DNA of 64,000 nt, taken from assembly GCA_002256935.1 (NCBI GenBank), contig NCGL01000001.1, positions 78,255 to 142,254 of the forward strand, in the 5' to 3' direction. Shown here piece by piece: positions 1-64,000 of this stretch. The notes below the pieces were generated by a model. It made no database searches, was not told the DNA's origin, and was given only the letters and a program-made list of their open reading frames with translations. How positions within the stretch are numbered: the stretch's first letter is position 1; every line of letters begins with the position of its first letter. The stretch is from Bdellovibrio sp. 28-41-41. Lineage in GTDB: Bacteria > Bdellovibrionota > Bdellovibrionia > Bdellovibrionales > Bdellovibrionaceae. Made by a program: the position numbers and the translations under genes.

Positions 1-831
1 TAAGCGTGGGAAAGGACCTTTGATGTTTTCTAGTTTGCTCATATCGCGTTCGATCACGCGGAATTCTTCGGCGCGATTTTTAATTGTACGTTGAACGATG
101 TACTCAACAAACTGTTCCGCTAATTCCATATTATCGTACATGTCGTTGAAAGCCACTTCGGGCTCAACCATCCAAAACTCGATCAAGTGACGGCGAGTTT
201 TAGATTTCTCTGCGCGGAACGTGGGACCGAAGCAATACACTTTACCAAAAGCCGCTGCGGTTGCTTCCATATAAAGCTGACCCGATTGAGATAAGTACAT
301 TTTTTCGTCGAAATATTTAGTTTCAAATAAATTTGAAGTTCCTTCGCACGCGCTTGGAGTAAAGATTGGTGCGTCAGTCAAAGTGAAACCTCGGCCATCA
401 AAGAAATCACGAATGGCAGAAATAATTTCATGGCGAATACGCATGATCGCATGCTGACGTTTTGATCGCAGCCACAAGTGACGATTTTCCATTAGGAAAT
501 CAGTGCCGTGATCTTTCGGAGAAATAGGATAATTTTCAGACGCTGAGATAATTTCTAACGTCTTCGCGCCAATTTCAAAAACATTTTCATGTTTTGGATG
601 TTTTTTGACTATGCCGGTAACCTTGACCGAACTCTCTTGTGTTGCTTTATCGAAAAGCTCAAGGGCCGCGTCTTCGGCTTCGCCTTTGAAAAATACGCAA
701 GGAACAATTCCAGTTCCGTCACGTAATTCTAAGAATTTAACTTTTCCAGAAGAGCGGGCTTGGTAAACCCAACCTTTTAACTCAACTTGCTCACCAATAT
801 GATTCTTTAAATCACTAATAAAAAATCGCAT
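1..831 (-). CDS. asnS: Asparaginyl-tRNA synthetase, 3' end cut by window edge
   Basis: I translated this by hand: the frame runs from an ATG at 831 to the left edge with no stop (277 codons). The N-terminus begins [20 protein letters not shown], an OB-fold anticodon-binding domain with the class-II pattern [20 protein letters not shown]. It is followed by the class-II catalytic core, with motif-2-like [20 protein letters not shown] and EPEVAF. These are hallmarks of AsnRS (about 430-460 aa), which charges tRNA-Asn in the cytoplasm. AspRS is less likely, because the N-domain is short and the [16 protein letters not shown] segment is AsnRS-like. The C-terminal part lies outside the window. Confidence 0.93.
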
Positions 832-938
832 AAAAACCTCGTTGCAATTTTTTATATGATTTACGGGATTAATCCAATCAAAATCCCTAGGAAAATCCCA
901 AGCCGAGCACCCCCTAGAGAGGGTTTTTGGCGCTGCGC

Positions 939-2183
939 TTAATGATTTAAGTAATTGTAAGCCTTTAGTAAATTTAATCGACCACGAGAGGCCACGCGGA
1001 ATTCATGATTTGGTGTGATATCCACAGAATTAATCAACGCTTCTTTGATCTGAGTCGATGTCGCTTTTGGAAAGGCGCTCATTAAAACAGCGACAGCGCC
1101 CGTGACAAACGGAGCCGCCATACTTGTACCTTTTAGGTAGTTGTATTTTTCGCCAGGAGTTGTGCTCATGATCGAATCACCTGGGGCCGCTAGATGCACC
1201 AAATTGAAGCTGCTATTAGAAAATGACGTCATGTAGTCGTTAGCATTCGAAGCACCTACGGTGATTTGTCCTGCAATACTAAATGCTGCAGGATAAGAAG
1301 GTTTTTCGTCTAAGTTGTTACCGTCGTTTCCCGCCGCAACAACAACCAAAACACCTTTAGCCGAAATTTCGTCAAAAGCGTCCTTCAGAGTAGCCACGCA
1401 CACACTGCCTCCCCAGCTGGCGTTAATGACTTTGGCACCACGTGAAACCACGTAATTCATAGCATTAATAGCGTCACTTAAAGATCCAGATCCATCATTC
1501 GAGATAAAAGGAGCCGCCACGATTTTAGCATTGGGTGCCACGCCTTTCATAATTCCACTGTGGTCAGAGGCAATAATTCCGGCCACATGAGTTCCATGTT
1601 CGTTTTGAATTGTGTAACTCGCCACGCCCGTGAAATTCATGCTTGAATAATCATCGACATAACCATTGCCGTCGTCGTCTTTACCGTTGTCAGGGATTTC
1701 TTTGGTGTTGATTAAGATTTGATTTTTTAGCTGTGAATGAGTCACATCAACGTAAGAGTCAACAACTCCGACAATCACGCTTGTTCCCGTGGCATTTTTT
1801 TGCCAAACAGAATCAGCCTGAATCATGGTTTGACCCCAAGTTTGATCGACTGTTGTTGTGTTTGTCGGCGTCAAAGGCTCTGACGTTCCGTGAATATCTT
1901 CCTGAGAGTAGAATTGAACTCTTTGGTCGTAGTGAATTTTTTTGATCTGAGATAAATTCTTTTCAACGAATTCTTTTTTGAAGTCTTCTTTAGAAAGACC
2001 ACTTTCTGTAGAAAAAGTGCCGTCTTCCCAACTGACTATGTACTGATTTTCAATCGTCTTGGAATTGCAAGGGTTCGAAGATTTTTCAACGAAGACGCTG
2101 TCCGCTGTTTTGCCGCTTTCTTGGGCGCAGGAAATTAAGTAAATAGTAGACGCAATTAAAAATACAAGTCTTACAACATCCAT
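939..2183 (-). CDS. Subtilisin-like serine protease (S8), predicted lipoprotein
   Basis: This is a 414-aa S8 peptidase. The N-terminus is a lipoprotein signal with lipobox LISC (Cys19), so it is probably anchored to a membrane facing the periplasm or cell surface. An N-terminal pro-region comes next (about 45-105). The catalytic triad is visible as Asp142 (in VVDSYVD), His196 (EHGTHVAG) and Ser354 (GTSMAAP), with oxyanion Asn286 (AAGNDG). The Asp motif reads DSY rather than the usual D-S/T-G. An acidic insert [13 protein letters not shown] looks like a Ca-binding loop and also occurs in the second subtilase at 51.7 kb. A GGAG Shine-Dalgarno lies 7 nt before the ATG. It sits alone upstream of asnS. 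Confidence 0.9.
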
Positions 2184-2518
2184 GATGTAACTCCGTGTGC
2201 GGTGGTCCCTGTATTGATGACTCTCAAGGGGCCTGTTCTGGTGAACTCATCGACGTAAAACCCGCGCAGAAGGAGTCTATTATTGTAAAACTGGACTTCG
2301 ATCGAGTCGCGGTATTGAGCAAAAAATCTGGTAGAAAAAAAGAAGAAAGTAATTAACCGGTTAGGAAAATCTGGTGTTGAAATTATTTTTGCGCCTAGGA
2401 AAAAATGTTCCTCTTAAAGATAGGACTAGCTAGTTTTTGGTAGAGTACATTTGGAGCTAGATTGTGAAATCAGATCTGGTTAGAATGTAGATTCCAAACG
2501 TTTTTAGGAGCCACCACC
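2184..2518. other. Divergent intergenic region between two peptidase genes
   Basis: This gap of 335 bases separates the minus-strand subtilase from the plus-strand S9 peptidase, so it must hold both promoters. I see no ORF with a ribosome binding site, no RNA gene and no convincing -35/-10 pair. The only clear element is the AGGAG Shine-Dalgarno just before the peptidase start at 2519. Confidence 0.5.
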
Positions 2519-4399
2519 ATGAGACTTTTCCAGATCCTATTTGCTGTGATTTTAGCCGCACAGATTTCATTTTCTAAAAAAGACAGTTTGATTCCCTTAA
2601 GAGATTTTTTCAAAAATCCGGATTCAACTAATTACCAAATTTCACCGGATGGGAAGTGGATTTCTTATTTAAAACCATATGAACGTCGCATGAATATTCA
2701 TATCAAAGAAAACAAAGATAGTGGACAAGAAGTCAGACTCACTGCTAGTGCCGATCGTGATATCGTAAACTATTTTTGGAAGGGAAATGGCCACGTAATT
2801 TACACTCGTGATTTTGGTGGTGATGAAAATTTTCACGTATTCACAGTGGATGTTCACGCTAAAACTGAAAAAGATGTCACTAACTTTCCCAACACCCGCG
2901 CAGAAATTATCGATTCGATGGAAAACGTCAGAGATGACGAGATCGTGATTTCGCACAACATGCGCGACAAGAAGGTATTCGATGTTTTTAGATTGAATAT
3001 TAAAACTGGGAAACTGGTACTGCTGGCGCAAAATCCAGGATCAATTACGGGCTGGGTGACAGATCATAACGGCAAGCTCAGAGTCGCCGTAGAATCTGAA
3101 GGTGTCGACTACAATATCTTGTATCGAGATTCTGAAGGTCAAAAATTTTCGAAAATCTTAACGTATCCCTACAAAGACTCTTTCTCTCCACTCTTCTTTA
3201 CCTTCGATAATAAAAATCTTTACGCAGCATCAAATTTAAATCGCGATAAAGAGTCTATTGTTGAGTTCGACATGAAAAGCAAAAAGGAAACACGGATCAT
3301 TTATCAACATCCTGATGTTGATGTGGACACATTGATGTATTCAAAAAAGAGAAAGGTATTAACATCTGCTCGTTTTGTAACTTGGAAAACGACGGCGCAG
3401 TTCTTTGATCCTGTGACTGAAGGAATTTATAACAAAGTCTCAGAAAAGTTAGTTGGCAAAGAAGTTCGTTTTGTATCGACAACTAAGAACGAAGATCTAT
3501 TTATTGTACGTTCTGTCTCTGACCGTTCGCTGGGTGCTTTTTACCTTTATGATGCCAATCGCGATGAACTTAAACTTCTTGCGCAAGTGGCGCCGTGGTT
3601 AGATGAAGAAAAATTAAATCCCATGAAGCCTGTTAGCTACCAATCGCGAGATGGCTTAGTAATCAATGGCTACCTGACTCTACCAAAAAATAAAAAAGCT
3701 AAAAACTTACCTATAATCATAAATCCTCACGGTGGCCCGTGGGCACGTGATATTTGGGGATACAATGCTCAGGTGCAGTTCCTGGCTAATCGTGGTTACG
3801 GAGTTTTGCAGATGAACTTTCGTGGATCTACGGGTTATGGAAAATCATTCTTGCAAGCATCCTACAAACAATGGGGTTTAAAGATGCAAGAAGACATCAC
3901 GGATGGAGTGAAATGGCTAGTCCAAGAGGGCATTGCGGACGAGAGCAAGATTTGCATTTACGGCGGATCTTACGGTGGCTATGCCACACTTTCAGGTTTG
4001 GTGAAGGATCCAAATCTGTATGCGTGCGGAGTCGATTTTGTCGGTGTTTCTAACTTATTTACGTTCATGAACACAATACCGCCCTATTGGACCGCAGAGC
4101 TTGAAAAATTTTACGAAATGGTTGGCCATCCCGAGAAAGACAAAGCTCAGTTTACGGCCACCTCGCCCGCTTTAAACGCGGAAAAAATAAAAGCCCCATT
4201 GTTAGTAGTTCAGGGCGCAAAAGATCCGCGTGTAAATAAAGTCGAATCTGACCAAATGGTGCAGGCATTAGAAAAACGCGGCGTGAAAGTTCAGTACATT
4301 GTAAAAGACAATGAAGGCCATGGTTTTAGAAATGAAGAAAATCGCATTGAGTTTTATGAAGCGATGGAAGCGTTTCTAAAAAAGCACATCGGAAATTAG
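2519..4399 (+). CDS. Secreted S9 family prolyl oligopeptidase / acylaminoacyl peptidase-like
   Basis: A 626-aa protein with a signal peptide (MRLFQILFAVILAAQISFS), so it acts in the envelope or outside the cell. Residues about 30-370 have the low-identity, blade-like pattern of an S9 beta-propeller (for example SPDGKWISYL). The C-terminal alpha/beta-hydrolase domain carries the nucleophile in GGSYGGY (Ser484), Asp569 (GAKDPRV) and His601 (NEGHGF). Family members cleave short peptides, often dipeptides or acylated residues, from N-termini. It has a strong SD (AGGAG) and no operon partner. The exact subfamily (DPP-IV, acylaminoacyl, or Xaa-Pro) cannot be set by eye. Confidence 0.9.
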   Translation: MRLFQILFAVILAAQISFSKKDSLIPLRDFFKNPDSTNYQISPDGKWISYLKPYERRMNIHIKENKDSGQEVRLTASADRDIVNYFWKGNGHVIYTRDFGGDENFHVFTVDVHAKTEKDVTNFPNTRAEIIDSMENVRDDEIVISHNMRDKKVFDVFRLNIKTGKLVLLAQNPGSITGWVTDHNGKLRVAVESEGVDYNILYRDSEGQKFSKILTYPYKDSFSPLFFTFDNKNLYAASNLNRDKESIVEFDMKSKKETRIIYQHPDVDVDTLMYSKKRKVLTSARFVTWKTTAQFFDPVTEGIYNKVSEKLVGKEVRFVSTTKNEDLFIVRSVSDRSLGAFYLYDANRDELKLLAQVAPWLDEEKLNPMKPVSYQSRDGLVINGYLTLPKNKKAKNLPIIINPHGGPWARDIWGYNAQVQFLANRGYGVLQMNFRGSTGYGKSFLQASYKQWGLKMQEDITDGVKWLVQEGIADESKICIYGGSYGGYATLSGLVKDPNLYACGVDFVGVSNLFTFMNTIPPYWTAELEKFYEMVGHPEKDKAQFTATSPALNAEKIKAPLLVVQGAKDPRVNKVESDQMVQALEKRGVKVQYIVKDNEGHGFRNEENRIEFYEAMEAFLKKHIGN

Positions 4400-4524
4400 G
4401 CATAGTGCTTGCTACTCCTTGAAGGCAACTTTGAGAGTTCGTTTTGCTGCACTTAAACCGGGGATCTTAGAAAGATTTACAGGAACGTGCCGTAAACAGA
4501 CACTTTGGGCTTTATGGGGATGTT

Positions 4525-5025
4525 ATGCTGAGCACATTATTTATCAAAAAAATATTCTACTTTTTTACGACAGGAACATTGTTGTTTTACATCGTTTCGT
4601 TTGAAACCCAAGGACAAGCATCGGTCGGCGTTGAAGAAATTGCTCGTAAAGAGCTGATTCAGTGCCAAGAAAAAGTACGCGCCATGAATAGTGGTTATCC
4701 GTTTACATTAAAAAGCAAATTTCAAATTACCTATAAAAATATACTAAGACTTAGCCCTGCTGAACAAAAAGCAGTTTCGGCTTATTTAAAAGAAATTAAA
4801 TCGTCTTTGGTTAAAGACGGCGATACGAATCCTTTAAAAGTGTCTGCGTATAAATTTGAAGGCAAAGCGCATGAAACTCTAGGATTTAAAGTCGTTGTGC
4901 AAACCTGGTCTGAAACAACTGACCAAATTACCTATTTCTTAGATAAAAACGCGCAGATTTTATTTAAACATGTTGATGGATTTGTTCCAGTTAAAAACTG
5001 GACATGTGAAAAGGACGCTAATTAG
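4525..5025 (+). CDS. Hypothetical secreted protein
   Basis: 166 aa with no family I recognise. The N-terminus (MLSTLFIKKIFYFFTTGTLL) is a long basic-hydrophobic segment consistent with a signal peptide or membrane anchor. The rest is a mixed alpha/beta soluble domain of about 130 residues with two cysteines (near residues 47 and 161), which could form a disulfide in the periplasm. A GGGGA Shine-Dalgarno is placed 5 nt before the ATG, supporting the start. Its 3' end overlaps the convergent gene on the other strand by 8 nt. Confidence 0.65.
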   Translation: MLSTLFIKKIFYFFTTGTLLFYIVSFETQGQASVGVEEIARKELIQCQEKVRAMNSGYPFTLKSKFQITYKNILRLSPAEQKAVSAYLKEIKSSLVKDGDTNPLKVSAYKFEGKAHETLGFKVVVQTWSETTDQITYFLDKNAQILFKHVDGFVPVKNWTCEKDAN

Positions 5026-5626
5026 AATAAAATTTTTCGCAGCTATTCTGTCTTGATAGTGTGAGTGGCTTAATGTTTTGAGCATTGTATGTTTTGCGAA
5101 TTTCAGAAAATTGCGCGTACGCTGACGAATCGTTTTTAATTGCCTGATACAGCGAATATTTAGATTTTATCGAACCGTTGATTTGCTCCAATATGCCAAA
5201 TATCTGAGATTCTATTTCATAGTTAGCTTCAGTCTTTTTTTGTTTCAGATACACGGCAGTTTCGTTTAATACGGTCGCTACATCAGAACTCTCTACACGA
5301 AGACCTGTTTCCCAAAGTGTAAATAGAGCGTACCACTTTTCTACCAGATTTTTGGATTTACCATAGACCTTGTCGTTCAGTTCGCCGCGCAGTTGAACTT
5401 CAGGGAATTGCTTTTTTATCTCTAAAGCCATTCCAACGTTGGCCATTACATCGCCCCAGCCGCCGGTATTTTCGTGAGGTTTAAGGCCCATGCTTTCTAG
5501 AGCGTATTCAGGCAAAGTCAGTGGAACTCCAGAGACGACATTAACAGATTGGGCAGCTGGGCCCAAACTGTAAGAGCTAATAAAAGGGTAGAAATAAGAG
5601 TCCACAAACGGATCATGCGCATGCAT
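5018..5626 (-). CDS. Hypothetical protein, possibly 5'-truncated
   Basis: 202 aa from the first ATG, with no family recognised. The N-terminal third (HDPFVDSYFYPF, GWGDVMANVGMALEIKK) has a well-formed protein-like composition; the C-terminal part is helical. The same frame stays open for 21 codons upstream of the ATG (to 5689) and encodes a plausible continuation (SRPVGVYIAGFF), but this stretch has no ATG, GTG or TTG. No Shine-Dalgarno precedes the ATG. The gene may start at a rare codon, depend on the upstream punA transcript, or have lost its 5' end. It follows punA by 78 nt. Confidence 0.5.
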   Translation of the reverse strand: MHAHDPFVDSYFYPFISSYSLGPAAQSVNVVSGVPLTLPEYALESMGLKPHENTGGWGDVMANVGMALEIKKQFPEVQLRGELNDKVYGKSKNLVEKWYALFTLWETGLRVESSDVATVLNETAVYLKQKKTEANYEIESQIFGILEQINGSIKSKYSLYQAIKNDSSAYAQFSEIRKTYNAQNIKPLTLSRQNSCEKFYSN

Positions 5627-5678
5627 GAAGAAACCAGCAATATAAACACCAACCGGGCGTGAATAAGAGGCGATTAAA

Positions 5679-5697
5679 CTGTTTAAGATTTAAACAG
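5679..5697. repeat. Perfect 8-bp inverted repeat downstream of punA
   Basis: CTGTTTAA and TTAAACAG are separated by only three bases (GAT). The site lies just after the punA stop, before the 202-aa unknown gene. There is no U-run, so a simple intrinsic terminator is unlikely. The near-continuous dyad is the kind of site a dimeric repressor binds, but that is inference. Confidence 0.5.
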
Positions 5698-5704
5698 AAA
5701 ACAA

Positions 5705-6529
5705 TTAAAGGGATTCAATTAACTGGCGCATGAAATCAGAAAACTTTTGTTCAACTTTCTTTGCCGTTTCTGTGACTTCCTCATGAGATAACTTTTGTCG
5801 TGAGATCCCTGCCGCCAAGTTTGTAATACAGCTTAGAGCACCTACACGTAAACCAAGGTGATTAGCCGCGATCGCTTCAGGCACTGTCGACATACCCACG
5901 GCTTTACCGCCTAGAAGCTTTAAATAACGGACTTCCGCGGGGGTTTCGTAAGTGGGTCCACTAACGCCGCAGTATATACCTTTGTGATATTTCGTCGCCA
6001 TTTTTTGAAATATTTTTTCCATCTTTGCAATTAAAGAATGGTCATACGCTTCTGTCATGTCTGGGAAACGAGGCCCGAGTTCTTTTATATTTGGGCCCAT
6101 GAGAGGATTGCTACCCATTAAATTAATATGGTCTTCGATGATCATAAATTCACCAGCTTGCATTGTATCGCCAAAGCCACCTGCTGAGTTTGTAAGAATC
6201 AAAGTTTCGATTCCCAGAAGAGCCAGTGTCCGCGTCGGGAACACAACGGATTCCATGCTATGGCCCTCGTAGTAATGATTGCGCCCTTGAAGAATGACTA
6301 CGTTCTTGTTTCCAAGAGTTCCAAAAATTAGATTACCTTTATGGCCTTCCACAGTCGTCGACATGAAATGGGGGATATCGTTATAAGAAATCTTGCAAGA
6401 AACTTGAACTTGATCCACAAAAGCGCCCAAGCCAGAACCTAGAATGATGCCGATCTGGGGCTTCACGGCCGTCTGTGTACGAATGTATTTAACGGCTTCT
6501 GTTAAGTTATCGATGACTTGGTTTTTCAA
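5705..6529 (-). CDS. punA: Purine nucleoside phosphorylase (trimeric PNP family)
   Basis: 274 aa, the usual length for trimeric PNP (class I, high molecular weight inosine/guanosine type). Family marks are IILGSGLGAF near the N-terminus, the VEGHKG loop, the QGRNHYYEG phosphate-binding segment, LTNSAGG and GMSTVPEA. The enzyme splits purine (deoxy)nucleosides with phosphate into the base and (deoxy)ribose-1-phosphate in the cytoplasm. It is the third gene of a deoC-deoA-punA group on the same strand, separated from deoA by 114 nt that contain an inverted repeat. Confidence 0.94.
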   Translation of the reverse strand: MKNQVIDNLTEAVKYIRTQTAVKPQIGIILGSGLGAFVDQVQVSCKISYNDIPHFMSTTVEGHKGNLIFGTLGNKNVVILQGRNHYYEGHSMESVVFPTRTLALLGIETLILTNSAGGFGDTMQAGEFMIIEDHINLMGSNPLMGPNIKELGPRFPDMTEAYDHSLIAKMEKIFQKMATKYHKGIYCGVSGPTYETPAEVRYLKLLGGKAVGMSTVPEAIAANHLGLRVGALSCITNLAAGISRQKLSHEEVTETAKKVEQKFSDFMRQLIESL

Positions 6530-6595
6530 AATTACCCCTTATCCCTAGAGATTTCCATAATTTAATCACTAAAAAGGATAATAAGTCTAGAGAGT

Positions 6596-6626
6596 TTTTG
6601 GTTACAAAAAAATGCCATAACCAAAA
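6596..6626. repeat. Perfect 9-bp inverted repeat between deoA and punA
   Basis: The arms TTTTGGTTA and TAACCAAAA are separated by 13 bases, located after the deoA stop and before punA. No U-run follows the hairpin on the minus strand, so it may modulate mRNA stability or differential expression rather than terminate transcription. The function is inferred from position only. Confidence 0.45.
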
Positions 6627-6643
6627 CACCGAAAGAAAATGGC

Positions 6644-7960
6644 TTAAGTGAAATGATGTAGAATCAATTTATCTTTTTTCGTTTTTGTACTTTTGGTAAC
6701 AAAAGACGCTTCTAGATCAGGCACCGCATGTTTGAACAAATCCTGGTTATCGCCATGAATTGTGTAAACTACATCGCCTTTGTTAACAGCATCACCGATT
6801 TTACAATGGAATTCGATTCCCGCTGTGCCTTCGATAGTATCTTCTTTGATTCTGCGACCCGCTTTGATTTTGATTGCGGCTAAACCTATTTTCTCGACAT
6901 CAAATGAATGGATGAACCCTTTTTTCTTTGCTTTAACTACAAGGGAACTACTTGGCAGAGGCAGTTTTTCAATGTTTCCCGTGTGAAGCACGCAAAGTTC
7001 TTTGAATTTATCCCAAGCCTTTCCTGACTCCAAAATTTCCTTGGCGTGAGCGTAACTTTTTTCGCGATTTTTATATTTGCCCGTTAAAAACATCATTTCA
7101 GATGCAAGCACTAGGCTTAACTCGCGCGTGTCAGCATATGAATCATAGCCGTACTTGTTGATGTGAGTTCTGTTTTTCAGGATCTCGACACATTCAAATA
7201 CTTCTAAAGAATTTCCGGCGTAGCGACCCAGAGGCTGATTCATCGAAGTTATGTAAGCCGAGATTTTTTTCCCGTATCGTTTAGCAATTTTCATTAGGTA
7301 CTTTGCCAAAATTGCAGCATCTTTAGATTTCTTCATGAAGGCGCCGGAGCCGTATTTAACATCTAGGACCAAGCCGTCGACACCTTCTGCTAATTTCTTT
7401 GACATGATACTAGCGCATATCAATGGAATGCAATCAACCGTCGCAGTCACATCTCGAAGGGCATATAGTTTTTTATCAGCTGGGCAAATTTCTTTAGTTT
7501 GACCAATGAAAGCAATTTCGTGCTTTTTAATAGCTTCAATAAACTGTTTCAAATTTAATTGCGTATTAAATCCGGGAATAGATTCAAGCTTATCCAAGGT
7601 TCCGCCGGTGTGACCAAGGCCACGACCAGAAATCATTGGAACGGGAATTCCCGCAGCAGCGACGATTGGTCCTAAAATCAAACTTGTTTTATCGCCGACG
7701 CCGCCCGTGGAATGTTTATCCACTTTAAATTTTTTAATTTCAGAAAAGTCTACAGTGATGCCAGAGTTGATCATCGATTTGGTTAAACCGAAGGTTTCTT
7801 TCTCGGTCATACCGTTAAAAAATACGGTCATTAGCCATGCGGACATTTGATAGTCGGGAACTTCGCCGCGGGTGTATGCTTGAATGAGACAATCAATTTC
7901 TTCTAGTTCGAGTTCGTGGTTGTCTCTTTTTTTCTTAATAATTTCAGTTTGTAATAACAT
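6644..7960 (-). CDS. deoA: Thymidine / pyrimidine-nucleoside phosphorylase
   Basis: 438 aa, full length for the NP-II family (E. coli DeoA is about 440). The phosphate-binding signature KHSTGGVGDKTSL and the MISGRGLGHTGGTLDKLES segment are both present, as is the C-terminal lipoyl-like hammerhead domain (AAIKIKAGRRIKEDTIE). It converts thymidine and deoxyuridine (and perhaps uridine) plus phosphate into base and deoxyribose-1-phosphate. Its stop lies only 114 nt from punA, and deoC ends 6 nt upstream of its start, so the three genes are one operon. Strict thymidine versus broad pyrimidine specificity cannot be read from the sequence. Confidence 0.93.
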   Translation of the reverse strand: MLLQTEIIKKKRDNHELELEEIDCLIQAYTRGEVPDYQMSAWLMTVFFNGMTEKETFGLTKSMINSGITVDFSEIKKFKVDKHSTGGVGDKTSLILGPIVAAAGIPVPMISGRGLGHTGGTLDKLESIPGFNTQLNLKQFIEAIKKHEIAFIGQTKEICPADKKLYALRDVTATVDCIPLICASIMSKKLAEGVDGLVLDVKYGSGAFMKKSKDAAILAKYLMKIAKRYGKKISAYITSMNQPLGRYAGNSLEVFECVEILKNRTHINKYGYDSYADTRELSLVLASEMMFLTGKYKNREKSYAHAKEILESGKAWDKFKELCVLHTGNIEKLPLPSSSLVVKAKKKGFIHSFDVEKIGLAAIKIKAGRRIKEDTIEGTAGIEFHCKIGDAVNKGDVVYTIHGDNQDLFKHAVPDLEASFVTKSTKTKKDKLILHHFT

Positions 7961-7966
7961 AATTTC

Positions 7967-8632
7967 CTAGTAGCTAGATTTTGATTCCATGCCTTGTACA
8001 AGGCCTACACCAGATGAAGTGCCTAATCGGTTGGCACCGGCTGCAATAAATTCTAATGCTTGAGCTTTGTTTTTTATTCCGCCGCTGGCTTTGATTTTCA
8101 TATGTGCGCCTAAATTCTGTTTAAATAAAACGATATCGTTGAGTTGAGCACCAGCCGTAGAAAATCCAGTAGATGTTTTCACGAACTGCGCGCCGGCAGA
8201 TTCAATAATTTTACATGCGGACACTTTTTCTTCATCGGTGAGCAAACACGTTTCAATAATAACTTTCAACGTGTTTCCTTGGCAGGCTTTGACAACCGTT
8301 TTGATATCTAATTCCGCCAATGCAAAATCTTTATCTTTTAGTGCGCCAATGTTGATAACCATGTCAACTTCGCGGGCGCCATGTTGAATAGCCCAATCAG
8401 CTTCAAATGCTTTTGTTGATGAATGACTTGCGCCCAGAGGAAAACCGACAACAGTACATACTTTTACATCAGTGCCCATTAACCACCGGGAACACGTCGG
8501 GACCCAATATGAATTTACACAAACAGAAAAGAAGTGGTGAGTCTTAGCCTCTTCGGAGAGCTTAACAAATTCAGCCATGCGGCTTTCCGGCTTTAAAAGG
8601 GTGTGATCAATGTATGAAGCTAGATTTTCCAT
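7967..8632 (-). CDS. deoC: Deoxyribose-phosphate aldolase
   Basis: 221 aa, a typical DERA length. It has IDHTLLKP at the N-terminus, VCTVVGFPLG, EVDMVINIG and the active-site segment VKTSTGF, whose Lys forms the Schiff base, followed by IKASGGI with the second conserved Lys. DERA cleaves deoxyribose-5-phosphate to glyceraldehyde-3-phosphate and acetaldehyde. It is the first gene of deoC-deoA-punA. A phosphopentomutase (deoB), needed to link the phosphorylases to DERA, is not in this window. The ATG at 8632 has no strong Shine-Dalgarno. Confidence 0.94.
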   Translation of the reverse strand: MENLASYIDHTLLKPESRMAEFVKLSEEAKTHHFFSVCVNSYWVPTCSRWLMGTDVKVCTVVGFPLGASHSSTKAFEADWAIQHGAREVDMVINIGALKDKDFALAELDIKTVVKACQGNTLKVIIETCLLTDEEKVSACKIIESAGAQFVKTSTGFSTAGAQLNDIVLFKQNLGAHMKIKASGGIKNKAQALEFIAAGANRLGTSSGVGLVQGMESKSSY

Positions 8633-8698
8633 AAACTAGATTAAATAGACAACAAAAGCGTTTGTCAAAAATGATTGTAACCGTTAGTGTTGATACTG

Positions 8699-9088
8699 AT
8701 GAAATTCTTGCAGATTTTTACAGCATTGATGTTTCTAGTAAGTGCCGTGCCTACGTGGGCACAATCACAGTCTACGTTTAAACGAACAACAGCAACCATT
8801 CTGTTTTCTAGCATCGGCGGCGGCATTCTAGGGCTAAGCACACTTAGCTTTTACGGTAAGCCTCAGGAGCACACGGATAATATCACTAATGGCGTCCTGA
8901 TTGGATTAATAGCCGGCGTTAGTTATGTGTTGTATGATAATTACGATCAGCGTTCAGCCGCAAATGACAATCGGTTGCCCCAGAAATTACAGCAGCAAGC
9001 TCTATTTCAAGCATCAGATCCATCTACAAATAAAAAAAGAGGCCCTGATTTAAGCTGGCCTCTTTTGTCGTTTCAATATCAATGGTAG
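8699..9088 (+). CDS. Hypothetical exported membrane protein
   Basis: About 129 aa from the ATG at 8699 (in-frame GTG 8687 and TTG 8690 are alternatives). I chose 8699 because it gives a clean signal peptide, MKFLQIFTALMFLVSAVPTWAQ. Two further hydrophobic segments (LFSSIGGGILGLSTLSF and GVLIGLIAGVSYVLY) look like a glycine-rich membrane hairpin. The C-terminus is hydrophilic. No family recognised. It is transcribed divergently from deoC. A terminator-like hairpin lies inside its last 18 codons, which is unusual. Confidence 0.6.
   Translation: MKFLQIFTALMFLVSAVPTWAQSQSTFKRTTATILFSSIGGGILGLSTLSFYGKPQEHTDNITNGVLIGLIAGVSYVLYDNYDQRSAANDNRLPQKLQQQALFQASDPSTNKKRGPDLSWPLLSFQYQW
9035..9066. terminator. 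Hairpin with A/T-rich flanks inside the 3' coding end
   Basis: The arms AAAAGAGGCC and GGCCTCTTTT form a perfect 10-bp stem with a 12-base loop. It has the form of a bidirectional intrinsic terminator and sits between two convergent genes (the exported protein and pilT). It overlaps the last coding segment of the plus-strand gene. Its U-run is short. Confidence 0.55.
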
Positions 9089-9108
9089 AAAATAACTAAA
9101 ATAAGGAA

Positions 9109-10191
9109 TTAAGACGCAGGTCGTTTGACGGCATTGTTTGTCGCTGCTGTCATAGATTCCGTATCTTTGCCTAAGTACAATTTGGCATCGCTTGGAGCCA
9201 CTTTCCCTTTTTTAACCAAGTCATCGATGTATTTCTCGAAAGAAACCATGCCGGAACTTGAGCCCGTTTGGATCGCAGAAGGGATTTGATGAATCTTACC
9301 TTCACGAATCAAATTGGCCACGGCTTTTGTGCTTTTCAAAATTTCATAGGCAGCGACGCGACCTTGTCCATCGGCACGTGGGAATAGCGTTTGGGCTACA
9401 ACTCCACGCAAGCTCTCTGACAACATCGTTCTAATTTGCGCCTGCTGACCAGAAGGGAAAACGTCAATGATACGATCGATCGTTTTCGCCGCATTATTGG
9501 TGTGAAGAGTTCCAAACACGATATGACCGGTTTCCGCTGCTGTTAAGGCTAACGAAATAGTTTCTAAGTCACGAAGCTCGCCCACCAGCAAGATATCTGG
9601 ATCTTCCCGCAGAGCCGCTTTTAGAGCGTTTGAGAAAGATTTGGTGTGTGAACCCACTTCGCGTTGGTTGATAACAGATTTAATATTTTGATGAACGAAT
9701 TCGATCGGATCTTCAACCGTAATAATGTGCGATTCTGAAGTCATATTAATTTCGTGAATCATCGCTGCGAGTGTCGTAGATTTACCTGAACCCGTTGGAC
9801 CGGTAACAAGAATTAATCCGCGATCGCAATCGATCAAATCTAAGATTCCTTGAGGTAAGTTCAATTCCTGAGCTGATTTAATTTTCTCGGGGATAATCCT
9901 GAATACGCCAGCTAAACCTTTTCTTTGCATAAATATATTACAACGAAAGCGAGCTAGGCCCGCCACGGTATAAGCGCAGTCTAATTCCCATTTTTCGATA
10001 AACGATTTTTTTTGTTTTTCTGTTAAGATTTCAAATAAAAGACCCTGAACTTCTTGGCTCGTTAGCTCTTTGTAGTTCAGCGGCATCATTTTACCGTGAA
10101 GGCGCAAATAGGGCGGGGCTCCGCTTGTTAAATGCAAATCGGACGCATTCTGTTCCACCATGATTTTAAATAAGTCGTCTATTGCAGCCAA
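9109..10191 (-). CDS. pilT: Type IV pilus retraction ATPase PilT
   Basis: 360 aa, close to the usual PilT length of 345-380. The N-terminal PAS-like domain starts SDLHLTSGAPPYLRLHG. Walker A is GPTGSGKS (131-138). The Asp box, Walker B (DPDILLVGELRD) and the His box (GHIVFGTLHTNNAAKTIDRIIDVFP) follow in order. The C-terminal AIQTG-type motif reads IQTGSSSGM. GELRD replaces the common GEMRD. PilT disassembles pilin filaments to power retraction and twitching, and in predatory bacteria pili aid prey attachment. Downstream there is only the convergent exported protein. A PilF-like TPR lipoprotein occurs elsewhere in the window (25.8 kb). Confidence 0.95.
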   Translation of the reverse strand: MAAIDDLFKIMVEQNASDLHLTSGAPPYLRLHGKMMPLNYKELTSQEVQGLLFEILTEKQKKSFIEKWELDCAYTVAGLARFRCNIFMQRKGLAGVFRIIPEKIKSAQELNLPQGILDLIDCDRGLILVTGPTGSGKSTTLAAMIHEINMTSESHIITVEDPIEFVHQNIKSVINQREVGSHTKSFSNALKAALREDPDILLVGELRDLETISLALTAAETGHIVFGTLHTNNAAKTIDRIIDVFPSGQQAQIRTMLSESLRGVVAQTLFPRADGQGRVAAYEILKSTKAVANLIREGKIHQIPSAIQTGSSSGMVSFEKYIDDLVKKGKVAPSDAKLYLGKDTESMTAATNNAVKRPAS

Positions 10192-10362
10192 AACCCACTC
10201 CTTAGCAATTTCTAATCACCATTTGTATCGGCAGAGCCAGGAAAAATATAAGGGAAAAACGGGTCTAAGTTATTAAAATTAATTTCTTTTGCTGGACTCC
10301 ACTGGACTATTGTTTTAGAAAAATCGGTACACCGCTTGTGAAAGTACTGTAAAGGAAAGACC

Positions 10363-11895
10363 ATGGCCGCTGAAATCTTGATCAATGTTAGACCTCATGA
10401 GACTCGCGTTGCCTACGTCGACAAAGGAATCCTAACCGACCTGAAAATTGAACGTAAGACATCTCCGACCATGGTAGGGTCGATATTTCGCGGAGTGGTG
10501 CTGCGCGTACTTCCGGGCATGCAAGCGGCCTTTGTGGATATTGGTCTAGAAAAGGCGGCTTTCCTATATGTGGGCGATATTCGCGAAGACCTAGATTCTG
10601 ACAGTTACCCAATTCCTGATTTAGACCGGGAAGAGCCATTAGAAGAAACTGTTTTTAATGAAGAAGGCATTCCTCAAAAAAGTGAAAACAAAACTCCTAT
10701 TCAAGATTTAATTAAAGAAGGCCAAGCGCTGCTGGTTCAAGTAGCTAAAGACCCACTGGGTACTAAGGGCGCGCGTTTGACGACGCACATTTCTCTGCCG
10801 GGTCGATTCATCGTTTATCTACCGACGATTCGCCACCTAGGTATCTCTCGCCGAATAGAACATGAAGAAGAACGTGATCGTCTTAAAAATCTAGTTCAGA
10901 AAATTAATCCTCTAGGTGGTGTTATCGTGCGTACTGCCGGTGAGGGCGCTTCCGACGAGAATTTAAAATCAGATATCGACTATTTAGATCGTCTTTCAAA
11001 AGAAGTTTTGAAAAACTACGATAAAAAGAAAACGCCGGGATTGGTTCACCAAGAAATCGAAGTTGAGTTGCGTGCACTGCGCGATTTAATGAGCGAAGAA
11101 GTTGTCAGTGTTTGGGTGGATGACGCTGAAATTCATAAAAAAGTGAGCAAGTTCGTTACACAGCTAATGCCTAAGTATAAACAAAACATAATTTTGTACG
11201 AAGAGCCAAAGCCATTGTTTGATCTGTACGATGTGGAGCTAGAAGTTTCACGCTCACTAGATAGAAAAATCTGGTTAAAATCAGGTGGTTATATCGTTAT
11301 TGATGAGGCCGAAGCTTTGGTCGTTATCGATGTGAACACTGGTCGATTTGTAGGCAAAAAAGATCTTGAAGACACGATTCTAAAAACAAATTTGGAATCC
11401 GTGAAAGAAATTGCCCATCAATTAAGAATTAGAAATTGCGGCGGTATCATCATTATCGATTTCATCGACATGGAAAAAGAAAGCCACCGTGAAAAAATTT
11501 TAGACGGGCTCAGGGAAGAAGTTTTAAAAGACCGCGGTAAAGTGAATGTATTGTCGATGTCATCACTAGGTTTAGTGGAAATGACTCGAAAACGCACTAG
11601 ACCTAGTTTAATCAAGATACTTTGTGAGCCGTGCAGCTACTGCGACGGTCACGGGTATATCAAACGCAAATCAACTGTTGCGAATGAAATTTTCCGCGAA
11701 CTAGAGCGTGAAATTGGAATGATCGACAATTCAAAAAGCAGCTTTGCGGTTCATTGCCGTAGTGAAATTGTGGACTGGATTTACGAGTTTGAGGGCAAAA
11801 CACTAGAACATCTTGAAAAAAAGTTAAAGAAATCAGTTACTTTTAAGATTGAACCTAGCTATCATATCGAGCAATATGAGTTGTTCATAAAGTAA
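10363..11895 (+). CDS. rng: Ribonuclease G/E family endoribonuclease
   Basis: 510 aa, the RNase G-type length without the long RNase E scaffold tail. An S1 RNA-binding domain occupies about 35-130 (IFRGVVLRVLPGMQAAFVDIGLEKAAFLY). The catalytic Mg-binding region has VIDVNTGRFVG and GGIIIIDFIDM, and the Zn-link region has C-E-P-C-S-Y-C followed by DGHG. It matures rRNA 5' ends and cleaves AU-rich single-stranded mRNA. AAAGGAAAG precedes the ATG. It lies upstream of rplU-rpmA-obgE, an arrangement common in proteobacteria. It is divergent from pilT. Confidence 0.93.
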   Translation: MAAEILINVRPHETRVAYVDKGILTDLKIERKTSPTMVGSIFRGVVLRVLPGMQAAFVDIGLEKAAFLYVGDIREDLDSDSYPIPDLDREEPLEETVFNEEGIPQKSENKTPIQDLIKEGQALLVQVAKDPLGTKGARLTTHISLPGRFIVYLPTIRHLGISRRIEHEEERDRLKNLVQKINPLGGVIVRTAGEGASDENLKSDIDYLDRLSKEVLKNYDKKKTPGLVHQEIEVELRALRDLMSEEVVSVWVDDAEIHKKVSKFVTQLMPKYKQNIILYEEPKPLFDLYDVELEVSRSLDRKIWLKSGGYIVIDEAEALVVIDVNTGRFVGKKDLEDTILKTNLESVKEIAHQLRIRNCGGIIIIDFIDMEKESHREKILDGLREEVLKDRGKVNVLSMSSLGLVEMTRKRTRPSLIKILCEPCSYCDGHGYIKRKSTVANEIFRELEREIGMIDNSKSSFAVHCRSEIVDWIYEFEGKTLEHLEKKLKKSVTFKIEPSYHIEQYELFIK

Positions 11896-11906
11896 TGATT
11901 AAAATA

Positions 11907-11954
11907 TTGACAGACCGCAATCGGGATGGCATTTACTTCGAGGTTTAATCCCGA
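11907..11954 (+). promoter_or_regulatory. Candidate rplU promoter / leader hairpin
   Basis: A perfect -35 TTGACA (11907-11912) is followed at 17 nt by a poor -10 (CATTTA). Overlapping it, TCGGGAT (11921-11927) and ATCCCGA (11948-11954) form a 7-bp inverted repeat, which transcripts reading through from rng could fold. Ribosomal protein operons often have autoregulatory leaders; whether this one does is inference. The rplU SD (GGAGG) follows at 11962-11966. Confidence 0.35.
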
Positions 11955-11972
11955 ATCCTGTGGAGGATAATA

Positions 11973-12566
11973 ATGTACGCAGTAATTAAAACTGGTGGAA
12001 AACAATACACCGTAAAACCTGGCGATGTAGTTCAAGTTGAAAAATTAGAACAAAACTTAGGAACTGAATTTGAGATAACTGAAGTTCTTGTTGTTGGCGG
12101 TGACACAACTGTTATTGGCCAGCCTCTTGTAAAAGGTGCCAAAGTAACTGTAGTTGTGACTAAACAAGGTCGCGACAGAAAAGTGATCGTATTCAAAAAG
12201 AAACGTCGTCACTCTTTCAGAAAATTCAAAAATCACAAACAACCGTTCACAGAAATTTTTGTTAAATCAATCACTTCTGATGGCAAAACAGCAACTTCTG
12301 ATTCTCAACCAGTTGTAACTGATATGGCCGCGGTAAGAGCACAAAGAATTCAAGATAAAGTTCAAGCACGTAGAGAACGTGTTGAAGCTAAAGTCGGCAG
12401 CAGCAAAGCGGTTTCTCATGAAGAAACAAAAACGTTAACTACTAAGAAGAAAGCTTCTAAGAAAGTAGCGAAAAAAGCAGCAGCAAAAAAAGTGTCTCCA
12501 AAGAAAGCCGCAGCTAAGAAATCAGCTAAAGCTAAAAAGACATCTAAAAAAGCAACTAAGAAGTAA
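11973..12566 (+). CDS. rplU: 50S ribosomal protein L21 with long Lys/Ala-rich C-terminal tail
   Basis: The first ~105 residues are a complete bL21 (MYAVIKTGGKQYTVKPGD, KVIVFKKKRRHSFRKFKNHKQ), a 50S subunit protein that contacts 23S rRNA. The protein is 197 aa instead of the usual ~103. The extra ~85 residues start with a helical linker (AAVRAQRIQDKVQARRERVE) and end in some 45 residues made almost only of Lys, Ala, Ser and Thr (KKAAAKKSAKAKK type). This histone-H1-like composition suggests nucleic acid binding. A separate 24-aa peptide gene at 39.5 kb has the same composition. It is co-transcribed with rpmA, 26 nt downstream, and has a GGAGG Shine-Dalgarno. Confidence 0.95.
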   Translation: MYAVIKTGGKQYTVKPGDVVQVEKLEQNLGTEFEITEVLVVGGDTTVIGQPLVKGAKVTVVVTKQGRDRKVIVFKKKRRHSFRKFKNHKQPFTEIFVKSITSDGKTATSDSQPVVTDMAAVRAQRIQDKVQARRERVEAKVGSSKAVSHEETKTLTTKKKASKKVAKKAAAKKVSPKKAAAKKSAKAKKTSKKATKK

Positions 12567-12592
12567 ACGGATTTAGGTAAGAGGGAGTTAGT

Positions 12593-12853
12593 ATGGCATC
12601 GAAGAAGGCAGGCGGTAGTACCAAGAACGGACGTGATTCAAACAGTCAACGTCTTGGCGTAAAACGTTTTGGTGGCGAAAAAGTTTTAGCTGGAACAATT
12701 ATTGTTAGACAACGCGGAACTAAGTTTCATGTTGGTAATAACGTACGCGTAGGCAGAGACTGGACAATTTATTCGACTATCGAAGGCGTTGTTAAATTTG
12801 AACGCGAGAGCAAGCTTAAACTAAAAGTTTCTGTTTACCCTAAAGCTGTTTAA
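12593..12853 (+). CDS. rpmA: 50S ribosomal protein L27
   Basis: 86 aa, a normal length. The N-terminus [20 protein letters not shown] and [23 protein letters not shown] are the bL27 signatures; the flexible N-terminus reaches the peptidyl transferase centre. There is no N-terminal extension of the type cleaved in Firmicutes. It is second in the rplU-rpmA operon, has a good SD (GAGGGAG) and is followed by an intrinsic terminator at 12886. Confidence 0.97.
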
Positions 12854-12885
12854 TTAAAACACGTATTTTTACATAGAGTTTTTAC

Positions 12886-12911
12886 AAAGGGAGTTTTTAA
12901 CTCCCTTTTTT
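12886..12911 (+). terminator. Intrinsic terminator after rpmA
   Basis: AAAGGGAG and CTCCCTTT flank the 7-base loop TTTTTAA, and the stem runs into a T-run (CTCCCTTTTTT). It ends the rplU-rpmA transcript before obgE. Confidence 0.85.
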
Positions 12912-12962
12912 CATATTTCCCATCTAGATAATACCTTCAAGTATTACAAAGTAGTTCAAGTT

Positions 12963-14000
12963 ATGAGATTTATCGATGAAATTAGAATAGTGATTGGTTC
13001 CGGCCATGGCGGCCCGGGTGCAGTAAGTTTCCGTCGTGAGGCAATGACTCCTCGTGGTGGTCCAGATGGCGGTGACGGCGGCAAAGGCGGCGATCTTATT
13101 CTAAGAGCGACTCCGCATTTGAACTCTTTAGTTGATTACCGTGCGAATAAAAAATATATCGCAAAAAATGGTCTACCTGGCGAGGGGGCTAAATCTTCCG
13201 GCGCTAATGGCGACGACATGGTTTTGCTTTTGCCAAAAGGTACCATCATCAGAAACATGGAAGGCCAAGTCCTAGCGGATCTTGCCGAAATGGACGAGCA
13301 CACGCTTCTAAAAGGTGGGCGCGGCGGTAAAGGAAATCATTTCTTTAAAACTTCTGTTAATCAAGCTCCTGAGCACGCTCAGCCCGGTGAGGGCGGCGAA
13401 GAGATGGAAGTTACGCTAGAATTAAAACTAATCGCTGATGTCGGTATCATTGGATTTCCAAACGCGGGAAAATCGACACTTATTTCTAGAATCTCGGCAG
13501 CAAAACCTAAAATCGCTGATTATCCATTTACAACCCTAGTTCCAAACTTAGGCGTCGTTAAAGTCGCTGATTTTAAATCCTTTGTGGTCGCGGATATTCC
13601 GGGACTTGTAAAAGGCGCGCATCTAGGCGTTGGCTTAGGTATTCAATTTTTAAAACATATCGAACGTACAAAATTCTTTATCCATTTAGTGGATGCCTCG
13701 GGTTTATCTCAACGTGATCCTCTGCAAGATTACGAAGATATTAATCATGAACTAAAAATGTACGATGAGTCCAATAAAGACAAAGATGGCTTTTTCCCTT
13801 TGGCGAATCGAACGCAATTTGCAGTTTTAAATAAAATCGATACTTTGTCTGAAGCACAACTTACAAAATTAAAATCAGATTTTCAAAAACGATATAACGT
13901 TAAATTGATCGCAATCTCAGCATACACTGGCAAAAATATCGCCGAGCTTATGACGTTCTTAACTAAAAATCTTTTTGAACAGGAAGAGAACAACACATGA
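12963..14000 (+). CDS. obgE: GTPase Obg/CgtA, ribosome assembly
   Basis: 345 aa. The N-terminal Obg fold is Gly-rich (about 1-158; GGPDGGDGGKGGDLILRA, RGGKGNHFFKTS). The G domain has G1 GFPNAGKST, switch region TTLVPNLGVV, G3 DIPGLVKGAHLGVGLG and G4 NKID. There is no C-terminal OCT domain, which is common in proteobacterial Obg. It binds the 50S subunit late in assembly and responds to (p)ppGpp in other bacteria. Its stop overlaps the nadD-rsfS start by 4 nt (ATGA), so translation is coupled, and both neighbours on either side are ribosome-linked. Confidence 0.95.
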   Translation: MRFIDEIRIVIGSGHGGPGAVSFRREAMTPRGGPDGGDGGKGGDLILRATPHLNSLVDYRANKKYIAKNGLPGEGAKSSGANGDDMVLLLPKGTIIRNMEGQVLADLAEMDEHTLLKGGRGGKGNHFFKTSVNQAPEHAQPGEGGEEMEVTLELKLIADVGIIGFPNAGKSTLISRISAAKPKIADYPFTTLVPNLGVVKVADFKSFVVADIPGLVKGAHLGVGLGIQFLKHIERTKFFIHLVDASGLSQRDPLQDYEDINHELKMYDESNKDKDGFFPLANRTQFAVLNKIDTLSEAQLTKLKSDFQKRYNVKLIAISAYTGKNIAELMTFLTKNLFEQEENNT

Positions 14001-15007
14001 AAATTGGATTATTCGGTGGCACATTCAATCCACCTCACTTAGGACATATTAACAGCATTGAAACTGTTAGACGTAAAATGGGTTTAGATAAGATTTTTCT
14101 TATTCCTGCCTTCCAGAACCCTATTAAAAAAGAATTAGACGGGCCGCCGCCAGAGCACCGCCTAAATATGGTTAAAGCGGCTGTACAAGGATATGAGAAA
14201 CAGTTTGAAGTCGACACTCAAGAACTTACCCGCAAAGGTATGAGCTACACGAAAGACACTATTGCTGAATACCGTAAAACGTATGAAGCAAAAGAGCTAT
14301 TCTTGATCTTGGGCGCAGATAATTTAGATACCTTTGATAAATGGAAAGATTATAAAAAGATTCTAGAAGAAACTAATTTGATTATCACGACTCGTCCGGG
14401 TCACGATATACCTCATGAGAAATCTGACCTTCCAAAATTCTTGCAGGATCTAACTGCTGATTTGGAGTTTAACTTTATCGAGTTAACTACAGGTCGAAGT
14501 ATCCAGTTTGTGACTTTGGATGATATCGAAGTTTCCTCGACCGAGTTACGCAAGAAATTGCGTACAGGTCGCCCAGTTACTAAGTATTTACCTTTGGCTG
14601 TGGAAAACTACATCAAGGAACATGGCTTATATCGCGATTTTGGCCAAAAAGTTAAAGACTACAAACAGTTCGCATTGTTTTGCTCGAATATCCTAGAAGA
14701 CAAAAAAGGTATCATGACTCACAGCTATGATTTAACCAACATGTCGGCTCCTGCTGAGTACACGGTGATTTCATCAGGTACATCAACTCGTCATGCGGTT
14801 TCGTTAGCAGATTCTTTAACTGGGGCAGTAAAAGACGAATTCAATTTATTGCCTCAGAGTGTTGAGGGAACTGAAGAAGGTCGCTGGGTTGTTATCGATT
14901 ATGGCGCTTTAATCGTTCATATTTTTTATGATTTCGTTCGCCAAGAGTACAATTTAGAGAGACTTTGGAAAGACGCTGTTCCATTAAAAAATAATTTATT
15001 AAAATAA
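13997..15007 (+). CDS. nadD: NadD-RsfS fusion: nicotinate-nucleotide adenylyltransferase plus ribosome silencing factor
   Basis: 336 aa made of two normally separate proteins. Residues 1 to about 210 are NadD, with nucleotide-binding GGTFNPPHLGH and the C-terminal SSTELRKKLRTGRP; it makes deamido-NAD from NaMN and ATP. Residues about 222-336 are RsfS/RsfA (DUF143), with SSGTSTRHAVSLADSL, GRWVVIDYGALIVHIF and EYNLERLWKDA. RsfS binds uL14 and blocks subunit joining in starvation. The two genes are adjacent in many bacteria (nadD-rsfS-rlmH), so a stop-codon loss could have fused them. No frame change is visible at the junction. Confidence 0.93.
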   Translation: MKIGLFGGTFNPPHLGHINSIETVRRKMGLDKIFLIPAFQNPIKKELDGPPPEHRLNMVKAAVQGYEKQFEVDTQELTRKGMSYTKDTIAEYRKTYEAKELFLILGADNLDTFDKWKDYKKILEETNLIITTRPGHDIPHEKSDLPKFLQDLTADLEFNFIELTTGRSIQFVTLDDIEVSSTELRKKLRTGRPVTKYLPLAVENYIKEHGLYRDFGQKVKDYKQFALFCSNILEDKKGIMTHSYDLTNMSAPAEYTVISSGTSTRHAVSLADSLTGAVKDEFNLLPQSVEGTEEGRWVVIDYGALIVHIFYDFVRQEYNLERLWKDAVPLKNNLLK

Positions 15008-15033
15008 GATACTGACTAAAGAAGTTGGCGTAA

Positions 15034-15504
15034 ATGAAACTCGTTTTACTTAATTTTCAAACAAGTAAAGAACCTTGGTTTCAAAGTGCCAACGATGTCT
15101 ACAGCGAAAAAATTTCGCATTTCCTGCCGTTCGAAGTTAAAACACTCAAGGCCCAAACCAATGATCGCGATCAGCGCGATGTTCGCGTCCGTAAAGAGGG
15201 CCAGGCGCTGCTAGATATTCTAAAACCGGATGATTTCTTAGTTTTGCTTGATGAAAAAGGGCAATCGATGGATTCGGTCAAGTTTTCCGAACACCTCAAT
15301 CGAATTTTGGGCTCTGGGAAAAAACAGGTCTATTTTTTGATCGGCGGTCCTTATGGTGTCAGCGACGAAATTAAAAAACGTGCGTCTTTAAAAGTGAATC
15401 TATCGCCGTTTACCTTGAATCACTTAGTGGCTCAGGTTGTTTTGCTCGAACAAATTTACCGTGGCTTTATGATTTTAAAGAATCTTCCTTACCATAATCC
15501 TTAA
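15034..15504 (+). CDS. rlmH: 23S rRNA (pseudouridine1915-N3)-methyltransferase RlmH
   Basis: 156 aa, the family's normal size. SPOUT-class features are visible in the C-terminal half: LLDEKGQSMDS, VYFLIGGPYGVSDEIKKRA and LSPFTLNHLVAQVVLLEQIYRG, which form the trefoil knot that binds SAM. It methylates pseudouridine 1915 in helix 69 of assembled 70S ribosomes. It follows the NadD-RsfS fusion by 26 nt, the conserved order. Confidence 0.95.
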   Translation: MKLVLLNFQTSKEPWFQSANDVYSEKISHFLPFEVKTLKAQTNDRDQRDVRVRKEGQALLDILKPDDFLVLLDEKGQSMDSVKFSEHLNRILGSGKKQVYFLIGGPYGVSDEIKKRASLKVNLSPFTLNHLVAQVVLLEQIYRGFMILKNLPYHNP

Positions 15505-15599
15505 ATTCAGCCAGTTATCGAAACTAGAATAGTGCGGCGGACACGGACAGCGAGCCTGGGCAGCCTGATGTTGGCTATTGATTCGCAAAATATGGAAAA

Positions 15600-16232
15600 A
15601 TGTTTCCAGAATTTTTATCAATAGGGCTCCATTCCTGTTTGCATTGCGGCTCGTTCAGTGTTTGGGAATCATTATTATGTTTTCAATGTGAACGAAAACT
15701 GTTTGAAGTCTCTATGAACCAAATTGAATTCAGCCGCGAAGTTAAAAACATCACCTGCCTGTCATTGTTTCGCTGGCAGAAAGATCGCAATAGAATATTA
15801 AATAGGTTATCCATGGCTCTGAAGGGCCAATTTCAAGGACCGGCCTGGAACTACTACGCTGAGCGGTTTTTAGACGAATGGTTAAAGCAAGATACGCTCG
15901 CAATTTCAGCGGTTTTTGTGCCGTGTCCAGCGATCAACGATGCCCACGATCATGCGTATTTGTTTGCTAAAGCTTTAGCAAAACTAACGGGTATCCCGCT
16001 TTTGAATGCCCTCCAGAGGGTAGATGTTAAGGAGCAAAAGCGGATGAGTCGTTTAGAGCGGCAACGCCTTTTGGAAACTAAGTTCGTTTTAAGACCAAAT
16101 ATAAATGAAAAATTTTCTCACGTTTACTTCGTGGATGACATAATAACGACGGGAACCACGATTCAGGCGGCTAAAGAGCACCTAAAGAAGCTCGGCCATG
16201 TAAAAGCGTTATCGTTAATAATTAGAGAGTGA
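15600..16232 (+). CDS. comF: ComF-like phosphoribosyltransferase-fold protein
   Basis: 210 aa. The N-terminus carries a zinc-ribbon pair (CLHC and CFQC). The C-terminus carries the PRPP-binding loop VYFVDDIITTGTTIQ and the VPCPA and KRMSRLERQR segments typical of ComF/GntX. ComF helps import single-stranded DNA during transformation in competent species; GntX-type members have other or unknown roles. The ATG at 15600 starts just before the zinc ribbon, so the start is plausible, although no strong SD is seen. It stands between rlmH and lolA in one direction. Confidence 0.85.
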   Translation: MFPEFLSIGLHSCLHCGSFSVWESLLCFQCERKLFEVSMNQIEFSREVKNITCLSLFRWQKDRNRILNRLSMALKGQFQGPAWNYYAERFLDEWLKQDTLAISAVFVPCPAINDAHDHAYLFAKALAKLTGIPLLNALQRVDVKEQKRMSRLERQRLLETKFVLRPNINEKFSHVYFVDDIITTGTTIQAAKEHLKKLGHVKALSLIIRE

Positions 16233-16263
16233 AAACCCTAAGTGTTTGATATATAAAGGTTTG

Positions 16264-16905
16264 ATGAAATTCATTTTGCCTTTTCTATCTCTTTTTACAT
16301 TTTTCGCAAATGTAAGTGCTCAAGCTGCGCAGTCACCACTAGACGAAGTAGTTTCTAAATATCGCACTTCAAAATTAGTCAGCATGGATGTTGTGAAAAC
16401 TGTGAAATCAAAAGTTCTTAGCAAAGAAACTAAATTTGTTGGAAAGATCTATTTATCACAATCTAAATTTCGTTGGGACACGGATACGCCAGAAAAAACT
16501 CAAATTATTTTTGATGGCAAAACTATTTGGAATGTTCAACACCCAAGCGCGGAATTGCCGGGTCCAATTCAAGTGGCGAAATCTAAAGTTGATAAAAACA
16601 CAAAGAAACAAATTTTGTTAGCGACCCTTTTGGGAACTTCTGAAGTGAAGAAGAACTTCAAAGTTTTAAAAACTGAAGTGCAAAAAGACGAGAAATTGTA
16701 TTTCCTGGAACCTAAAGGCAGTGATTTGCAAGTTAAGGATCTGGTTATTCATATCGCGAGTAAAAAAATTAGCGGGATTTCATTTAAAGATGATATTGGC
16801 AATCAAACAGATATGAATTTCAAAAATGTAGAATTTAGCAAAAAAGAAAAATCAAAGTTGTTCAATTACGCGCCTCCAAAAGACGCACAGGTGATTACGT
16901 TATGA
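16264..16905 (+). CDS. lolA: LolA-like outer-membrane lipoprotein carrier
   Basis: 213 aa from ATG 16264 (preceded by AAAGG; a TTG at 16246 is less likely). The signal peptide is MKFILPFLSLFTFFANVSAQA. The mature part has the LolA pattern of SMDVVKTVKS, YLSQSKFRWDTDTPEKTQIIFDGKTIW and later KDLVIHIASKKISGISFKDDIGNQTDMNF. LolA shuttles lipoproteins across the periplasm from LolCDE to the outer membrane. Lys-rich overall. Its stop overlaps the rimO start by 4 nt (ATGA). Confidence 0.85.
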   Translation: MKFILPFLSLFTFFANVSAQAAQSPLDEVVSKYRTSKLVSMDVVKTVKSKVLSKETKFVGKIYLSQSKFRWDTDTPEKTQIIFDGKTIWNVQHPSAELPGPIQVAKSKVDKNTKKQILLATLLGTSEVKKNFKVLKTEVQKDEKLYFLEPKGSDLQVKDLVIHIASKKISGISFKDDIGNQTDMNFKNVEFSKKEKSKLFNYAPPKDAQVITL

Positions 16906-18302
16906 AACAGGTTGAAAGCAGCAAAGAAAACAAAGTCCACTTTATTAGCTTGGGATGCCCAAAAAATCTAGTCGACACAGAAATCATGGTCGGAACTTTA
17001 ATGAAAGACGGCTACAGTATCGTTGGCGATGAAGAAAGCGCAGATACAGTGATCATCAATACGTGCGGCTTCATTGAAGACTCAAAACGTGAATCTATCC
17101 AAAAAATTCTTGAAATGGGCGAGCTTAAAAAACAAGGTAAAATCAAACGCCTGGTTGTTGCGGGTTGCTTAACTCAACGTTATAAATCAGACATCGTGGA
17201 TGAATTACCAGAAGCGGACTTGTTCGTCGGCTCTGGAGAATTCCAAAATATCGACAAAATTCTAGATGAAAATAAGAAAGGCAGCGAAAAGAGAACATTC
17301 TTTAACTTGCCAACTTACTTACAAGATTCATCGACTCCACGTGTGAATACTCAGCCAAAACATCGTGCGTATTTAAAAATTTCTGAAGGCTGTTTAAAAC
17401 GTTGCGCATTCTGTGCTATTCCATTAATTCGCGGGAACTTGCAATCACGCACAATTGATAACGTAGTGAACGAAGCTAAATTGTTAGTTGCTGGCGGCGT
17501 AAAAGAAATCATCATTATATCTCATGATTTTACAGATTACGGCTGGGACTTAAAACGTAAAAATTCCGAAGCTAAAGAATCTCCGTATGAATTACTACGG
17601 GCTCTTGACCAAGTTGAAGGTTTACAATGGATTCGTCTGTTGTACTTGTATCCAGATGGACTTGATATGGAGACTTTAAAACTAATTAAAAATTCTAAGA
17701 AAATTGTTAAGTACTTCGATATGCCTCTTCAGCACATTAACAATGACGTACTTAAAAAAATGAATCGCAAAATGACTAAAGAAGAAATCTCTGAAGTTGT
17801 TAAAAATATCAGAACCCTGATGCCAGAGGCGATTATCAGAACTCAGTTTATCGTTGGTTTCCCAGGTGAAACTGAAGAGCAGTTCAATGAACTTGTTGAA
17901 TTTATCATAGAAAATGAATTCGACCGAGTTGGTTGTTTCTCATACTCTCCCGAAGAAAACACGCCAGCTGGAAAAATGCTTGATCAGCTTGACGAAGAAA
18001 CGAAGCAGCGTCGTCACGATGTCTTGATGAAAACTCAGCAGAAAATTTCTAAGAAACTTCAACAGCGTATGATCGGCAAAGTATTAGACGTTATGGTTGA
18101 GGGTTTAAGCGAAGAGACAGATCTTTTATTACAAGGTCGCAACTCGCAGCAAGCGCCTGAAATTGACGGTGTAACTCTGATTAACTCAGGAACCGCCGAT
18201 GTTGGTCAGATCGTTAAAGTTCGCATTACAGACAGCCTTGAGTATGATTTGATCGGTGAGATTGTCGAGATCAGTGAGACTGGCGAGATAATCGAGTTAT
18301 GA
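16902..18302 (+). CDS. rimO: Ribosomal protein S12 methylthiotransferase RimO
   Basis: 466 aa. It has an N-terminal UPF0004 domain with SLGCPKNLVDTE and two further Cys (NTCGFIE, VAGCL) for one 4Fe-4S cluster, the radical-SAM motif CLKRCAFCAIP for the second, and a C-terminal TRAM domain (about 400-466). RimO adds a methylthio group to Asp88 of uS12. The SLGCPKNLVD start and the length separate it from MiaB. It is coupled by 4-nt overlaps to the gene on each side. Confidence 0.95.
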   Translation: MKQVESSKENKVHFISLGCPKNLVDTEIMVGTLMKDGYSIVGDEESADTVIINTCGFIEDSKRESIQKILEMGELKKQGKIKRLVVAGCLTQRYKSDIVDELPEADLFVGSGEFQNIDKILDENKKGSEKRTFFNLPTYLQDSSTPRVNTQPKHRAYLKISEGCLKRCAFCAIPLIRGNLQSRTIDNVVNEAKLLVAGGVKEIIIISHDFTDYGWDLKRKNSEAKESPYELLRALDQVEGLQWIRLLYLYPDGLDMETLKLIKNSKKIVKYFDMPLQHINNDVLKKMNRKMTKEEISEVVKNIRTLMPEAIIRTQFIVGFPGETEEQFNELVEFIIENEFDRVGCFSYSPEENTPAGKMLDQLDEETKQRRHDVLMKTQQKISKKLQQRMIGKVLDVMVEGLSEETDLLLQGRNSQQAPEIDGVTLINSGTADVGQIVKVRITDSLEYDLIGEIVEISETGEIIEL

Positions 18303-18838
18303 ATCTGTTTGTCTTGTGGACTGAGAGCTATGGTGAAGCGCTTAATGTGTCTAATCAGTTGGCCGCGGCAGGTGGACATCTTTTAGATTGTTCCGTTATT
18401 GGCATATGGTCTCAAGTATTAGTTCATTTTGAAAACTCAAACGGCGAAAAACATATCGCTGATTTAAAATTAAAGCCGGGCCATAAAAAAACGTGGTTGC
18501 CAGGCTTAAAGCAACCCATCGTTGAAAGCTACTTAAGTTTAAGTTCAAACAAGGTCGCTGATTTTATTCTATCTATCGAGGCGTCGTTTATTGGCGATGT
18601 CTTCGATTTTTTACAAACCGTCGATCTTGAACAATACTCCATCGTAGATTTGCGTCTATTGCGCTTTAGCGAGCCGAAAGTTTTATTGCTGTTAACTGGG
18701 CCAGAGTCGCATTGCGATCAACTGCAGGTCATTTTAGAGAATAAGAAGGCCCAGGGAAAGATGGTGTTTGAATTCGAAATGGTCAAACCTATTGTTCCGG
18801 CTGTTAAAGAGCTTTTCCACCATTCAGAGACTAACTAG
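18299..18838 (+). CDS. Hypothetical protein coupled to rimO
   Basis: 179 aa; I do not recognise a family. No signal peptide or membrane segment is seen. The sequence looks like a soluble alpha/beta protein, perhaps with two similar halves, each ending in a short beta-alpha-beta pattern (for example YSIVDLRLLRFSEPKVLLLLTG). The ATG lies inside the rimO stop (ATGA), so the two proteins are made together. The stop TAG overlaps the stop of the convergent gene in the palindrome CTAG. Confidence 0.65.
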   Translation: MNLFVLWTESYGEALNVSNQLAAAGGHLLDCSVIGIWSQVLVHFENSNGEKHIADLKLKPGHKKTWLPGLKQPIVESYLSLSSNKVADFILSIEASFIGDVFDFLQTVDLEQYSIVDLRLLRFSEPKVLLLLTGPESHCDQLQVILENKKAQGKMVFEFEMVKPIVPAVKELFHHSETN

Positions 18839-20037
18839 TTGCCGCAGATTTCAGACAAGACATCGAGCTTCTTAGCCCAGTCTTCTTGTTTTGTTTGGCG
18901 CGCAAAGGACGAAGCTTTACGGCCTAAAAACGAATGTTTTTTATTAAACCCACAGGCCTTTTTTAAACCGATCATCGTTTCCGCAAATTTTTGGATCTGG
19001 TAGCTTGCTGACGTATAGCCTACCCAACAGTTTTCGATAAATTCATTCACTTTTACGCAGCGACCGTAGTATTTAAACGCTTCAATAAAATTTTTCTGTT
19101 CTTCTAAAAACTGTGCGTAGTTCAGTTGATTGATATCTGATTTAGGAAACTTATCCGCAGCGAATTGCAGCTGTAGCTTTGCTTTTGGCATATCATGAAT
19201 ATTTTTATAAACGATGCCTAGGTTCGAATAGTTTTCAGGAACGTTAGGTGATGCTTGAATAGCTTTACGGCAGTAGGTTTGCGCCTGATCGGTAATTCCA
19301 TCCTTTGTGTTGATTTCACAAAGTTTTGTTAGAAACTCTGGCTTTTCTCCAGTGTGCTTTATCAAATCCAAGTAGATCAAACGCAGTTCATAGTAGTTAT
19401 TATTTTTTTCATAAATTTCCACTAGACCATTGATTGCTGGTATGTAGGTTGGGTTAGCTTCATTAGCTCTTCGGAAATACTCTTTAGCTTCACGATCTTT
19501 CTTCTTTCTTAGCTGAGCTAAACCCAAATAAGTTAACGCTTCAAAATTTTGATCATTCTTCGCCAAAACAAGATTAGCGGCTTTCATCGTTTCGAAATAG
19601 TCTTTGTTAAGGTAGTGAGCTTTCGTTAACAAAACCGTCTCTGATTCTGTGAGATGTTCGATGTTTTTCCACAGTAGCTCGGTCGCATTAGGGTATTTTT
19701 TTTCTAAGATAAATTTAGTAGCTTGAGTTGCATACGTCTCTTTTGCCGGTCCAGCGATAGGTGTTGGCGTCGCAGTAGGGACAGGGCTTGCTTTTGCAGC
19801 CGGCGTCTCAGGTTGAGGCGCGGCCGGCATAGGCGCGGCCGGCTGAGGCGCCTTGGTTGCCGGTTTCTCTAATGGGTTTGTCCTATTTTGAGGCGGAGGT
19901 GCCTGAATTTTTGCATCCTCGACCTCGTCTAGAACTAACTCTTCTTCTGAAAATGCCGAAATAGAGACGAAGACTATAGATAGAACAATCTTTAGACACG
20001 TGTTGGATTTTTGAGAATCGTAATTTAGTAGAGGCAT
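18835..20037 (-). CDS. Secreted TPR-repeat protein with Pro/Ala-rich linker
   Basis: 400 aa. A hydrophobic N-terminal segment (CLKIVLSIVFVSISAFS) suggests export or anchoring. Residues about 40-100 are a low-complexity linker rich in Pro, Ala and Thr (QPAAPMPAAPQPETPAA). Residues about 105-390 contain several tetratricopeptide repeats (FEALTYLGLAQLRKKKDREAKEYFRRANEANP, then NVPENYSNLGIVYKNIHDM). TPRs bind partner proteins; the partner here is unknown. No operon partner is visible, as it is divergent from the prepilin-like gene 27 nt away. Confidence 0.8.
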   Translation of the reverse strand: MPLLNYDSQKSNTCLKIVLSIVFVSISAFSEEELVLDEVEDAKIQAPPPQNRTNPLEKPATKAPQPAAPMPAAPQPETPAAKASPVPTATPTPIAGPAKETYATQATKFILEKKYPNATELLWKNIEHLTESETVLLTKAHYLNKDYFETMKAANLVLAKNDQNFEALTYLGLAQLRKKKDREAKEYFRRANEANPTYIPAINGLVEIYEKNNNYYELRLIYLDLIKHTGEKPEFLTKLCEINTKDGITDQAQTYCRKAIQASPNVPENYSNLGIVYKNIHDMPKAKLQLQFAADKFPKSDINQLNYAQFLEEQKNFIEAFKYYGRCVKVNEFIENCWVGYTSASYQIQKFAETMIGLKKACGFNKKHSFLGRKASSFARQTKQEDWAKKLDVLSEICGN

Positions 20038-20064
20038 TGGTATTATTATACAAGAAAGCAGGTC

Positions 20065-20991
20065 ATGGTCGAGTCCAAATTTCTGTCCTCATCACGATTA
20101 AATCAAAAAGGGCAAGGTATGATTGAATACATACTGTTGCTTTTTATTACGGTAACAATGATTTTGCTTGCGATGGCTAATCTGTTTAAACCAATGCAAA
20201 ATTTTCTGCAAAATTTTATGGGTACCTATGTCGCTTGTTTACTCACATCTGGTGAACTTCCTGCTATTCGAGTTGAAAATACGATGAAAGATACAGACGC
20301 AAAATGTAGTTTCTCGATGACTGGTGGAAACGGGACTGTCAACAATGGTGGACAAGGCTCAACAGGGGGAACAAGTACTAACGGCAGTAACGGAACAAAT
20401 GGCAACGGTGGTACTAAAGGCTCTGAAAGTGACTCGGCCAAAGGGAACAACCCTAACGGTAGTGGTTCAGGCGATGGTAGCAGCGTAAATGGCGGTGGAA
20501 ACAGCTACGCCGGCTCACGCAGCCGTCGTGCCGGGTTTGGTAAAAGCACCTTTCTAAAGAGATCGTCGGATGGTGGCTCTGGTAACGCCGATTCTGACAG
20601 TGCGGGTGGTGGAACGCGGTATGTGAACAATCTTGATAAAAACAAAGACGATCGTTTTTATCGAACACGTCAGAAAACCTCTCAACTATCGAATCGAAAC
20701 GGTCGTGGTGTGTACATCACTGGTATGACGGACGCCGAAGAAAAAAAAATAGAGAGAAAAATACAATCGTCACCCAGATCGGTACCGAAAAGTAGTGAAG
20801 AATTTTCAGTTCCCGGCAGGAAATCGATTGTCAAACCACCCCCCGAAACAAAGAAAAAAGTTCTAGCACAAGACGAGGAATCCTTTTCGCTAGGAAACCT
20901 TTTTAAGTATGCTTTGATAGCGATAGTTCTTCTATTGATCCTTATCTTGGGCGGTGGACAAGCCTTTGAGATGTCCAAAACCATGGAGTAG
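20065..20991 (+). CDS. Class IVb prepilin (Flp/TadE)-like protein with Gly/Ser/Asn-rich middle and C-terminal membrane anchor
   Basis: 308 aa. A prepilin-peptidase site is visible: Gly16 before QGMIEY, with Glu at +5 and Tyr at +6 as in Flp and TadE prepilins, followed by a hydrophobic helix (ILLLFITVTMILLAMANLF). A Cys-containing segment follows, then residues about 100-190 are low-complexity Gly/Asn/Ser/Thr. A basic/acidic region comes next, and the C-terminus has a second hydrophobic segment (YALIAIVLLLILILGGG). Ordinary Flp pilins are 50-80 aa and TadE/F about 150-200 aa without this tail. A TadB/TadC-like pair lies at 39.7-40.9 kb, which may be partners. Confidence 0.7.
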   Translation: MVESKFLSSSRLNQKGQGMIEYILLLFITVTMILLAMANLFKPMQNFLQNFMGTYVACLLTSGELPAIRVENTMKDTDAKCSFSMTGGNGTVNNGGQGSTGGTSTNGSNGTNGNGGTKGSESDSAKGNNPNGSGSGDGSSVNGGGNSYAGSRSRRAGFGKSTFLKRSSDGGSGNADSDSAGGGTRYVNNLDKNKDDRFYRTRQKTSQLSNRNGRGVYITGMTDAEEKKIERKIQSSPRSVPKSSEEFSVPGRKSIVKPPPETKKKVLAQDEESFSLGNLFKYALIAIVLLLILILGGGQAFEMSKTME

Positions 20992-21081
20992 CTGCATGCT
21001 TAATTTCATGGCAACGCTGAGTGTCCACATTAAAAAATCTACAAATTAGTATTTTACTCTACGTATTTCCTTGAAACAAAA

Positions 21082-21492
21082 ATGGTCCTCAGAGATAAGA
21101 ATTTTGTGTCTACAATCTTCGCTATAAACAAAAAAAAATTGTTCACTTTAGAAGAGGCAAATGAGCTTCTTCCACTAGTTATCAAACTAACGGAAGAATC
21201 GAGCCGAAAAGTAAAAAAGTTGATCAATCAATTGGAAGCTTTCCCAGATAAAAAAAATCAGAAGGCGCTTGAGCTTGAAGAGCAAGTAAACAAGTATATC
21301 GAGCTTTGGCAGACTAAAATAGAAAAATTAGGTCTTCGTCCAAAAGGCTTATGGCTTTGTGATTTTGACAACGGTGGTGGTTACTTCTGTTGGAAATATC
21401 CAGAAAGCAAAATCACTTTCTTTCATGGCTACAATGAAGGATTCTCTGGTCGCAAAAAATTAGAAATCGACGATTCCCACGCTACAATCTAG
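21082..21492 (+). CDS. DUF2203 family protein
   Basis: 136 aa. It matches the DUF2203 pattern: FTLEEANELLPLVIKLTEE at the N-terminus, then a helical region with a WQTKIEKLGLRPKGLWLCDFDNGGGYFCWKYPE centre and FFHGYNEGFSGRKKL at the end. The biochemical function of this family is unknown. The N-terminal ~15 residues before the domain are extra; the start ATG at 21082 has no clear SD. It is a single gene between the prepilin-like gene and the convergent exonuclease. Confidence 0.75.
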   Translation: MVLRDKNFVSTIFAINKKKLFTLEEANELLPLVIKLTEESSRKVKKLINQLEAFPDKKNQKALELEEQVNKYIELWQTKIEKLGLRPKGLWLCDFDNGGGYFCWKYPESKITFFHGYNEGFSGRKKLEIDDSHATI

Positions 21493-21523
21493 CAAATAAA
21501 ATTTCAGAAGAATTTTTAAATTT

Positions 21524-22141
21524 TTATAGTTCAGCTAACCAATCTAATTGTTTTGGTTGGCGAATGATTTGTGGGAAACGCGCTTCTGGACGACCTGTTA
21601 AGGCGACTAAGTTTTCTACTCTTGGAGCTTGTCCGCCTGAAGAAATACGATTTAGCAATTCGATAAATAATTTACCGCAATAAGTAGCATCGGCTTCGGC
21701 TCTGTGAAATTCTGAGCTTGGAATTTTTAAGTGTTGTACTAATGTTCCTAGTTTGTAGTTAGCTAATCCAGGAAGAATTTTTCTAGCGATTGGTAACGTA
21801 TCTAGAATGATGCCTTTTGGTGCCGGTGTTTCAAATTTTTTAATATCGCTAGTTAAGAACTGAGCATCGAAAGACGCATTATGGGCCACCATCGGTAGGT
21901 CTTCACAAAACTCGGCAAATGAGGCAAGGAGGTCTTCAATAAGAGGCATATTGGCAACCATTGCATCTGAAATTCCATTCACTCGAGACGCCGCTGCGGG
22001 AATTGGCTTTCTAGGGTTCACAAGTGTTGAATAGATGGCTTCAACTTGAAAATTATCAAAACGGACGGCTCCGATTTCAACGATAGAATCAGCGCCAGGT
22101 ACTGTGCCCGTAGTTTCTAAGTCAAATGCGATAAATTTCAT
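21524..22141 (-). CDS. DnaQ-like 3'-5' exonuclease
   Basis: 205 aa from ATG 22141; a GGGAG Shine-Dalgarno lies just upstream, and an in-frame extension to 22201 would add 20 non-conserved residues. The DEDDh motifs are FDLETTG (Exo I, Asp and Glu), VAHNASFDAQFL (Exo II) and HRAEADA (Exo III, His and Asp). It resembles the epsilon proofreading subunit and PolC-type exonuclease domains. Polymerase proofreading, RNase T-like or repair roles are all possible. It lies at the end of a minus-strand series with tight spacing (14 nt after the PHP-like gene). Confidence 0.85.
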   Translation of the reverse strand: MKFIAFDLETTGTVPGADSIVEIGAVRFDNFQVEAIYSTLVNPRKPIPAAASRVNGISDAMVANMPLIEDLLASFAEFCEDLPMVAHNASFDAQFLTSDIKKFETPAPKGIILDTLPIARKILPGLANYKLGTLVQHLKIPSSEFHRAEADATYCGKLFIELLNRISSGGQAPRVENLVALTGRPEARFPQIIRQPKQLDWLAEL

Positions 22142-22155
22142 TACAAGCTCCCGTT

Positions 22156-23358
22156 TTAATTCTGAACATAGAATGGATTCGTATAAATCCAAGTAATCCA
22201 TTTAGTGGCGTCTGGCAACGGGAAATAGGGGCTCACGCGGACCTGAACCCGGTAAACACCAGGTTGATTTATTTCGATTTCAGCTTCACTTTGGTTCACG
22301 GTTTCAAAGCGACTTCCGTTGCGATAGACAACCGTTTCGAAGAAATAGTTTGGTCTTTGAGGCAATCGAATTTTCATCTTCATATTTTTCGTCAATTTAA
22401 CTTTAGAGCCGATCAAAAAGGCTTTTGATCGATCTTCAAGAACGCAAGAAAAACCTTTTGGATCGCCTAGCATATCAAATGCAAGATAGAAATTTCCGCC
22501 CTTTAAAGCAGTTAAGATTTTCAATTTATCGCTTTTTACATTTCCAGTGAGTTCTGATTTTAACAAGACATGATTAGAAAACATTTCGAACGTTTTTTGA
22601 TACGAGGGAAACTTAACTAAAAAACTGGCAATGGGCACCGCGCGCGCCGATGCTTCAGCCCCAGAAAATCCATAGTACTTTCCATATTCATGAGAACTAT
22701 CTAACAAAGTTAGTTCTTCAGACGGCTCGTTAAATAGTCGAACAAACGAGAGTGTCGGATTAAAGGGATAAACAAAAAGACTCCACAGCGGGGACAATTT
22801 AGATAAATCAAACGCGCGCTGGGAAAGACTTTTCAAATTAATGAGCTCGATGCCGTCAAGTCCTTGTGGCAGAGGACCTGTCCACGAAAATCCAGACTTA
22901 AATGGATGAGCTAGAATAATTAAAAAATCACTACTAGCTTCTTGAGATAATAAATCCGCAAGTTTAACTTGTGCTTCGCCCAAGTTGCGACCAAGAGTTT
23001 GCTTTTGAAATGGCACGACCATGAATCGCGAATCTAAGTAGCTGATCTTGCTGCCACTCATGATCAGAGTTTCGTCGAAATAACCTTCGACTAGATTTTT
23101 TTCTGAAAATTCGTTTAGGTCGGTCAAAATCATAAAATCTAGTTTGGCATTCTTTGCAGATTTAATAATTTGATTGATAGGACTTGAACCGATACTTAGA
23201 TCGGAGTGGACGTTGATGATTCCCTTGTAGTCATAATAGCTGGATTCGGCCACTTTTTTCAAAGTCGGATTTACGACTTTCAAATCGTTTTGGGAAATGT
23301 AAAACCCGTAAACGAAGTAGGTCATGATTAGGAATGTTAGGAAGCCAAAAACCTTCAT
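22156..23358 (-). CDS. PHP-domain-like membrane-anchored protein
   Basis: 400 aa. An N-terminal anchor (VFGFLTFLIMTYFVYGFYI) is followed by a region with the layout of PHP phosphoesterases: GIINVHSDLSIGSSPINQIIKSAKNAKLDFMILTDLNEF, where the canonical D-x-H-x-H reads NVHSDLS and TDHN reads TDLN. A later HPF segment (ILAHPFKSG) is also PHP-like. Several metal ligands appear changed, so activity is uncertain. The C-terminal part is beta-rich (about 300-400). The start overlaps the stop of the GT39-like gene by 4 nt, and the two are likely co-translated. Confidence 0.65.
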   Translation of the reverse strand: MKVFGFLTFLIMTYFVYGFYISQNDLKVVNPTLKKVAESSYYDYKGIINVHSDLSIGSSPINQIIKSAKNAKLDFMILTDLNEFSEKNLVEGYFDETLIMSGSKISYLDSRFMVVPFQKQTLGRNLGEAQVKLADLLSQEASSDFLIILAHPFKSGFSWTGPLPQGLDGIELINLKSLSQRAFDLSKLSPLWSLFVYPFNPTLSFVRLFNEPSEELTLLDSSHEYGKYYGFSGAEASARAVPIASFLVKFPSYQKTFEMFSNHVLLKSELTGNVKSDKLKILTALKGGNFYLAFDMLGDPKGFSCVLEDRSKAFLIGSKVKLTKNMKMKIRLPQRPNYFFETVVYRNGSRFETVNQSEAEIEINQPGVYRVQVRVSPYFPLPDATKWITWIYTNPFYVQN

Positions 23359-24668
23359 TCAAACTCCAGTTTTTCTATAACATAGTCTCGATCCATTTGA
23401 TCTACAATTTCCATTTTTGGCTTTAACTTGTATACCCAATCTGGATATTCATTTGTCTTTTCTTTGAATACATAAATGGTTTTTTCAATTGGATGATTTT
23501 TTTTTAACGTATCAAAAAAATCAAAACGGCTGGCGCCTTCAATTTTGTATACTGGGGTTTTCGAAAAGTACCACAACGATGAAGAGATTTGGTAATTGAT
23601 GCCATAAAGTGGTTTATATTGCTCTACCTTGTTTTTTTGGATTTCAAAGAAAAACGGTTCGAATATTTTCCCATGAGCGTAGTGACCAAAGAACATAGAT
23701 CCAACCAAGGCTATGTTCAGAGTGGCGAGTCCTGCGATAACAATTGCCATTGTTCGCTTAGGAATATCCACAGCGGTCACTAATGCGAAGAATGTGGGAA
23801 ACGCCATCAAAGTCCAATTCATTTCTACCGACGATCTAAAGCTTGTTAACAGGAAGAAACCAAGGATGCCCACAGTGAAATAATAAAGTGGTTTCAAATT
23901 TTCAATTTTTCTATTTTTGAAAAAATAAAAAGTAAGCGGTGGAATAAGCATAAAGAGCTGACCCACAACATATTCCAGTGGCCAGATCCATTTCCATTTA
24001 TCCGCTTTTAATCCGTGCTGCAGCTGAAAGGCAAAGGATTGAAAATTATTATTCACATTCCAAATTACGACCGGCATCGAAAACAACAATCCAAAGATAA
24101 ACGTAAAACCGATGTACTTCCACCGAAACACGTCCCATTTTTTTTCGCAGGTTAAATAAATAATGGCACACACTAGAAACAGAACAATATGATATTTAGA
24201 TAGAAATCCCAGGCCCAAACTTGTTCCTAGCCAAGCGTAGTTTGACCAATTTGTTTGCTGAGTTACGCGGATGAAAAAATATAAACTCAGCGGCCAGAAA
24301 AACATCAAAGGCAAATCCGGTGTTAATATGACAGAACCAAAGCCAAGGTAGGGAACGAGTAATGTTAATATTAAAAATCTATGTAGAGACTCAGTCGAAA
24401 GCTTAAGCTCGCGAAATATTTCTTTCCACGTAATCAACGATAGGTGCAGAAAAATAACGGCCGGGTATCGAATGGCGTGCCCATAGGGTTCTAAGAAATG
24501 TCCGAAGCGAAAAAGCCAGGCGATCATTGGTGGATGATCGTAGTAACTTAATTGCAAGTGATTTGACCACAGCCAGTAGTAGGCCTCGTCGGGCAATAGC
24601 GGTAGAAAGTAGGCTATTACTAATTTTACTAGTAATGAGAGCCAAAAAATCCGATAGAAAAGACTCAC
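23355..24668 (-). CDS. Glycosyltransferase family 39-like (ArnT/PMT type) membrane protein
   Basis: 437 aa with about ten hydrophobic segments. The N-terminal loop LPDEAYYWLWSNHLQLSYYDHPPMIAW is the hallmark of ArnT/PMT-type GT-C transferases, with Asp-Glu as the catalytic region. The family moves a sugar from a polyprenyl-phosphate carrier onto lipid A, proteins or lipids in the periplasmic leaflet; the acceptor here is unknown. It overlaps the PHP-like gene (4 nt), and its start touches the rodZ-like stop at 24668. Confidence 0.85.
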   Translation of the reverse strand: MSLFYRIFWLSLLVKLVIAYFLPLLPDEAYYWLWSNHLQLSYYDHPPMIAWLFRFGHFLEPYGHAIRYPAVIFLHLSLITWKEIFRELKLSTESLHRFLILTLLVPYLGFGSVILTPDLPLMFFWPLSLYFFIRVTQQTNWSNYAWLGTSLGLGFLSKYHIVLFLVCAIIYLTCEKKWDVFRWKYIGFTFIFGLLFSMPVVIWNVNNNFQSFAFQLQHGLKADKWKWIWPLEYVVGQLFMLIPPLTFYFFKNRKIENLKPLYYFTVGILGFFLLTSFRSSVEMNWTLMAFPTFFALVTAVDIPKRTMAIVIAGLATLNIALVGSMFFGHYAHGKIFEPFFFEIQKNKVEQYKPLYGINYQISSSLWYFSKTPVYKIEGASRFDFFDTLKKNHPIEKTIYVFKEKTNEYPDWVYKLKPKMEIVDQMDRDYVIEKLEFE

Positions 24669-25795
24669 TAAAAAGAGACTCGTTTCGGTTTCCCCAAGTC
24701 GCCAGGTACACCTAAATCTTTACCATTTACGATCAGATTTACAGCACCACCATTACTGATATTTAATTTCACACCAGAAACAGTTTTGAACGTTTGTATT
24801 TGGCTCGGGGACATTTTAATACGTTCAACTTTGCCAGTTGATTGAGTCATTTCGATTTCTACGGTTTCAAATGCTTCGATAACTAATTCAATGTTCTTTG
24901 GTTTTGGTGGCGTCGGTGGAGTTACTACCGCTGTCGTCACCACTGGTTCCGCTGTAAGTGTAGTTGCCGGCTTTTCGGTTGCTGGCTTTGTAGTTGCCGC
25001 TGAAGCCGGAGGTGTTGTGGTCGCTGTAGGTGTTACGACGGGCTTGTTTGTATTCGTTGCAACGGGCGCTGTGACCGGGGGCTTAGTTGTTGGAGGAGTC
25101 GTAGTCGTTGCTACTGTAGGACCTGCGTGTGTCGGTTTTGTGGCTGCTGCGGCATTATCTGTAGTAGGTAGGACGGGCGGCGCGACTTTTACGTCGGCAG
25201 GAAGAGTTGTATCAGCGCTTGTCGGTTTAACTTCTGTTATAGGAGCTAAAGTAACAGGCGGCGGCGCTTGAGGAAGTTCAATTTTGTTGTTTGTTTTTAA
25301 ATTCTCTTCTGTTTTAGCGACATCTACTTCAGCTTCTTTTTGATATTTTTCGACAACTTTTCTAACAGCGATTAGGCTTAACAGCAAAACGAAAACAACA
25401 ATACCGATTCCGATATTTTTGAATTCAAATTTTTCTTTTGTAAAATTTTGACCCGTGTGGCGCTTAATTCCTAAATCATCTTTGTTTTCAGGATCATCAA
25501 TTTCAAGACCAGCGCCGCGAATTTGTGGACCAGAAGCTAGACTGATTTGGTTAGGCTTGGTTGTTCCCATTTCATCAGAAAATATTCTTAGAACCTCATT
25601 GGGATCAACTTTTAGGAATAATGCATACGATTGAACGAAACCGCGCAAGAACGTTTTAGCTGGTAAATTATTTTTGTCGCCCTCTTCGATTTGTTTAAGA
25701 ATCTTAGGATTAATTTTTAAAGATAGTCCAATTTCATGAATGGATAGACCTTTATCTTCCCGTGCTTTTCTTAAAAATTCCCCAGTCTTCTTCAT
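24668..25795 (-). CDS. rodZ: RodZ-like cell-shape protein (HTH, one TM, DUF4115)
   Basis: 375 aa. Residues 1-70 are a RodZ-type HTH (MKKTGEFLRKAREDKGLSIHEIGLSLKINPKILKQIEEG, then LPAKTFLRGFVQSYALFL). One transmembrane helix follows (about 127-142, IGIGIVVFVLLLSLIAVRK). Then come about 110 residues rich in Thr, Pro, Ala and Val (periplasmic spacer), and a C-terminal DUF4115-like beta domain (LVIEAFETVEIEM...GVKLNISNGGAVNLIVNGKDLG). RodZ links MreB to the wall machinery and sets rod shape. An AAGG precedes the ATG. Confidence 0.85.
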   Translation of the reverse strand: MKKTGEFLRKAREDKGLSIHEIGLSLKINPKILKQIEEGDKNNLPAKTFLRGFVQSYALFLKVDPNEVLRIFSDEMGTTKPNQISLASGPQIRGAGLEIDDPENKDDLGIKRHTGQNFTKEKFEFKNIGIGIVVFVLLLSLIAVRKVVEKYQKEAEVDVAKTEENLKTNNKIELPQAPPPVTLAPITEVKPTSADTTLPADVKVAPPVLPTTDNAAAATKPTHAGPTVATTTTPPTTKPPVTAPVATNTNKPVVTPTATTTPPASAATTKPATEKPATTLTAEPVVTTAVVTPPTPPKPKNIELVIEAFETVEIEMTQSTGKVERIKMSPSQIQTFKTVSGVKLNISNGGAVNLIVNGKDLGVPGDLGKPKRVSF

Positions 25796-25800
25796 CGAGA

Positions 25801-26556
25801 TTACCTTTTTATAATATTTAACATACCCTTGGATTTGTCGGCGTATTTTCCATTAGGGTAGAGCTTAATAACTTCTTCAAAGCGTGTTATTGATTTCTGT
25901 TTTTCGCCTAAGCGATAGTATGAAAGAGCACTAAAATAATGTGGCTCATCGATAAGTAATTTTTGACAGAACTCGATGGCTTTGTCTAAAGCAGTTACAG
26001 AAGCGCTATAATTTTTTAATTCAAAATATGATCGGCCGTAGTATGTATTAGCGAAACAATTGTCAGGTTGAGTGTCGATGGATTTTGCAAAATTATCTTT
26101 CGCTTGTTCATATTTTTTCTGATTGAAATAATTTAAACCCATGTTGATGTAAGCCCGTTCTTGAGCTGGGTACGTTAAATCGTTTATAACTATCGTTAGC
26201 ATTTTTTCGGCATCGTGAAAACGACCGACTTCAGTGTAGGTGCGACCCAAATTATTTCGAGCGTCTGTAAATTTAGGATCTAGCTCAACGGCTTTTTCAA
26301 AATGTTTAATCGAAGTCTGATAACGCTCTTTCATAAAGTACGTCAGACCCAAACTATTTTGAATCGAGGCACTGTCCGGATCGTTAGCTTCAGCGGCCAG
26401 AAATTCTTTAAGTGCTAACGAGAAGTTTTGATTTTCATACAGAGATTGCCCATTGGCCTGCAAGAGTGCTGCTTTTTCCTGATTTGCGCGCATAGAGACG
26501 CAACCACTTAGGAAAAAAATCACCATAAGAATGGGCAATGTACACTTTAATAGCAT
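25801..26556 (-). CDS. PilF/PilW-like TPR lipoprotein
   Basis: 251 aa from ATG 26556; this start begins exactly at the lipoprotein signal MLLKCTLPILMVIFFLSGC (lipobox LSGC) and avoids a long overlap with rlmD that the upstream in-frame start at 26628 would need. After Cys19, about six TPRs fill the protein (ASIQNSLGLTYFMKERYQTSIKHFEKAVELDP, ARNNLGRTYTEVGRFHDAE). This is the layout of PilF/PilW, the outer-membrane pilotin for the type IV pilus secretin. A generic TPR lipoprotein remains possible. It is 5 nt upstream of rodZ. Confidence 0.75.
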   Translation of the reverse strand: MLLKCTLPILMVIFFLSGCVSMRANQEKAALLQANGQSLYENQNFSLALKEFLAAEANDPDSASIQNSLGLTYFMKERYQTSIKHFEKAVELDPKFTDARNNLGRTYTEVGRFHDAEKMLTIVINDLTYPAQERAYINMGLNYFNQKKYEQAKDNFAKSIDTQPDNCFANTYYGRSYFELKNYSASVTALDKAIEFCQKLLIDEPHYFSALSYYRLGEKQKSITRFEEVIKLYPNGKYADKSKGMLNIIKR

Positions 26557-26566
26557 CCATTTAAAG

Positions 26567-27742
26567 TTAGTGGGTTGTCGTATGGGTGTCAATCTTATCG
26601 ATCGAGAATTCCACAACAGTTTCAACATGTTCGGTCTGGGGGAACATGTCCAGAGTTTGGACTGTTTCTAGACGTAAAGAGAGGCCCCATTTCACAGCGG
26701 TTTCTTTAAGCAAACGCAGATCTCGGGCCAGAGTTGTTGGCTCACAGCTGATATAAACAACTTTCTTTCTAGCGGACGATCCTAACACGAACATAGCCTT
26801 AGGGTCACAGCCCGTTCTTGGCGGATCTAAAAGTACGGTATCGGTCGCATTTAATGACACAGTTTCCAGGTAGTTTTCCACAGAGGACTGAACATAATTT
26901 GCGTTTAATTTCTGCTCAGCAATTTCCTTGCGACCAAGCCGAACTAAGCCGGGATTCAGCTCAATTCCGACGATTTCATTTTTAGGTAATTTTTTAGAAA
27001 TAGCGGCTAAGAAATTTCCATCACCAGAATAGAAATCATAAACTTTTGCTTTTGGCTGAAAGCGGACAACTTTTTCCACGACAGAATCTACAAGCAGTTG
27101 ATTAGCAAAACGATTTACTTGTGAAAACATCACCGGTTGACCTTGAGAATTTAGATCGCGCTGATGAACCTGTAAATTCTTATCAATCAGCAATTCAATT
27201 TTTTCAGCATTTTTGACAGCATCGGTATTTTTCAACTCTGTCAGCGCCTTGTTTAGTGCCGGTTCTGCGATCTTACAGTTTTCAATCGGTACAATTGTGT
27301 TTGAATTTCTTTTGTTAAAACCAACCTGATTATTTTCAATGTGAACTTGAATGCGATTGCGATAATTCCACTCCAGAGGAGAGGCAATAGGAGATAAAAA
27401 AACCTTTTCGTCTATCGGTCCAAGTGCGCGGCTTAGAGTTTCTTTAACTAATTGATCCTTGATAGTCACTTGAGTTGAGTACGCCAAATGTTGAAAGTGA
27501 CAACCACCACATTCAGAAAAATACACGCAAGCCGGCTTCACTCGAAGCTCGCTACCTTTTACGATTTCAACGATTTCAGCATCGATAAAGTTTTTGCTCA
27601 CTTTGGTCGCTTTTACCATTAACACGTCTTGCGGAGCCGAGTAGGGAACAAAGACCACTTGGTCATTGATTCGACCCAGACCTTTTCCTCGATTTGCCAT
27701 TTTTTCGATTGTGATTTGAAACTGATCGCCGACTTTATACAT
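26567..27742 (-). CDS. rlmD: 23S rRNA (uracil-5-)-methyltransferase, RumA/RlmD family
   Basis: About 391 aa from ATG 27742, which has GGCGGG just upstream; an ATG at 27772 adds ten residues with no SD. An N-terminal TRAM domain (KVGDQFQITIEKMANRGKGLGRIND) precedes a 4Fe-4S site C-x5-C-x2-C (CVYFSECGGC) with a fourth Cys in ENCKIAEPAL. The methylase part has LDPPRTGCDP and the catalytic Cys in YISCEPTTLARDL. The enzyme makes m5U in 23S rRNA (U1939 for RlmD, U747 for RlmC); tRNA TrmA-type activity is less likely given the Fe-S site. Its end is 10 nt from the PilF-like start. Confidence 0.9.
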   Translation of the reverse strand: MYKVGDQFQITIEKMANRGKGLGRINDQVVFVPYSAPQDVLMVKATKVSKNFIDAEIVEIVKGSELRVKPACVYFSECGGCHFQHLAYSTQVTIKDQLVKETLSRALGPIDEKVFLSPIASPLEWNYRNRIQVHIENNQVGFNKRNSNTIVPIENCKIAEPALNKALTELKNTDAVKNAEKIELLIDKNLQVHQRDLNSQGQPVMFSQVNRFANQLLVDSVVEKVVRFQPKAKVYDFYSGDGNFLAAISKKLPKNEIVGIELNPGLVRLGRKEIAEQKLNANYVQSSVENYLETVSLNATDTVLLDPPRTGCDPKAMFVLGSSARKKVVYISCEPTTLARDLRLLKETAVKWGLSLRLETVQTLDMFPQTEHVETVVEFSIDKIDTHTTTH

Positions 27743-27808
27743 ATACCCGCCAATAGCTGGCGAATATGCCATATGCTAAGATTGAGGACCAGATATTCAT
27801 TTTAAAAA

Positions 27809-27874
27809 GGTGCCAGGCTACTTTTCTGGCAGCGGTGCGTCCGGAAAAGTGGACTAGCCGCCCGCCCTGGCACC
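27809..27874. repeat. Nested 66-nt hairpin element between ndk and rlmD
   Basis: The outer arms GGTGCCAGG and CCTGGCACC (9 bp) enclose inner arms ACTTTTC and GAAAAGT (7 bp) around a GC-rich core. On the minus strand the outer stem is followed by CCTTTTT, so it could end the ndk transcript. Its size and GC content stand out against the AT-rich flanks and resemble dispersed REP-type palindromic elements; no second copy is visible in this window. Confidence 0.6.
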
Positions 27875-27886
27875 CAAAAAAATTAA

Positions 27887-28312
27887 TTAAGAGTTAGCGA
27901 ATTCGTGTTTGTCGAAGAAAATTGCTAGTTCGCGTTTTGCTGATTCAATAGAATCTGAACCGTGAACTGCGTTTTCGCCGATGTTGTCGCCGTGCTTAGC
28001 GCGGATTGTGCCGGCGTTAGCTTTTTTAGGATCTGTTGCACCCATAAGGTCGCGATTTTTTAGAACTGCGTTTTCACCAGATAAACACATAAGAACAACA
28101 GGACCTGAAGTCATGAAGCTTACTAGTTCACCGAAAAATGGACGCTCTTTGTGTTCAGCGTAGAATAATTCACATTTTTCTTTTGATAAAAGAGCTAACT
28201 TCATCGCAGCAATGCGAAGACCGTTCTCTTCAAAGTGTTTTACGATATCACCGATAGCGTTTTTCTTAACTGCGTTTGGTTTAATGATAGAAAATGTTCT
28301 CTCTAAAGCCAT
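27887..28312 (-). CDS. ndk: Nucleoside diphosphate kinase
   Basis: 141 aa. It begins [15 protein letters not shown] at 28312, with GGAGA five nt upstream; the ATG at 28324 only reads into that SD. The active-site motif NAVHGSDS with the phosphorylated His is present, as are KPNAVKKN and [23 protein letters not shown]. It balances NTP and dNTP pools by phosphate transfer through the His. In many genomes ndk lies next to sucCD, as here. Confidence 0.96.
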
Positions 28313-28338
28313 TGTAATCTCCATGAGTTTTTTGGTTT

Positions 28339-28361
28339 ATAGGGTGGTACTAGCACCCTAT
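28339..28361. repeat. 8-bp inverted repeat between sucD and ndk
   Basis: ATAGGGTG and CACCCTAT are separated by GTACTAG. No U-run follows on the minus strand. It lies between the sucD stop and the ndk Shine-Dalgarno, so it may adjust ndk expression or be a processing site. Confidence 0.45.
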
Positions 28362-28376
28362 TTCCGATTTTTAAAG

Positions 28377-29246
28377 TTATTTTAGCATTGATTTCAAAGT
28401 CGTGCCCATATCGGCCGGACTTCTAGAAATTTTGCAACCCGCATCTTCTAAAGCTGCGAATTTCGCTTCTGCCGTACCTTTTCCGCCGCTGATAATCGCG
28501 CCGGCATGGCCCATACGTTTTCCTGGAGGCGCAGACGCTCCTGCGATAAACGCGGCTACTGGCTTTTTGAATTCTTTTTTAATGTAAGCAGCTGCTTCTT
28601 CTTCCGCTGATCCGCCGATTTCACCAATCATGATTACAGCGTCAGTATCTTTATCTGCATTGAACAATTTCAATACATCGATAAAGTTTGTACCATTCAC
28701 TGGATCGCCGCCGATACCTACGCACGTCGATTGACCCAAACCAAGTTGAGTTAATTGAAATACAGATTCGTAAGTTAATGTCCCTGAACGAGAAAGAACG
28801 CCGATACGACCAGGTTTATGAATGTGACCTGGCATGATACCGATCTTGCATTGTCCAGGAGTAATAACGCCCGGGCAGTTAGGACCGATCAAACGAGTGT
28901 GACGACCTTCCATAAATCTTTTTACACGAACCATATCCAAAACAGGGATGCCTTCAGTAATACAGATAACTAAATCTAAATCTGCATCTACGGCTTCCAT
29001 AATTGAGTCGGCAGCACCCGCTGGAGGAACGAAAATCATAGATACGTTAGCGCCTGTTTGTTTTTTAGCGTCTAAAACAGTGTTGAATACGGGAAGACCG
29101 ATATGAGTTGATCCACCTTTACCCGGAGTTACGCCGCCAACCATTTTGGTTCCATAAGCTGCGCACTGCTCAGAATGAAAAGTACCTTGAGCTCCTGTGA
29201 AGCCCTGACAAATAACTCGTGTGTCTTTATTAATTAGAATTGCCAT
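28377..29246 (-). CDS. sucD: Succinyl-CoA synthetase alpha subunit
   Basis: 289 aa, normal length. It has an N-terminal Rossmann CoA-binding domain ([17 protein letters not shown]) and the phospho-His region [10 protein letters not shown], with conserved [16 protein letters not shown]. With SucC it converts succinyl-CoA to succinate while making ATP or GTP in the TCA cycle. It follows sucC by 14 nt on the minus strand, the usual sucC-sucD order. Confidence 0.97.
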
Positions 29247-29260
29247 AGTGATTTCCTTTC

Positions 29261-30424
29261 TTAGCCTTTAGCCGCTGCAACTGCTTTTTTGGCTGCATCT
29301 GTTAAGTCATCTGCGGGAGTGATATTTAAACCGCTTTCTTTTAATAATTTCTTACCTAATTCTACGTTTGTACCTTCAAGACGAACAACCAAAGGAACTT
29401 TTAATCCTACTTCTTTAGAAGCAGCGATAACACCTTCAGCAATAACGTCACACTTCATGATACCACCGAAGATATTCACTAGGATCGCTTTTACATTAGG
29501 ATCTTTTAGAATAATTTTGAATGCTGCTGTTACTTTCTCTTTGTTAGCGCCCCCGCCCACATCAAGGAAGTTCGCTGGTTGGCCGCCGTGCAATTGGATA
29601 ATATCCAAAGTCGACATCGCTAAACCCGCACCGTTCACTAGGCAACCCACAGAGCCATTCAATTTGATGAACGCTAAGTCAAATTTTGAGGCTTCAATTT
29701 CTGCTGGATCTTCTTCAGCTAGATCGCGCAATTCCATAACTTCTGGATGACGGTAAAGAGCATTTGAATCGAAATTCATTTTTGCATCTAAAGCAAGAAC
29801 ATCGCCTTCTTTAGTAACAACTAAAGGATTGATCTCTGCACTTGAGCAATCAGATTGAATAAATGCTTGGTATAAACCAACAAAGAACTTAGTCGCTTTA
29901 GAAACGATCTCTGGTGCCATTCCGATTTCGAAAGCCAATTGACGAGCTTGAAAACCAGCTAAGCCAACCACCGGATCAATGGTTACTTTTTTAATTTTTT
30001 CTGGACTATGTTCAGCGACTTCTTCGATGTCTACGCCACCTTCAGAAGATGCCATCATCGTCACGCGACCAGTAACGCGGTCAACAAGACACGCCACATA
30101 GTATTCTTTTAGAATGTTGCAACCTTGTTCGATAAAAACTTTTTGTACAAGTTTACCTTCAGGGCCTGTTTGATGAGTGACTAATGTCATTCCGATCATT
30201 TTTTTTGTGAAATCTTTAACTTCGTCTAAAGATTTTGCGACTTTTACACCGCCACCTTTACCGCGACCACCAGCATGAATTTGAGCTTTGACAACCCAAA
30301 CTGTGCCGCCAATTTCTTTGGCTGCCTGAACTGCATCGTCGGCATTAAATGCTACTTTGCCTTTCAGCGTAGCTACGTTAAATTTTCTCAAGATTTCTTT
30401 TGCTTGATACTCGTGAATGTTCAT
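29261..30424 (-). CDS. sucC: Succinyl-CoA synthetase beta subunit
   Basis: 387 aa, normal length. It has an ATP-grasp N-terminal part ([37 protein letters not shown]) and the SucC signature [18 protein letters not shown], with [11 protein letters not shown] nearby. Gly-rich [12 protein letters not shown] and [15 protein letters not shown] belong to the C-terminal CoA-ligase domain. It is the first gene of the sucC-sucD pair, divergent from the MlaF-like ATPase 115 nt away. Confidence 0.97.
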
Positions 30425-30539
30425 TCGTTTTCACTCCTACATTTGGTCAAAATCACGTTTGACATTTTCTCTTTTAGAATCGGTAATATATCTAATCTGA
30501 AAATGTGAATTCTTACAAGTCAGGTTGAGGCGAGTCATA

Positions 30540-31310
30540 GTGAATCCATTGATAGAACTGCGAAATTTATCTGTCCGGTTTGATGATCAGGACGTGTTAA
30601 AAAATGTAGCACTGGCTATTCAGCCAGGGGAAAGTTTTGGCCTTGTGGGCCCCAGCGGCCAGGGGAAAACTCTGCTTTTGAAATTGATCGCTGGCCTTAT
30701 CGAGCCAACGTCAGGAAACGTATTCATCGAGGGTAAAACCTGGCAGGAGCGTTCAGATGCAGATAAACTCGTTTTGCTGAAGAAAATGGGGATGCTTTTC
30801 CAAAAAAATGCTCTGTTTGATTCACTGACATGCTTAGAAAATATTAGTTTTGCGTTAAGAGAAAACACTAAAAAATCAGAACAGGAAATTACAGAAATCG
30901 GGGAGCACTACCTAAACGCGGTGGGTATCAGTCACGCTCGCAATTTGCTTCCGGACGAAATCAGCGGTGGGATGCAAAAGCGCCTAGGAATTGCGAGGGC
31001 TTTAGCTCTAGATCCCAAAATCGTATTGTATGATGATCCTACTGCGGGTTTAGATCCGATCACTTCAAAGAAAATCATAGATTTGATTGAGGATTTAAAA
31101 GTTAAAAATAAGTCCACGATCGTGGTCATCTCAAATGATATGAATCGAGTTTATCAAATCGCGGATAAGATCGGAATGGTCTATCAAACAGATTTAATTT
31201 TAACGGGAACGGTTGAGGAAACTAAAAAGTTTGATCACCCTGCTGTTCAGCAATTTATAAAAGGGGACATCAATGGTCCCCTTACGGCTAATCGGCTTCA
31301 GGATCTATAG
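30540..31310 (+). CDS. MlaF-like ABC ATPase with altered catalytic motifs
   Basis: 256 aa from GTG 30540, preceded by GAGGCG; a TTG at 30525 is possible. Walker A (GPSGQGKT) and the signature (ISGGMQKR) are intact and closest to MlaF. Two catalytic positions differ: Walker B reads VLYDDP, with Asp instead of the Glu that activates water, and the H-loop reads VISNDM, with Asn instead of His. The canonical paralogue at 34.8 kb has FDEP and VSHDM. No permease gene is adjacent. It may be a slow or regulatory ATPase or a non-hydrolysing partner. Its 3' end overlaps the convergent 926-aa gene by 23 nt. Confidence 0.85.
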   Translation: MNPLIELRNLSVRFDDQDVLKNVALAIQPGESFGLVGPSGQGKTLLLKLIAGLIEPTSGNVFIEGKTWQERSDADKLVLLKKMGMLFQKNALFDSLTCLENISFALRENTKKSEQEITEIGEHYLNAVGISHARNLLPDEISGGMQKRLGIARALALDPKIVLYDDPTAGLDPITSKKIIDLIEDLKVKNKSTIVVISNDMNRVYQIADKIGMVYQTDLILTGTVEETKKFDHPAVQQFIKGDINGPLTANRLQDL

Positions 31311-34068
31311 GGATACCATATTTTACCGCCGGATCATCAGATGCCGGTACGGGTGCTGCTGAATCTTTCGGTTTGATTCTGGCCAATGCACGATCACGTT
31401 CTGTGTTGATTTGAGTGATCAGCTCTCCCAGCGCTTCTTTCGCTTCAGCTTCGAATTCGGTCCCCGCGCTGTTTTCAACTGTTTTTACTTTTACCCTGAG
31501 CTCATCTGCACGATCTAATATTTCCGCTTCCGTTTTCAATTTAGAAAATTCGTTGCGAATAGAATTCGGCGTTTCAGTCAGTTTTTGAACCACTATAGCA
31601 GAAGCTTTGATCGTATCCAGGTCATACCGTTGTCCTTTGGCGGCGTCGGATGTTTGTTCGATTTGCTTGTTAGTCGTCACTGAGCCGATATCTGAATAAA
31701 TTGAGCGTTCTAATACAAGGCCAACGGCGCCGGCTGCTGTCAGAGGCGCACCCCGTTCCTTTAAAACGAATGTTGAGGGATTTGTATTCGGAGTAGAAAT
31801 ATACCGAGTGTTAAATCGAGTGGCTGTTCCCGTTGCCGAGTTTTCAGTGACACGAACAATATCATGCATAGCATGAGCTTGCTCAGCGTTAATTAGTCCC
31901 TTTTTATAGAGATTTTCAATTTCGCCATGTCTTCGTAGCGCATCCTTAGAAATGGCACGGTTACTTTGATTAGCCCAAACCGATGAGCGTGCTGTGGCTG
32001 CTGGATTAGCCGCCGCCGCATTGGCACGAGCTCGCGCCTCAAATGTCTGAACACTATCAATTTGCTGTTGAAGGGTTTTATTAATTTTCGTAGTCGAGTT
32101 CGTAATAGCTTTAATGTCTACCTTAGGAATGCTATTGATGAACGATTCTGCTGTATTGGTGAAGCCCGAAGTAGTTGTGGATGCAGTAGCCGTACCCACA
32201 ACCGCTGTTGATCCCGTAGAGCCTGCTGTGCTGGCTGGTGCCGTCGGGATAGTAGTGTCGATAGCTTTCGTCGTAGCCGCCGTTAGATCTGCCGGCGCAA
32301 CACCTGTTGCCGCCGTACGAGCTGCGGCTCCAGCCGATGTTGAGGCCACTTTCTTTTCTGGCACTCCCAGACGCGCACGAATTCTTATTAGTGCATCGTC
32401 AATATTATCTAAAATTTCTCGCGCTTGGTCTGATGGTAGTTTTGCTGCTCTCGCACGACGAACTTTTGCCGCGTCTTCAATAATCTGCATTTGTTGACTT
32501 GGCGATTTACCCTTCAGTCTTGATGGTTTTACAAAGAGACTTTCTGGGGCATCCACCGCGCGTGTGCCACGTGTCGCGTACATCGCTTTATATTCTGAAC
32601 TTCTAAATGCACGAATACTTTTTTCGATTTTGCCCATAGATTTAGCTGTCATACCAGCCCCTGAAGATGCGACAGAAGTGGCTCTTGAGCTAGTTTGAAT
32701 TGCAGCTGTGGCGCCGGCTGAAGTCGCTGTTTCGGTAGCGGCGACTGTCACCGAGGCGTTTGGACCCCAACCGGGTTCAATACGATTCGTAAGACTTTGT
32801 CTTGTGATGCCCTCTTTCTCTCTTAATTTGCGGACGCGCGCTGCAACCGATTTACTAAAATCCGCTACCGGTTTTAATGCCGCCGCTAAATGTGAGGCGG
32901 ACCTTTTGGCAGCCGCACGCGTAGCTGTTGAAGTGGCAGTGGTTGTTCCTTTGCCAGTTGTTTTCTTCAGTTTAGAAGCCATTTGAGCTATTTTAGGATT
33001 GGAAGTAACCATGCCTTTAGCGATGGCCGCCATATCTTTAACCCCGGCTTTCATTAGTTGAGCTAAAAATCCTGCGCCTTTAGCAACGCCTCCACCGACA
33101 ATGAAATCAACGGCGATACTCGAGGCTAATTTACAGGCTTGATCTAATTTGTACTGACCGGTAAAGCAGCTGGTAGACGCCGTAAATTGATTTCCCATTT
33201 GTTCCATCATTGCTTCTAACAAAGATAAAACGGCATCTTTTAGTTTTGAGACTTCGAGGTTCCGAATCATTCTCCATGTTTCAGTATTTGTTCCAACTTC
33301 CCAAAGTGCTTTTGCAGTTTTAAACCACTTCATTACCGCTTCAGCAATCCCAAGTGCAACATTTTTTATGCAACCGCCGACCCCCGACGAAAATCCTTTA
33401 ACCTGATTTCCAGGACGCGTTCTTTTGTAACATTCTTTTTGAAGTTCAGTGTCGTTCATGTCACCAAACTCAACCGTATAGAAGCCGCGTAAAACTTTAT
33501 AAGCCGCGCCGTCATCGGTGTTACAGCATTTATCACTATTGTTGGCGCCAAGTTCTTCAGTAAACTCTTGTATATTAGTTAAAGTCTTAATGGATTCGCA
33601 TGACTTAACACCATTTTTTTCTACACATTCTGTTGTCAGTTTTTTAATTCGACTTGCCGATCGATCGATAAGGGTTTTGCTGGCGTGGAACTTCTCCCAA
33701 AGGTCATCATCGCAACCAGGCGGCTTTATACTTGGAACCTCGCCATTGTCTCCTGCACACGTTGATCTGGCTAAACGACCAACCCAATACTCGGTTGCAT
33801 CTTCATGAGCTTTTTTGTGAAGCAAACTTAAACATTCAAAGTTTTTTACTTGGGGTGGCTGGCCGCTCAACAATTCATTTTCTAGAGCGCCGACAATTCT
33901 GTCAAAATTATAAGTTTTTCCACCGGCAGAAGGATTATTTAAAGAACCTGCGACGACAAATTTCTTCACATCAATAACGCTATCGCATTCTTCACGATTA
34001 TAGACATCGGCAGCGTAGGATACGAAAGACGTTAAAAATAATGATAGTAAAATTGCGGTTTTCAACAT
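31288..34068 (-). CDS. Large secreted Ala/Thr-rich protein of unknown function
   Basis: 926 aa; no family recognised. The signal peptide is MLKTAILLSLFLTSFVSYA. Residues 20 to about 330 form a Cys-rich domain (more than a dozen Cys, in a pattern such as CCNTDDG and CFTGQYKLDQAC) that likely has disulfides in the periplasm or outside. Residues about 340 onward are rich in Ala, Thr, Ser and Lys/Arg, with helical or disordered character (TTTATSTATRAAAKRSAS). It overlaps the upstream 185-aa gene through a TAATG stop/start, so the two are translationally coupled and likely work together. A role in prey interaction is only a guess. Confidence 0.75.
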   Translation of the reverse strand: MLKTAILLSLFLTSFVSYAADVYNREECDSVIDVKKFVVAGSLNNPSAGGKTYNFDRIVGALENELLSGQPPQVKNFECLSLLHKKAHEDATEYWVGRLARSTCAGDNGEVPSIKPPGCDDDLWEKFHASKTLIDRSASRIKKLTTECVEKNGVKSCESIKTLTNIQEFTEELGANNSDKCCNTDDGAAYKVLRGFYTVEFGDMNDTELQKECYKRTRPGNQVKGFSSGVGGCIKNVALGIAEAVMKWFKTAKALWEVGTNTETWRMIRNLEVSKLKDAVLSLLEAMMEQMGNQFTASTSCFTGQYKLDQACKLASSIAVDFIVGGGVAKGAGFLAQLMKAGVKDMAAIAKGMVTSNPKIAQMASKLKKTTGKGTTTATSTATRAAAKRSASHLAAALKPVADFSKSVAARVRKLREKEGITRQSLTNRIEPGWGPNASVTVAATETATSAGATAAIQTSSRATSVASSGAGMTAKSMGKIEKSIRAFRSSEYKAMYATRGTRAVDAPESLFVKPSRLKGKSPSQQMQIIEDAAKVRRARAAKLPSDQAREILDNIDDALIRIRARLGVPEKKVASTSAGAAARTAATGVAPADLTAATTKAIDTTIPTAPASTAGSTGSTAVVGTATASTTTSGFTNTAESFINSIPKVDIKAITNSTTKINKTLQQQIDSVQTFEARARANAAAANPAATARSSVWANQSNRAISKDALRRHGEIENLYKKGLINAEQAHAMHDIVRVTENSATGTATRFNTRYISTPNTNPSTFVLKERGAPLTAAGAVGLVLERSIYSDIGSVTTNKQIEQTSDAAKGQRYDLDTIKASAIVVQKLTETPNSIRNEFSKLKTEAEILDRADELRVKVKTVENSAGTEFEAEAKEALGELITQINTERDRALARIKPKDSAAPVPASDDPAVKYGIPIDPEAD

Positions 34069-34619
34069 TATTTTATCTCCGATTTAAACGTGACGTTTTC
34101 GAATTCAGCTCGGGCTTTCTTTACCAAACCGGCATTAGACTTAGCCGTCCAATCTAGCGTCATTAGAATAAACCCATAAGGCGTCATGTAATATTTTTCG
34201 ATGAAATGTTTTTTCTGCGAATCTTCCGTGAAACTACCACTTAGCTCCAAAATAATTTCTTTGTCAGATTTTTTTTCCAATTTCTTTTCAGCGGTCCAAT
34301 TTTTAACACCTGAAATTTTGTGAACTGTTTTCTTTCCACCGATTAGTTCTTCAAATATTTTTTCTTTATCCATAGTATTCACTGTTTCCCATAAAAATTC
34401 ATTACCAACCTGAACAGAAGCTAAACGTAAACCTTCCGTTTCATCTAGATTATAAACTTGCATACCAGAAACGATATCTTCACCCGTTGATTGCTTCCAA
34501 TTTAATTTTGACGGAAGCGCGTACGAAAGGATGGCTTTTTTCCCTTCACTTCTACTGGTTTCAGACGAAACGTTAAAACTTAAAAAAAGCACGATAAAAA
34601 TTGTAAAAAATGTTTTCAT
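34068..34619 (-). CDS. Secreted hypothetical protein coupled to the 926-aa gene
   Basis: 183 aa from ATG 34619 (an ATG at 34625 adds two residues). The signal peptide is MKTFFTIFIVLFLSFNVSS. The mature part is a beta-rich domain (LRLASVQVGNEFLWETVN, FIEKYYMTPYGFILMTLDWTAKS), somewhat like small lipid or cofactor-binding periplasmic folds; no family recognised. The stop TAA shares its last A with the start ATG of the large secreted protein. A promoter must lie within the 174-bp gap shared with mlaF. Confidence 0.65.
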   Translation of the reverse strand: MKTFFTIFIVLFLSFNVSSETSRSEGKKAILSYALPSKLNWKQSTGEDIVSGMQVYNLDETEGLRLASVQVGNEFLWETVNTMDKEKIFEELIGGKKTVHKISGVKNWTAEKKLEKKSDKEIILELSGSFTEDSQKKHFIEKYYMTPYGFILMTLDWTAKSNAGLVKKARAEFENVTFKSEIK

Positions 34620-34799
34620 ATCCATAGCTTATCTAGTTTTCGGTCTATTTAGAATATTATGAATTGTTTCTGTGAAAATTAGGACATCAGCCAAGGACAT
34701 TTTCAGGACTAACTTCTACGGACAAAGGTGCGTATTTTCTGATGTTCAATACAATACTTTGAAGCTGCTGATTTAATTTTTTATCCTATAGGCTAACGC

Positions 34800-35534
34800 A
34801 TGATTAAGTATAAGAAATTAGTGAAATCATTTGGAACCCGAACGGTGTTAAAGGGGATCGACCTGCATATAAAAGCAGGCGAGATCGTTTTTATATTGGG
34901 GACCTCTGGAACTGGAAAGTCTGTTCTACTGAAAAACACAGTAGGCTTGATGAAGCCAGACTCTGGTGAAATTTGGATTGATGGAGAAAACGTATCTAAT
35001 TTCTCGGAACAACAGTTTTTGCCCATTCGAAAAAAGTGCGGAATGGTGTTTCAGCATCCGGCGCTATTTGACTCTTTAACTATCTATGAAAATATCGCTT
35101 TCGGACTAAGGAAACATTTTAACTTAGACGAAACCGAGATTTTGAAGCGTGTGGAACAGGCGTTAAGTCTTGTGAATCTAGAAAACATACTGACTAAACG
35201 GCCAGGTGAAATTTCATACGGAATGCAAAAGCGAGTTAGCTTGGCTAGGACAGTTGTTTTGCAGCCAAAAGTACTGCTTTTTGACGAGCCAACGACAGGT
35301 TTAGACCCCGTAACTACAAATTCTATTAATACATTAATTCAAAACTTATCTCGAAAACTAAATACGACATCGATGGTGGTTAGCCATGATATGCAGTGTG
35401 CGCTTAAGATTGCGGACCATATTGTAGTTTTAGATCAGGGGCAGATTGTAGATCAAGGAACTCCAAAACAATTGCTACAGTCTCAGGTTCCCCTTGTTCG
35501 TGATTTTCTAGCGGAAGCCCGGGATTTATTATGA
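34800..35534 (+). CDS. mlaF: Mla-type phospholipid ABC transporter ATPase
   Basis: 244 aa. Walker A is GTSGTGKS, the Q-loop is VFQHPALFDSLTIYENIAFGLR, the signature is ISYGMQKR, Walker B is LLFDEP and the H-loop His is in VVSHDM; all are complete. MlaF powers lipid movement between inner membrane and MCE proteins, keeping outer-membrane lipid asymmetry. It is first of four adjacent genes (ATPase, two permeases, MCE protein), overlapping the next by 4 nt. Confidence 0.92.
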   Translation: MIKYKKLVKSFGTRTVLKGIDLHIKAGEIVFILGTSGTGKSVLLKNTVGLMKPDSGEIWIDGENVSNFSEQQFLPIRKKCGMVFQHPALFDSLTIYENIAFGLRKHFNLDETEILKRVEQALSLVNLENILTKRPGEISYGMQKRVSLARTVVLQPKVLLFDEPTTGLDPVTTNSINTLIQNLSRKLNTTSMVVSHDMQCALKIADHIVVLDQGQIVDQGTPKQLLQSQVPLVRDFLAEARDLL

Positions 35535-36304
35535 AATCGACCGCACTATTTTTTAATCGTTTGGGCGAAATTATGCTGTTTTTGAAGGACGTACTGACGA
35601 CATTGTGGGTGCGTCCTTGCCGACTAGAATTAGTAATGGAACAAATTTGGCACGTCACCGTTCAAAGTTTTCCGACAACAGCCATGGCCGGATTTTTTGT
35701 CGGCGGAATTATGACGGTTCAGTTTTCGATGCAAGTGAATGAGTTTGGTGCTGCCGCCTATCTTGGGGGACTAGCCACCAGTGCGACGATCCGGGAAGTT
35801 GGACCGATGCTGATCGCATTTATGTTGTCAGGTAAAGTCGGCGCATTTACGTCCGCGGAACTGGGAACTATGAAGGTCACGGAACAAATAGATGCGATTC
35901 GATGTTTGGGTGCTGATCCTATTCAAGAAATTATTTTGCCTCGATTTCTGGGAATTATAATCTCGTCATTTTTCTTACTAACGGTTGGTTTGATGTTGTC
36001 TGTTATTGGCGGAGCCACTCTAGGAGTTGTTTTTGCGGGAATTAATCCACAAGAATATGTGCGCCATATCCCCACTATATTGGGAATTCCATCAATGATT
36101 AGCGGACTAATTAAATGTATGTCATATGCCCTGGTACTTGCGACTATTTGTACCTACATGGGGTATTTCACTACGGGCGGAGCCAAAGGTGTTGGCCGCG
36201 CGGTAGTTAGTACTTCGGTTTTAACCATGGTTTCGATCGTCGTTTTTGATTGGGGAACCAGCTTTTTAGGACAATTACTGCAGTCCTGGTTTGCGGTAGG
36301 ATAA
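35531..36304 (+). CDS. mlaE: MlaE-type permease, first copy
   Basis: 257 aa with about six hydrophobic segments. The family patterns are FVGGIMTVQFSMQVNEFGAAAYLGGLATSATIREVGPMLIAFMLSGKVGAFTSAELGTMKVTEQIDAIRCLGADP and a C-terminal GYFTTGGAKGVGRA. MlaE is the integral membrane core of the lipid transporter and couples to MlaF through the KVTEQIDA loop. It overlaps mlaF by 4 nt. Together with the next gene it suggests a heterodimeric permease, whereas E. coli uses two copies of one MlaE. Confidence 0.9.
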   Translation: MKSTALFFNRLGEIMLFLKDVLTTLWVRPCRLELVMEQIWHVTVQSFPTTAMAGFFVGGIMTVQFSMQVNEFGAAAYLGGLATSATIREVGPMLIAFMLSGKVGAFTSAELGTMKVTEQIDAIRCLGADPIQEIILPRFLGIIISSFFLLTVGLMLSVIGGATLGVVFAGINPQEYVRHIPTILGIPSMISGLIKCMSYALVLATICTYMGYFTTGGAKGVGRAVVSTSVLTMVSIVVFDWGTSFLGQLLQSWFAVG

Positions 36305-37117
36305 ATGACAACAAAGCCGGCAACAAACTTACTGACACACAATCCATTCTCGATTTTCGGTCACTTCGTAATTGTTACTTATAAAAATGTGAGCTCATTC
36401 ATCCAATTGGTAGCTTCAACAATGGTGCAGTTATTTGCGCATCTTCCCCGCAGAAAAGAGACGATTCAGCAGTTATATTTCGTTGCTAACGGAAGCTTGT
36501 GGACTATTGCATTTTGTGTGACGTTTGCATCGATCGTTACTATTTTAGAGTCGTCTTTCCATATGAAGATCGTTATTCAAAACGATTCCATGGTCCCCGG
36601 TTTCGCATCTTTACTTATCTTAAGAGAATTAGGTGCAGTAGTAACGGCGTTATTGCTGACCTCTAGAATCGGTGCGGGCATGGCGGCTGAAATCGGTTCA
36701 ATGAAAGTCACTGAACAAATTGATGCTCTTAAAATGTTAGGAATAAACCCGGTGCGATTTTTGATTGTTCCGCGGTTGATCGCTTCGACTATTGGCTGTG
36801 TATTATTAAGTATCATTGCAAACATGATTTGCATTTTCGCCGCGATGATCGTGGCAGATAAGTTCTTGGGATATCCCGTCGGCGTTTTCCTTACAGCGAT
36901 GAGGCGTTTCGTGGATTTTCAAGATATCGTTTTTGCTTCTATAAAAGCGTTTTGTTTTGGATTTGTGATTCCATTGGTAAGTTGCTATTTCGGTTTCCAT
37001 TGTAAAACGGGTGCCGACGGTGTGGGTCGGGCAACCACCCAAAGTGTAGTCTTTTCTTCAGTGGCGATCATAGTTCTTGATTTTATACTGTCATATACGT
37101 TTTCATATTTTTACTAG
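36305..37117 (+). CDS. MlaE-type permease, second divergent copy
   Basis: 270 aa, adjacent to the first permease with no gap (the previous stop ends at 36304). The pattern is the same but the sequence differs: SMVPGFASLLILRELGAVVTALLLTSRIGAGMAAEIGSMKVTEQIDALKMLGINPVRFLIVPR and a C-terminal FHCKTGADGVGRATTQSV. The N-terminal half differs most, as expected if two permeases form one asymmetric core. Its substrate is likely a phospholipid. Good membrane segments throughout; no frame damage. Confidence 0.88.
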   Translation: MTTKPATNLLTHNPFSIFGHFVIVTYKNVSSFIQLVASTMVQLFAHLPRRKETIQQLYFVANGSLWTIAFCVTFASIVTILESSFHMKIVIQNDSMVPGFASLLILRELGAVVTALLLTSRIGAGMAAEIGSMKVTEQIDALKMLGINPVRFLIVPRLIASTIGCVLLSIIANMICIFAAMIVADKFLGYPVGVFLTAMRRFVDFQDIVFASIKAFCFGFVIPLVSCYFGFHCKTGADGVGRATTQSVVFSSVAIIVLDFILSYTFSYFY

Positions 37118-37125
37118 GGGAATAA

Positions 37126-37905
37126 ATGAAAGTTGAAACTAAAGTTGGGTTACTGTCAGTTTGCGCCATCGTTTTGATATTCGTTTTTGCCTATTTAGTC
37201 GGTTTGATTTCCCCATTTAGTGATTCTTATAATTTAAATGTAATGTATAACTTTGCAGGTGGTATCGAACAAGGGTCACCAGTGCGAGTTATGGGTATTA
37301 AAGTAGGGAAAGTTAAAAGCATTACATTTGTTCCTGATTTTAAAATGCCAGGCTCTAGCGAGGAAGTGAAGCTGCAGGTGCAAATCTCTGTGGATAAGAA
37401 AGCTTGGAAAACAGTCCGCCAAGATTCTAAGTTTTTTATTAATCTTGCAGGTGTTATCGGAGAAAAATTCTTAGAAGTTTCTCCGGGCGGGTTAGATCAG
37501 CCAGAACTTCAGCATAATGGATTCGTTCGCGGTGAAGATCCACCTCGAATTGACCAGTTAATTTCGCAAAGTTATGGTTTGGCCGGAAAAATAATAGAAT
37601 TGGTGAACAAAAACGAAGGCTCGATGGGCAGTATTATTTCCCAGATGGATAAGCTACTTAGTAATTTCAACAAAACACTGAGTCTGTTGGAAAAAACATC
37701 GAAAAATAAAGAAATGGGCCGGTTATTAGATAACTTTGTTAAAATCAGCGATGATTTGGCTTATTTAACTACCGGGTTACGATCTAAAAAAGCAGAAGAG
37801 AGCTATGATTTAATCCATAAATTACTTTTTCGCTTAGAACCGCTTGATGGTCCACAAATCCGCAAGTTCCTTCAGCAAGAAGGTATCAAAGCTAAAATTC
37901 TGTAG
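37126..37905 (+). CDS. mlaD: MCE-domain lipid-binding protein (MlaD-like)
   Basis: 259 aa. One N-terminal transmembrane helix (VGLLSVCAIVLIFVFAYLVGLI) precedes a single MCE domain (VMYNFAGGIEQGSPVRVMGIKVGKVKSITF). A periplasmic helical region follows (about 145-230). MlaD forms a hexameric ring that carries lipid from the inner-membrane complex. It lies 8 nt after the second permease and ends the transporter operon. No MlaC or MlaB gene is adjacent, which is common outside the gamma-proteobacteria. Confidence 0.9.
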   Translation: MKVETKVGLLSVCAIVLIFVFAYLVGLISPFSDSYNLNVMYNFAGGIEQGSPVRVMGIKVGKVKSITFVPDFKMPGSSEEVKLQVQISVDKKAWKTVRQDSKFFINLAGVIGEKFLEVSPGGLDQPELQHNGFVRGEDPPRIDQLISQSYGLAGKIIELVNKNEGSMGSIISQMDKLLSNFNKTLSLLEKTSKNKEMGRLLDNFVKISDDLAYLTTGLRSKKAEESYDLIHKLLFRLEPLDGPQIRKFLQQEGIKAKIL

Positions 37906-38009
37906 TCTAAGGCATTTCAGTGAAGTAATCACTGTTTAAGATCATGACAGTGGTTGTTTTGCTATTTTCAGCCTATGTTGGCTCCTCATTTTAAAAATAA
38001 GGAGCAGCT

Positions 38010-38648
38010 ATGATAAAAAACTTAGTAATCACCAGTCTTTTTGTAGGTCAGGCGCTATTGGCGGCGGAAGGTGACGTAAGCACAGTCATTAAATTAGCTA
38101 ACACAGTTAAAAGTGTGGCTCAAACATCCGAAGCATCACAAGAAAACATCGATGAAGCCGAAGTTAAACTACGTGAAGCTATTGAGTTATTAACATCAGG
38201 ATCCTCATCTGGTGGCGGTAGTAGCCACTCTGGCAGCATTGATTTTGTAGCGTGCTATGATTTCTCTTATCAAAAGTATTATTCAGGGTTGTCTTCAACG
38301 GCTGCGGCCGATAAAGCATCGGCAGCTTGTAAAGGTGGCGTGGATTTAGAAATCACAAAATTCTTATTCGAAAAGTACTACAGTGGCTTGAGCGCTGTAA
38401 ACGCAATGGATAAATCGGCTGCGGGTTCAGGAAAAAATCTGCGTGGGAAGTTAACATTAATCAAATTTATGTATGAAAAATACTATTCTGGAATGAGTTC
38501 TGTGAATGCGGCCGATAAAGCTGTTGAAGGCGCGGAAAAATTAAAGAAAAACAGCCTGGGTTGTTTAGAAAAACTATATCCTAACTACTACAGCTCTCAG
38601 AGTTCCGTTAATGCTATGAATAGCGCCGTTGCGGGTTGTGCAAAGTAA
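38010..38648 (+). CDS. Secreted protein with four ~35-residue YYSG repeats
   Basis: 212 aa; signal peptide MIKNLVITSLFVGQALLAA. After a helical region and a Ser/Gly spacer (about 63-77) come four imperfect repeats (around residues 80-108, 116-145, 152-176 and 186-212). Each centres on a KYYSGLS or similar core (KYYSGLS, KYYSGLS, KYYSGMS, NYYSSQS) and an NAMDKS or AADKA segment. Cysteines occur only in the first and last repeats. The pattern looks like a repeat-built extracellular or periplasmic protein; no named family recognised. Preceded by AAGGAG. Confidence 0.7.
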   Translation: MIKNLVITSLFVGQALLAAEGDVSTVIKLANTVKSVAQTSEASQENIDEAEVKLREAIELLTSGSSSGGGSSHSGSIDFVACYDFSYQKYYSGLSSTAAADKASAACKGGVDLEITKFLFEKYYSGLSAVNAMDKSAAGSGKNLRGKLTLIKFMYEKYYSGMSSVNAADKAVEGAEKLKKNSLGCLEKLYPNYYSSQSSVNAMNSAVAGCAK

Positions 38649-38859
38649 TACTAAGTAGTTATTTTTCTAATATTTGAAGCTTCGAGATGGTCGCAGTGGT
38701 GAAAAACGGCAATTTCGATGCCAAAATGATCCTTTTGTGACTAAATTAATGAGAGAGCACGCAATCTCAGTCAAAAGTTCTGGACGATTCGAGAAAATTT
38801 TGATTAGAGATGGGCTGTAACTCAGGAATTTAGTCCATACTTTTACAAAAGGATCTTCT

Positions 38860-39471
38860 GTGAAGACATTAATTCTAATTTTCTCGCTGATTTTTACTCA
38901 AATATCTCAAGCTCAAGAAATTTCGACAGTAGAAATCACGCCGAATAGATCATCGAAGACACAAAATGAGACATCGACACCGTCTTCGAACACATATAAT
39001 TCGAATTGGGATATGCGTGATCACCGAAAATTAGGCGCCGGAATCGGATTAGCGGGAGTTTTTGGACAAATCGGCGGCGTTGCTGACATAAATTTTGACG
39101 CACAAAACGCGGCGCAGGTCGGATTTGGTAATGGATATGGGTTTAATACGTTTTTCGCGGGCTGGAAAACGAGTTTCGAAAGTCAGTTTGTGTCTCCCTA
39201 CATCACACTCGGATATTCTCGTTGGTACAATTCAGACAGTGTCGATCTTCGTGGTAACTCATATATTTTGGATCAAGTTTTATCAAAAAAGGAATTAGCG
39301 AATGGAAAAATCGGAGTCGATTTTCTGCTGGCGAATTTAGGTGTTCAGTACAATCAATTAGACACTGAGTGGATTGGAAATTCGTTCTTTTTAGAATTTA
39401 ATTTTCTTTACAGTACTAGTCGGGGAGCCTTGCTACCAGCGGCTTCTGTGGGATCGATCTATTACTTCTAG
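38860..39471 (+). CDS. Secreted outer-membrane beta-barrel-like protein
   Basis: 203 aa, GTG start with AAGGA upstream. The signal peptide is MKTLILIFSLIFTQISQA. The mature N-terminus is Ser/Thr/Asn-rich and low complexity; the rest has alternating hydrophobic and polar residues in glycine-rich strands (GAGIGLAGVFGQIGGVADINF) and ends in Phe (IYYF), the usual last residue of outer-membrane barrels. No family recognised. A terminator follows at 39486. Confidence 0.6.
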   Translation: MKTLILIFSLIFTQISQAQEISTVEITPNRSSKTQNETSTPSSNTYNSNWDMRDHRKLGAGIGLAGVFGQIGGVADINFDAQNAAQVGFGNGYGFNTFFAGWKTSFESQFVSPYITLGYSRWYNSDSVDLRGNSYILDQVLSKKELANGKIGVDFLLANLGVQYNQLDTEWIGNSFFLEFNFLYSTSRGALLPAASVGSIYYF

Positions 39472-39485
39472 ATCTATTTAGACCA

Positions 39486-39515
39486 AAAAAAACCCTCAGT
39501 TACCTGAGGGTTTTT
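39486..39515. terminator. Bidirectional intrinsic terminator
   Basis: AACCCTCAG and CTGAGGGTT pair over a 4-base loop (TTAC), with an A-run before and a T-run after, so it works for both strands. It separates the plus-strand barrel-like gene from the minus-strand 24-aa peptide gene. Confidence 0.85.
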
Positions 39516-39535
39516 AGATTATTAGCCGGAGCTAA

Positions 39536-39610
39536 CTATCTTTTTTTAGAAGCTTTCTTTTTAGTAGCTTTTTTCTTAGTAGCTTTTTTTGCAGCTTTCT
39601 TCTTTGCCAT
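39536..39610 (-). CDS. 24-aa Lys/Ala-rich peptide (histone-H1-tail-like)
   Basis: Found by hand-translating the minus strand. It runs ATG (39610) to TAG with 24 codons: Met-Ala-Lys-Lys-Lys, then a regular pattern of two or three Lys alternating with Ala, Thr or Ser (KKATKKKATKKKAS), ending Lys-Lys-Arg. More than half the residues are Lys. The Shine-Dalgarno AGGAGG lies 6 nt before the ATG, the strongest in this part of the window. A promoter-like pair (TTGTCG, 18 nt, TATAGT) lies upstream and a terminator downstream at 39486. The composition matches the C-terminal tail of L21 in this window, suggesting DNA or RNA binding. Confidence 0.75.
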   Translation of the reverse strand: MAKKKAAKKATKKKATKKKASKKR

Positions 39611-39666
39611 GTGCTCCTCCTGGAGATTATTAAAATGATGTAGTGTTAATTCACTACAAACTTAAA

Positions 39667-39696
39667 ACTATACTTATAGTCTTCCCAATGCGACAA
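39667..39696 (-). promoter_or_regulatory. Promoter for the 24-aa Lys-rich peptide gene
   Basis: Reading the minus strand, TTGTCG (39696-39691) is followed after 18 nt by TATAGT (39672-39667), a good sigma70-type pair. Transcription would start near 39660, leaving a ~50-nt leader before the peptide ATG at 39610. The region also lies upstream of the divergent Tad-like gene. Confidence 0.6.
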
Positions 39697-39731
39697 AGTT
39701 CGTCAACAAAAAAAAATCACTTGCACAGAAA

Positions 39732-40502
39732 TTGATACGATTTTCTTTCATGATGCTATCAATGGTTGTTTCATTTTCGATTTCGCTTCTCGGATTTTTA
39801 ATTCTAAAGCATGAGATTCACGAATTCTTTTTTAATTTCGGTCTTAACACTTCAATTTTCAATTTCATCATGTATTTTTTGGTGTCTGTTGTTTTAATTG
39901 TGACTCATTTTACATTCGAAACTCCGACCATCGTGTGGTCTTTCTATTTTTTTCTGATCATCATCGCACGATTCTTGCCACACTTGGCACGAAGTTTATT
40001 TGAAACTGAAATTCAGAATGAAAGTCTAAACTTTTTAGACAAAATAATTCTGGGAGTGTCTGCTGGGATCGCCTTAAGATCTTCCATGGACAAGTCACTT
40101 GAGGATATGACCGGTTGGCGACGTCGTCAGTTCCATGATTTGATTCGGACGGTGAATTTGGGGCAGAATGTTTCGAAAATCGTGTCGCCGACACTTAAAA
40201 ATTTGGCGGAGGAGTTGTTATTTGTGCAATCATCACAAGTTAAAACACTCGAACAACTTCAAAAACTGCGCCGGAATATAAAATTGCGACTAGATTTGAG
40301 ACATAGGTCGAGACAAGTGGCGCTAAATATGAATGTGCAAGCCGGATTTTTGATTTTCGTTTTCTTCGGAGTCAGTTTTTTTTCGTATTCCAACTATGAG
40401 ACAAAGTTATTTCTAAAATATCTCCTGCCGGCGACCATTTGGTTCAGTTTTGGCTGCCTAGGTTTGTTTTATTTGCAAAGGAATCACAAATGGAAGATCT
40501 AG
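39732..40502 (+). CDS. TadB-like inner-membrane protein (T2SSF-type)
   Basis: 256 aa (TTG 39732; an ATG at 39750 is an alternative; neither has a clear SD). It has membrane segments at both ends and a cytoplasmic T2SSF-type helical region (FLDKIILGVSAGIALRSSMDKSLEDM, HRSRQVALNMNVQAGFLIFVFF). This is the layout of the TadB inner-membrane platform protein for Flp pilus assembly. It overlaps the following TadC-like gene by 13 nt. A prepilin-like gene is at 20 kb; no TadA ATPase is in the window. Confidence 0.65.
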   Translation: MIRFSFMMLSMVVSFSISLLGFLILKHEIHEFFFNFGLNTSIFNFIMYFLVSVVLIVTHFTFETPTIVWSFYFFLIIIARFLPHLARSLFETEIQNESLNFLDKIILGVSAGIALRSSMDKSLEDMTGWRRRQFHDLIRTVNLGQNVSKIVSPTLKNLAEELLFVQSSQVKTLEQLQKLRRNIKLRLDLRHRSRQVALNMNVQAGFLIFVFFGVSFFSYSNYETKLFLKYLLPATIWFSFGCLGLFYLQRNHKWKI

Positions 40503-40939
40503 CGCCGCCACTTGAGCTGTTGTTGCACGTGAAAAGTAGTATTGAAAAAGGAAAATCTATCCAAGATGGAATTAAACGCTATCTTACAGCACACAATGGC
40601 CACGCATTTGCTAATCATATGTTTGTTAAAGCCACACGCCAGTGGTTCATTTTAATCGAACGTCAGCTTCCTACACACGAACATGTAGTGGGTGTGAAAT
40701 CTATTTATCGTCGACAAGTGCTACAGTTGCTGGAGAAAGGGATTAAGAAAGAGCCGATCTACAATCAGATTCTCATACTCGAACACGAGATTTATCAGGC
40801 GTGTGAACGCGAGATCCAAGAAAAGTTAATTAAACTTCCCTACTTAGTGATGATTCCCGTCCTATTTTTCCAGTTTCCCGCGCTCTTAACTGTAATTTTT
40901 GGGCCCCTTTTGCAAAATTTTATTGAAAGTTTAAGATGA
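40490..40939 (+). CDS. TadC-like inner-membrane protein
   Basis: 149 aa from ATG 40490, with AAAGGA upstream (an in-frame start at 40439 is unlikely because it overlaps the upstream coding region deeply). A soluble T2SSF-like helical part (APPLELLLHVKSSIEKGKSIQDGIKRYL) is followed by a C-terminal membrane pair (LPYLVMIPVLFFQFPALLTVIFGPLL). The ending LP-x-P-x-F-x-FPALL resembles TadC. It is shorter than a typical TadC (about 280-320 aa), so it may be a compact or split version. Probably co-translated with the TadB-like gene. Confidence 0.6.
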   Translation: MEDLAPPLELLLHVKSSIEKGKSIQDGIKRYLTAHNGHAFANHMFVKATRQWFILIERQLPTHEHVVGVKSIYRRQVLQLLEKGIKKEPIYNQILILEHEIYQACEREIQEKLIKLPYLVMIPVLFFQFPALLTVIFGPLLQNFIESLR

Positions 40940-40971
40940 AGTAGGCGAAAATAGATAAAACGGGGGCGCGT

Positions 40972-41226
40972 TTGGTGTTTTGCAAAGAAAAAAATCTTCT
41001 GAAATCTGCTAGCGACAAAATCAATTTGTCTTTGCGAGGGGCGGAATCAAAACTGGAACTCTATCGGCTTTTGGTCGATGAGCTTATTAAAGATGCTCCT
41101 GATAAAGTCAAAGTTCGCGATTACTGTAAATTTCTTAAAATCCCCTATTCATTGAACTCGGCGACACAGCTAGGAACGGTTTTTAATCGGTTGCAGTCCT
41201 TAAATCGCCAAGCTATTAATGAATAA
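40972..41226 (+). CDS. Small hypothetical protein coupled to cbs
   Basis: 84 aa; no family recognised. The start is TTG 40972 or GTG 40975, with CGGGGG upstream. The sequence is basic and soluble (LRGAESKLELYRLLVDELIK) with a short hydrophobic C-terminal part. The stop TAA shares its A with the ATG of the next gene (TAATG), so translation is coupled and it may act in the same pathway. Confidence 0.5.
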   Translation: MVFCKEKNLLKSASDKINLSLRGAESKLELYRLLVDELIKDAPDKVKVRDYCKFLKIPYSLNSATQLGTVFNRLQSLNRQAINE

Positions 41227-42275
41227 TGTCTAAGATTAAAAACTCTATTATTGAAACCATCGGCAATACGCCGGTCATTAAACTTAACTCTATAACAAAA
41301 GATTCAATTCACGATTTTTATGTGAAACTTGAATATTTCAATCCTGGTGGCAGCGTAAAAGATCGTATTGCTATCGCATTGATTGAAGGCGCGGAAAAAC
41401 GAGGGGAACTAAAGCCCGGCGGCACTATCGTCGAAGCGACTTCGGGCAATACGGGATTGGGATTAGCATTCGTAGCCGCAAGTAAAGGTTATAAATGTAT
41501 TTTCATCATGCCAGATAAGATCAGCGAAGAAAAACGCGCGATTTTAGCTGCATTTGGTGCCAAAGTTTTGATTACACCAACAGGGGTTGAGCCGACAGAT
41601 CCAAGATACTACGTAAATGTCGCCAAAAAGGTCGCCGATAACACACCAAATTGTTTCTACGCGAATCAATATCACAACATCGACAATCGTGAACGCCATT
41701 ATAAATCAACAGGTCCTGAAATTTGGGAACAAATGGACGGAAAACTTGACGTATTCGTTGCCGGTGCGGGAACGGGCGGCACTATTTCTGGTGTTGGTCG
41801 CTATTTAAAAGAAAAAAACCCAAATGTTAAAATTGTGTGTGCAGATCCAGTAGGAAGTATTCTATACGATCTATTTTATCACAAAAAAGTTATCGATCCG
41901 CCGGCATCATATAAAGTAGAAGGTGTTGGAGAAGATTTCTTGCCTGAAAACGTGGAACTTCAATACATGGATGATTTTGAAAAGGTGAATGATAAAGAAT
42001 CATTCTTAATGACGCGTGAATTAATCCAAAAAGAATCTCTATGCGTTGGTCCATCTAGCGCGATGGCTTTAGTAGGCGCGATTAATTACGGCAAAAAAAT
42101 CAAAGAAAAGAAGAGATTCCTGGTGATGTTGCCTGATAGTGGAAAGGCGTATTTGAGCAAAGCGTTCAACAACAAATGGATGATCGACAACGGTTTCCTA
42201 ACTGCGGATGAAATTGGGAGCGTTTTTAATAAAATTGAAGACTACCAAACGTATTATAAAGAAATTGGAATTTAG
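41226..42275 (+). CDS. Cystathionine beta-synthase-type PLP enzyme
   Basis: 349 aa. The PLP Lys is in NPGGSVKDR, and the phosphate loop TSGNTGLGLAFVAA and GAGTGGTISGVGRYLKE are intact. Segments NQYHNIDNRERHYKSTGPEIWEQ and VEGVGEDFLPENV place it closer to CBS than to CysK. It would condense homocysteine and serine (or O-acetylserine) into cystathionine. No C-terminal Bateman domain. Followed by cystathionine lyase/synthase, so reverse transsulfuration is likely. Confidence 0.88.
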   Translation: MSKIKNSIIETIGNTPVIKLNSITKDSIHDFYVKLEYFNPGGSVKDRIAIALIEGAEKRGELKPGGTIVEATSGNTGLGLAFVAASKGYKCIFIMPDKISEEKRAILAAFGAKVLITPTGVEPTDPRYYVNVAKKVADNTPNCFYANQYHNIDNRERHYKSTGPEIWEQMDGKLDVFVAGAGTGGTISGVGRYLKEKNPNVKIVCADPVGSILYDLFYHKKVIDPPASYKVEGVGEDFLPENVELQYMDDFEKVNDKESFLMTRELIQKESLCVGPSSAMALVGAINYGKKIKEKKRFLVMLPDSGKAYLSKAFNNKWMIDNGFLTADEIGSVFNKIEDYQTYYKEIGI

Positions 42276-42302
42276 GTTTAGTTAAACCTATAGAGGTATT
42301 AA

Positions 42303-43463
42303 ATGAAATACAAAGACACAAAAGTTAATTTTGCCACAAAAGCAATCCATGCGGGTCAACAACCTGACCCAACGACAGGGGCGATCATGACTCCTGTTTA
42401 TTTAACATCGACTTACGTACAAGAATCTCCTGGAGTCCACAAAGGGTGGGAGTATTCGCGTACTCACAATCCCACTCGCAAAGCGTATGAAAATTGTATG
42501 GCCGCTTTGGAAAACGGAACTCACGGGTTTGCGTTTGCTTCTGGCTGCGCGGCAACGACTACAATTTTAGCTTTATTGAAAAATGCTGATCACGTCATCG
42601 CGATGGATGATATGTACGGAGGTACATTTCGACTATTTGATAAGGTGCTGCGACCGATGGGTTTAAATTTTTCATACGTTGATTTAACTCAAGTTAAGAA
42701 TTTTGAAGCAGCGATTACGCCAGCAACAAAAATGGTTTGGCTTGAAACACCAACAAACCCGACTTTAAAACTAGCCGACATCGAAACTATTGCAAAAATC
42801 GCACATCAAAAGGGAATTTTGGTTGTTGTGGACAATACGTTTATGAGTCCGTTCTTTCAAAGACCACTCGATTTAGGCGCGGATATCGTTGTTCACTCGG
42901 CAACAAAATACATCGGTGGTCATTCGGATATGGTGGGCGGCATTGCCGTTACTAATAAAGCCGAACTCGCAGAACGTATGGCATTTTTAAGCAACTCAAT
43001 GGGAACAATCCAAGGTCCATTTGATTCGTTTTTAGCCCTTAGAAGTTTGAAAACGTTGCCTCTAAGAATGAAAGCTCACGAAGCCAACGCTATACAAGTT
43101 GCCAATTTCTTGGCGTCACACCCAAAAGTAGAAAAAGTAATTTACCCAGGTTTAAAATCTCATCCTCAGCATGACTTAGCTAAACGCCAAATGCTGGGAT
43201 TTGGTGGAATGATCACGTTTTTCATCAAAGGCGGCCTTCCGGCAGCTAGAAAGTTTCTAGAAAGCGTAGAAATCTTCGCTTTAGCTGAAAGTTTAGGCGG
43301 AGTAGAATCTTTGGTAGAGCATCCGGCGATCATGACTCACGCGAGTGTCCCTGCAGATAAGCGTAAAGAGCTAGGAATCGATGATTCATTGATCCGTTTA
43401 TCGGTAGGAATCGAAGATATTGATGATCTAATCAAGGATTTGGAAAAAGCTTTTAACTCTTGA
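42303..43463 (+). CDS. Cystathionine gamma-lyase/synthase family (Cys/Met metabolism PLP enzyme)
   Basis: 386 aa. The PLP Lys lies in HSATKYIGGHSDMVGG, with the family signatures YSRTHNPTRKAYE, FASGCAATTTIL, ETPTNPTLKLADIE and SLGGVESLVEHPAIMTHA. It follows cbs by 27 nt. With cbs it forms the homocysteine-cystathionine-cysteine route; gamma-synthase or gamma-lyase cannot be separated by sequence alone, but the context favours lyase. It ends 51 nt before tRNA-Phe. Confidence 0.9.
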   Translation: MKYKDTKVNFATKAIHAGQQPDPTTGAIMTPVYLTSTYVQESPGVHKGWEYSRTHNPTRKAYENCMAALENGTHGFAFASGCAATTTILALLKNADHVIAMDDMYGGTFRLFDKVLRPMGLNFSYVDLTQVKNFEAAITPATKMVWLETPTNPTLKLADIETIAKIAHQKGILVVVDNTFMSPFFQRPLDLGADIVVHSATKYIGGHSDMVGGIAVTNKAELAERMAFLSNSMGTIQGPFDSFLALRSLKTLPLRMKAHEANAIQVANFLASHPKVEKVIYPGLKSHPQHDLAKRQMLGFGGMITFFIKGGLPAARKFLESVEIFALAESLGGVESLVEHPAIMTHASVPADKRKELGIDDSLIRLSVGIEDIDDLIKDLEKAFNS

Positions 43464-43514
43464 CAAGATATTTACTGGAAGGTTACTAAAGTGGCTTCGG
43501 AAAATTAAAACCGA

Positions 43515-43590
<76 letters not shown>

Positions 43591-43602
43591 TTTTTTATTT
43601 TT

Positions 43603-43640
43603 AAAAGACCCAAAATTTTTTTTGATTTTGGGTCTTTTTT
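43603..43640. terminator. Intrinsic terminator after tRNA-Phe
   Basis: AAAAGACCCAAAAT and ATTTTGGGTCTTTT form a perfect 14-bp stem, followed by T's. It ends the tRNA-Phe transcript 12 nt after CCA, and its A-run makes it usable on the minus strand too. Confidence 0.85.
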
Positions 43641-43733
43641 CGTTTCAAACCGCCACCTATCAGCCAGACAATGATGATTTCTTTTCTAGACAGCACTCCT
43701 AAGTTTTTTAACAAAATGGATGTGGGGGTGTGG

Positions 43734-44111
43734 ATGTATATAAAATTTATTACGGTAGTTATTCTATTTTTATGGAATTCAATAGTCTTGCGAAGGTACT
43801 TCTTGCAAACGCCAAATTCATATATATGGAGGCGATAAAGGAGATCCATATAGTATTTCAATGATTGCACACAATGCGAAGCCTCCGGACTCAACTGACT
43901 CTGGTGCAATTTTGGCAAAAAAAACCATAGGACTTTGGGAGCAGGTCAGCTAGATGAATTCTTTTAAAATCAACAATACCTAACGTTCTATTTTGAGAAT
44001 GCCTTAGAAAGCAAACAGCATGACCAACTTTCTTTTGGAAATGCGAAAATTTTAACTCAAGTTTTTGTCGCAAACCCTTTATTTAGTAATTTTGAAAACT
44101 TGTTGCCCTAA
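43734..44111 (+). pseudogene. Decayed small secreted protein gene
   Basis: Hand translation shows coding fragments in different frames. ATG 43734 gives a signal-peptide-like MYIKFITVVILFLWNS. A second frame from about 43779 reads GGDKGDPYSISMIAHNAKPPD up to an A-run near 43916. A third frame continues LGAGQLDEFF to a stop at 43953-43955 and then QQYLTFYFENALESKQHDQL to TAA at 44109. Joining them gives about 120 residues of a single secreted protein with two frameshifts and one in-frame stop. No family recognised. A terminator follows at 44141. Confidence 0.5.
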
Positions 44112-44140
44112 AAACACTCGGTTTTAAGAAAATCTAAATT

Positions 44141-44172
44141 AATAGGGCTCCATAGCCTGGGGTCCTATTTTT
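44141..44172 (+). terminator. Intrinsic terminator after the pseudogene
   Basis: AATAGGGCTCCA and TGGGGTCCTATT form a 12-bp stem with two G-T pairs and a TAGCC loop, followed by TTT. Its presence supports the view that a functional gene once ended here. Confidence 0.65.
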
Positions 44173-44197
44173 CAGTAACAATCTGATTTGGAATAGT

Positions 44198-45325
44198 TTA
44201 TTCTCCCGCAACCAGCTGTTTATCAATTTTAATATTCAGGATTTTACCAATTTGATCAATCGGTTCGATGAGCTGCTCACTCAGGCCTTTAAGGATCATC
44301 GAGTCTTGAGTCAACTGTTCTGAACTATTCAAAATTTGTTCAGAACTATTTTGAATAGCCGCTATACCTTGATTGATTTCACGAACACCGATTTCTTGTT
44401 TCAGAGCCGCATTCGAAATTTGCCCAGTCATTTGTGAAACAATCGTAAACTGAGTCACAATTTCTTCGATGGCATCAGCTCCTTCACGAGCCTGAGTTTC
44501 CCCAATGAGACTATTTCGATCAGCTTTTTTGACCAGATCTGTCAAATCAGTCTTTAGACGTGAAACCATTTCGCTCGATTCAGAAACACTGGCATCAAGG
44601 ATGGTATCAATTTCCAATGCGGCCTCTCCCGATGAAACCGCAAGCTTTCCGATCTCTTCGGCCACCACCGAAAAGCCTTTGCCCTGTTCACCGGCTCGGG
44701 CGGCCTCCACCGACGCATTGAAGGACAACAGTTTTGTCTGAAACACGATGTTTTTAATGAGAACTGATTTTCCTCTGATCTCTTCAAGTCGCTGTAATAT
44801 TTTTTCAATCTGTGCGAATTTTTCTTCGACAGTCTTGGATAAAATTAACGACGAGGATCTGATTTCTGAAATACTTTCTGAAATCATCGTCATTGCTCGC
44901 TGCCCTTGATTGATAGCCTGATCCGCCGTTTGCGTGGCCCCGACCAAGTTTCGCACATTTTCAGACGTATGAGCGACCAGCGACGATATTTCTTTCAGAG
45001 CAGAGCTGGACTGGGCAACAGCGACTGATTGCCCGGCCGACTGTTTCGATAATTGCTCATTCGATGAAAAAATATTTCGCGATTTTTCTGCGACGGTTTC
45101 AGAAGAATCATAAATCAACTGCAAATATTTTCGTCCACCTTGATTGGTTTTAGTTCGGCGCATTGTGACCGCAATGCCGACCGCTAAACCCAAAGAGTTG
45201 ATCAGCACTTCAAGGTAGTCTTGAAAATAAAATCCATGGCCGATACCAATGACAAGCAGCACGCGGACTAAAAATGGGCCCCAAACACTTAACTTTAAAT
45301 AATTTGCCACTATCGCTGTCTCCAT
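44198..45325 (-). CDS. Methyl-accepting chemotaxis protein (no large sensor domain)
   Basis: 375 aa. Two N-terminal hydrophobic segments (about 14-55) are not separated by a periplasmic sensor domain of usual size. The signalling region is helical coiled coil with the hairpin tip [40 protein letters not shown] (the interaction site for CheA/CheW) around residues 193-232. It may sense a membrane or cytoplasmic cue. Gln and Glu pairs for methylation are present. It is intact between two decayed regions. Confidence 0.85.
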
Positions 45326-45387
45326 TAATCAATTAAGCAGAGGTTGCTTCAGACCTCTGCAAAAAATTTCCTGTCGATTGCAGTTTT

Positions 45388-45522
45388 TTAAGTTGATCCA
45401 AAAAAACTCGGGACGGCGAAAATAAAACCAGTCTTTAAATCGACTTCGCCTTTTTTAAGATAGAAAATTTCACCGACGAGTGCCGTGGAACCTACGATAA
45501 ATAAGGAATAAGCCGTGACGGT
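45388..45522 (-). pseudogene. Fragment of a TSUP/TauE-SafE family transporter
   Basis: The minus strand reads VTAYSLFIVGSTALVGEIFYLKKGEVDLKTGFIFAVPSFFG in one frame (45522 down to 45388), then a stop. This is the conserved N-terminal part of TSUP permeases (sulfite/organosulfonate exporters), normally 240-270 aa. Only about 44 residues remain; the glycine-rich start and the other membrane helices are missing. Confidence 0.55.
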
Positions 45523-45680
45523 TACTGGATTCGTATATTGGTGGCTTTTCGAAGGCCAGCAATGTCCAAGGCTTGAACGGTTTAGACCTTGAAGTTGCAT
45601 TTACTGACGGCAGGGGTAATTGGGATAGTAACTTTGGTAGAAACTATTCATTTCATTTTGATCAACGACATTTGTACTAG
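45519..45680 (+). pseudogene. Carbohydrate-binding-module-like fragment
   Basis: In the plus strand, one frame from 45519 to the TAG at 45678 reads LDSYIGGFSKASNVQGLNGLDLEVAFTDGRGNWDSNFGRNYSFHF. The core FTDGRGNWDSNFGRNY resembles starch- or glucan-binding modules (CBM25/26/56 type, pattern DG-x-G-x-WDNN-x-G-x-NY). No start codon or rest of a protein is attached, so this is probably a fragment of a once larger secreted hydrolase. It overlaps the TSUP remnant's edge at 45519-45522, which marks a rearrangement junction. Confidence 0.45.
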
Positions 45681-46024
45681 CTGAGGCGGTAACCAATGTC
45701 CGTGGGCCCGATCTTGCGTATGAGTTGAGTAAACCAATTCAGGCGGGCGAGCGTATAAACATTAAGCTCAGCGGCAACAAGAAAATTGAAGTTCATAGAG
45801 TTGCCGGTGTTTTGCTTTCTCCTATCGCAGAAAGACAACAGCGCGAAGATTCGTTTCAACTTTTCAGCAAAGTCAATTTTTTGAAAAGGGCCGAGACCGA
45901 TGACACCATCGTCGCAGTTAACAAAGGGTATTTATCGAAGTGGAAACGGGGATCGTACACTCCGAAGGCTGCCTTAATCAGGCCGCATATTTTGTTTTTT
46001 CGTGTTGAAAAGTGGAATTGTTGA
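45662..46024 (+). pseudogene. Fragment of unknown protein
   Basis: A plus-strand frame open from 45662 to the stop at 46022-46024 reads well-formed protein (LAEAVTNVRGPDLAYELSKPIQAGERINIKLSGNKKIEVHRVAGV) with no good start (first candidates are non-ATG) and no Shine-Dalgarno. Its family is not recognised. It lies one frame from the end of the CBM-like fragment, so both may be parts of one broken gene. It could also be a shifted reading of other coding remains. Confidence 0.35.
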
Positions 46025-46234
46025 CGACAGAATAACTCATCCACAGGAATCCAGTGGAAGGATCTTTAGTTACCGATGGATCAAAGATTCCGCCGGCACT
46101 GACGCCAGGAAAGGTAAGCTGCGTGGCCTGAACGCCAGAATCAGGAGACGCTGGGCTATCAGAAGAAGATCCACTGCAATTATTAATAAATACTAAGCAA
46201 AGGGCACAAAAACGAGCGCTAAATGCGCGCGCAT
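45978..46234 (-). pseudogene. Broken lipoprotein gene, beta-propeller-like
   Basis: An ATG at 46234 (directly after the ptsI stop on the minus strand) starts MRAHLALVFVPFA and then hits a stop. The +1 frame continues the signal as LVFINNCSGSSSDSP, with a lipoprotein-type Cys, and a mature part GIFDPSVTKDPSTGFLWMSYSVVNNS ending at a TGA (45978). DPSVTKDPSTGxLWMSYS is typical of BNR/sialidase-like propeller blades. One frameshift and an early stop make it a pseudogene. Confidence 0.45.
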
Positions 46235-46239
46235 TTAGC
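46218..46239. repeat. Perfect 22-bp palindrome at the ptsI stop codon
   Basis: The 11-base arm GCTAAATGCGC is followed at once by its exact reverse complement, with no spacer. It overlaps the last codons and stop of ptsI and the start of the adjacent pseudogene. No T-run follows. It could be a dimeric protein binding site, a strong hairpin affecting mRNA stability, or a recombination remnant. Confidence 0.7.
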
Positions 46240-47908
46240 TAAGCTTCGTATTAGTCTGTCCATCATCGATGCTTGCAATTGCTTTACGAGCTTCTAGTAC
46301 ATGCTGAGCTGTCATACTTAGGTCGTCCACACCGCATTCAATTAAAAATGGCATAATTTGTGGGTGATGGGCGATCGATCCGCACACACCGACATGCAGT
46401 CCGTAGGTTTTTGATTCTTGAATGATAAATTTCAGAAACCTTAGGAAACCTGGATGATTAGGTGAAGAAATCGAGCCTAAGTCGGCATTCATGCGATCAC
46501 ACGCGTTTGAATATTGGAATAAATCGTTAGTGCCAATGCTGATAAACGACACTTCATTAGCCACTTCTTTTAACATGAAACCTAACGACGGAACTTCCAT
46601 CATTACGCCCAGTTCAATTTCAGTGCTGTAAGGAATTTTCTTTAAACTTAGTTCTTTTTGAACTTCCGCAAAGATTTTTTTGCTCTCGGTGATTTCCTCA
46701 ATCGTAGATACCATTGGGAACATGATTCCAAGGTCTGTTGCATGAACGGATGCTCTTAAAACAGCACGTAGCTGGTCTTTAAAAAGATCTTTGTATTTCA
46801 AGCATAGGCGAATTCCGCGAACACCAAGAAATGGATTTTCTTCTTTTTCTAAGTCCAAATAGGAAATAACTTTATCACCGCCGATATCGAGCGTTCTTAA
46901 AATGATCCGTCTATTTGGCAGACCTTCGAATACTTTTTTATAAACTTCGAATTGTTCATCTTCTGTGGGTGCTTTCACGCGATCTAAAAACAAAAATTCA
47001 GTTCTGTAAAGACCAACTAATTCTGCGTCGTTTTTTAAAACAGAATCTACGTCTTGCGGACCAGAAATATTAGCACCAAGTGGTACTAAGCGGCCTGATT
47101 TAGTTTTGGTCGCTTGGTTTCTGAACGACTGCAATAATTTTAACTCATTGATGTAGCTAACACGTTTAGCTTCCAGTTTTGCTTCCACTTGCGAATCTGG
47201 ATTTAAATATAAATCCCCTGCGATAGAATCTAGAAAACCGACGTTGTTACCGCCCTGAGTATCCATATCAACAGCTGTGCGCACAATGCATGGAATTTCT
47301 AAAGAGCGGCAAAGAATAGAGGTATGAGATTGCGTACTGCCGTTCTTAAGAACAACACCCAAAACTTTAGATTTATCTAGGCTTAGCAACTGAGACGGAC
47401 TTAAATCATCCGAAACCAAGATAGACGGCTGACTTAAAGATATATTTTCGTAAGCTTCAGTTGGATTTGCGATATAGAACAATACCCGTTTAGAAACATC
47501 GTCCAAATCATGAACTCTTTGTTTCATGTATTCATCATCAAGCTGGGCAAAAAGAGTTCTGAATTCTTCTACAACAGCGGTATATGCTTCAGTTGAAGAA
47601 AATCCATTTTCAATTTTACCAAAAACTTGATCTTGAACTTCAGGATCTTCTAGAAGCTGAAGATGTGCTTCGATAACTTCGCGGCCTTCAGAATGTGATT
47701 TATCCATTCGGGCGATCAATTGGTTTAGATCGGTTTGAGACAAGACAACCGCTTTATTGTAGCGATTTTGCTCTTCACTAATAGAACCTTTGCCTACAAA
47801 ATTTCTATTTTGGTTGATGTCGCGTTTGAAATACAATGGTCCGCGCGCAATACCTTTAGAGACCGTTGTGCCTTTAAAAATCTTGGTTGAAGCCGCTGAA
47901 GTAATCAA
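46235..47908 (-). CDS. ptsI: Phosphoenolpyruvate-protein phosphotransferase (PTS Enzyme I)
   Basis: 557 aa, typical EI length 570-580. The N-terminal His domain has the phosphorylated His in KNGSTQSHTSILCRSLEIPCIV. The PEP-binding TIM-barrel part has LLALDIGG-type segment LRTLDIGGDKVISYLDL, EENPFLGVRGIRLCL, FISIGTNDLFQYSNACDRMN and VCGSIAHHP, all EI signatures. It takes phosphate from PEP and passes it to HPr. It overlaps ptsH by 4 nt. Confidence 0.95.
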   Translation of the reverse strand: MITSAASTKIFKGTTVSKGIARGPLYFKRDINQNRNFVGKGSISEEQNRYNKAVVLSQTDLNQLIARMDKSHSEGREVIEAHLQLLEDPEVQDQVFGKIENGFSSTEAYTAVVEEFRTLFAQLDDEYMKQRVHDLDDVSKRVLFYIANPTEAYENISLSQPSILVSDDLSPSQLLSLDKSKVLGVVLKNGSTQSHTSILCRSLEIPCIVRTAVDMDTQGGNNVGFLDSIAGDLYLNPDSQVEAKLEAKRVSYINELKLLQSFRNQATKTKSGRLVPLGANISGPQDVDSVLKNDAELVGLYRTEFLFLDRVKAPTEDEQFEVYKKVFEGLPNRRIILRTLDIGGDKVISYLDLEKEENPFLGVRGIRLCLKYKDLFKDQLRAVLRASVHATDLGIMFPMVSTIEEITESKKIFAEVQKELSLKKIPYSTEIELGVMMEVPSLGFMLKEVANEVSFISIGTNDLFQYSNACDRMNADLGSISSPNHPGFLRFLKFIIQESKTYGLHVGVCGSIAHHPQIMPFLIECGVDDLSMTAQHVLEARKAIASIDDGQTNTKLS

Positions 47909-48168
47909 ATTTTAAATTCCTTATCAATTAGTTCAGACAGTGTTTTAATGGCTTGTTCAGAATCTTCGCCATCGGCAAAAATTGTAAATTCAGCGTTGTG
48001 GCCAAGACCAAGAGTCATAAGGCTCAACGACGATTTAGCGTTTACTTTTTTCTGATTGAATAGAAGTTCAATTTTGCTTTTAAAGCCAGCTGCTGTTTTA
48101 GCCAATGCGCCAGCCGGGCGAGCATGAAGACCTTCTTTATTAAGTAATACTTTTTTTATTTCAGCCAT
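47905..48168 (-). CDS. ptsH: Phosphocarrier protein HPr
   Basis: 87 aa. The active-site His is in NKEGLHARPAGALAKTA, and the regulatory Ser region SKSSLSLMTLGLG is also present, with the Ser46-type residue in SLMTLG. HPr carries phosphate from EI to the EIIA domain. It lies exactly between the EIICBA and ptsI genes. Confidence 0.96.
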   Translation of the reverse strand: MAEIKKVLLNKEGLHARPAGALAKTAAGFKSKIELLFNQKKVNAKSSLSLMTLGLGHNAEFTIFADGEDSEQAIKTLSELIDKEFKI

Positions 48169-50049
48169 TTAGAAACTCACTTCGATTTGTTGATTAGATT
48201 TCTTTGAAATAACGACTTTTTTGTCAGAGTTTGTGAACACAACCGGAGTTAATTCTGATTTCGCTTCTGCTTTGATTAGGTTCAAATCAAACTCGATCAA
48301 TTTTTGCCCTTGTTTTACTTGATCGCCAACTTGGACAAATCCTTTAAAGCCTCGACCTTCCATTTTTACCGTGTCGATACCAACATGAATCAGAACTTCT
48401 ACGTCATCTGCATTTTTAAGTGCGATCGCATGCTTAGTCGGGAAAAAATGCATTACTTCCGCATCAAACGGCGCTACTACAACACCTTTTGTGGGTCTAA
48501 TTAAGTAGCCTTCGCCCAAAATCTTTTGCGAGAACGTTTCATCCGGTGTCGCTTCAATCGCTAGAATATCACCTTCGATAGGAGTGATGAATGAAGATGG
48601 CGTTGGTTTGTTAGCCATGACTGCTTTGATTTGATCTTTGATTTTATCTGATTCAACACCAAAGATAGCTTGAACATTTTTGCCTGTGATCATTACGCCC
48701 GCTGAACCTAAGCCTTTAAGGGCTTCTTTGTTTACCTTATCTGTATTGTTCACAACTAGTCTTAAACGTGTAATGCACGCATCCAGTGATTCGATGTTGC
48801 TCGCGCCGCCCAAGGCAACCAAGATATCTGCCGCGCGACCAGCGCCTGTCGTAGTCACTTGAGCCGCTGTTGCAGCCATGTCCTCTTCAGTTTCTCGACC
48901 AGGAGTTTTTAAGTTAAGCATTGGAATTAAAGTATAGAATACGCTGAAATATAAAGCGCCCATGATAGGACCAACGATTAACCAGAACGACATGCTGTTT
49001 TTCTGATTGAAGAAACCTAATACGAAGTCGATTAAAGACGCCGAGAATGTGTAACCTAAATGAATATCGAATTGGTAAGTCAAAACACCAGATAAAAAAG
49101 CTAATAATACGTGGAATACGAAAAGAATGGGCGCAACGAATAGAAACGCAAATTCGATGGGCTCAGTGATACCCGTGATGATCGAAGTTAATGCTGCGGA
49201 AACCATAATGCCCGCAATGGCTTTGCGACGTTCAGGCTTAGCTCTTAGAACCATAGCTAATGCTGCCATTGGTAAACCGAATAACATAATTGGAAACTCA
49301 GATGCCATGAATCGGCCAGCTGAAGGGTCACCAGCAAAGAAGCGAGGAGAATCGCCTTTAATTGTTTGCCCAGCCGCATTTACGAATTCACCGAACTCAA
49401 ACAAAAATGGTGGGTAATAAACGTGATGTAAACCAAGTGGAATTAACAATCGTTTTCCCGCAGCGTACATCGCAGGTCCTAGATCAGAATTTAAAGCTAA
49501 TAAACCCACTGAGTGAATACCCGATTGAATCGGTGGCCAAAACACGCCAAGTAATAGACCTAAAACTAAACATGCGGCTGAAGCTAAAATGGGAACTAAA
49601 CGTTTTCCAGAGAAGAATCCTAGAACTTGAGGCAACGTTGTCGTGTGGTAACGATTGTAGATATAAGCTGAAACTCCGCCGGCAGCGATACCGCCGAAGA
49701 CGCCAGTATTAATCGCCATTTCTGCCGGAGTAAATCCAGAGATAACTTTAAGTACGTTCACTAATGTAAAGTAACCAGCACCTGCCGCCAGAGCCGCCGC
49801 ACCGGCGCCGCCGGTAAATCCGATCGCAACACCCATCGCAAAAATAACGGGTAGTTGTTCGAATATGGCTAAACCACCGCTGAAAAAAACTTCACCGATT
49901 TTGTGGACCATCGAAGCGGCATCAAAATTATCTTTTAAAATACGTCCTAGCGCTACCAACAAACCCGCTGCTGGCAACACAGATACTGGGATCATTAGGG
50001 ATTGCCCAACTTTTTGTAGTAACGTGAACGCCTTGCTGAAAATACTCAT
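48169..50049 (-). CDS. PTS EIICBA transporter of the glucose/GlcNAc family
   Basis: 626 aa with all domains in one chain. EIIC (about 1-370) has membrane helices and MIPVSVLPAAGLLVALGR at the start. EIIB (about 400-475) has the phospho-Cys in LDACITRLRLVV. EIIA (about 490-620) has the phospho-His segment VLIHVGIDTVKMEGRGF. Order C-B-A is that of NagE and some PtsG types. It imports and phosphorylates a hexose, glucose or N-acetylglucosamine. The upstream glucoamylase makes glucose the likelier substrate. Confidence 0.92.
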   Translation of the reverse strand: MSIFSKAFTLLQKVGQSLMIPVSVLPAAGLLVALGRILKDNFDAASMVHKIGEVFFSGGLAIFEQLPVIFAMGVAIGFTGGAGAAALAAGAGYFTLVNVLKVISGFTPAEMAINTGVFGGIAAGGVSAYIYNRYHTTTLPQVLGFFSGKRLVPILASAACLVLGLLLGVFWPPIQSGIHSVGLLALNSDLGPAMYAAGKRLLIPLGLHHVYYPPFLFEFGEFVNAAGQTIKGDSPRFFAGDPSAGRFMASEFPIMLFGLPMAALAMVLRAKPERRKAIAGIMVSAALTSIITGITEPIEFAFLFVAPILFVFHVLLAFLSGVLTYQFDIHLGYTFSASLIDFVLGFFNQKNSMSFWLIVGPIMGALYFSVFYTLIPMLNLKTPGRETEEDMAATAAQVTTTGAGRAADILVALGGASNIESLDACITRLRLVVNNTDKVNKEALKGLGSAGVMITGKNVQAIFGVESDKIKDQIKAVMANKPTPSSFITPIEGDILAIEATPDETFSQKILGEGYLIRPTKGVVVAPFDAEVMHFFPTKHAIALKNADDVEVLIHVGIDTVKMEGRGFKGFVQVGDQVKQGQKLIEFDLNLIKAEAKSELTPVVFTNSDKKVVISKKSNQQIEVSF

Positions 50050-50072
50050 ACGGACCCCAATTTCGAAATCAA

Positions 50073-51527
50073 TTATTTAAGAAACGCGCGACCAATCGTA
50101 ATCGCTTCGTCACGACGTAGTTTTGCAGTGATAAAGCTAGCGTGGCTCCATGTTAAGTTAGGTGCGCCTTGCATGAAACCATTTTCGCGGTTCATTTGCT
50201 CAGATAAAGACCCATCCGTATTACGGTGAAATAAAATACGAGCTAAAAAGCCGTCAGCCTCTACGAAAAGACCCTTGATGATCAGAGAATACGTACGATC
50301 TATTGGAGATAGCACTTGCCCTGATTTCAATTGTGAATCGCCGCTAAGACCTGCGAAGTAGGCCTTGTTGTAGACATTGATTTGGATTTGTTTTGTTTTC
50401 AAATAGCTCTTCATCAAGCGATACAAATATTCCGCGCCAGCAGCTGTTGATAACACCCATGGATTACCACGAGAATTAGTTATGTAACCATCGTATGTAT
50501 CTTCTGGATAACGACCGATCGCCGTACCGTACGCCAAATTTTTGTTGATAGTGTAGATAGAATTAAACGAGCTTTTTAAACTTAAGAATGTAGCCAAAAC
50601 ACGCGGATCATTAACTGAAAAACGAGTGCCTTCAACCTCAGAGTGAAGAACCGCTAGTAATACGGCAGAGTCTAGTTGCGATTTACTGCGACCACGCTTA
50701 ACAAATTTAGTAGCCTCGATAAAGCCTTTGCCTTGAGTCCAAAAACTTTCAAGTGTGTTAGAAATTTGAGTGGCTTGAGTTGTGTAGAATTGAGCCGCTC
50801 CTTGATCTTTAAATGCCGTCGCTACCGAAGCGCCGAACAACATTGATTTTCTTTGCGCTAGTAAAGTGTAGAAGTGCATTCCGTAAACTTCTTCCCAAAG
50901 GTCAAAGTTTGGCTCGCGCCAGTGGTGACCCACAAATTCAGTGTCACGTTTGATTAATGAATCCGCAGGGATTTTCGCTGCGTACAAGAACGGAACTAGT
51001 TGGCCAGCTTCTGGCCATTTCTCACGAAGAGCGATCTCTAAAATACGAGCATGATTGATTGAACGAAGTGCCGGCCCATCATTTTGAGGACGGCCCCAGG
51101 GACCCAAGAAGGGAAGACCAGTGACCCAAAATTTCGGCTCGCCTAGTCCATTTCCTGATTGGCTTGAAATCTGAATTTTAGAATTAAATTTCATGTGATC
51201 CATTAAGAAAGATCTAATCTGTGCTTTAAGTGGTGAATTGTTGTAGCGGGGATCTACATACAAATTCAAAAGCGATTCTATCACTAAAGCTGCATCGCGA
51301 ACCCAGTGATAATAATAGTCAGGATGGCTGCGCGAAGGCGCTGCGATTATGGAACCACGAACACCATCAGCCGGCGAAGTATTCTTTAATAAGAAGTAAA
51401 TCGACTTCTGAAACTGTTGGTCAAGTTCGTTAGAGTTAAGCGGTTTAAGATTCGGTTTAGAAAAAGCCGCCGACAGAAATAACATCGCTAGAGCGAAAAG
51501 TTTAATACGCAAAGTAGTAATCAACAA
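50073..51527 (-). CDS. Secreted GH15 glucoamylase
   Basis: 484 aa (TTG 51527 with AAGGAGG a few nt upstream; a second TTG at 51524 is equally possible). Signal peptide MLITTLRIKLFALAMLFLSAAFS. GH15 marks are DYYYHWVRDAALV, the catalytic acid Glu in FDLWEEVYGMHFYT, and the catalytic base Glu in GSLSEQMNRENG. GH15 releases glucose from starch or glycogen ends. It is first of four minus-strand genes, 23 nt before the PTS transporter gene, so the operon exports the enzyme and imports the product. Confidence 0.92.
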   Translation of the reverse strand: MLITTLRIKLFALAMLFLSAAFSKPNLKPLNSNELDQQFQKSIYFLLKNTSPADGVRGSIIAAPSRSHPDYYYHWVRDAALVIESLLNLYVDPRYNNSPLKAQIRSFLMDHMKFNSKIQISSQSGNGLGEPKFWVTGLPFLGPWGRPQNDGPALRSINHARILEIALREKWPEAGQLVPFLYAAKIPADSLIKRDTEFVGHHWREPNFDLWEEVYGMHFYTLLAQRKSMLFGASVATAFKDQGAAQFYTTQATQISNTLESFWTQGKGFIEATKFVKRGRSKSQLDSAVLLAVLHSEVEGTRFSVNDPRVLATFLSLKSSFNSIYTINKNLAYGTAIGRYPEDTYDGYITNSRGNPWVLSTAAGAEYLYRLMKSYLKTKQIQINVYNKAYFAGLSGDSQLKSGQVLSPIDRTYSLIIKGLFVEADGFLARILFHRNTDGSLSEQMNRENGFMQGAPNLTWSHASFITAKLRRDEAITIGRAFLK

Positions 51528-51573
51528 TGGTCCTCCTTGAAATAATACGTAAAGGGTCGATTTTATTAATATT

Positions 51574-51592
51574 TTGTATGGCTAAAATACAA
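51574..51592. promoter_or_regulatory. Inverted repeat, possible operator between GH15 and subtilase genes
   Basis: TTGTAT and ATACAA flank a 7-base spacer, in the region shared by the minus-strand GH15-PTS operon and the plus-strand subtilase. The spacing and symmetry fit a transcription factor site. No regulator gene is adjacent, so the identity is unknown. Confidence 0.35.
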
Positions 51593-51681
51593 GACAAATT
51601 ACAGGAAAAGCCGCTTCGCATCAAGATGAGAAAAATTTATAGGTTGTATAAAAATTGGCGTCGCGTCTTAGTGGAAATTAA

Positions 51682-51708
51682 ATTTGCTAAAACAACTACT
51701 TAGCAAAT
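51682..51708. repeat. 9-bp inverted repeat in the subtilase leader
   Basis: ATTTGCTAA and TTAGCAAAT are separated by nine bases, 36 nt upstream of the subtilase ATG. It could form a leader hairpin or be a binding site; no U-run. Confidence 0.45.
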
Positions 51709-51744
51709 AACTTGTCGGCAGGTTTCGACTACGGGGGTTTTACC

Positions 51745-53133
51745 ATGAAATTATTTTCAGCGTTATTAACAATCATTTTAGCAGTTGGTGCACACACATC
51801 GGTGCAAGCACAGACGATCAGACAAGGACAGAACGTAACAGGTGAGTTTATTGTGCGGTTCCAAGGGGCTTATAACCCACAGTACGCCGTAGCAGCGCTT
51901 CAAGCTCAAGGGCTTCAAGTTAAAGAAGTCGTATCGACGACTTTGAATCTATATTTAGTTAAAGGTAAGGCAACGACTCAGGAAGCGCTAGGTTCAGCTT
52001 ACCGAGTAAAAGGTGTTTCATACGCGCAACCTAATCATTACGTATTTTTACGTGCTCCTCTTAATTTAATGAGAGGCTTGCCAAATGATCCAATGTTTAA
52101 CCAACAATGGGACATGATCGAAGGATCAGGTATTAACGCAGCTGCAGTTTGGGATATTACAACTGGAGGTAAGGATAAAGGCGGACGTGATATCGTAGTT
52201 GCTGTTGTAGACGGCGGCTTTGATTTAACTCACGAAGACCTACGAGAAAACATCTATGTTAATCGTGGCGAAATCCCAAATAACGGTAAAGATGATGATG
52301 CTAATGGATTCATAGATGACGTTTACGGTTGGAATGCATTCAACAATTCTGGAAACATCACTTCAGATATGCACGGTACTCACGTAATGGGAACTATCGG
52401 TGCTAAAGGTAGCAACGGTCGCGGCGTTTCAGGTGTTAACTGGAATGTTAAAATCATGGCTGTTCAAGGTGCTTCTGGAACGACAGCCACTGTAGCGAAA
52501 GCTTACGGTTATGTAATCGAGCAGAAAAAACTTTGGTACAATTCTAAAGGTCAACGTGGTGCTAATATCGTAGCTACTAACTCTAGCTTCGGTGTCGACA
52601 ATGCGGACTGCAAAAAGGGTGAATTCCCAGTTTGGAATGATCTATATGAACAAATGGGTCAACTTGGTATCTTGTCAGCAGCAGCGACTGCGAACAACAA
52701 CGTAAACGTCGATCAACAAGGTGACGTACCAACAGGTTGCTCTTCTGAATACATCGTTTCTGTAACGAACACGACAAAAGAAAATGCTAAGTATTCCCAA
52801 GCTGGTTACGGTGCACGCTCTATTGATCTTGGTGCTCCTGGAACAAACATTCTTTCAACTGTTCCTGGTAACAAATATTCAAACCTAACTGGAACATCAA
52901 TGGCCACTCCTCACGTAGCCGGCGCGATTGCATTGATCCACGCAGCAGCGAGTGAACAATTCATCCAAAAATACTACACAAACCCGGGACCTGCAGTCCT
53001 AGCACTTAAGCAAGCCATGCTTGCCGGCGTAGACCAACTACCATCACTAAAAGGTGTAACGGTATCTGGCGGTCGCTTAAACGTAGCCAAAACAGTACAA
53101 ATCCTAAACTCAAGCGCAGCTCGCTGGAGATAG
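51745..53133 (+). CDS. Subtilisin-like serine protease (S8), secreted
   Basis: 462 aa from ATG 51745 (GGGGG upstream; an in-frame start at 51712 is less likely because it precedes the signal peptide). Signal peptide MKLFSALLTIILAVGAHTSVQA, then an inhibitor-like prodomain (about 30-105, GEFIVRFQGAYNPQYAVAALQ). Catalytic Asp156 (VVDGGFD), His210 (DMHGTHVMG) and Ser385 (GTSMATPH), oxyanion Asn317. It has the same acidic insert IPNNGKDDDANGFIDD as the lipoprotein subtilase at 939. Probably secreted to digest proteins. Two terminators follow. Confidence 0.93.
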   Translation: MKLFSALLTIILAVGAHTSVQAQTIRQGQNVTGEFIVRFQGAYNPQYAVAALQAQGLQVKEVVSTTLNLYLVKGKATTQEALGSAYRVKGVSYAQPNHYVFLRAPLNLMRGLPNDPMFNQQWDMIEGSGINAAAVWDITTGGKDKGGRDIVVAVVDGGFDLTHEDLRENIYVNRGEIPNNGKDDDANGFIDDVYGWNAFNNSGNITSDMHGTHVMGTIGAKGSNGRGVSGVNWNVKIMAVQGASGTTATVAKAYGYVIEQKKLWYNSKGQRGANIVATNSSFGVDNADCKKGEFPVWNDLYEQMGQLGILSAAATANNNVNVDQQGDVPTGCSSEYIVSVTNTTKENAKYSQAGYGARSIDLGAPGTNILSTVPGNKYSNLTGTSMATPHVAGAIALIHAAASEQFIQKYYTNPGPAVLALKQAMLAGVDQLPSLKGVTVSGGRLNVAKTVQILNSSAARWR

Positions 53134-53171
53134 AAAAAAGGCAGCTGCGGGGGCGCCTAGCCTGCCTTTTT
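53134..53171 (+). terminator. Intrinsic terminator after the subtilase
   Basis: AAAAAGGCAG and CTGCCTTTTT form a 10-bp stem with a 17-base GC-rich loop, directly after the stop codon; the 3' arm ends in T's. Confidence 0.8.
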
Positions 53172-53192
53172 GAAACGCGAAATGTCAATTGG

Positions 53193-53219
53193 AAGCCTCA
53201 ACAATTTGTTGGGGCTTTT
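53193..53219. terminator. Second terminator hairpin before pgeF 3' end
   Basis: AAGCCTCAAC and GTTGGGGCTT pair with one G-T over a 5-base AATTT loop, followed by TT and a T-rich stretch. It lies between the convergent subtilase and pgeF genes, giving a double stop on the plus strand. Confidence 0.65.
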
Positions 53220-53894
53220 CTATTTTAAGCGGATGTAGGAAATGTTTCGGCCAGCGTTTGTTGAATCTCGGCGGAACGAGTTGTAGTTCTCTGTGGTTTT
53301 GGTGTCGATGTTGGCTTTTTCTGTTGTGAATTGAATTCTGGGGAATTGGGATTTGATTTGGAGTTCTACGATCTCGGTTAGATCGATGTGGAACTTATCG
53401 CCTTTTGTTTCAACGTTCACATTGGGCCATACCGATGTGGGTAGTGAATTCTTTAACTGTTCAAGCACGTCGTTCTTGATTTCAAATGATTTCTTCATGA
53501 TGTGTGGACCGATGAAGATTCTTAACGTCTTAGAGTTTTCAAAATACTGTTTTACAGTTTTTGGTACGATGCCGATCGCAACGCCTTTCCAGCCAGTGTG
53601 GATGGCGGCAATTCGTTTGTTGTCTGGATCATGAATCATCACGGGCAAACAATCTGCCGTTTTAATTGCTAAGTATTGTTTTGGCACATCTGTTCCCAAG
53701 GCATCGCCTTCTGGCTGTGGATGAACCGGCTCGGACCGGGTAATTACGTGAAATAAATCACTGTGGGTTTGTTTAACCGTGTGTACGCCAGTTGGCTTTA
53801 AACTAGTAAGGTCTGTGAGTGCATAAAATTTATTGCCGAAAAAAAATTCGATCTTGTCGTCTTCAAAGAAAAGACCTTTTGCTTTTTGAATCAT
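53220..53894 (-). CDS. pgeF: YfiH/PgeF family protein (purine nucleoside phosphorylase/laccase-domain)
   Basis: 224 aa from ATG 53894, which overlaps the rluD stop (ATGA). Zinc ligand candidates are all present: His in VKQTHSDLF, Cys in KTADCLPV and His in AIHTGWKG. The usual GPCIGPCC segment reads GPHIMKKSFE, without its Cys. Family members act as adenosine/purine nucleoside phosphorylases or correct peptidoglycan D-Ala/L-Ser errors. It commonly follows rluD, as here. Confidence 0.9.
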   Translation of the reverse strand: MIQKAKGLFFEDDKIEFFFGNKFYALTDLTSLKPTGVHTVKQTHSDLFHVITRSEPVHPQPEGDALGTDVPKQYLAIKTADCLPVMIHDPDNKRIAAIHTGWKGVAIGIVPKTVKQYFENSKTLRIFIGPHIMKKSFEIKNDVLEQLKNSLPTSVWPNVNVETKGDKFHIDLTEIVELQIKSQFPRIQFTTEKANIDTKTTENYNSFRRDSTNAGRNISYIRLK

Positions 53895-54880
53895 GGAAAC
53901 CACTTTTGGATAAATGCTTTTTCTTGGGTTGACCAGTCGACTTCGAAATTCATTTCTTTTTCCGTTTTAGGATGAATGAAACCCAAAACTTTCGCGTGCA
54001 ACAAGAACCGATTCATTGCATCAGTTTCCAGCTTCATTTCACCCGCAATTTTTTTCGAGGCGGCTGCGGTGGAATACAGCTTGTCCCCAAGTAGCGGGTG
54101 TCCTAGTTCAGACATATGCACGCGGATTTGATGAGTTCGTCCGGTGAATAACTTAAGCTGAACTAACGACGCCGTCGTTTTGCTTTTCAAAACTTTATAA
54201 CTAGTAATCGCAATTTTTCCGATCGTGATATCGTCAGTAGGTGTGGTAATTATTTTTCCGCGGGTATCTTTTACCGAAGCAAATCGTTTCCGGTCATTTG
54301 GATGACGAGCAATAATAGAGGTAATTTTAGCTTCGGATTGCTTAGGCTCGCCGATGCAGACAGCTTCATAGAGACGATTAATCGAGCGTGCTTTAAACTG
54401 ATCACTTAAATGCTGATGAGAGGAATCATTTTTCGCAACAACCAGCAAACCGCTGGTTTCTTTGTCGATGCGATGAACAATACCAGGGCGATCTTCACCA
54501 AATTTCATCGATAGGTTTTTAGTGTGAGCCATCAATGCGTTTACTAGAGTGTCGTTCTCATGGCCAGCAGCGGGGTGAACTACTAGGCCTGCCGGTTTGT
54601 TGACTACGATGATATCGTCGTCTTCAAATTGAATATCGAGCGGGATATCAAACGGTTTGATTTCTGTTGATTTGGGAGTGGGGAAGTCCACCTCGACTTT
54701 GTCGTCAATTTTGAGTTTGTAGGATGCCTTGGCCGGCTTTCCATTGACGGTCACTAAACCCGAATCAATTAAGTATTCGGCCCGAGATCGCGATGAAATC
54801 GGGCTTTGCAGAGATAGGTATTTGTCTAAACGGGAATCAGTAGCAGAAACAGCGACGATAAAAACAAGTCGCTCTGCCAT
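53891..54880 (-). CDS. rluD: 23S rRNA pseudouridine synthase RluD
   Basis: 329 aa. N-terminal S4 RNA-binding domain (DSRLDKYLSLQSPISSRSRAEYLIDSGLVTVNGKPAKASYKL) and catalytic region with the Asp in VHRIDKETSGLLVVAKND, plus KLFTGRTHQIRVHMSELGHPLLGDKLY. RluD makes pseudouridines 1911, 1915 and 1917 in helix 69; the RlmH in this window then methylates pseudouridine 1915. It is 4 nt coupled to pgeF. Confidence 0.94.
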   Translation of the reverse strand: MAERLVFIVAVSATDSRLDKYLSLQSPISSRSRAEYLIDSGLVTVNGKPAKASYKLKIDDKVEVDFPTPKSTEIKPFDIPLDIQFEDDDIIVVNKPAGLVVHPAAGHENDTLVNALMAHTKNLSMKFGEDRPGIVHRIDKETSGLLVVAKNDSSHQHLSDQFKARSINRLYEAVCIGEPKQSEAKITSIIARHPNDRKRFASVKDTRGKIITTPTDDITIGKIAITSYKVLKSKTTASLVQLKLFTGRTHQIRVHMSELGHPLLGDKLYSTAAASKKIAGEMKLETDAMNRFLLHAKVLGFIHPKTEKEMNFEVDWSTQEKAFIQKWFP

Positions 54881-54885
54881 TTTGG

Positions 54886-55497
54886 TTAATTCGCTTTGCT
54901 GTAGTTTTTCATGTAAGAGTCAGCAACCGCTTTGCCATTTAATCCAAGCTCTTTTGCCATTTGGATTACATAGCCACGAACAAAAACAGGAGCCGGCAAA
55001 TTATTCGGAGTCATTGCCTCGATGGCCTTGATGTAGAATGAATTCACCTTGATAGTGTCACTTAATTTTTCAAGCGTGACATTTTTGTACTCGCGAATTT
55101 TCTTTAGCATGTCGCCATTCCAGTTAGAGCAATCTGCGATTTCTTTTTCTAACTCTTCATTACGAACAAATGAGGCTTTTTTAGTATCCACTTTGGAATC
55201 TTGGAAGATTAAACGGCTAGCATTTAAAATTGAATCATAAGTTAGATCTTCAGCATTAATCTTCGAATGACCCAGCAGACGTTGATCGTAAATGTTACGT
55301 AGAGTTTTGTTACCCAAGATAGAGTATGCTTCTTCGATCATCGACAATAATTCGCGTGCTTCTTGATCACTAAAAATCGTGTAGATGGCGGGGTTATCAC
55401 CTGAATAGGTCGTTTTGGCTCGTTCATACGCAGTCGTAATTTCGTGTTGAGCGGCGTTTGTTGTAAGTTCTAAAATTTCATAAAAGTTTGATTTCAT
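54886..55497 (-). CDS. J-domain-like plus RodZ-type HTH fusion protein
   Basis: 203 aa. Residues 1-75 have J-domain layout (FYEILELTTNAAQHEITTAYERAKTTY ... EEAYSILGNKTLRNIYDQRLL), but the HPD that contacts DnaK is absent; the loop reads SGDNPAIYT. Residues about 125-190 are a RodZ-type HTH_25 (LKKIREYKNVTLEKLSDTIKVNSFYIKAIEA ... LPAPVFVRGYVIQMAKELGL). No membrane segment. It may bind a partner through the HTH; the J part cannot stimulate Hsp70 in the usual way. Preceded by a strong promoter (55549-55578). Confidence 0.75.
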   Translation of the reverse strand: MKSNFYEILELTTNAAQHEITTAYERAKTTYSGDNPAIYTIFSDQEARELLSMIEEAYSILGNKTLRNIYDQRLLGHSKINAEDLTYDSILNASRLIFQDSKVDTKKASFVRNEELEKEIADCSNWNGDMLKKIREYKNVTLEKLSDTIKVNSFYIKAIEAMTPNNLPAPVFVRGYVIQMAKELGLNGKAVADSYMKNYSKAN

Positions 55498-55548
55498 ATA
55501 AGGCTGCCCTAATTTAAATCCTTTAAATTAATATTTTCCTTACCTAGG

Positions 55549-55578
55549 ATTATATCGATTTAAGTACAGGGAGTTCAA
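55549..55578 (-). promoter_or_regulatory. Sigma70-type promoter for the J/HTH-rluD-pgeF genes
   Basis: On the minus strand TTGAAC (55578-55573), an 18-bp spacer, and a perfect TATAAT (55554-55549). It starts the J/HTH-rluD-pgeF transcript about 45 nt before the J/HTH ATG at 55497, separating it from the upstream growth cluster. Confidence 0.75.
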
Positions 55579-55653
55579 GACCAAATCATTTTAAAACAAT
55601 TTAAGCTGAATTGTCAGTCCTAAGTCTGGGTCAAGAAACCCTGATCCAAGTTA

Positions 55654-56595
55654 TTAAACAACAGCGCGCAAATTTTCTGGCTCAGTTAAATTTTTACAGA
55701 TGTTTAAGAATTGACCAGCCACCGGCGTGAATGGTTGAGAAATCAACACGGGCTCGCGATTTTTGATCGATTGCCATACTGAATTGTCGAATTCTAAAAA
55801 CCCAACGTATTCGATATGTAAACCGTAGTATTTATTGCAAACGCTTTTGATTGAGTAACCTAAATCAGACACAGAGTGCGAACGAATGCCATTCAAAATT
55901 AATTTAATAGGCTCACGATTTAGTTTATTGAATGGCTCAAGAGTTAAACCTTCGTTTTCTTTCAAATAAGTTTTAAAAGAAAATGGTTTATCTAATGTTT
56001 TGTGACGGAATTCTCTAAGAGTAGAGATTAACTTTGCGAACGCCTCTGGAGTCGATTTGCTTTTTAAATTTTGGCAAATGTAGCTTTCGATAAAACGATA
56101 GTTCTTTTCGATGCTTGTTGGCTCTGGAGAAGAAACTAAAATTTTCTCATCGCATTCCAAGTATAGATTGAAATATTTTTCAAATGAGCCCACACCGAAA
56201 TCGATAAGTATGTAGTCAAAATCAAGTGCGCGCAAATCTGTGAAAAATTTCTGTTCGTCAAATTCATTAAAATTAAAAGGTAACCAAGAATCCCAGATGC
56301 CTTGGATATAAGACAATTTTGGATACGAAGTAGGAATGATAATTTGAGAGATATCTTTTTGTCCCTCAAGATAATGCCGTAGATTCAAATGTGATGGATT
56401 CAAGCCGAGCGCTGTGTGAATATTTGCGCCGCTTAAATCTAAGTCGATGACGAGTACGCTGTATTGTAATTTTGAAAGTGTTAGAGCCAAGCTTGACGTA
56501 ACAAACGTTTTTCCAACGCCGCCTTTGCCCGATTGAACTGCCCAGATATTTTTTTTATTCGTCTCCGACGAACCGGTTTTATTCACTAGTTCCAT
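55654..56595 (-). CDS. MinD/ParA-like ATPase (FlhG-type group)
   Basis: 313 aa. Deviant Walker A GKGGVGKT (23-30), switch I LDLSGANIHTALGL and Walker B DYILIDFG. The following region, SSPEPTSIEKNYRFIE, is typical of MinD/FlhG proteins. Long insert (about 170-235). No MinE or flagellar gene adjacent. It might position a polar complex such as a pilus or flagellum; the partner is unknown. It follows tsaB by 7 nt. Confidence 0.85.
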   Translation of the reverse strand: MELVNKTGSSETNKKNIWAVQSGKGGVGKTFVTSSLALTLSKLQYSVLVIDLDLSGANIHTALGLNPSHLNLRHYLEGQKDISQIIIPTSYPKLSYIQGIWDSWLPFNFNEFDEQKFFTDLRALDFDYILIDFGVGSFEKYFNLYLECDEKILVSSPEPTSIEKNYRFIESYICQNLKSKSTPEAFAKLISTLREFRHKTLDKPFSFKTYLKENEGLTLEPFNKLNREPIKLILNGIRSHSVSDLGYSIKSVCNKYYGLHIEYVGFLEFDNSVWQSIKNREPVLISQPFTPVAGQFLNICKNLTEPENLRAVV

Positions 56596-56602
56596 GTGAA
56601 CC

Positions 56603-57331
56603 TCATAGTGGTGTGTATTTAATACCCTTTTTATTCTCTTCGGCTTCAGAGGCGCGGAGGTAAAGGGGTAGAATCAATTTCCATTCAAAGGTTGAGGTGG
56701 ACTTATTGTCGACCCAAATTTGCTTGGCTAGTCTGCCCGTCATTTCCGCAGTAGGATAGTCGTAGAGGCCAGTGGGTCTAAGGGACAAAGGTTTGATTTG
56801 ATCACTAAAGTGTGGTTCGTACACAGTGTACCCATCACCGACGACTAGGGTTTTATCTTTAATCACGCTTCCTAGGTCTTGCACGCGCACGACCGTAGGC
56901 GCGGTAACCACCGATATTTTTCCGTCTTTAAGAGTGTACTGCCCAAGGTAAACCATATTTTTATAGGCGTTGATCATGCACGTAATTGTTTTAGTTTCCA
57001 TTGAATGTTTTAGAATTTCAAAATTCACGTGAGCCATGTTCAGCAAGGAGTCGACGCCGATGATAGGTTTATTAAAAACAAACGCAAATGATTTTGCCGA
57101 GTTAATAGAAACACGAATTCCAGTGAAACTTCCCGGACCGATAGTGGATGCAAACAAATCAATGTCCGCAACCTTCCACTGCAATTGTTTTAGACCTTGT
57201 TCGATAAATGTGTGAATGATTTCGCTATGACTTTTTTGCTCACGCGATGATGTTTGAAACTTCACATCATCGCTATCTATTAGAGCCACACTTCCGTGGG
57301 CCGTTGAGGATTCTAAGGCAAGTATTTTCAT
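56603..57331 (-). CDS. tsaB: tRNA threonylcarbamoyladenosine biosynthesis protein TsaB
   Basis: 242 aa. Signature MKILALESSTAHGSVALI at the start, HSEIIHTFIEQGL, and GPGSFTGIRVSINSAKSFAF. TsaB joins TsaD and TsaE to make t6A37 on tRNAs that read ANN codons. The next gene upstream (rseP) ends one nt away. Confidence 0.93.
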   Translation of the reverse strand: MKILALESSTAHGSVALIDSDDVKFQTSSREQKSHSEIIHTFIEQGLKQLQWKVADIDLFASTIGPGSFTGIRVSINSAKSFAFVFNKPIIGVDSLLNMAHVNFEILKHSMETKTITCMINAYKNMVYLGQYTLKDGKISVVTAPTVVRVQDLGSVIKDKTLVVGDGYTVYEPHFSDQIKPLSLRPTGLYDYPTAEMTGRLAKQIWVDNKSTSTFEWKLILPLYLRASEAEENKKGIKYTPL

Positions 57332-59023
57332 TTACATAAAGCCGAGTATGCGTCGGACGTCATTGAATAGAGCAAAAGCCATCAAGCTAAAAAGCAAAAT
57401 CATTCCTACTTTATGAGCTAATTCAATTTTATTTATGCTCATCGGAGATCCTTTAATCGCTTCGATAAAGTAGAACACTAAATGACCGCCGTCCAAGATC
57501 GGGATCGGTAGTAAATTCAGGATAAACAAGTTGATCGAGATCAATGCCATCATTTGCAAAAACGCGACTAAGCCAATTTTAAATGTCTCATTTGCGGCTT
57601 GTGCGATAGAAAAAATACCACCGATATTTTTAGGTGATAGTTCCGCGCTCAGTAGCTTTGCAAAACTTAAAACGGTCATAACAGAAACGTCCCAAGTGCG
57701 ATCTGCTGAGCGTTTCACGATCGAGGAGATATCGGTGTGTTTCAGCAAAACCGTCTCGGGAGCGGCGTACATCAAATAAGGGCTGATGCCGATTGTGAAT
57801 CGTTTTTCTTCTGTTCCATGGGGAGTCATATGAGTTGTCATGTTAGGAATAACATCCACTTTAACGGTCTCGGTCCCACGAAGAACTTCCATAGTGATTT
57901 TGCCATTGCCCTCGTAAGATTTGATATTGTTTAGAATATCTTCCCACACTACTAACTTTTTGCCGTTGATAGAAACAATGCGATCGCCTTTTAACATTCC
58001 TGCGGCCTGTGCCGGTGAATCTGGCATAACTCGATCAACATATAACTGAGTAGATTCGATCTTTAATGTATCTAGGGTAATGGGTTTTGAGGTATGGAAA
58101 CCCGTTATTGTGAACTCTTTTTCTAGTTTAGTTTTAGGGTCGCCTTCGTTTCTAGCAATTGTGATTTTTAGTTCCGCAGGCTTTGTAGCTCCGGCAATAT
58201 TGTAGAGTTTGTCTAGTTCTGGTGCCAGATCGCGAAAATTCAAAATGTCTACTCCGTTAATTTTACTAACGCGATCACCGCTGATGATACCGGCAGCAGC
58301 AAAAGGAGAGCTTGGCGATACAGCGATTACTGCTGCGTATGAGAATAAATTTAACCCGTCGATATCTCCAATCATTTTCTTTGAAGACACAATATTTGGA
58401 TTCTTTTTTGCTTTTACTGGGATATCTAGCTTAACTAGCTCTTTTGTATTTTCACGCTCAACCGCGATAGCTACGCTTGAATCTAAGTTCTTATCCAGAT
58501 CATCTTGAAAATCATCCCAAGTTTTCACGGCTTCATTATTCACGGACATAATGCGGTCGCCTGGTTTGAAACCGGCAATAGAAGCGGCTGACATAGGTTG
58601 TACTTCTCCAACGACGGGAGCTTTAACTAACTCGCCCAATGAGCTTACGATCATGAAAATAAAGAATGCGAAAATCAAATTCATCAACGGGCCGGCCAGG
58701 ATGACGGCAATACGCTGACTGACTTTTTTGTGCGAGAATGAAAATGGTCGTTCAGACGCCGGGATCGTTTCCCCTGGTTGTTCACCGAACATTTTTACGT
58801 AGCCGCCTAAGGGAATAATTGAAATGCAGTAAGTAGTTTCGTCTTTTTTATATTGAAAGATTTTCTTTCCGAAACCCAAACTGAAAACTTCAACACGTAC
58901 CCCGCACCAGCGTGCTACTAGAAAATGACCCAGTTCGTGGACAAAAACCAGAACTCCTAAAAGTACGATAAAAGAAAAAATTTGAGTAAAGCCCGAGTGT
59001 AAATAGCTAAGTATTAATTCCAT
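57332..59023 (-). CDS. rseP: Site-2 protease RseP with three PDZ domains
   Basis: 563 aa, versus about 450 for E. coli. The zinc motif HELGH is at 29-33 and the third ligand region LLPIPILDGGHLVFY near 510. Three PDZ units are visible, each with a GDRI/GDRV core: about 135-205 (GFKPGDRIMSVNNEAV), 230-305 (GIISGDRVSKINGVDI) and 325-400 (GMLKGDRIVSINGKKL). E. coli has two. RseP cuts membrane-bound anti-sigma factors in envelope stress. Conserved neighbours: cdsA, uppS. Confidence 0.93.
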   Translation of the reverse strand: MELILSYLHSGFTQIFSFIVLLGVLVFVHELGHFLVARWCGVRVEVFSLGFGKKIFQYKKDETTYCISIIPLGGYVKMFGEQPGETIPASERPFSFSHKKVSQRIAVILAGPLMNLIFAFFIFMIVSSLGELVKAPVVGEVQPMSAASIAGFKPGDRIMSVNNEAVKTWDDFQDDLDKNLDSSVAIAVERENTKELVKLDIPVKAKKNPNIVSSKKMIGDIDGLNLFSYAAVIAVSPSSPFAAAGIISGDRVSKINGVDILNFRDLAPELDKLYNIAGATKPAELKITIARNEGDPKTKLEKEFTITGFHTSKPITLDTLKIESTQLYVDRVMPDSPAQAAGMLKGDRIVSINGKKLVVWEDILNNIKSYEGNGKITMEVLRGTETVKVDVIPNMTTHMTPHGTEEKRFTIGISPYLMYAAPETVLLKHTDISSIVKRSADRTWDVSVMTVLSFAKLLSAELSPKNIGGIFSIAQAANETFKIGLVAFLQMMALISINLFILNLLPIPILDGGHLVFYFIEAIKGSPMSINKIELAHKVGMILLFSLMAFALFNDVRRILGFM

Positions 59024-59083
59024 CTCTTAATTATATCTAAGAAATCTTCATTGTGTAATTTGAAATTTGGTAAGGACTTAGGT

Positions 59084-59905
59084 CTAAGTCAGAAGGCCTT
59101 CTAAAGCACTAGCCCCGAATAAAATCACCGGTGCGGCAAATAAAACACCATCCACACGGTCTAACACTCCGCCGTGACCAGGCATGATTTTACCTGAATC
59201 TTTAACCTCGGCGACGCGCTTTATTACAGACTCAAAAAAGTCCCCGAACTGAGCCACTACCGAAGTTGGAATAGCTAATAGTATCAAGGCGATGGGGTTG
59301 ATATGGGGCAAGTAAAATGACAGAACTAGGGCCGTCATTACGGAAAATAAGATACCGCCAATAGATCCTTCTACCGTTTTCTTCGGAGAAACTAGCGGCA
59401 TGATCTTGTGTTTACCGAAATTCATTCCTACAAGATATGCACCGATGTCGCCGGCAAATACGATACCTAGCAAGGCTATAAACCAAATCATCCCATGAGG
59501 AAGATCTAATATCTGTATCATAAAACTTGGAAGCAATCCCATATAGAAAAAGCCCATGATGCTTTTAGATTGAAACGTGTGAAGCTCTTCTAAAGAATCA
59601 AATTTATGAAGTATTAAAATACTAAACAGTAGATAAACGATGGAAACAAAAGCAAAAATAAGCGCTGATGTGCCCGGAAAAAAACTACACAAGCCAAAAA
59701 TACAAACAAGCAAACTATAGAAAGCAAATTTATTAGATTTAGAATCAGAATCCTTCATCAACAATTTCATTAGCTCGAAGCTGCCGACTAAAACACCAAA
59801 AGAAATTAAAATTTTAAATCCATTTTTTTCTAAAAAGTAATACAGAAGAAAGATTGTGATAACGGCAACAGTGGCAGAGGACGCTCTAATTAAGAGTGAT
59901 TTCAT
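59084..59905 (-). CDS. cdsA: Phosphatidate cytidylyltransferase
   Basis: 273 aa with about eight membrane helices. C-terminal CTP-transfer signature SPKKTVEGSIGG and DSGKIMPGHGGVLDRVDGVLFAAP. It makes CDP-diacylglycerol for all phospholipids. It overlaps uppS by 20 nt. In most bacteria dxr follows cdsA; here rseP follows with a 60-nt gap. Confidence 0.95.
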   Translation of the reverse strand: MKSLLIRASSATVAVITIFLLYYFLEKNGFKILISFGVLVGSFELMKLLMKDSDSKSNKFAFYSLLVCIFGLCSFFPGTSALIFAFVSIVYLLFSILILHKFDSLEELHTFQSKSIMGFFYMGLLPSFMIQILDLPHGMIWFIALLGIVFAGDIGAYLVGMNFGKHKIMPLVSPKKTVEGSIGGILFSVMTALVLSFYLPHINPIALILLAIPTSVVAQFGDFFESVIKRVAEVKDSGKIMPGHGGVLDRVDGVLFAAPVILFGASALEGLLT

Positions 59906-60611
59906 TTTTGTGGGCTACTTTTCCAAAACGACGTTGTCGATTGCCAAAGTCTTCAAATGCAGTTTTCAAATCTGCGACTGTGAAGTCTGGCCATAGTTGA
60001 TTAGTAAAATAAAATTCTGAATAAGCAGCCTGCCAAAGAAGAAAATTACTTAATCTTTGCTCGCCACTGGTTCTTAAGATCAAGTCAGGGTCTGGCGTTC
60101 CGGCTGTTGATAAGTGCGACTGAATAGTAGACTCATCAATTTGATCGGCTGTCATTTCACCAGCCGCTATTTTTTCTGCCAAAAGTTTAACTGTATTGGT
60201 GATTTCTTGTTTTGATCCGTAACTGATAGCAAAAACAAGGTTCAGTCCATTGCATTTTTCTGTCGCAACCATGGCCGCGCTAACAGAAGAAGCAACATCG
60301 GCTGGAAGGCGTTTAATTTCACCAATAACGGTGAAACGAATGTTTTCTTTAATCAAATTCTGAGTTTCTTTTTTTAGGTAACGTCTAAGGATTTTCATTA
60401 GAAACGCTACTTCTGCCTGTGGACGCATCCAATTTTCAGTGCTGAATGCATACAAAGTTAAATATTTAACTCCCAGGCGGGAACATTCTTGAATTATATT
60501 TTTAGCAACTCGGGTGCCTTTTACGTGACCATAAACGCGCGGGCGATGGTGCTGTTCTGCCCATCGTCCATTGCCGTCCATAATGATTGCTAAGTGTTTT
60601 GGAATTTTCAT
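59886..60611 (-). CDS. uppS: Undecaprenyl diphosphate synthase
   Basis: 241 aa. MDGNGRWAE with the catalytic Asp, HVKGTRVAKNIIQECSRLGVKYLTLYAFSTENW, and DLILRTSGEQRLSNFLLWQAAYSEFYF are signature segments. It makes the C55 lipid carrier for peptidoglycan and envelope glycans. Follows frr by 13 nt. Confidence 0.96.
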   Translation of the reverse strand: MKIPKHLAIIMDGNGRWAEQHHRPRVYGHVKGTRVAKNIIQECSRLGVKYLTLYAFSTENWMRPQAEVAFLMKILRRYLKKETQNLIKENIRFTVIGEIKRLPADVASSVSAAMVATEKCNGLNLVFAISYGSKQEITNTVKLLAEKIAAGEMTADQIDESTIQSHLSTAGTPDPDLILRTSGEQRLSNFLLWQAAYSEFYFTNQLWPDFTVADLKTAFEDFGNRQRRFGKVAHKNEITLN

Positions 60612-60624
60612 TAAATGGTAAAGC

Positions 60625-61182
60625 CTAAACAGTTAGAAGAGACTTTTCTTTTTCCGCCGAAACCGTGTCGATTTTTTTTATAAAATCGTCAGTCATCTTT
60701 TGGATATCTGTTTCTGATTTTTTTGATTCATCTTCAGAAATAGTTTTATCTTTAAGAGCTTTTTTCACTTCATCATTCGCATCTCTACGAGCCATACGGA
60801 TCGCAACACGCATATCTTCCGCGATCTTTTTAACTTGTTTAACAAGCTCTTTGCGGCGTTCTTCATTCAGGTCTGGAACTTTCAATCGAACAACTTTGCC
60901 GTCATTCATCGGAGCCATGCCCAAATCACTTTTTACAATCGACTGTTCGATTTCTTTTAGAATAGCTACTTCCCAAGGTGCGATCATAAATGATCTTGGA
61001 TCCGGTGTAGAAATAGAAGCTACCTGTGAAAGTGGAACCATTTGGCCATAATAGTTAACGCGAACGTTATCTAACATTGAAACTTGTGCGCGGCCGGTTC
61101 TAACTTTTTTTAATTCATCGTCAAAAGCTTTAATGGCTTTATCCATTTTATCTTGAGCGGCTTTCTTTACATTTTGAACCAT
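60625..61182 (-). CDS. frr: Ribosome recycling factor
   Basis: 185 aa. RRF signature KVRTGRAQVSMLDNVRVNYYGQMVPLSQVASISTPDPRSFMIAPWE and the C-terminal LNEERRKELVKQVKKIAEDMRVAIRMARRDAN. RRF with EF-G splits post-termination ribosomes. The ATG at 61182 lies within the first copy of a 32-bp tandem duplication and has the SD-like GGGGG 6-7 nt upstream. Confidence 0.96.
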   Translation of the reverse strand: MVQNVKKAAQDKMDKAIKAFDDELKKVRTGRAQVSMLDNVRVNYYGQMVPLSQVASISTPDPRSFMIAPWEVAILKEIEQSIVKSDLGMAPMNDGKVVRLKVPDLNEERRKELVKQVKKIAEDMRVAIRMARRDANDEVKKALKDKTISEDESKKSETDIQKMTDDFIKKIDTVSAEKEKSLLTV

Positions 61183-61235
61183 TTTATACCCCCAAAAATT
61201 CAGTTTTGAACCATTTTATACCCCCAAAAATTCAG
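61172..61235. repeat. 32-bp perfect tandem duplication of the frr start region
   Basis: Bases 61172-61203 are repeated exactly as 61204-61235. Each copy holds the GGGGG SD-like run, an ATG and the first frr codons (MVQN). In the minus strand the upstream copy starts at an ATG at 61214 and meets a TGA after four codons (Met-Val-Gln-Asn). A ribosome could start there and reinitiate at the real start 32 nt downstream. Upstream, TTCAGTTAATACTGAA (61231-61246) is a further palindrome. Confidence 0.9.
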
Positions 61236-61280
61236 TTAATACTGAATGGTCACTATTGAATCTTAACTATTGAGCTGTAA

Positions 61281-62922
<1,642 letters not shown>

Positions 62923-62950
62923 AACGACTCCTGATAATATTTAAATTTGA

Positions 62951-62983
62951 AAAAAAAGCCCGAAGATCGATGTCTTCGAGCTT
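62951..62983 (-). terminator. Terminator-like hairpin between rpsB and tsf
   Basis: On the minus strand AAGCTCGAAGA and TCTTCGGGCTT pair (one T-G) over a CATCGA loop, followed by a long U-run. It probably allows only partial read-through, giving more rpsB than tsf transcript, as described for other bacteria. Confidence 0.8.
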
Positions 62984-62990
62984 ATGATAT

Positions 62991-63968
62991 TTACTCTTGA
63001 TCTTTGCTGTCTTCTTCAGACGGCGTTTCAAGCTCAGCTTGAATTTCAACTTCGTCTGCTAGGCCCGCAGCAACCAGTTTTCTTTGTTTTTGAACTTTAA
63101 CAACTTCAGGACCTGCTGATTTCTTAGCCGCATCTGCAGCTGGAGCCGCACCTTTACGTTCGCCGCCGCCAGTTCCTGGACGTGGTTTACGAGGAGCTGG
63201 ACGCTCAGATCTTTCGCCACGTTCTGCTTTTTCAGCAGTAGGAGCATCAGAGCCCTTGTCAGTCATAGTACGCAACTTAGCTTCCCAAACTTTAGCGCCT
63301 TCGATGTAAGCATCAGCAATTAAAGTAGAGAATAATTTGATTGAACGGATAGCATCGTCGTTACCTGGGATAGCAAATTCGATAGATTCTGGATCTGAAT
63401 TTGTATCTGCGATACCGATTACTGGGATTTTCAAAGTTTTAGCTTCAGCAACCGCAATGTGTTCCTTAGGCAAATCAACAACGAACATCGCAGCTGGTTT
63501 TTCTTTCATGTCTTTGATACCATTAAGGTATTCAGAAAGTTTTAAGTATTCTTTTTCGATTTTAGCGCGTTCTTTTTTAGAAAAATAATTAAATTCGCCT
63601 TTTTCTTTCATTTGATCAATACGCTTTAGGCGATCGATTGATGACTTGATAGTTTCGAAATTAGTCATCATTCCACCCAACCAACGTTTTGTAACGAAGA
63701 ATTGGCCTGAACGGAAAGCAGCTTCTTGAATAGGCTCTACCGCTTGTTTTTTTGTTCCAACAAAAATAATCTTTCCACCGTTAGCAGCGACATCTTTTAC
63801 GAATTCCGCAGCTTTATTAGCTTTTACGACTGTTTTTTGAAGGTCGATTATGTGAATACCACCGCGAGCAGTGTATACATAATTCTTCATTTTAGGGTTC
63901 CAACGCTGTGTTTGGTGACCGAAGTGCACCCCTGCGTCTAACATTTCTTTCATGGTTACTTGAGCCAT
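62991..63968 (-). CDS. rpsB: 30S ribosomal protein S2 with charged C-terminal tail
   Basis: 325 aa versus the usual ~240. The core has MKEMLDAGVHFGHQTQRWNPKMKNYVYTARGGIHIIDLQKT, KRWLGGMMTNFETIKSSIDRL and ADTNSDPESIEFAIPGNDDAIRSI. The final ~80 residues are an extension rich in Ala, Lys, Arg, Glu and Pro (APRKPRPGTGGGERKG, ending PSEEDSKDQE). An AAGGAG Shine-Dalgarno precedes the ATG at 63968. It starts the long minus-strand growth cluster. Confidence 0.96.
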   Translation of the reverse strand: MAQVTMKEMLDAGVHFGHQTQRWNPKMKNYVYTARGGIHIIDLQKTVVKANKAAEFVKDVAANGGKIIFVGTKKQAVEPIQEAAFRSGQFFVTKRWLGGMMTNFETIKSSIDRLKRIDQMKEKGEFNYFSKKERAKIEKEYLKLSEYLNGIKDMKEKPAAMFVVDLPKEHIAVAEAKTLKIPVIGIADTNSDPESIEFAIPGNDDAIRSIKLFSTLIADAYIEGAKVWEAKLRTMTDKGSDAPTAEKAERGERSERPAPRKPRPGTGGGERKGAAPAADAAKKSAGPEVVKVQKQRKLVAAGLADEVEIQAELETPSEEDSKDQE

Positions 63969-64000
63969 GGACTCTCCTTTACTGGTTATTCCGCCTTCGA

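Follow-up and report, generated by a model that had tools for sequence, protein, structure and literature searches.

A conserved mini-gene of the Bdellovibrio order encoding a histone-tail-like peptide without a histone, likely to help pack DNA

A lysine/alanine gene and its place in the order

The window (the whole stretch of 64,000 nucleotides of Bdellovibrio sp. 28-41-41 that was analysed) contains on its minus strand a reading frame of 24 codons, with an ATG start and a TAG stop, that encodes the peptide MAKKKAAKKATKKKATKKKASKKR. The features of the locus are the following.

39536..39610, minus strand: lysine/alanine peptide gene, MAKKKAAKKATKKKATKKKASKKR (open reading frame, orthologues and codon-position pattern)
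39616..39621, minus strand: Shine-Dalgarno sequence AGGAGG, five bases 5' of the ATG (sequence)
39639..39658, minus strand: inverted repeat of the 5'-UTR, TGTAGTG-AATTAA-CACTACA (pairing kept within the genus)
39678..39706, minus strand: conserved promoter, -35 TTGACG at 39706-39701, 17 nt, -10 AAGACT at 39683-39678
39692..39706, minus strand: dyad TTGAC-N7-GTC over the -35 box, a predicted operator (fixed-offset count)
39488..39515, minus strand: hairpin with T run, resembling an intrinsic terminator (program scan)
39732..40502, plus strand: divergent neighbour, uncharacterised (no Pfam or NCBIfam hit)
38860..39471, plus strand: convergent neighbour, uncharacterised (list of reading frames, synteny)
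37126..37905, plus strand: MlaD-domain gene, the synteny anchor (PF02470, 1.5e-16)

Lysine accounts for 13 of the 24 residues (54%) and alanine for six, with a single arginine. After the methionine the peptide uses K, A, T, S and R exclusively, has neither a hydrophobic stretch nor a signal sequence, and reads as MAKK followed by four pentamers. The initial annotation had noted codons that were more than half lysine; the count bears this out, and the fraction of 0.54 is the highest among the 814 reading frames of at least 20 aa in the window, where the runner-up has 0.30. Across 70 copies the composition is 51% K, 25% A and 14% T, and it is kept over lengths that run from 19 to 99 aa. The histone fold is absent, as the 24-aa frame stops after what would be the tail part. 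In a search of Pfam and NCBIfam profiles the peptide matched no family at E values up to 10, and its longer orthologues gave sub-threshold matches at best (NF038053, E 2.7, 8.2 bits for a cut-off of 80).

The free gene was found in 30 of the 39 genomes sampled in the order (G000-G006, G008-G012, G014, G016, G017, G019, G021-G024, G026, G028-G030, G032 and G034-G038), belonging to all ten sampled families. A pattern made of the Shine-Dalgarno sequence and the start detects it in seven of the 39, namely all six examined genomes of its own genus and one of another genus; divergent copies were reached with wider patterns and with a synteny search anchored on MlaD. The copy of G037 is cut by a contig end and has no stop. 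The mini-gene was not found in nine genomes: G015 and G020, scanned for several kb beyond MlaD; G025, where MlaD lies about 0.8 kb from the contig end; G013, where the MlaD match is partial; and G007, G018, G027, G031 and G033, where MlaD matches are weak or missing. G039 has a 43-aa form, whose ATG is at 3,670,617 on C1, 92 nt from the beginning of its TTGACG. In the genus of G039, 21 of 24 genomes carry a translated copy of 33-55 aa; among the other three, G056 gave an untranslated pattern match, and none was found in G040 and G054. Three genomes of the neighbouring order have no K-rich gene within 1.5 kb of MlaD. A strict pattern, run on 84,980 named species genomes (a set that may lack records very close to the window's genome), returned 12 stretches, ten of them from the same lineage by title and two from Planctomycetaceae. 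Two free lysine-rich genes each were seen in G012 (L042, L043), G024 (L065, L045) and G059 (L169, L021), the second copies of G012 and G024 being without the TTGAC promoter.

The surroundings of the gene are also conserved. Homologues of the genus's upstream neighbours (the 39732-40502 gene or the next one) flank the gene in 36 of 41 loci, homologues of the downstream ones in 32 of the 39 loci that have downstream sequence, and both in 31 of 41. The upstream gene points away from the mini-gene in 38/41 loci, and in 36/39 the downstream gene runs towards it (the exceptions are L043, L122 and L126). Outside the genus the median identity to the reference neighbours is 24%, 32% and 35%, and that for MlaD 64%. 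By eye, without profile support, the divergent neighbour looks like a membrane protein of the TadB/TadC type. At 38010-38648 on the plus strand lies a frame of 212 aa with imperfect repeats of the type YYSGLSSxNAADKA.

To be sure, low-complexity Lys/Ala sequence can arise by convergence, which counts against our main reading; the homology of the gene rests more on place, promoter and start than on the repeats. A case in point is G204, from another class, where a free 20-aa peptide, MAKKKAKKKAAKKTAKKKKK (L222), has a Shine-Dalgarno sequence and a hairpin-like end. It has no TTGAC in the 200 bases upstream, has other neighbours and sits elsewhere in the genome, so that it was not counted as an orthologue, and free tails may have had more than one origin. 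A second pattern match occurs in the same genome, on C117. The two Planctomycetaceae stretches (L182 and L187, in MAGs so titled) encode K/A/P-rich proteins, likewise free, of 62 and 74 aa; an AGGAGGA Shine-Dalgarno sequence precedes them, and the longer one gives a sub-threshold match to Hc2 (E 0.44); these were not counted as orthologues either.

Control signals and coding pattern

A complete, free-standing gene unit had been claimed for the locus, and its four elements, the reading frame, Shine-Dalgarno sequence, promoter and terminator, were all found conserved. The AGGAGG that had been reported is present at 39621-39616, and a strong Shine-Dalgarno sequence precedes 65 of the 70 copies, in a set (67 genomes) that is not random, as copies first had to be found and to carry at least GGAG or GAGG. 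The motif TTGAC[GC] lies within 170 bases upstream of 67 of these copies, the others being that of G011 and the second copies of G012 and G024; a -10 box of the form xAxxxT follows at a spacing of 17 nt in 46 of the 67. The initial annotation had placed the promoter at 39667-39696. A pair of hexamers matching the consensus does exist there, but the conserved promoter sits slightly upstream, at 39706-39678, and the earlier pair was set aside, its second hexamer not being kept in G002 or G003. The scan found three promoter-like sites in these 1.2 kb, for 2.5 expected from shuffles.

The -35 box is overlapped by a dyad. GTC is found at the TTGAC-N7 offset in 49 of the 67 copies, and at any other offset from 6 to 22 in at most two. 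The pattern TTTTNTTGACGN6GTC has a single genomic match, at the mini-gene, in six of seven genomes searched. In its exact form it is not vanishingly rare in these seven, given that the reversed control pattern gave three matches in two of them (one in G039, two in G014). A dyad that is peculiar to the mini-gene suggests a dedicated operator over its -35 box. Further down, the stem of the 5'-UTR keeps its seven pairs in four distinct sequences of the genus, three of the pairs by changes on both sides; its covariation score was reached by 6 of 500 shuffles, and the four sequences make a small sample. When looked for in other genera, the stem was not found in several. Many 5'-UTRs (e.g. L172) contain a recurrent stretch, ATCCTAGGAGGA, which places a partial complement of the Shine-Dalgarno sequence immediately ahead of the latter; 42 of the 70 copies have ATCC no more than 26 bases from the start, and the stretch might mask the Shine-Dalgarno sequence. 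At the other end, a run of at least five T follows the gene in 68 of 70 copies. The terminator had been described as bidirectional: the hairpin at 39515-39488 is there, and with a convergent gene next to it (38860-39471, plus strand) a role for both strands is plausible, although the scan reported the hairpin for the minus strand only.

The pattern of substitutions is that of a protein gene. In nine groups of copies of equal length, the variable columns are distributed as 10, 6 and 64 of 80 over codon positions 1, 2 and 3, and 56 variable codons differ synonymously only, for 15 that change the amino acid; one group (g6_43) shows no variation at all among its copies. The reading frame is thus kept by synonymous substitution in the orthologues, as in a protein-coding gene. 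With a frame kept in other genera and families and substitutions concentrated at third codon positions, the conservation of 39536-39610 is far beyond chance. Loss of the frame or of the Shine-Dalgarno sequence in relatives had been named beforehand as part of what would overturn the claim; both are conserved, and on this count it was not overturned. The mini-gene is a real and old protein gene.

Similar tails on other proteins

The same type of tail had been said to exist in this cell both fused and free. This is so at the C-terminus of ribosomal protein L21 (PF00829; window 11973-12566, plus strand), where a Lys/Ala-rich tail extends over about 45 residues, and also at the N-terminus of a SWIB-domain protein (PF02201) of the same genome. 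The SWIB protein was found in 23 of 24 relatives, with Lys/Ala tails at the N-terminus in those that were read. In comparison with these proteins, the mini-gene is separate, has no SWIB domain and lies in a different Shine-Dalgarno context.

Proteins with a histone fold can carry such a tail too. In family f12, which comes from another class, the start MAKKKATKKKA stands ahead of a histone fold (L203, L258, L259 and others). Thirty such loci were read. A lysine-rich extension reaches 10 aa or more in 15 of them and is short or missing in 14; the remaining one showed no start with a Shine-Dalgarno sequence. Among solved structures, the core of these proteins matches the DUF1931 histone 9qt0 (3e-9) as well as 8fvx and 8cmp (about 8e-5), the last two of which we take to be Bd0055. 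The N-terminal tails of bacterial FtF histones share this start and composition with the mini-gene peptide; by contrast, the mini-gene encodes the tail as a separate product, has a promoter and terminator to itself, and lacks a histone fold. Tails of FtF histones are described as common, mostly positive and devoid of conserved sequence (PMC11390915).

Within the order, a Bd0055-type histone is matched in all 39 genomes, and a lysine-rich tail was found on none of the 30 that were read. A second histone with a basic tail exists in a few members (G027, G028 and G035, with a short one in G034). A strict alternation between free and histone-fused tails was rejected, as G028 has a tailed histone together with the free gene. 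In the window's own genome the histone-fold genes lie elsewhere (G000:C59 and C129). One of them, L236 (C129, about 8760-8930), is a 160-aa protein with a cysteine-rich N-terminus plus a histone fold and resembles a ZZ-like histone, a label taken from the description in PMC11390915. Binding of tails by the ZZ domain was raised and then doubted there. The ZZ-like histone of the same genome could be a reader of the free tail; the pairing is weak, since six genomes with the free gene (G006, G008, G009, G014, G016 and G017) have one histone match each, in a count made with one query that could miss a distant second histone.

A tail that may act on DNA

The best reading is that of a free H1/Hc2-like chromatin tail, which likely binds DNA by charge. 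Chlamydial Hc2 (PF07382) and H1-like proteins (NF038053, the C-terminus of AlgP) are, as here, free-standing basic tails made of Lys/Ala-rich, repeat-like sequence, and the mini-gene peptide shares their low-complexity composition; neither it nor its longer orthologues match the curated profiles. Hc2 varies in length by lysine-rich pentamers (PMC2848022). It spans 165-237 aa, compared with 24 aa here. Peptides of KPAA repeats are reported to bind DNA in vitro (PMC9239181). An almost purely positive charge, spaced by Ala, Thr and Ser, over 19-99 aa with composition kept, fits a disordered polycation that acts by charge; a composition that is kept when length is free is polyelectrolyte-like. The tails fused to histone folds and to SWIB point to DNA as the target. 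Altogether we give a probability of roughly 0.58 to the reading that 39536-39610 is a coding gene, conserved in the order in its frame and mostly in its place, for a free Lys/Ala peptide that likely binds DNA by charge.

The presence of a similar tail on L21, in the same window, counts against this chromatin reading, as it tells that ribosomal proteins have such tails too. The peptide might thus bind RNA or ribosomes: as the free equivalent of the L21 tail, it would be placed on rRNA or assist in assembling ribosomes. Short basic ribosomal proteins do exist: Thermus THX and mycobacterial bL37, compared by description, have about 25 aa and are strongly basic, like the mini-gene peptide. The latter, however, is a repetitive Lys/Ala/Thr sequence with a five-fold range of lengths (19-99 aa), unlike a ribosomal protein bound to a fixed site. 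The L21 tail is the one link to the ribosome, and both the SWIB fusion and, in another class, the fusions to a histone fold speak for chromatin, so that we see the ribosome as a doubtful destination, if one to be taken seriously. It is more doubtful still that the peptide organises a polyanion other than DNA. AlgP, which has an H1-like lysine-rich tail, is reported to associate with polyphosphate granules and to space them, but the same source reports that its repeat tail itself binds DNA (PMC9239181), and no polyphosphate-metabolism gene was seen among the neighbours of the mini-gene.

Other readings are far less probable. In outline, a short lysine-rich frame with a terminator behind it resembles an amino-acid leader. 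Yet the downstream gene is convergent, in the window as in the 36 loci counted above, so that there is usually nothing to attenuate and no co-directional gene; with orthologues of up to 99 aa in addition, a lysine-sensing leader was rejected as barely credible. A short transcript framed by conserved signals (promoter, hairpin and terminator) would suit a small RNA in which the frame is incidental, but the excess of third-position changes (64 of 80 variable columns), the conserved Shine-Dalgarno sequence and start, and a search of the locus that returned no Rfam family at gathering score rule it out for practical purposes; nor does the locus overlap the eight attack-phase small RNAs tabled for HD100 (PMC3627812). 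Finally, the peptide is cationic and the lineage has predatory members, which might evoke a secreted, membrane-active peptide used against prey; MAKKKAAKKATKKKATKKKASKKR having neither a hydrophobic stretch nor a signal sequence, this is most improbable.

Returning to the chromatin tail, the peptide would be disordered and made in quantity from its strong-looking promoter and Shine-Dalgarno sequence, would neutralise charge on the DNA backbone, and would act beside the tail-less Bd0055-type histone. Two elements would set its dose, the dyad at the -35 box and, within the genus of the window, the hairpin of the 5'-UTR. A bolder proposal, which we regard as speculative and rather unlikely, is that of a histone tail in trans, where the Bd0055-type histone has no tail and the tail comes from a separate mini-gene with a private promoter, the dose of which could tune chromatin compaction separately from the histone. 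The histone fold itself bears the same tail in another class of the phylum.

The gene may have been missed because 24 aa is short for gene callers. Trypsin is predicted to cut MAKKKAAKKATKKKATKKKASKKR into pieces no longer than three residues. When the 43- and 55-aa orthologues served as protein queries, some 7,900 candidates shared words with them and none scored, probably an effect of composition correction. A recent HD100 proteome is stated to under-represent small proteins (PMC12546842), and the terms 'small protein' and 'SWIB' are absent from the main text of a paper on the HD100 nucleoid (PMC10627809). Searches of the open literature by subject terms listed no paper that describes the peptide in its title or at the start of its abstract.

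The mini-gene usually lies between the same neighbours in the Bdellovibrio order, and its product, a histone-tail-like peptide without a histone, likely helps to pack DNA. Predatory bacteria of this order serve as a main model for bacterial histones, and the histone best studied in them is tail-less. If our reading is true, a conserved gene made of a tail only would be a missing component of this chromatin. It would then be possible to ask whether a tail that acts by charge alone works when unattached to a histone, and whether cells set the compaction of their chromatin by the dose of the tail.
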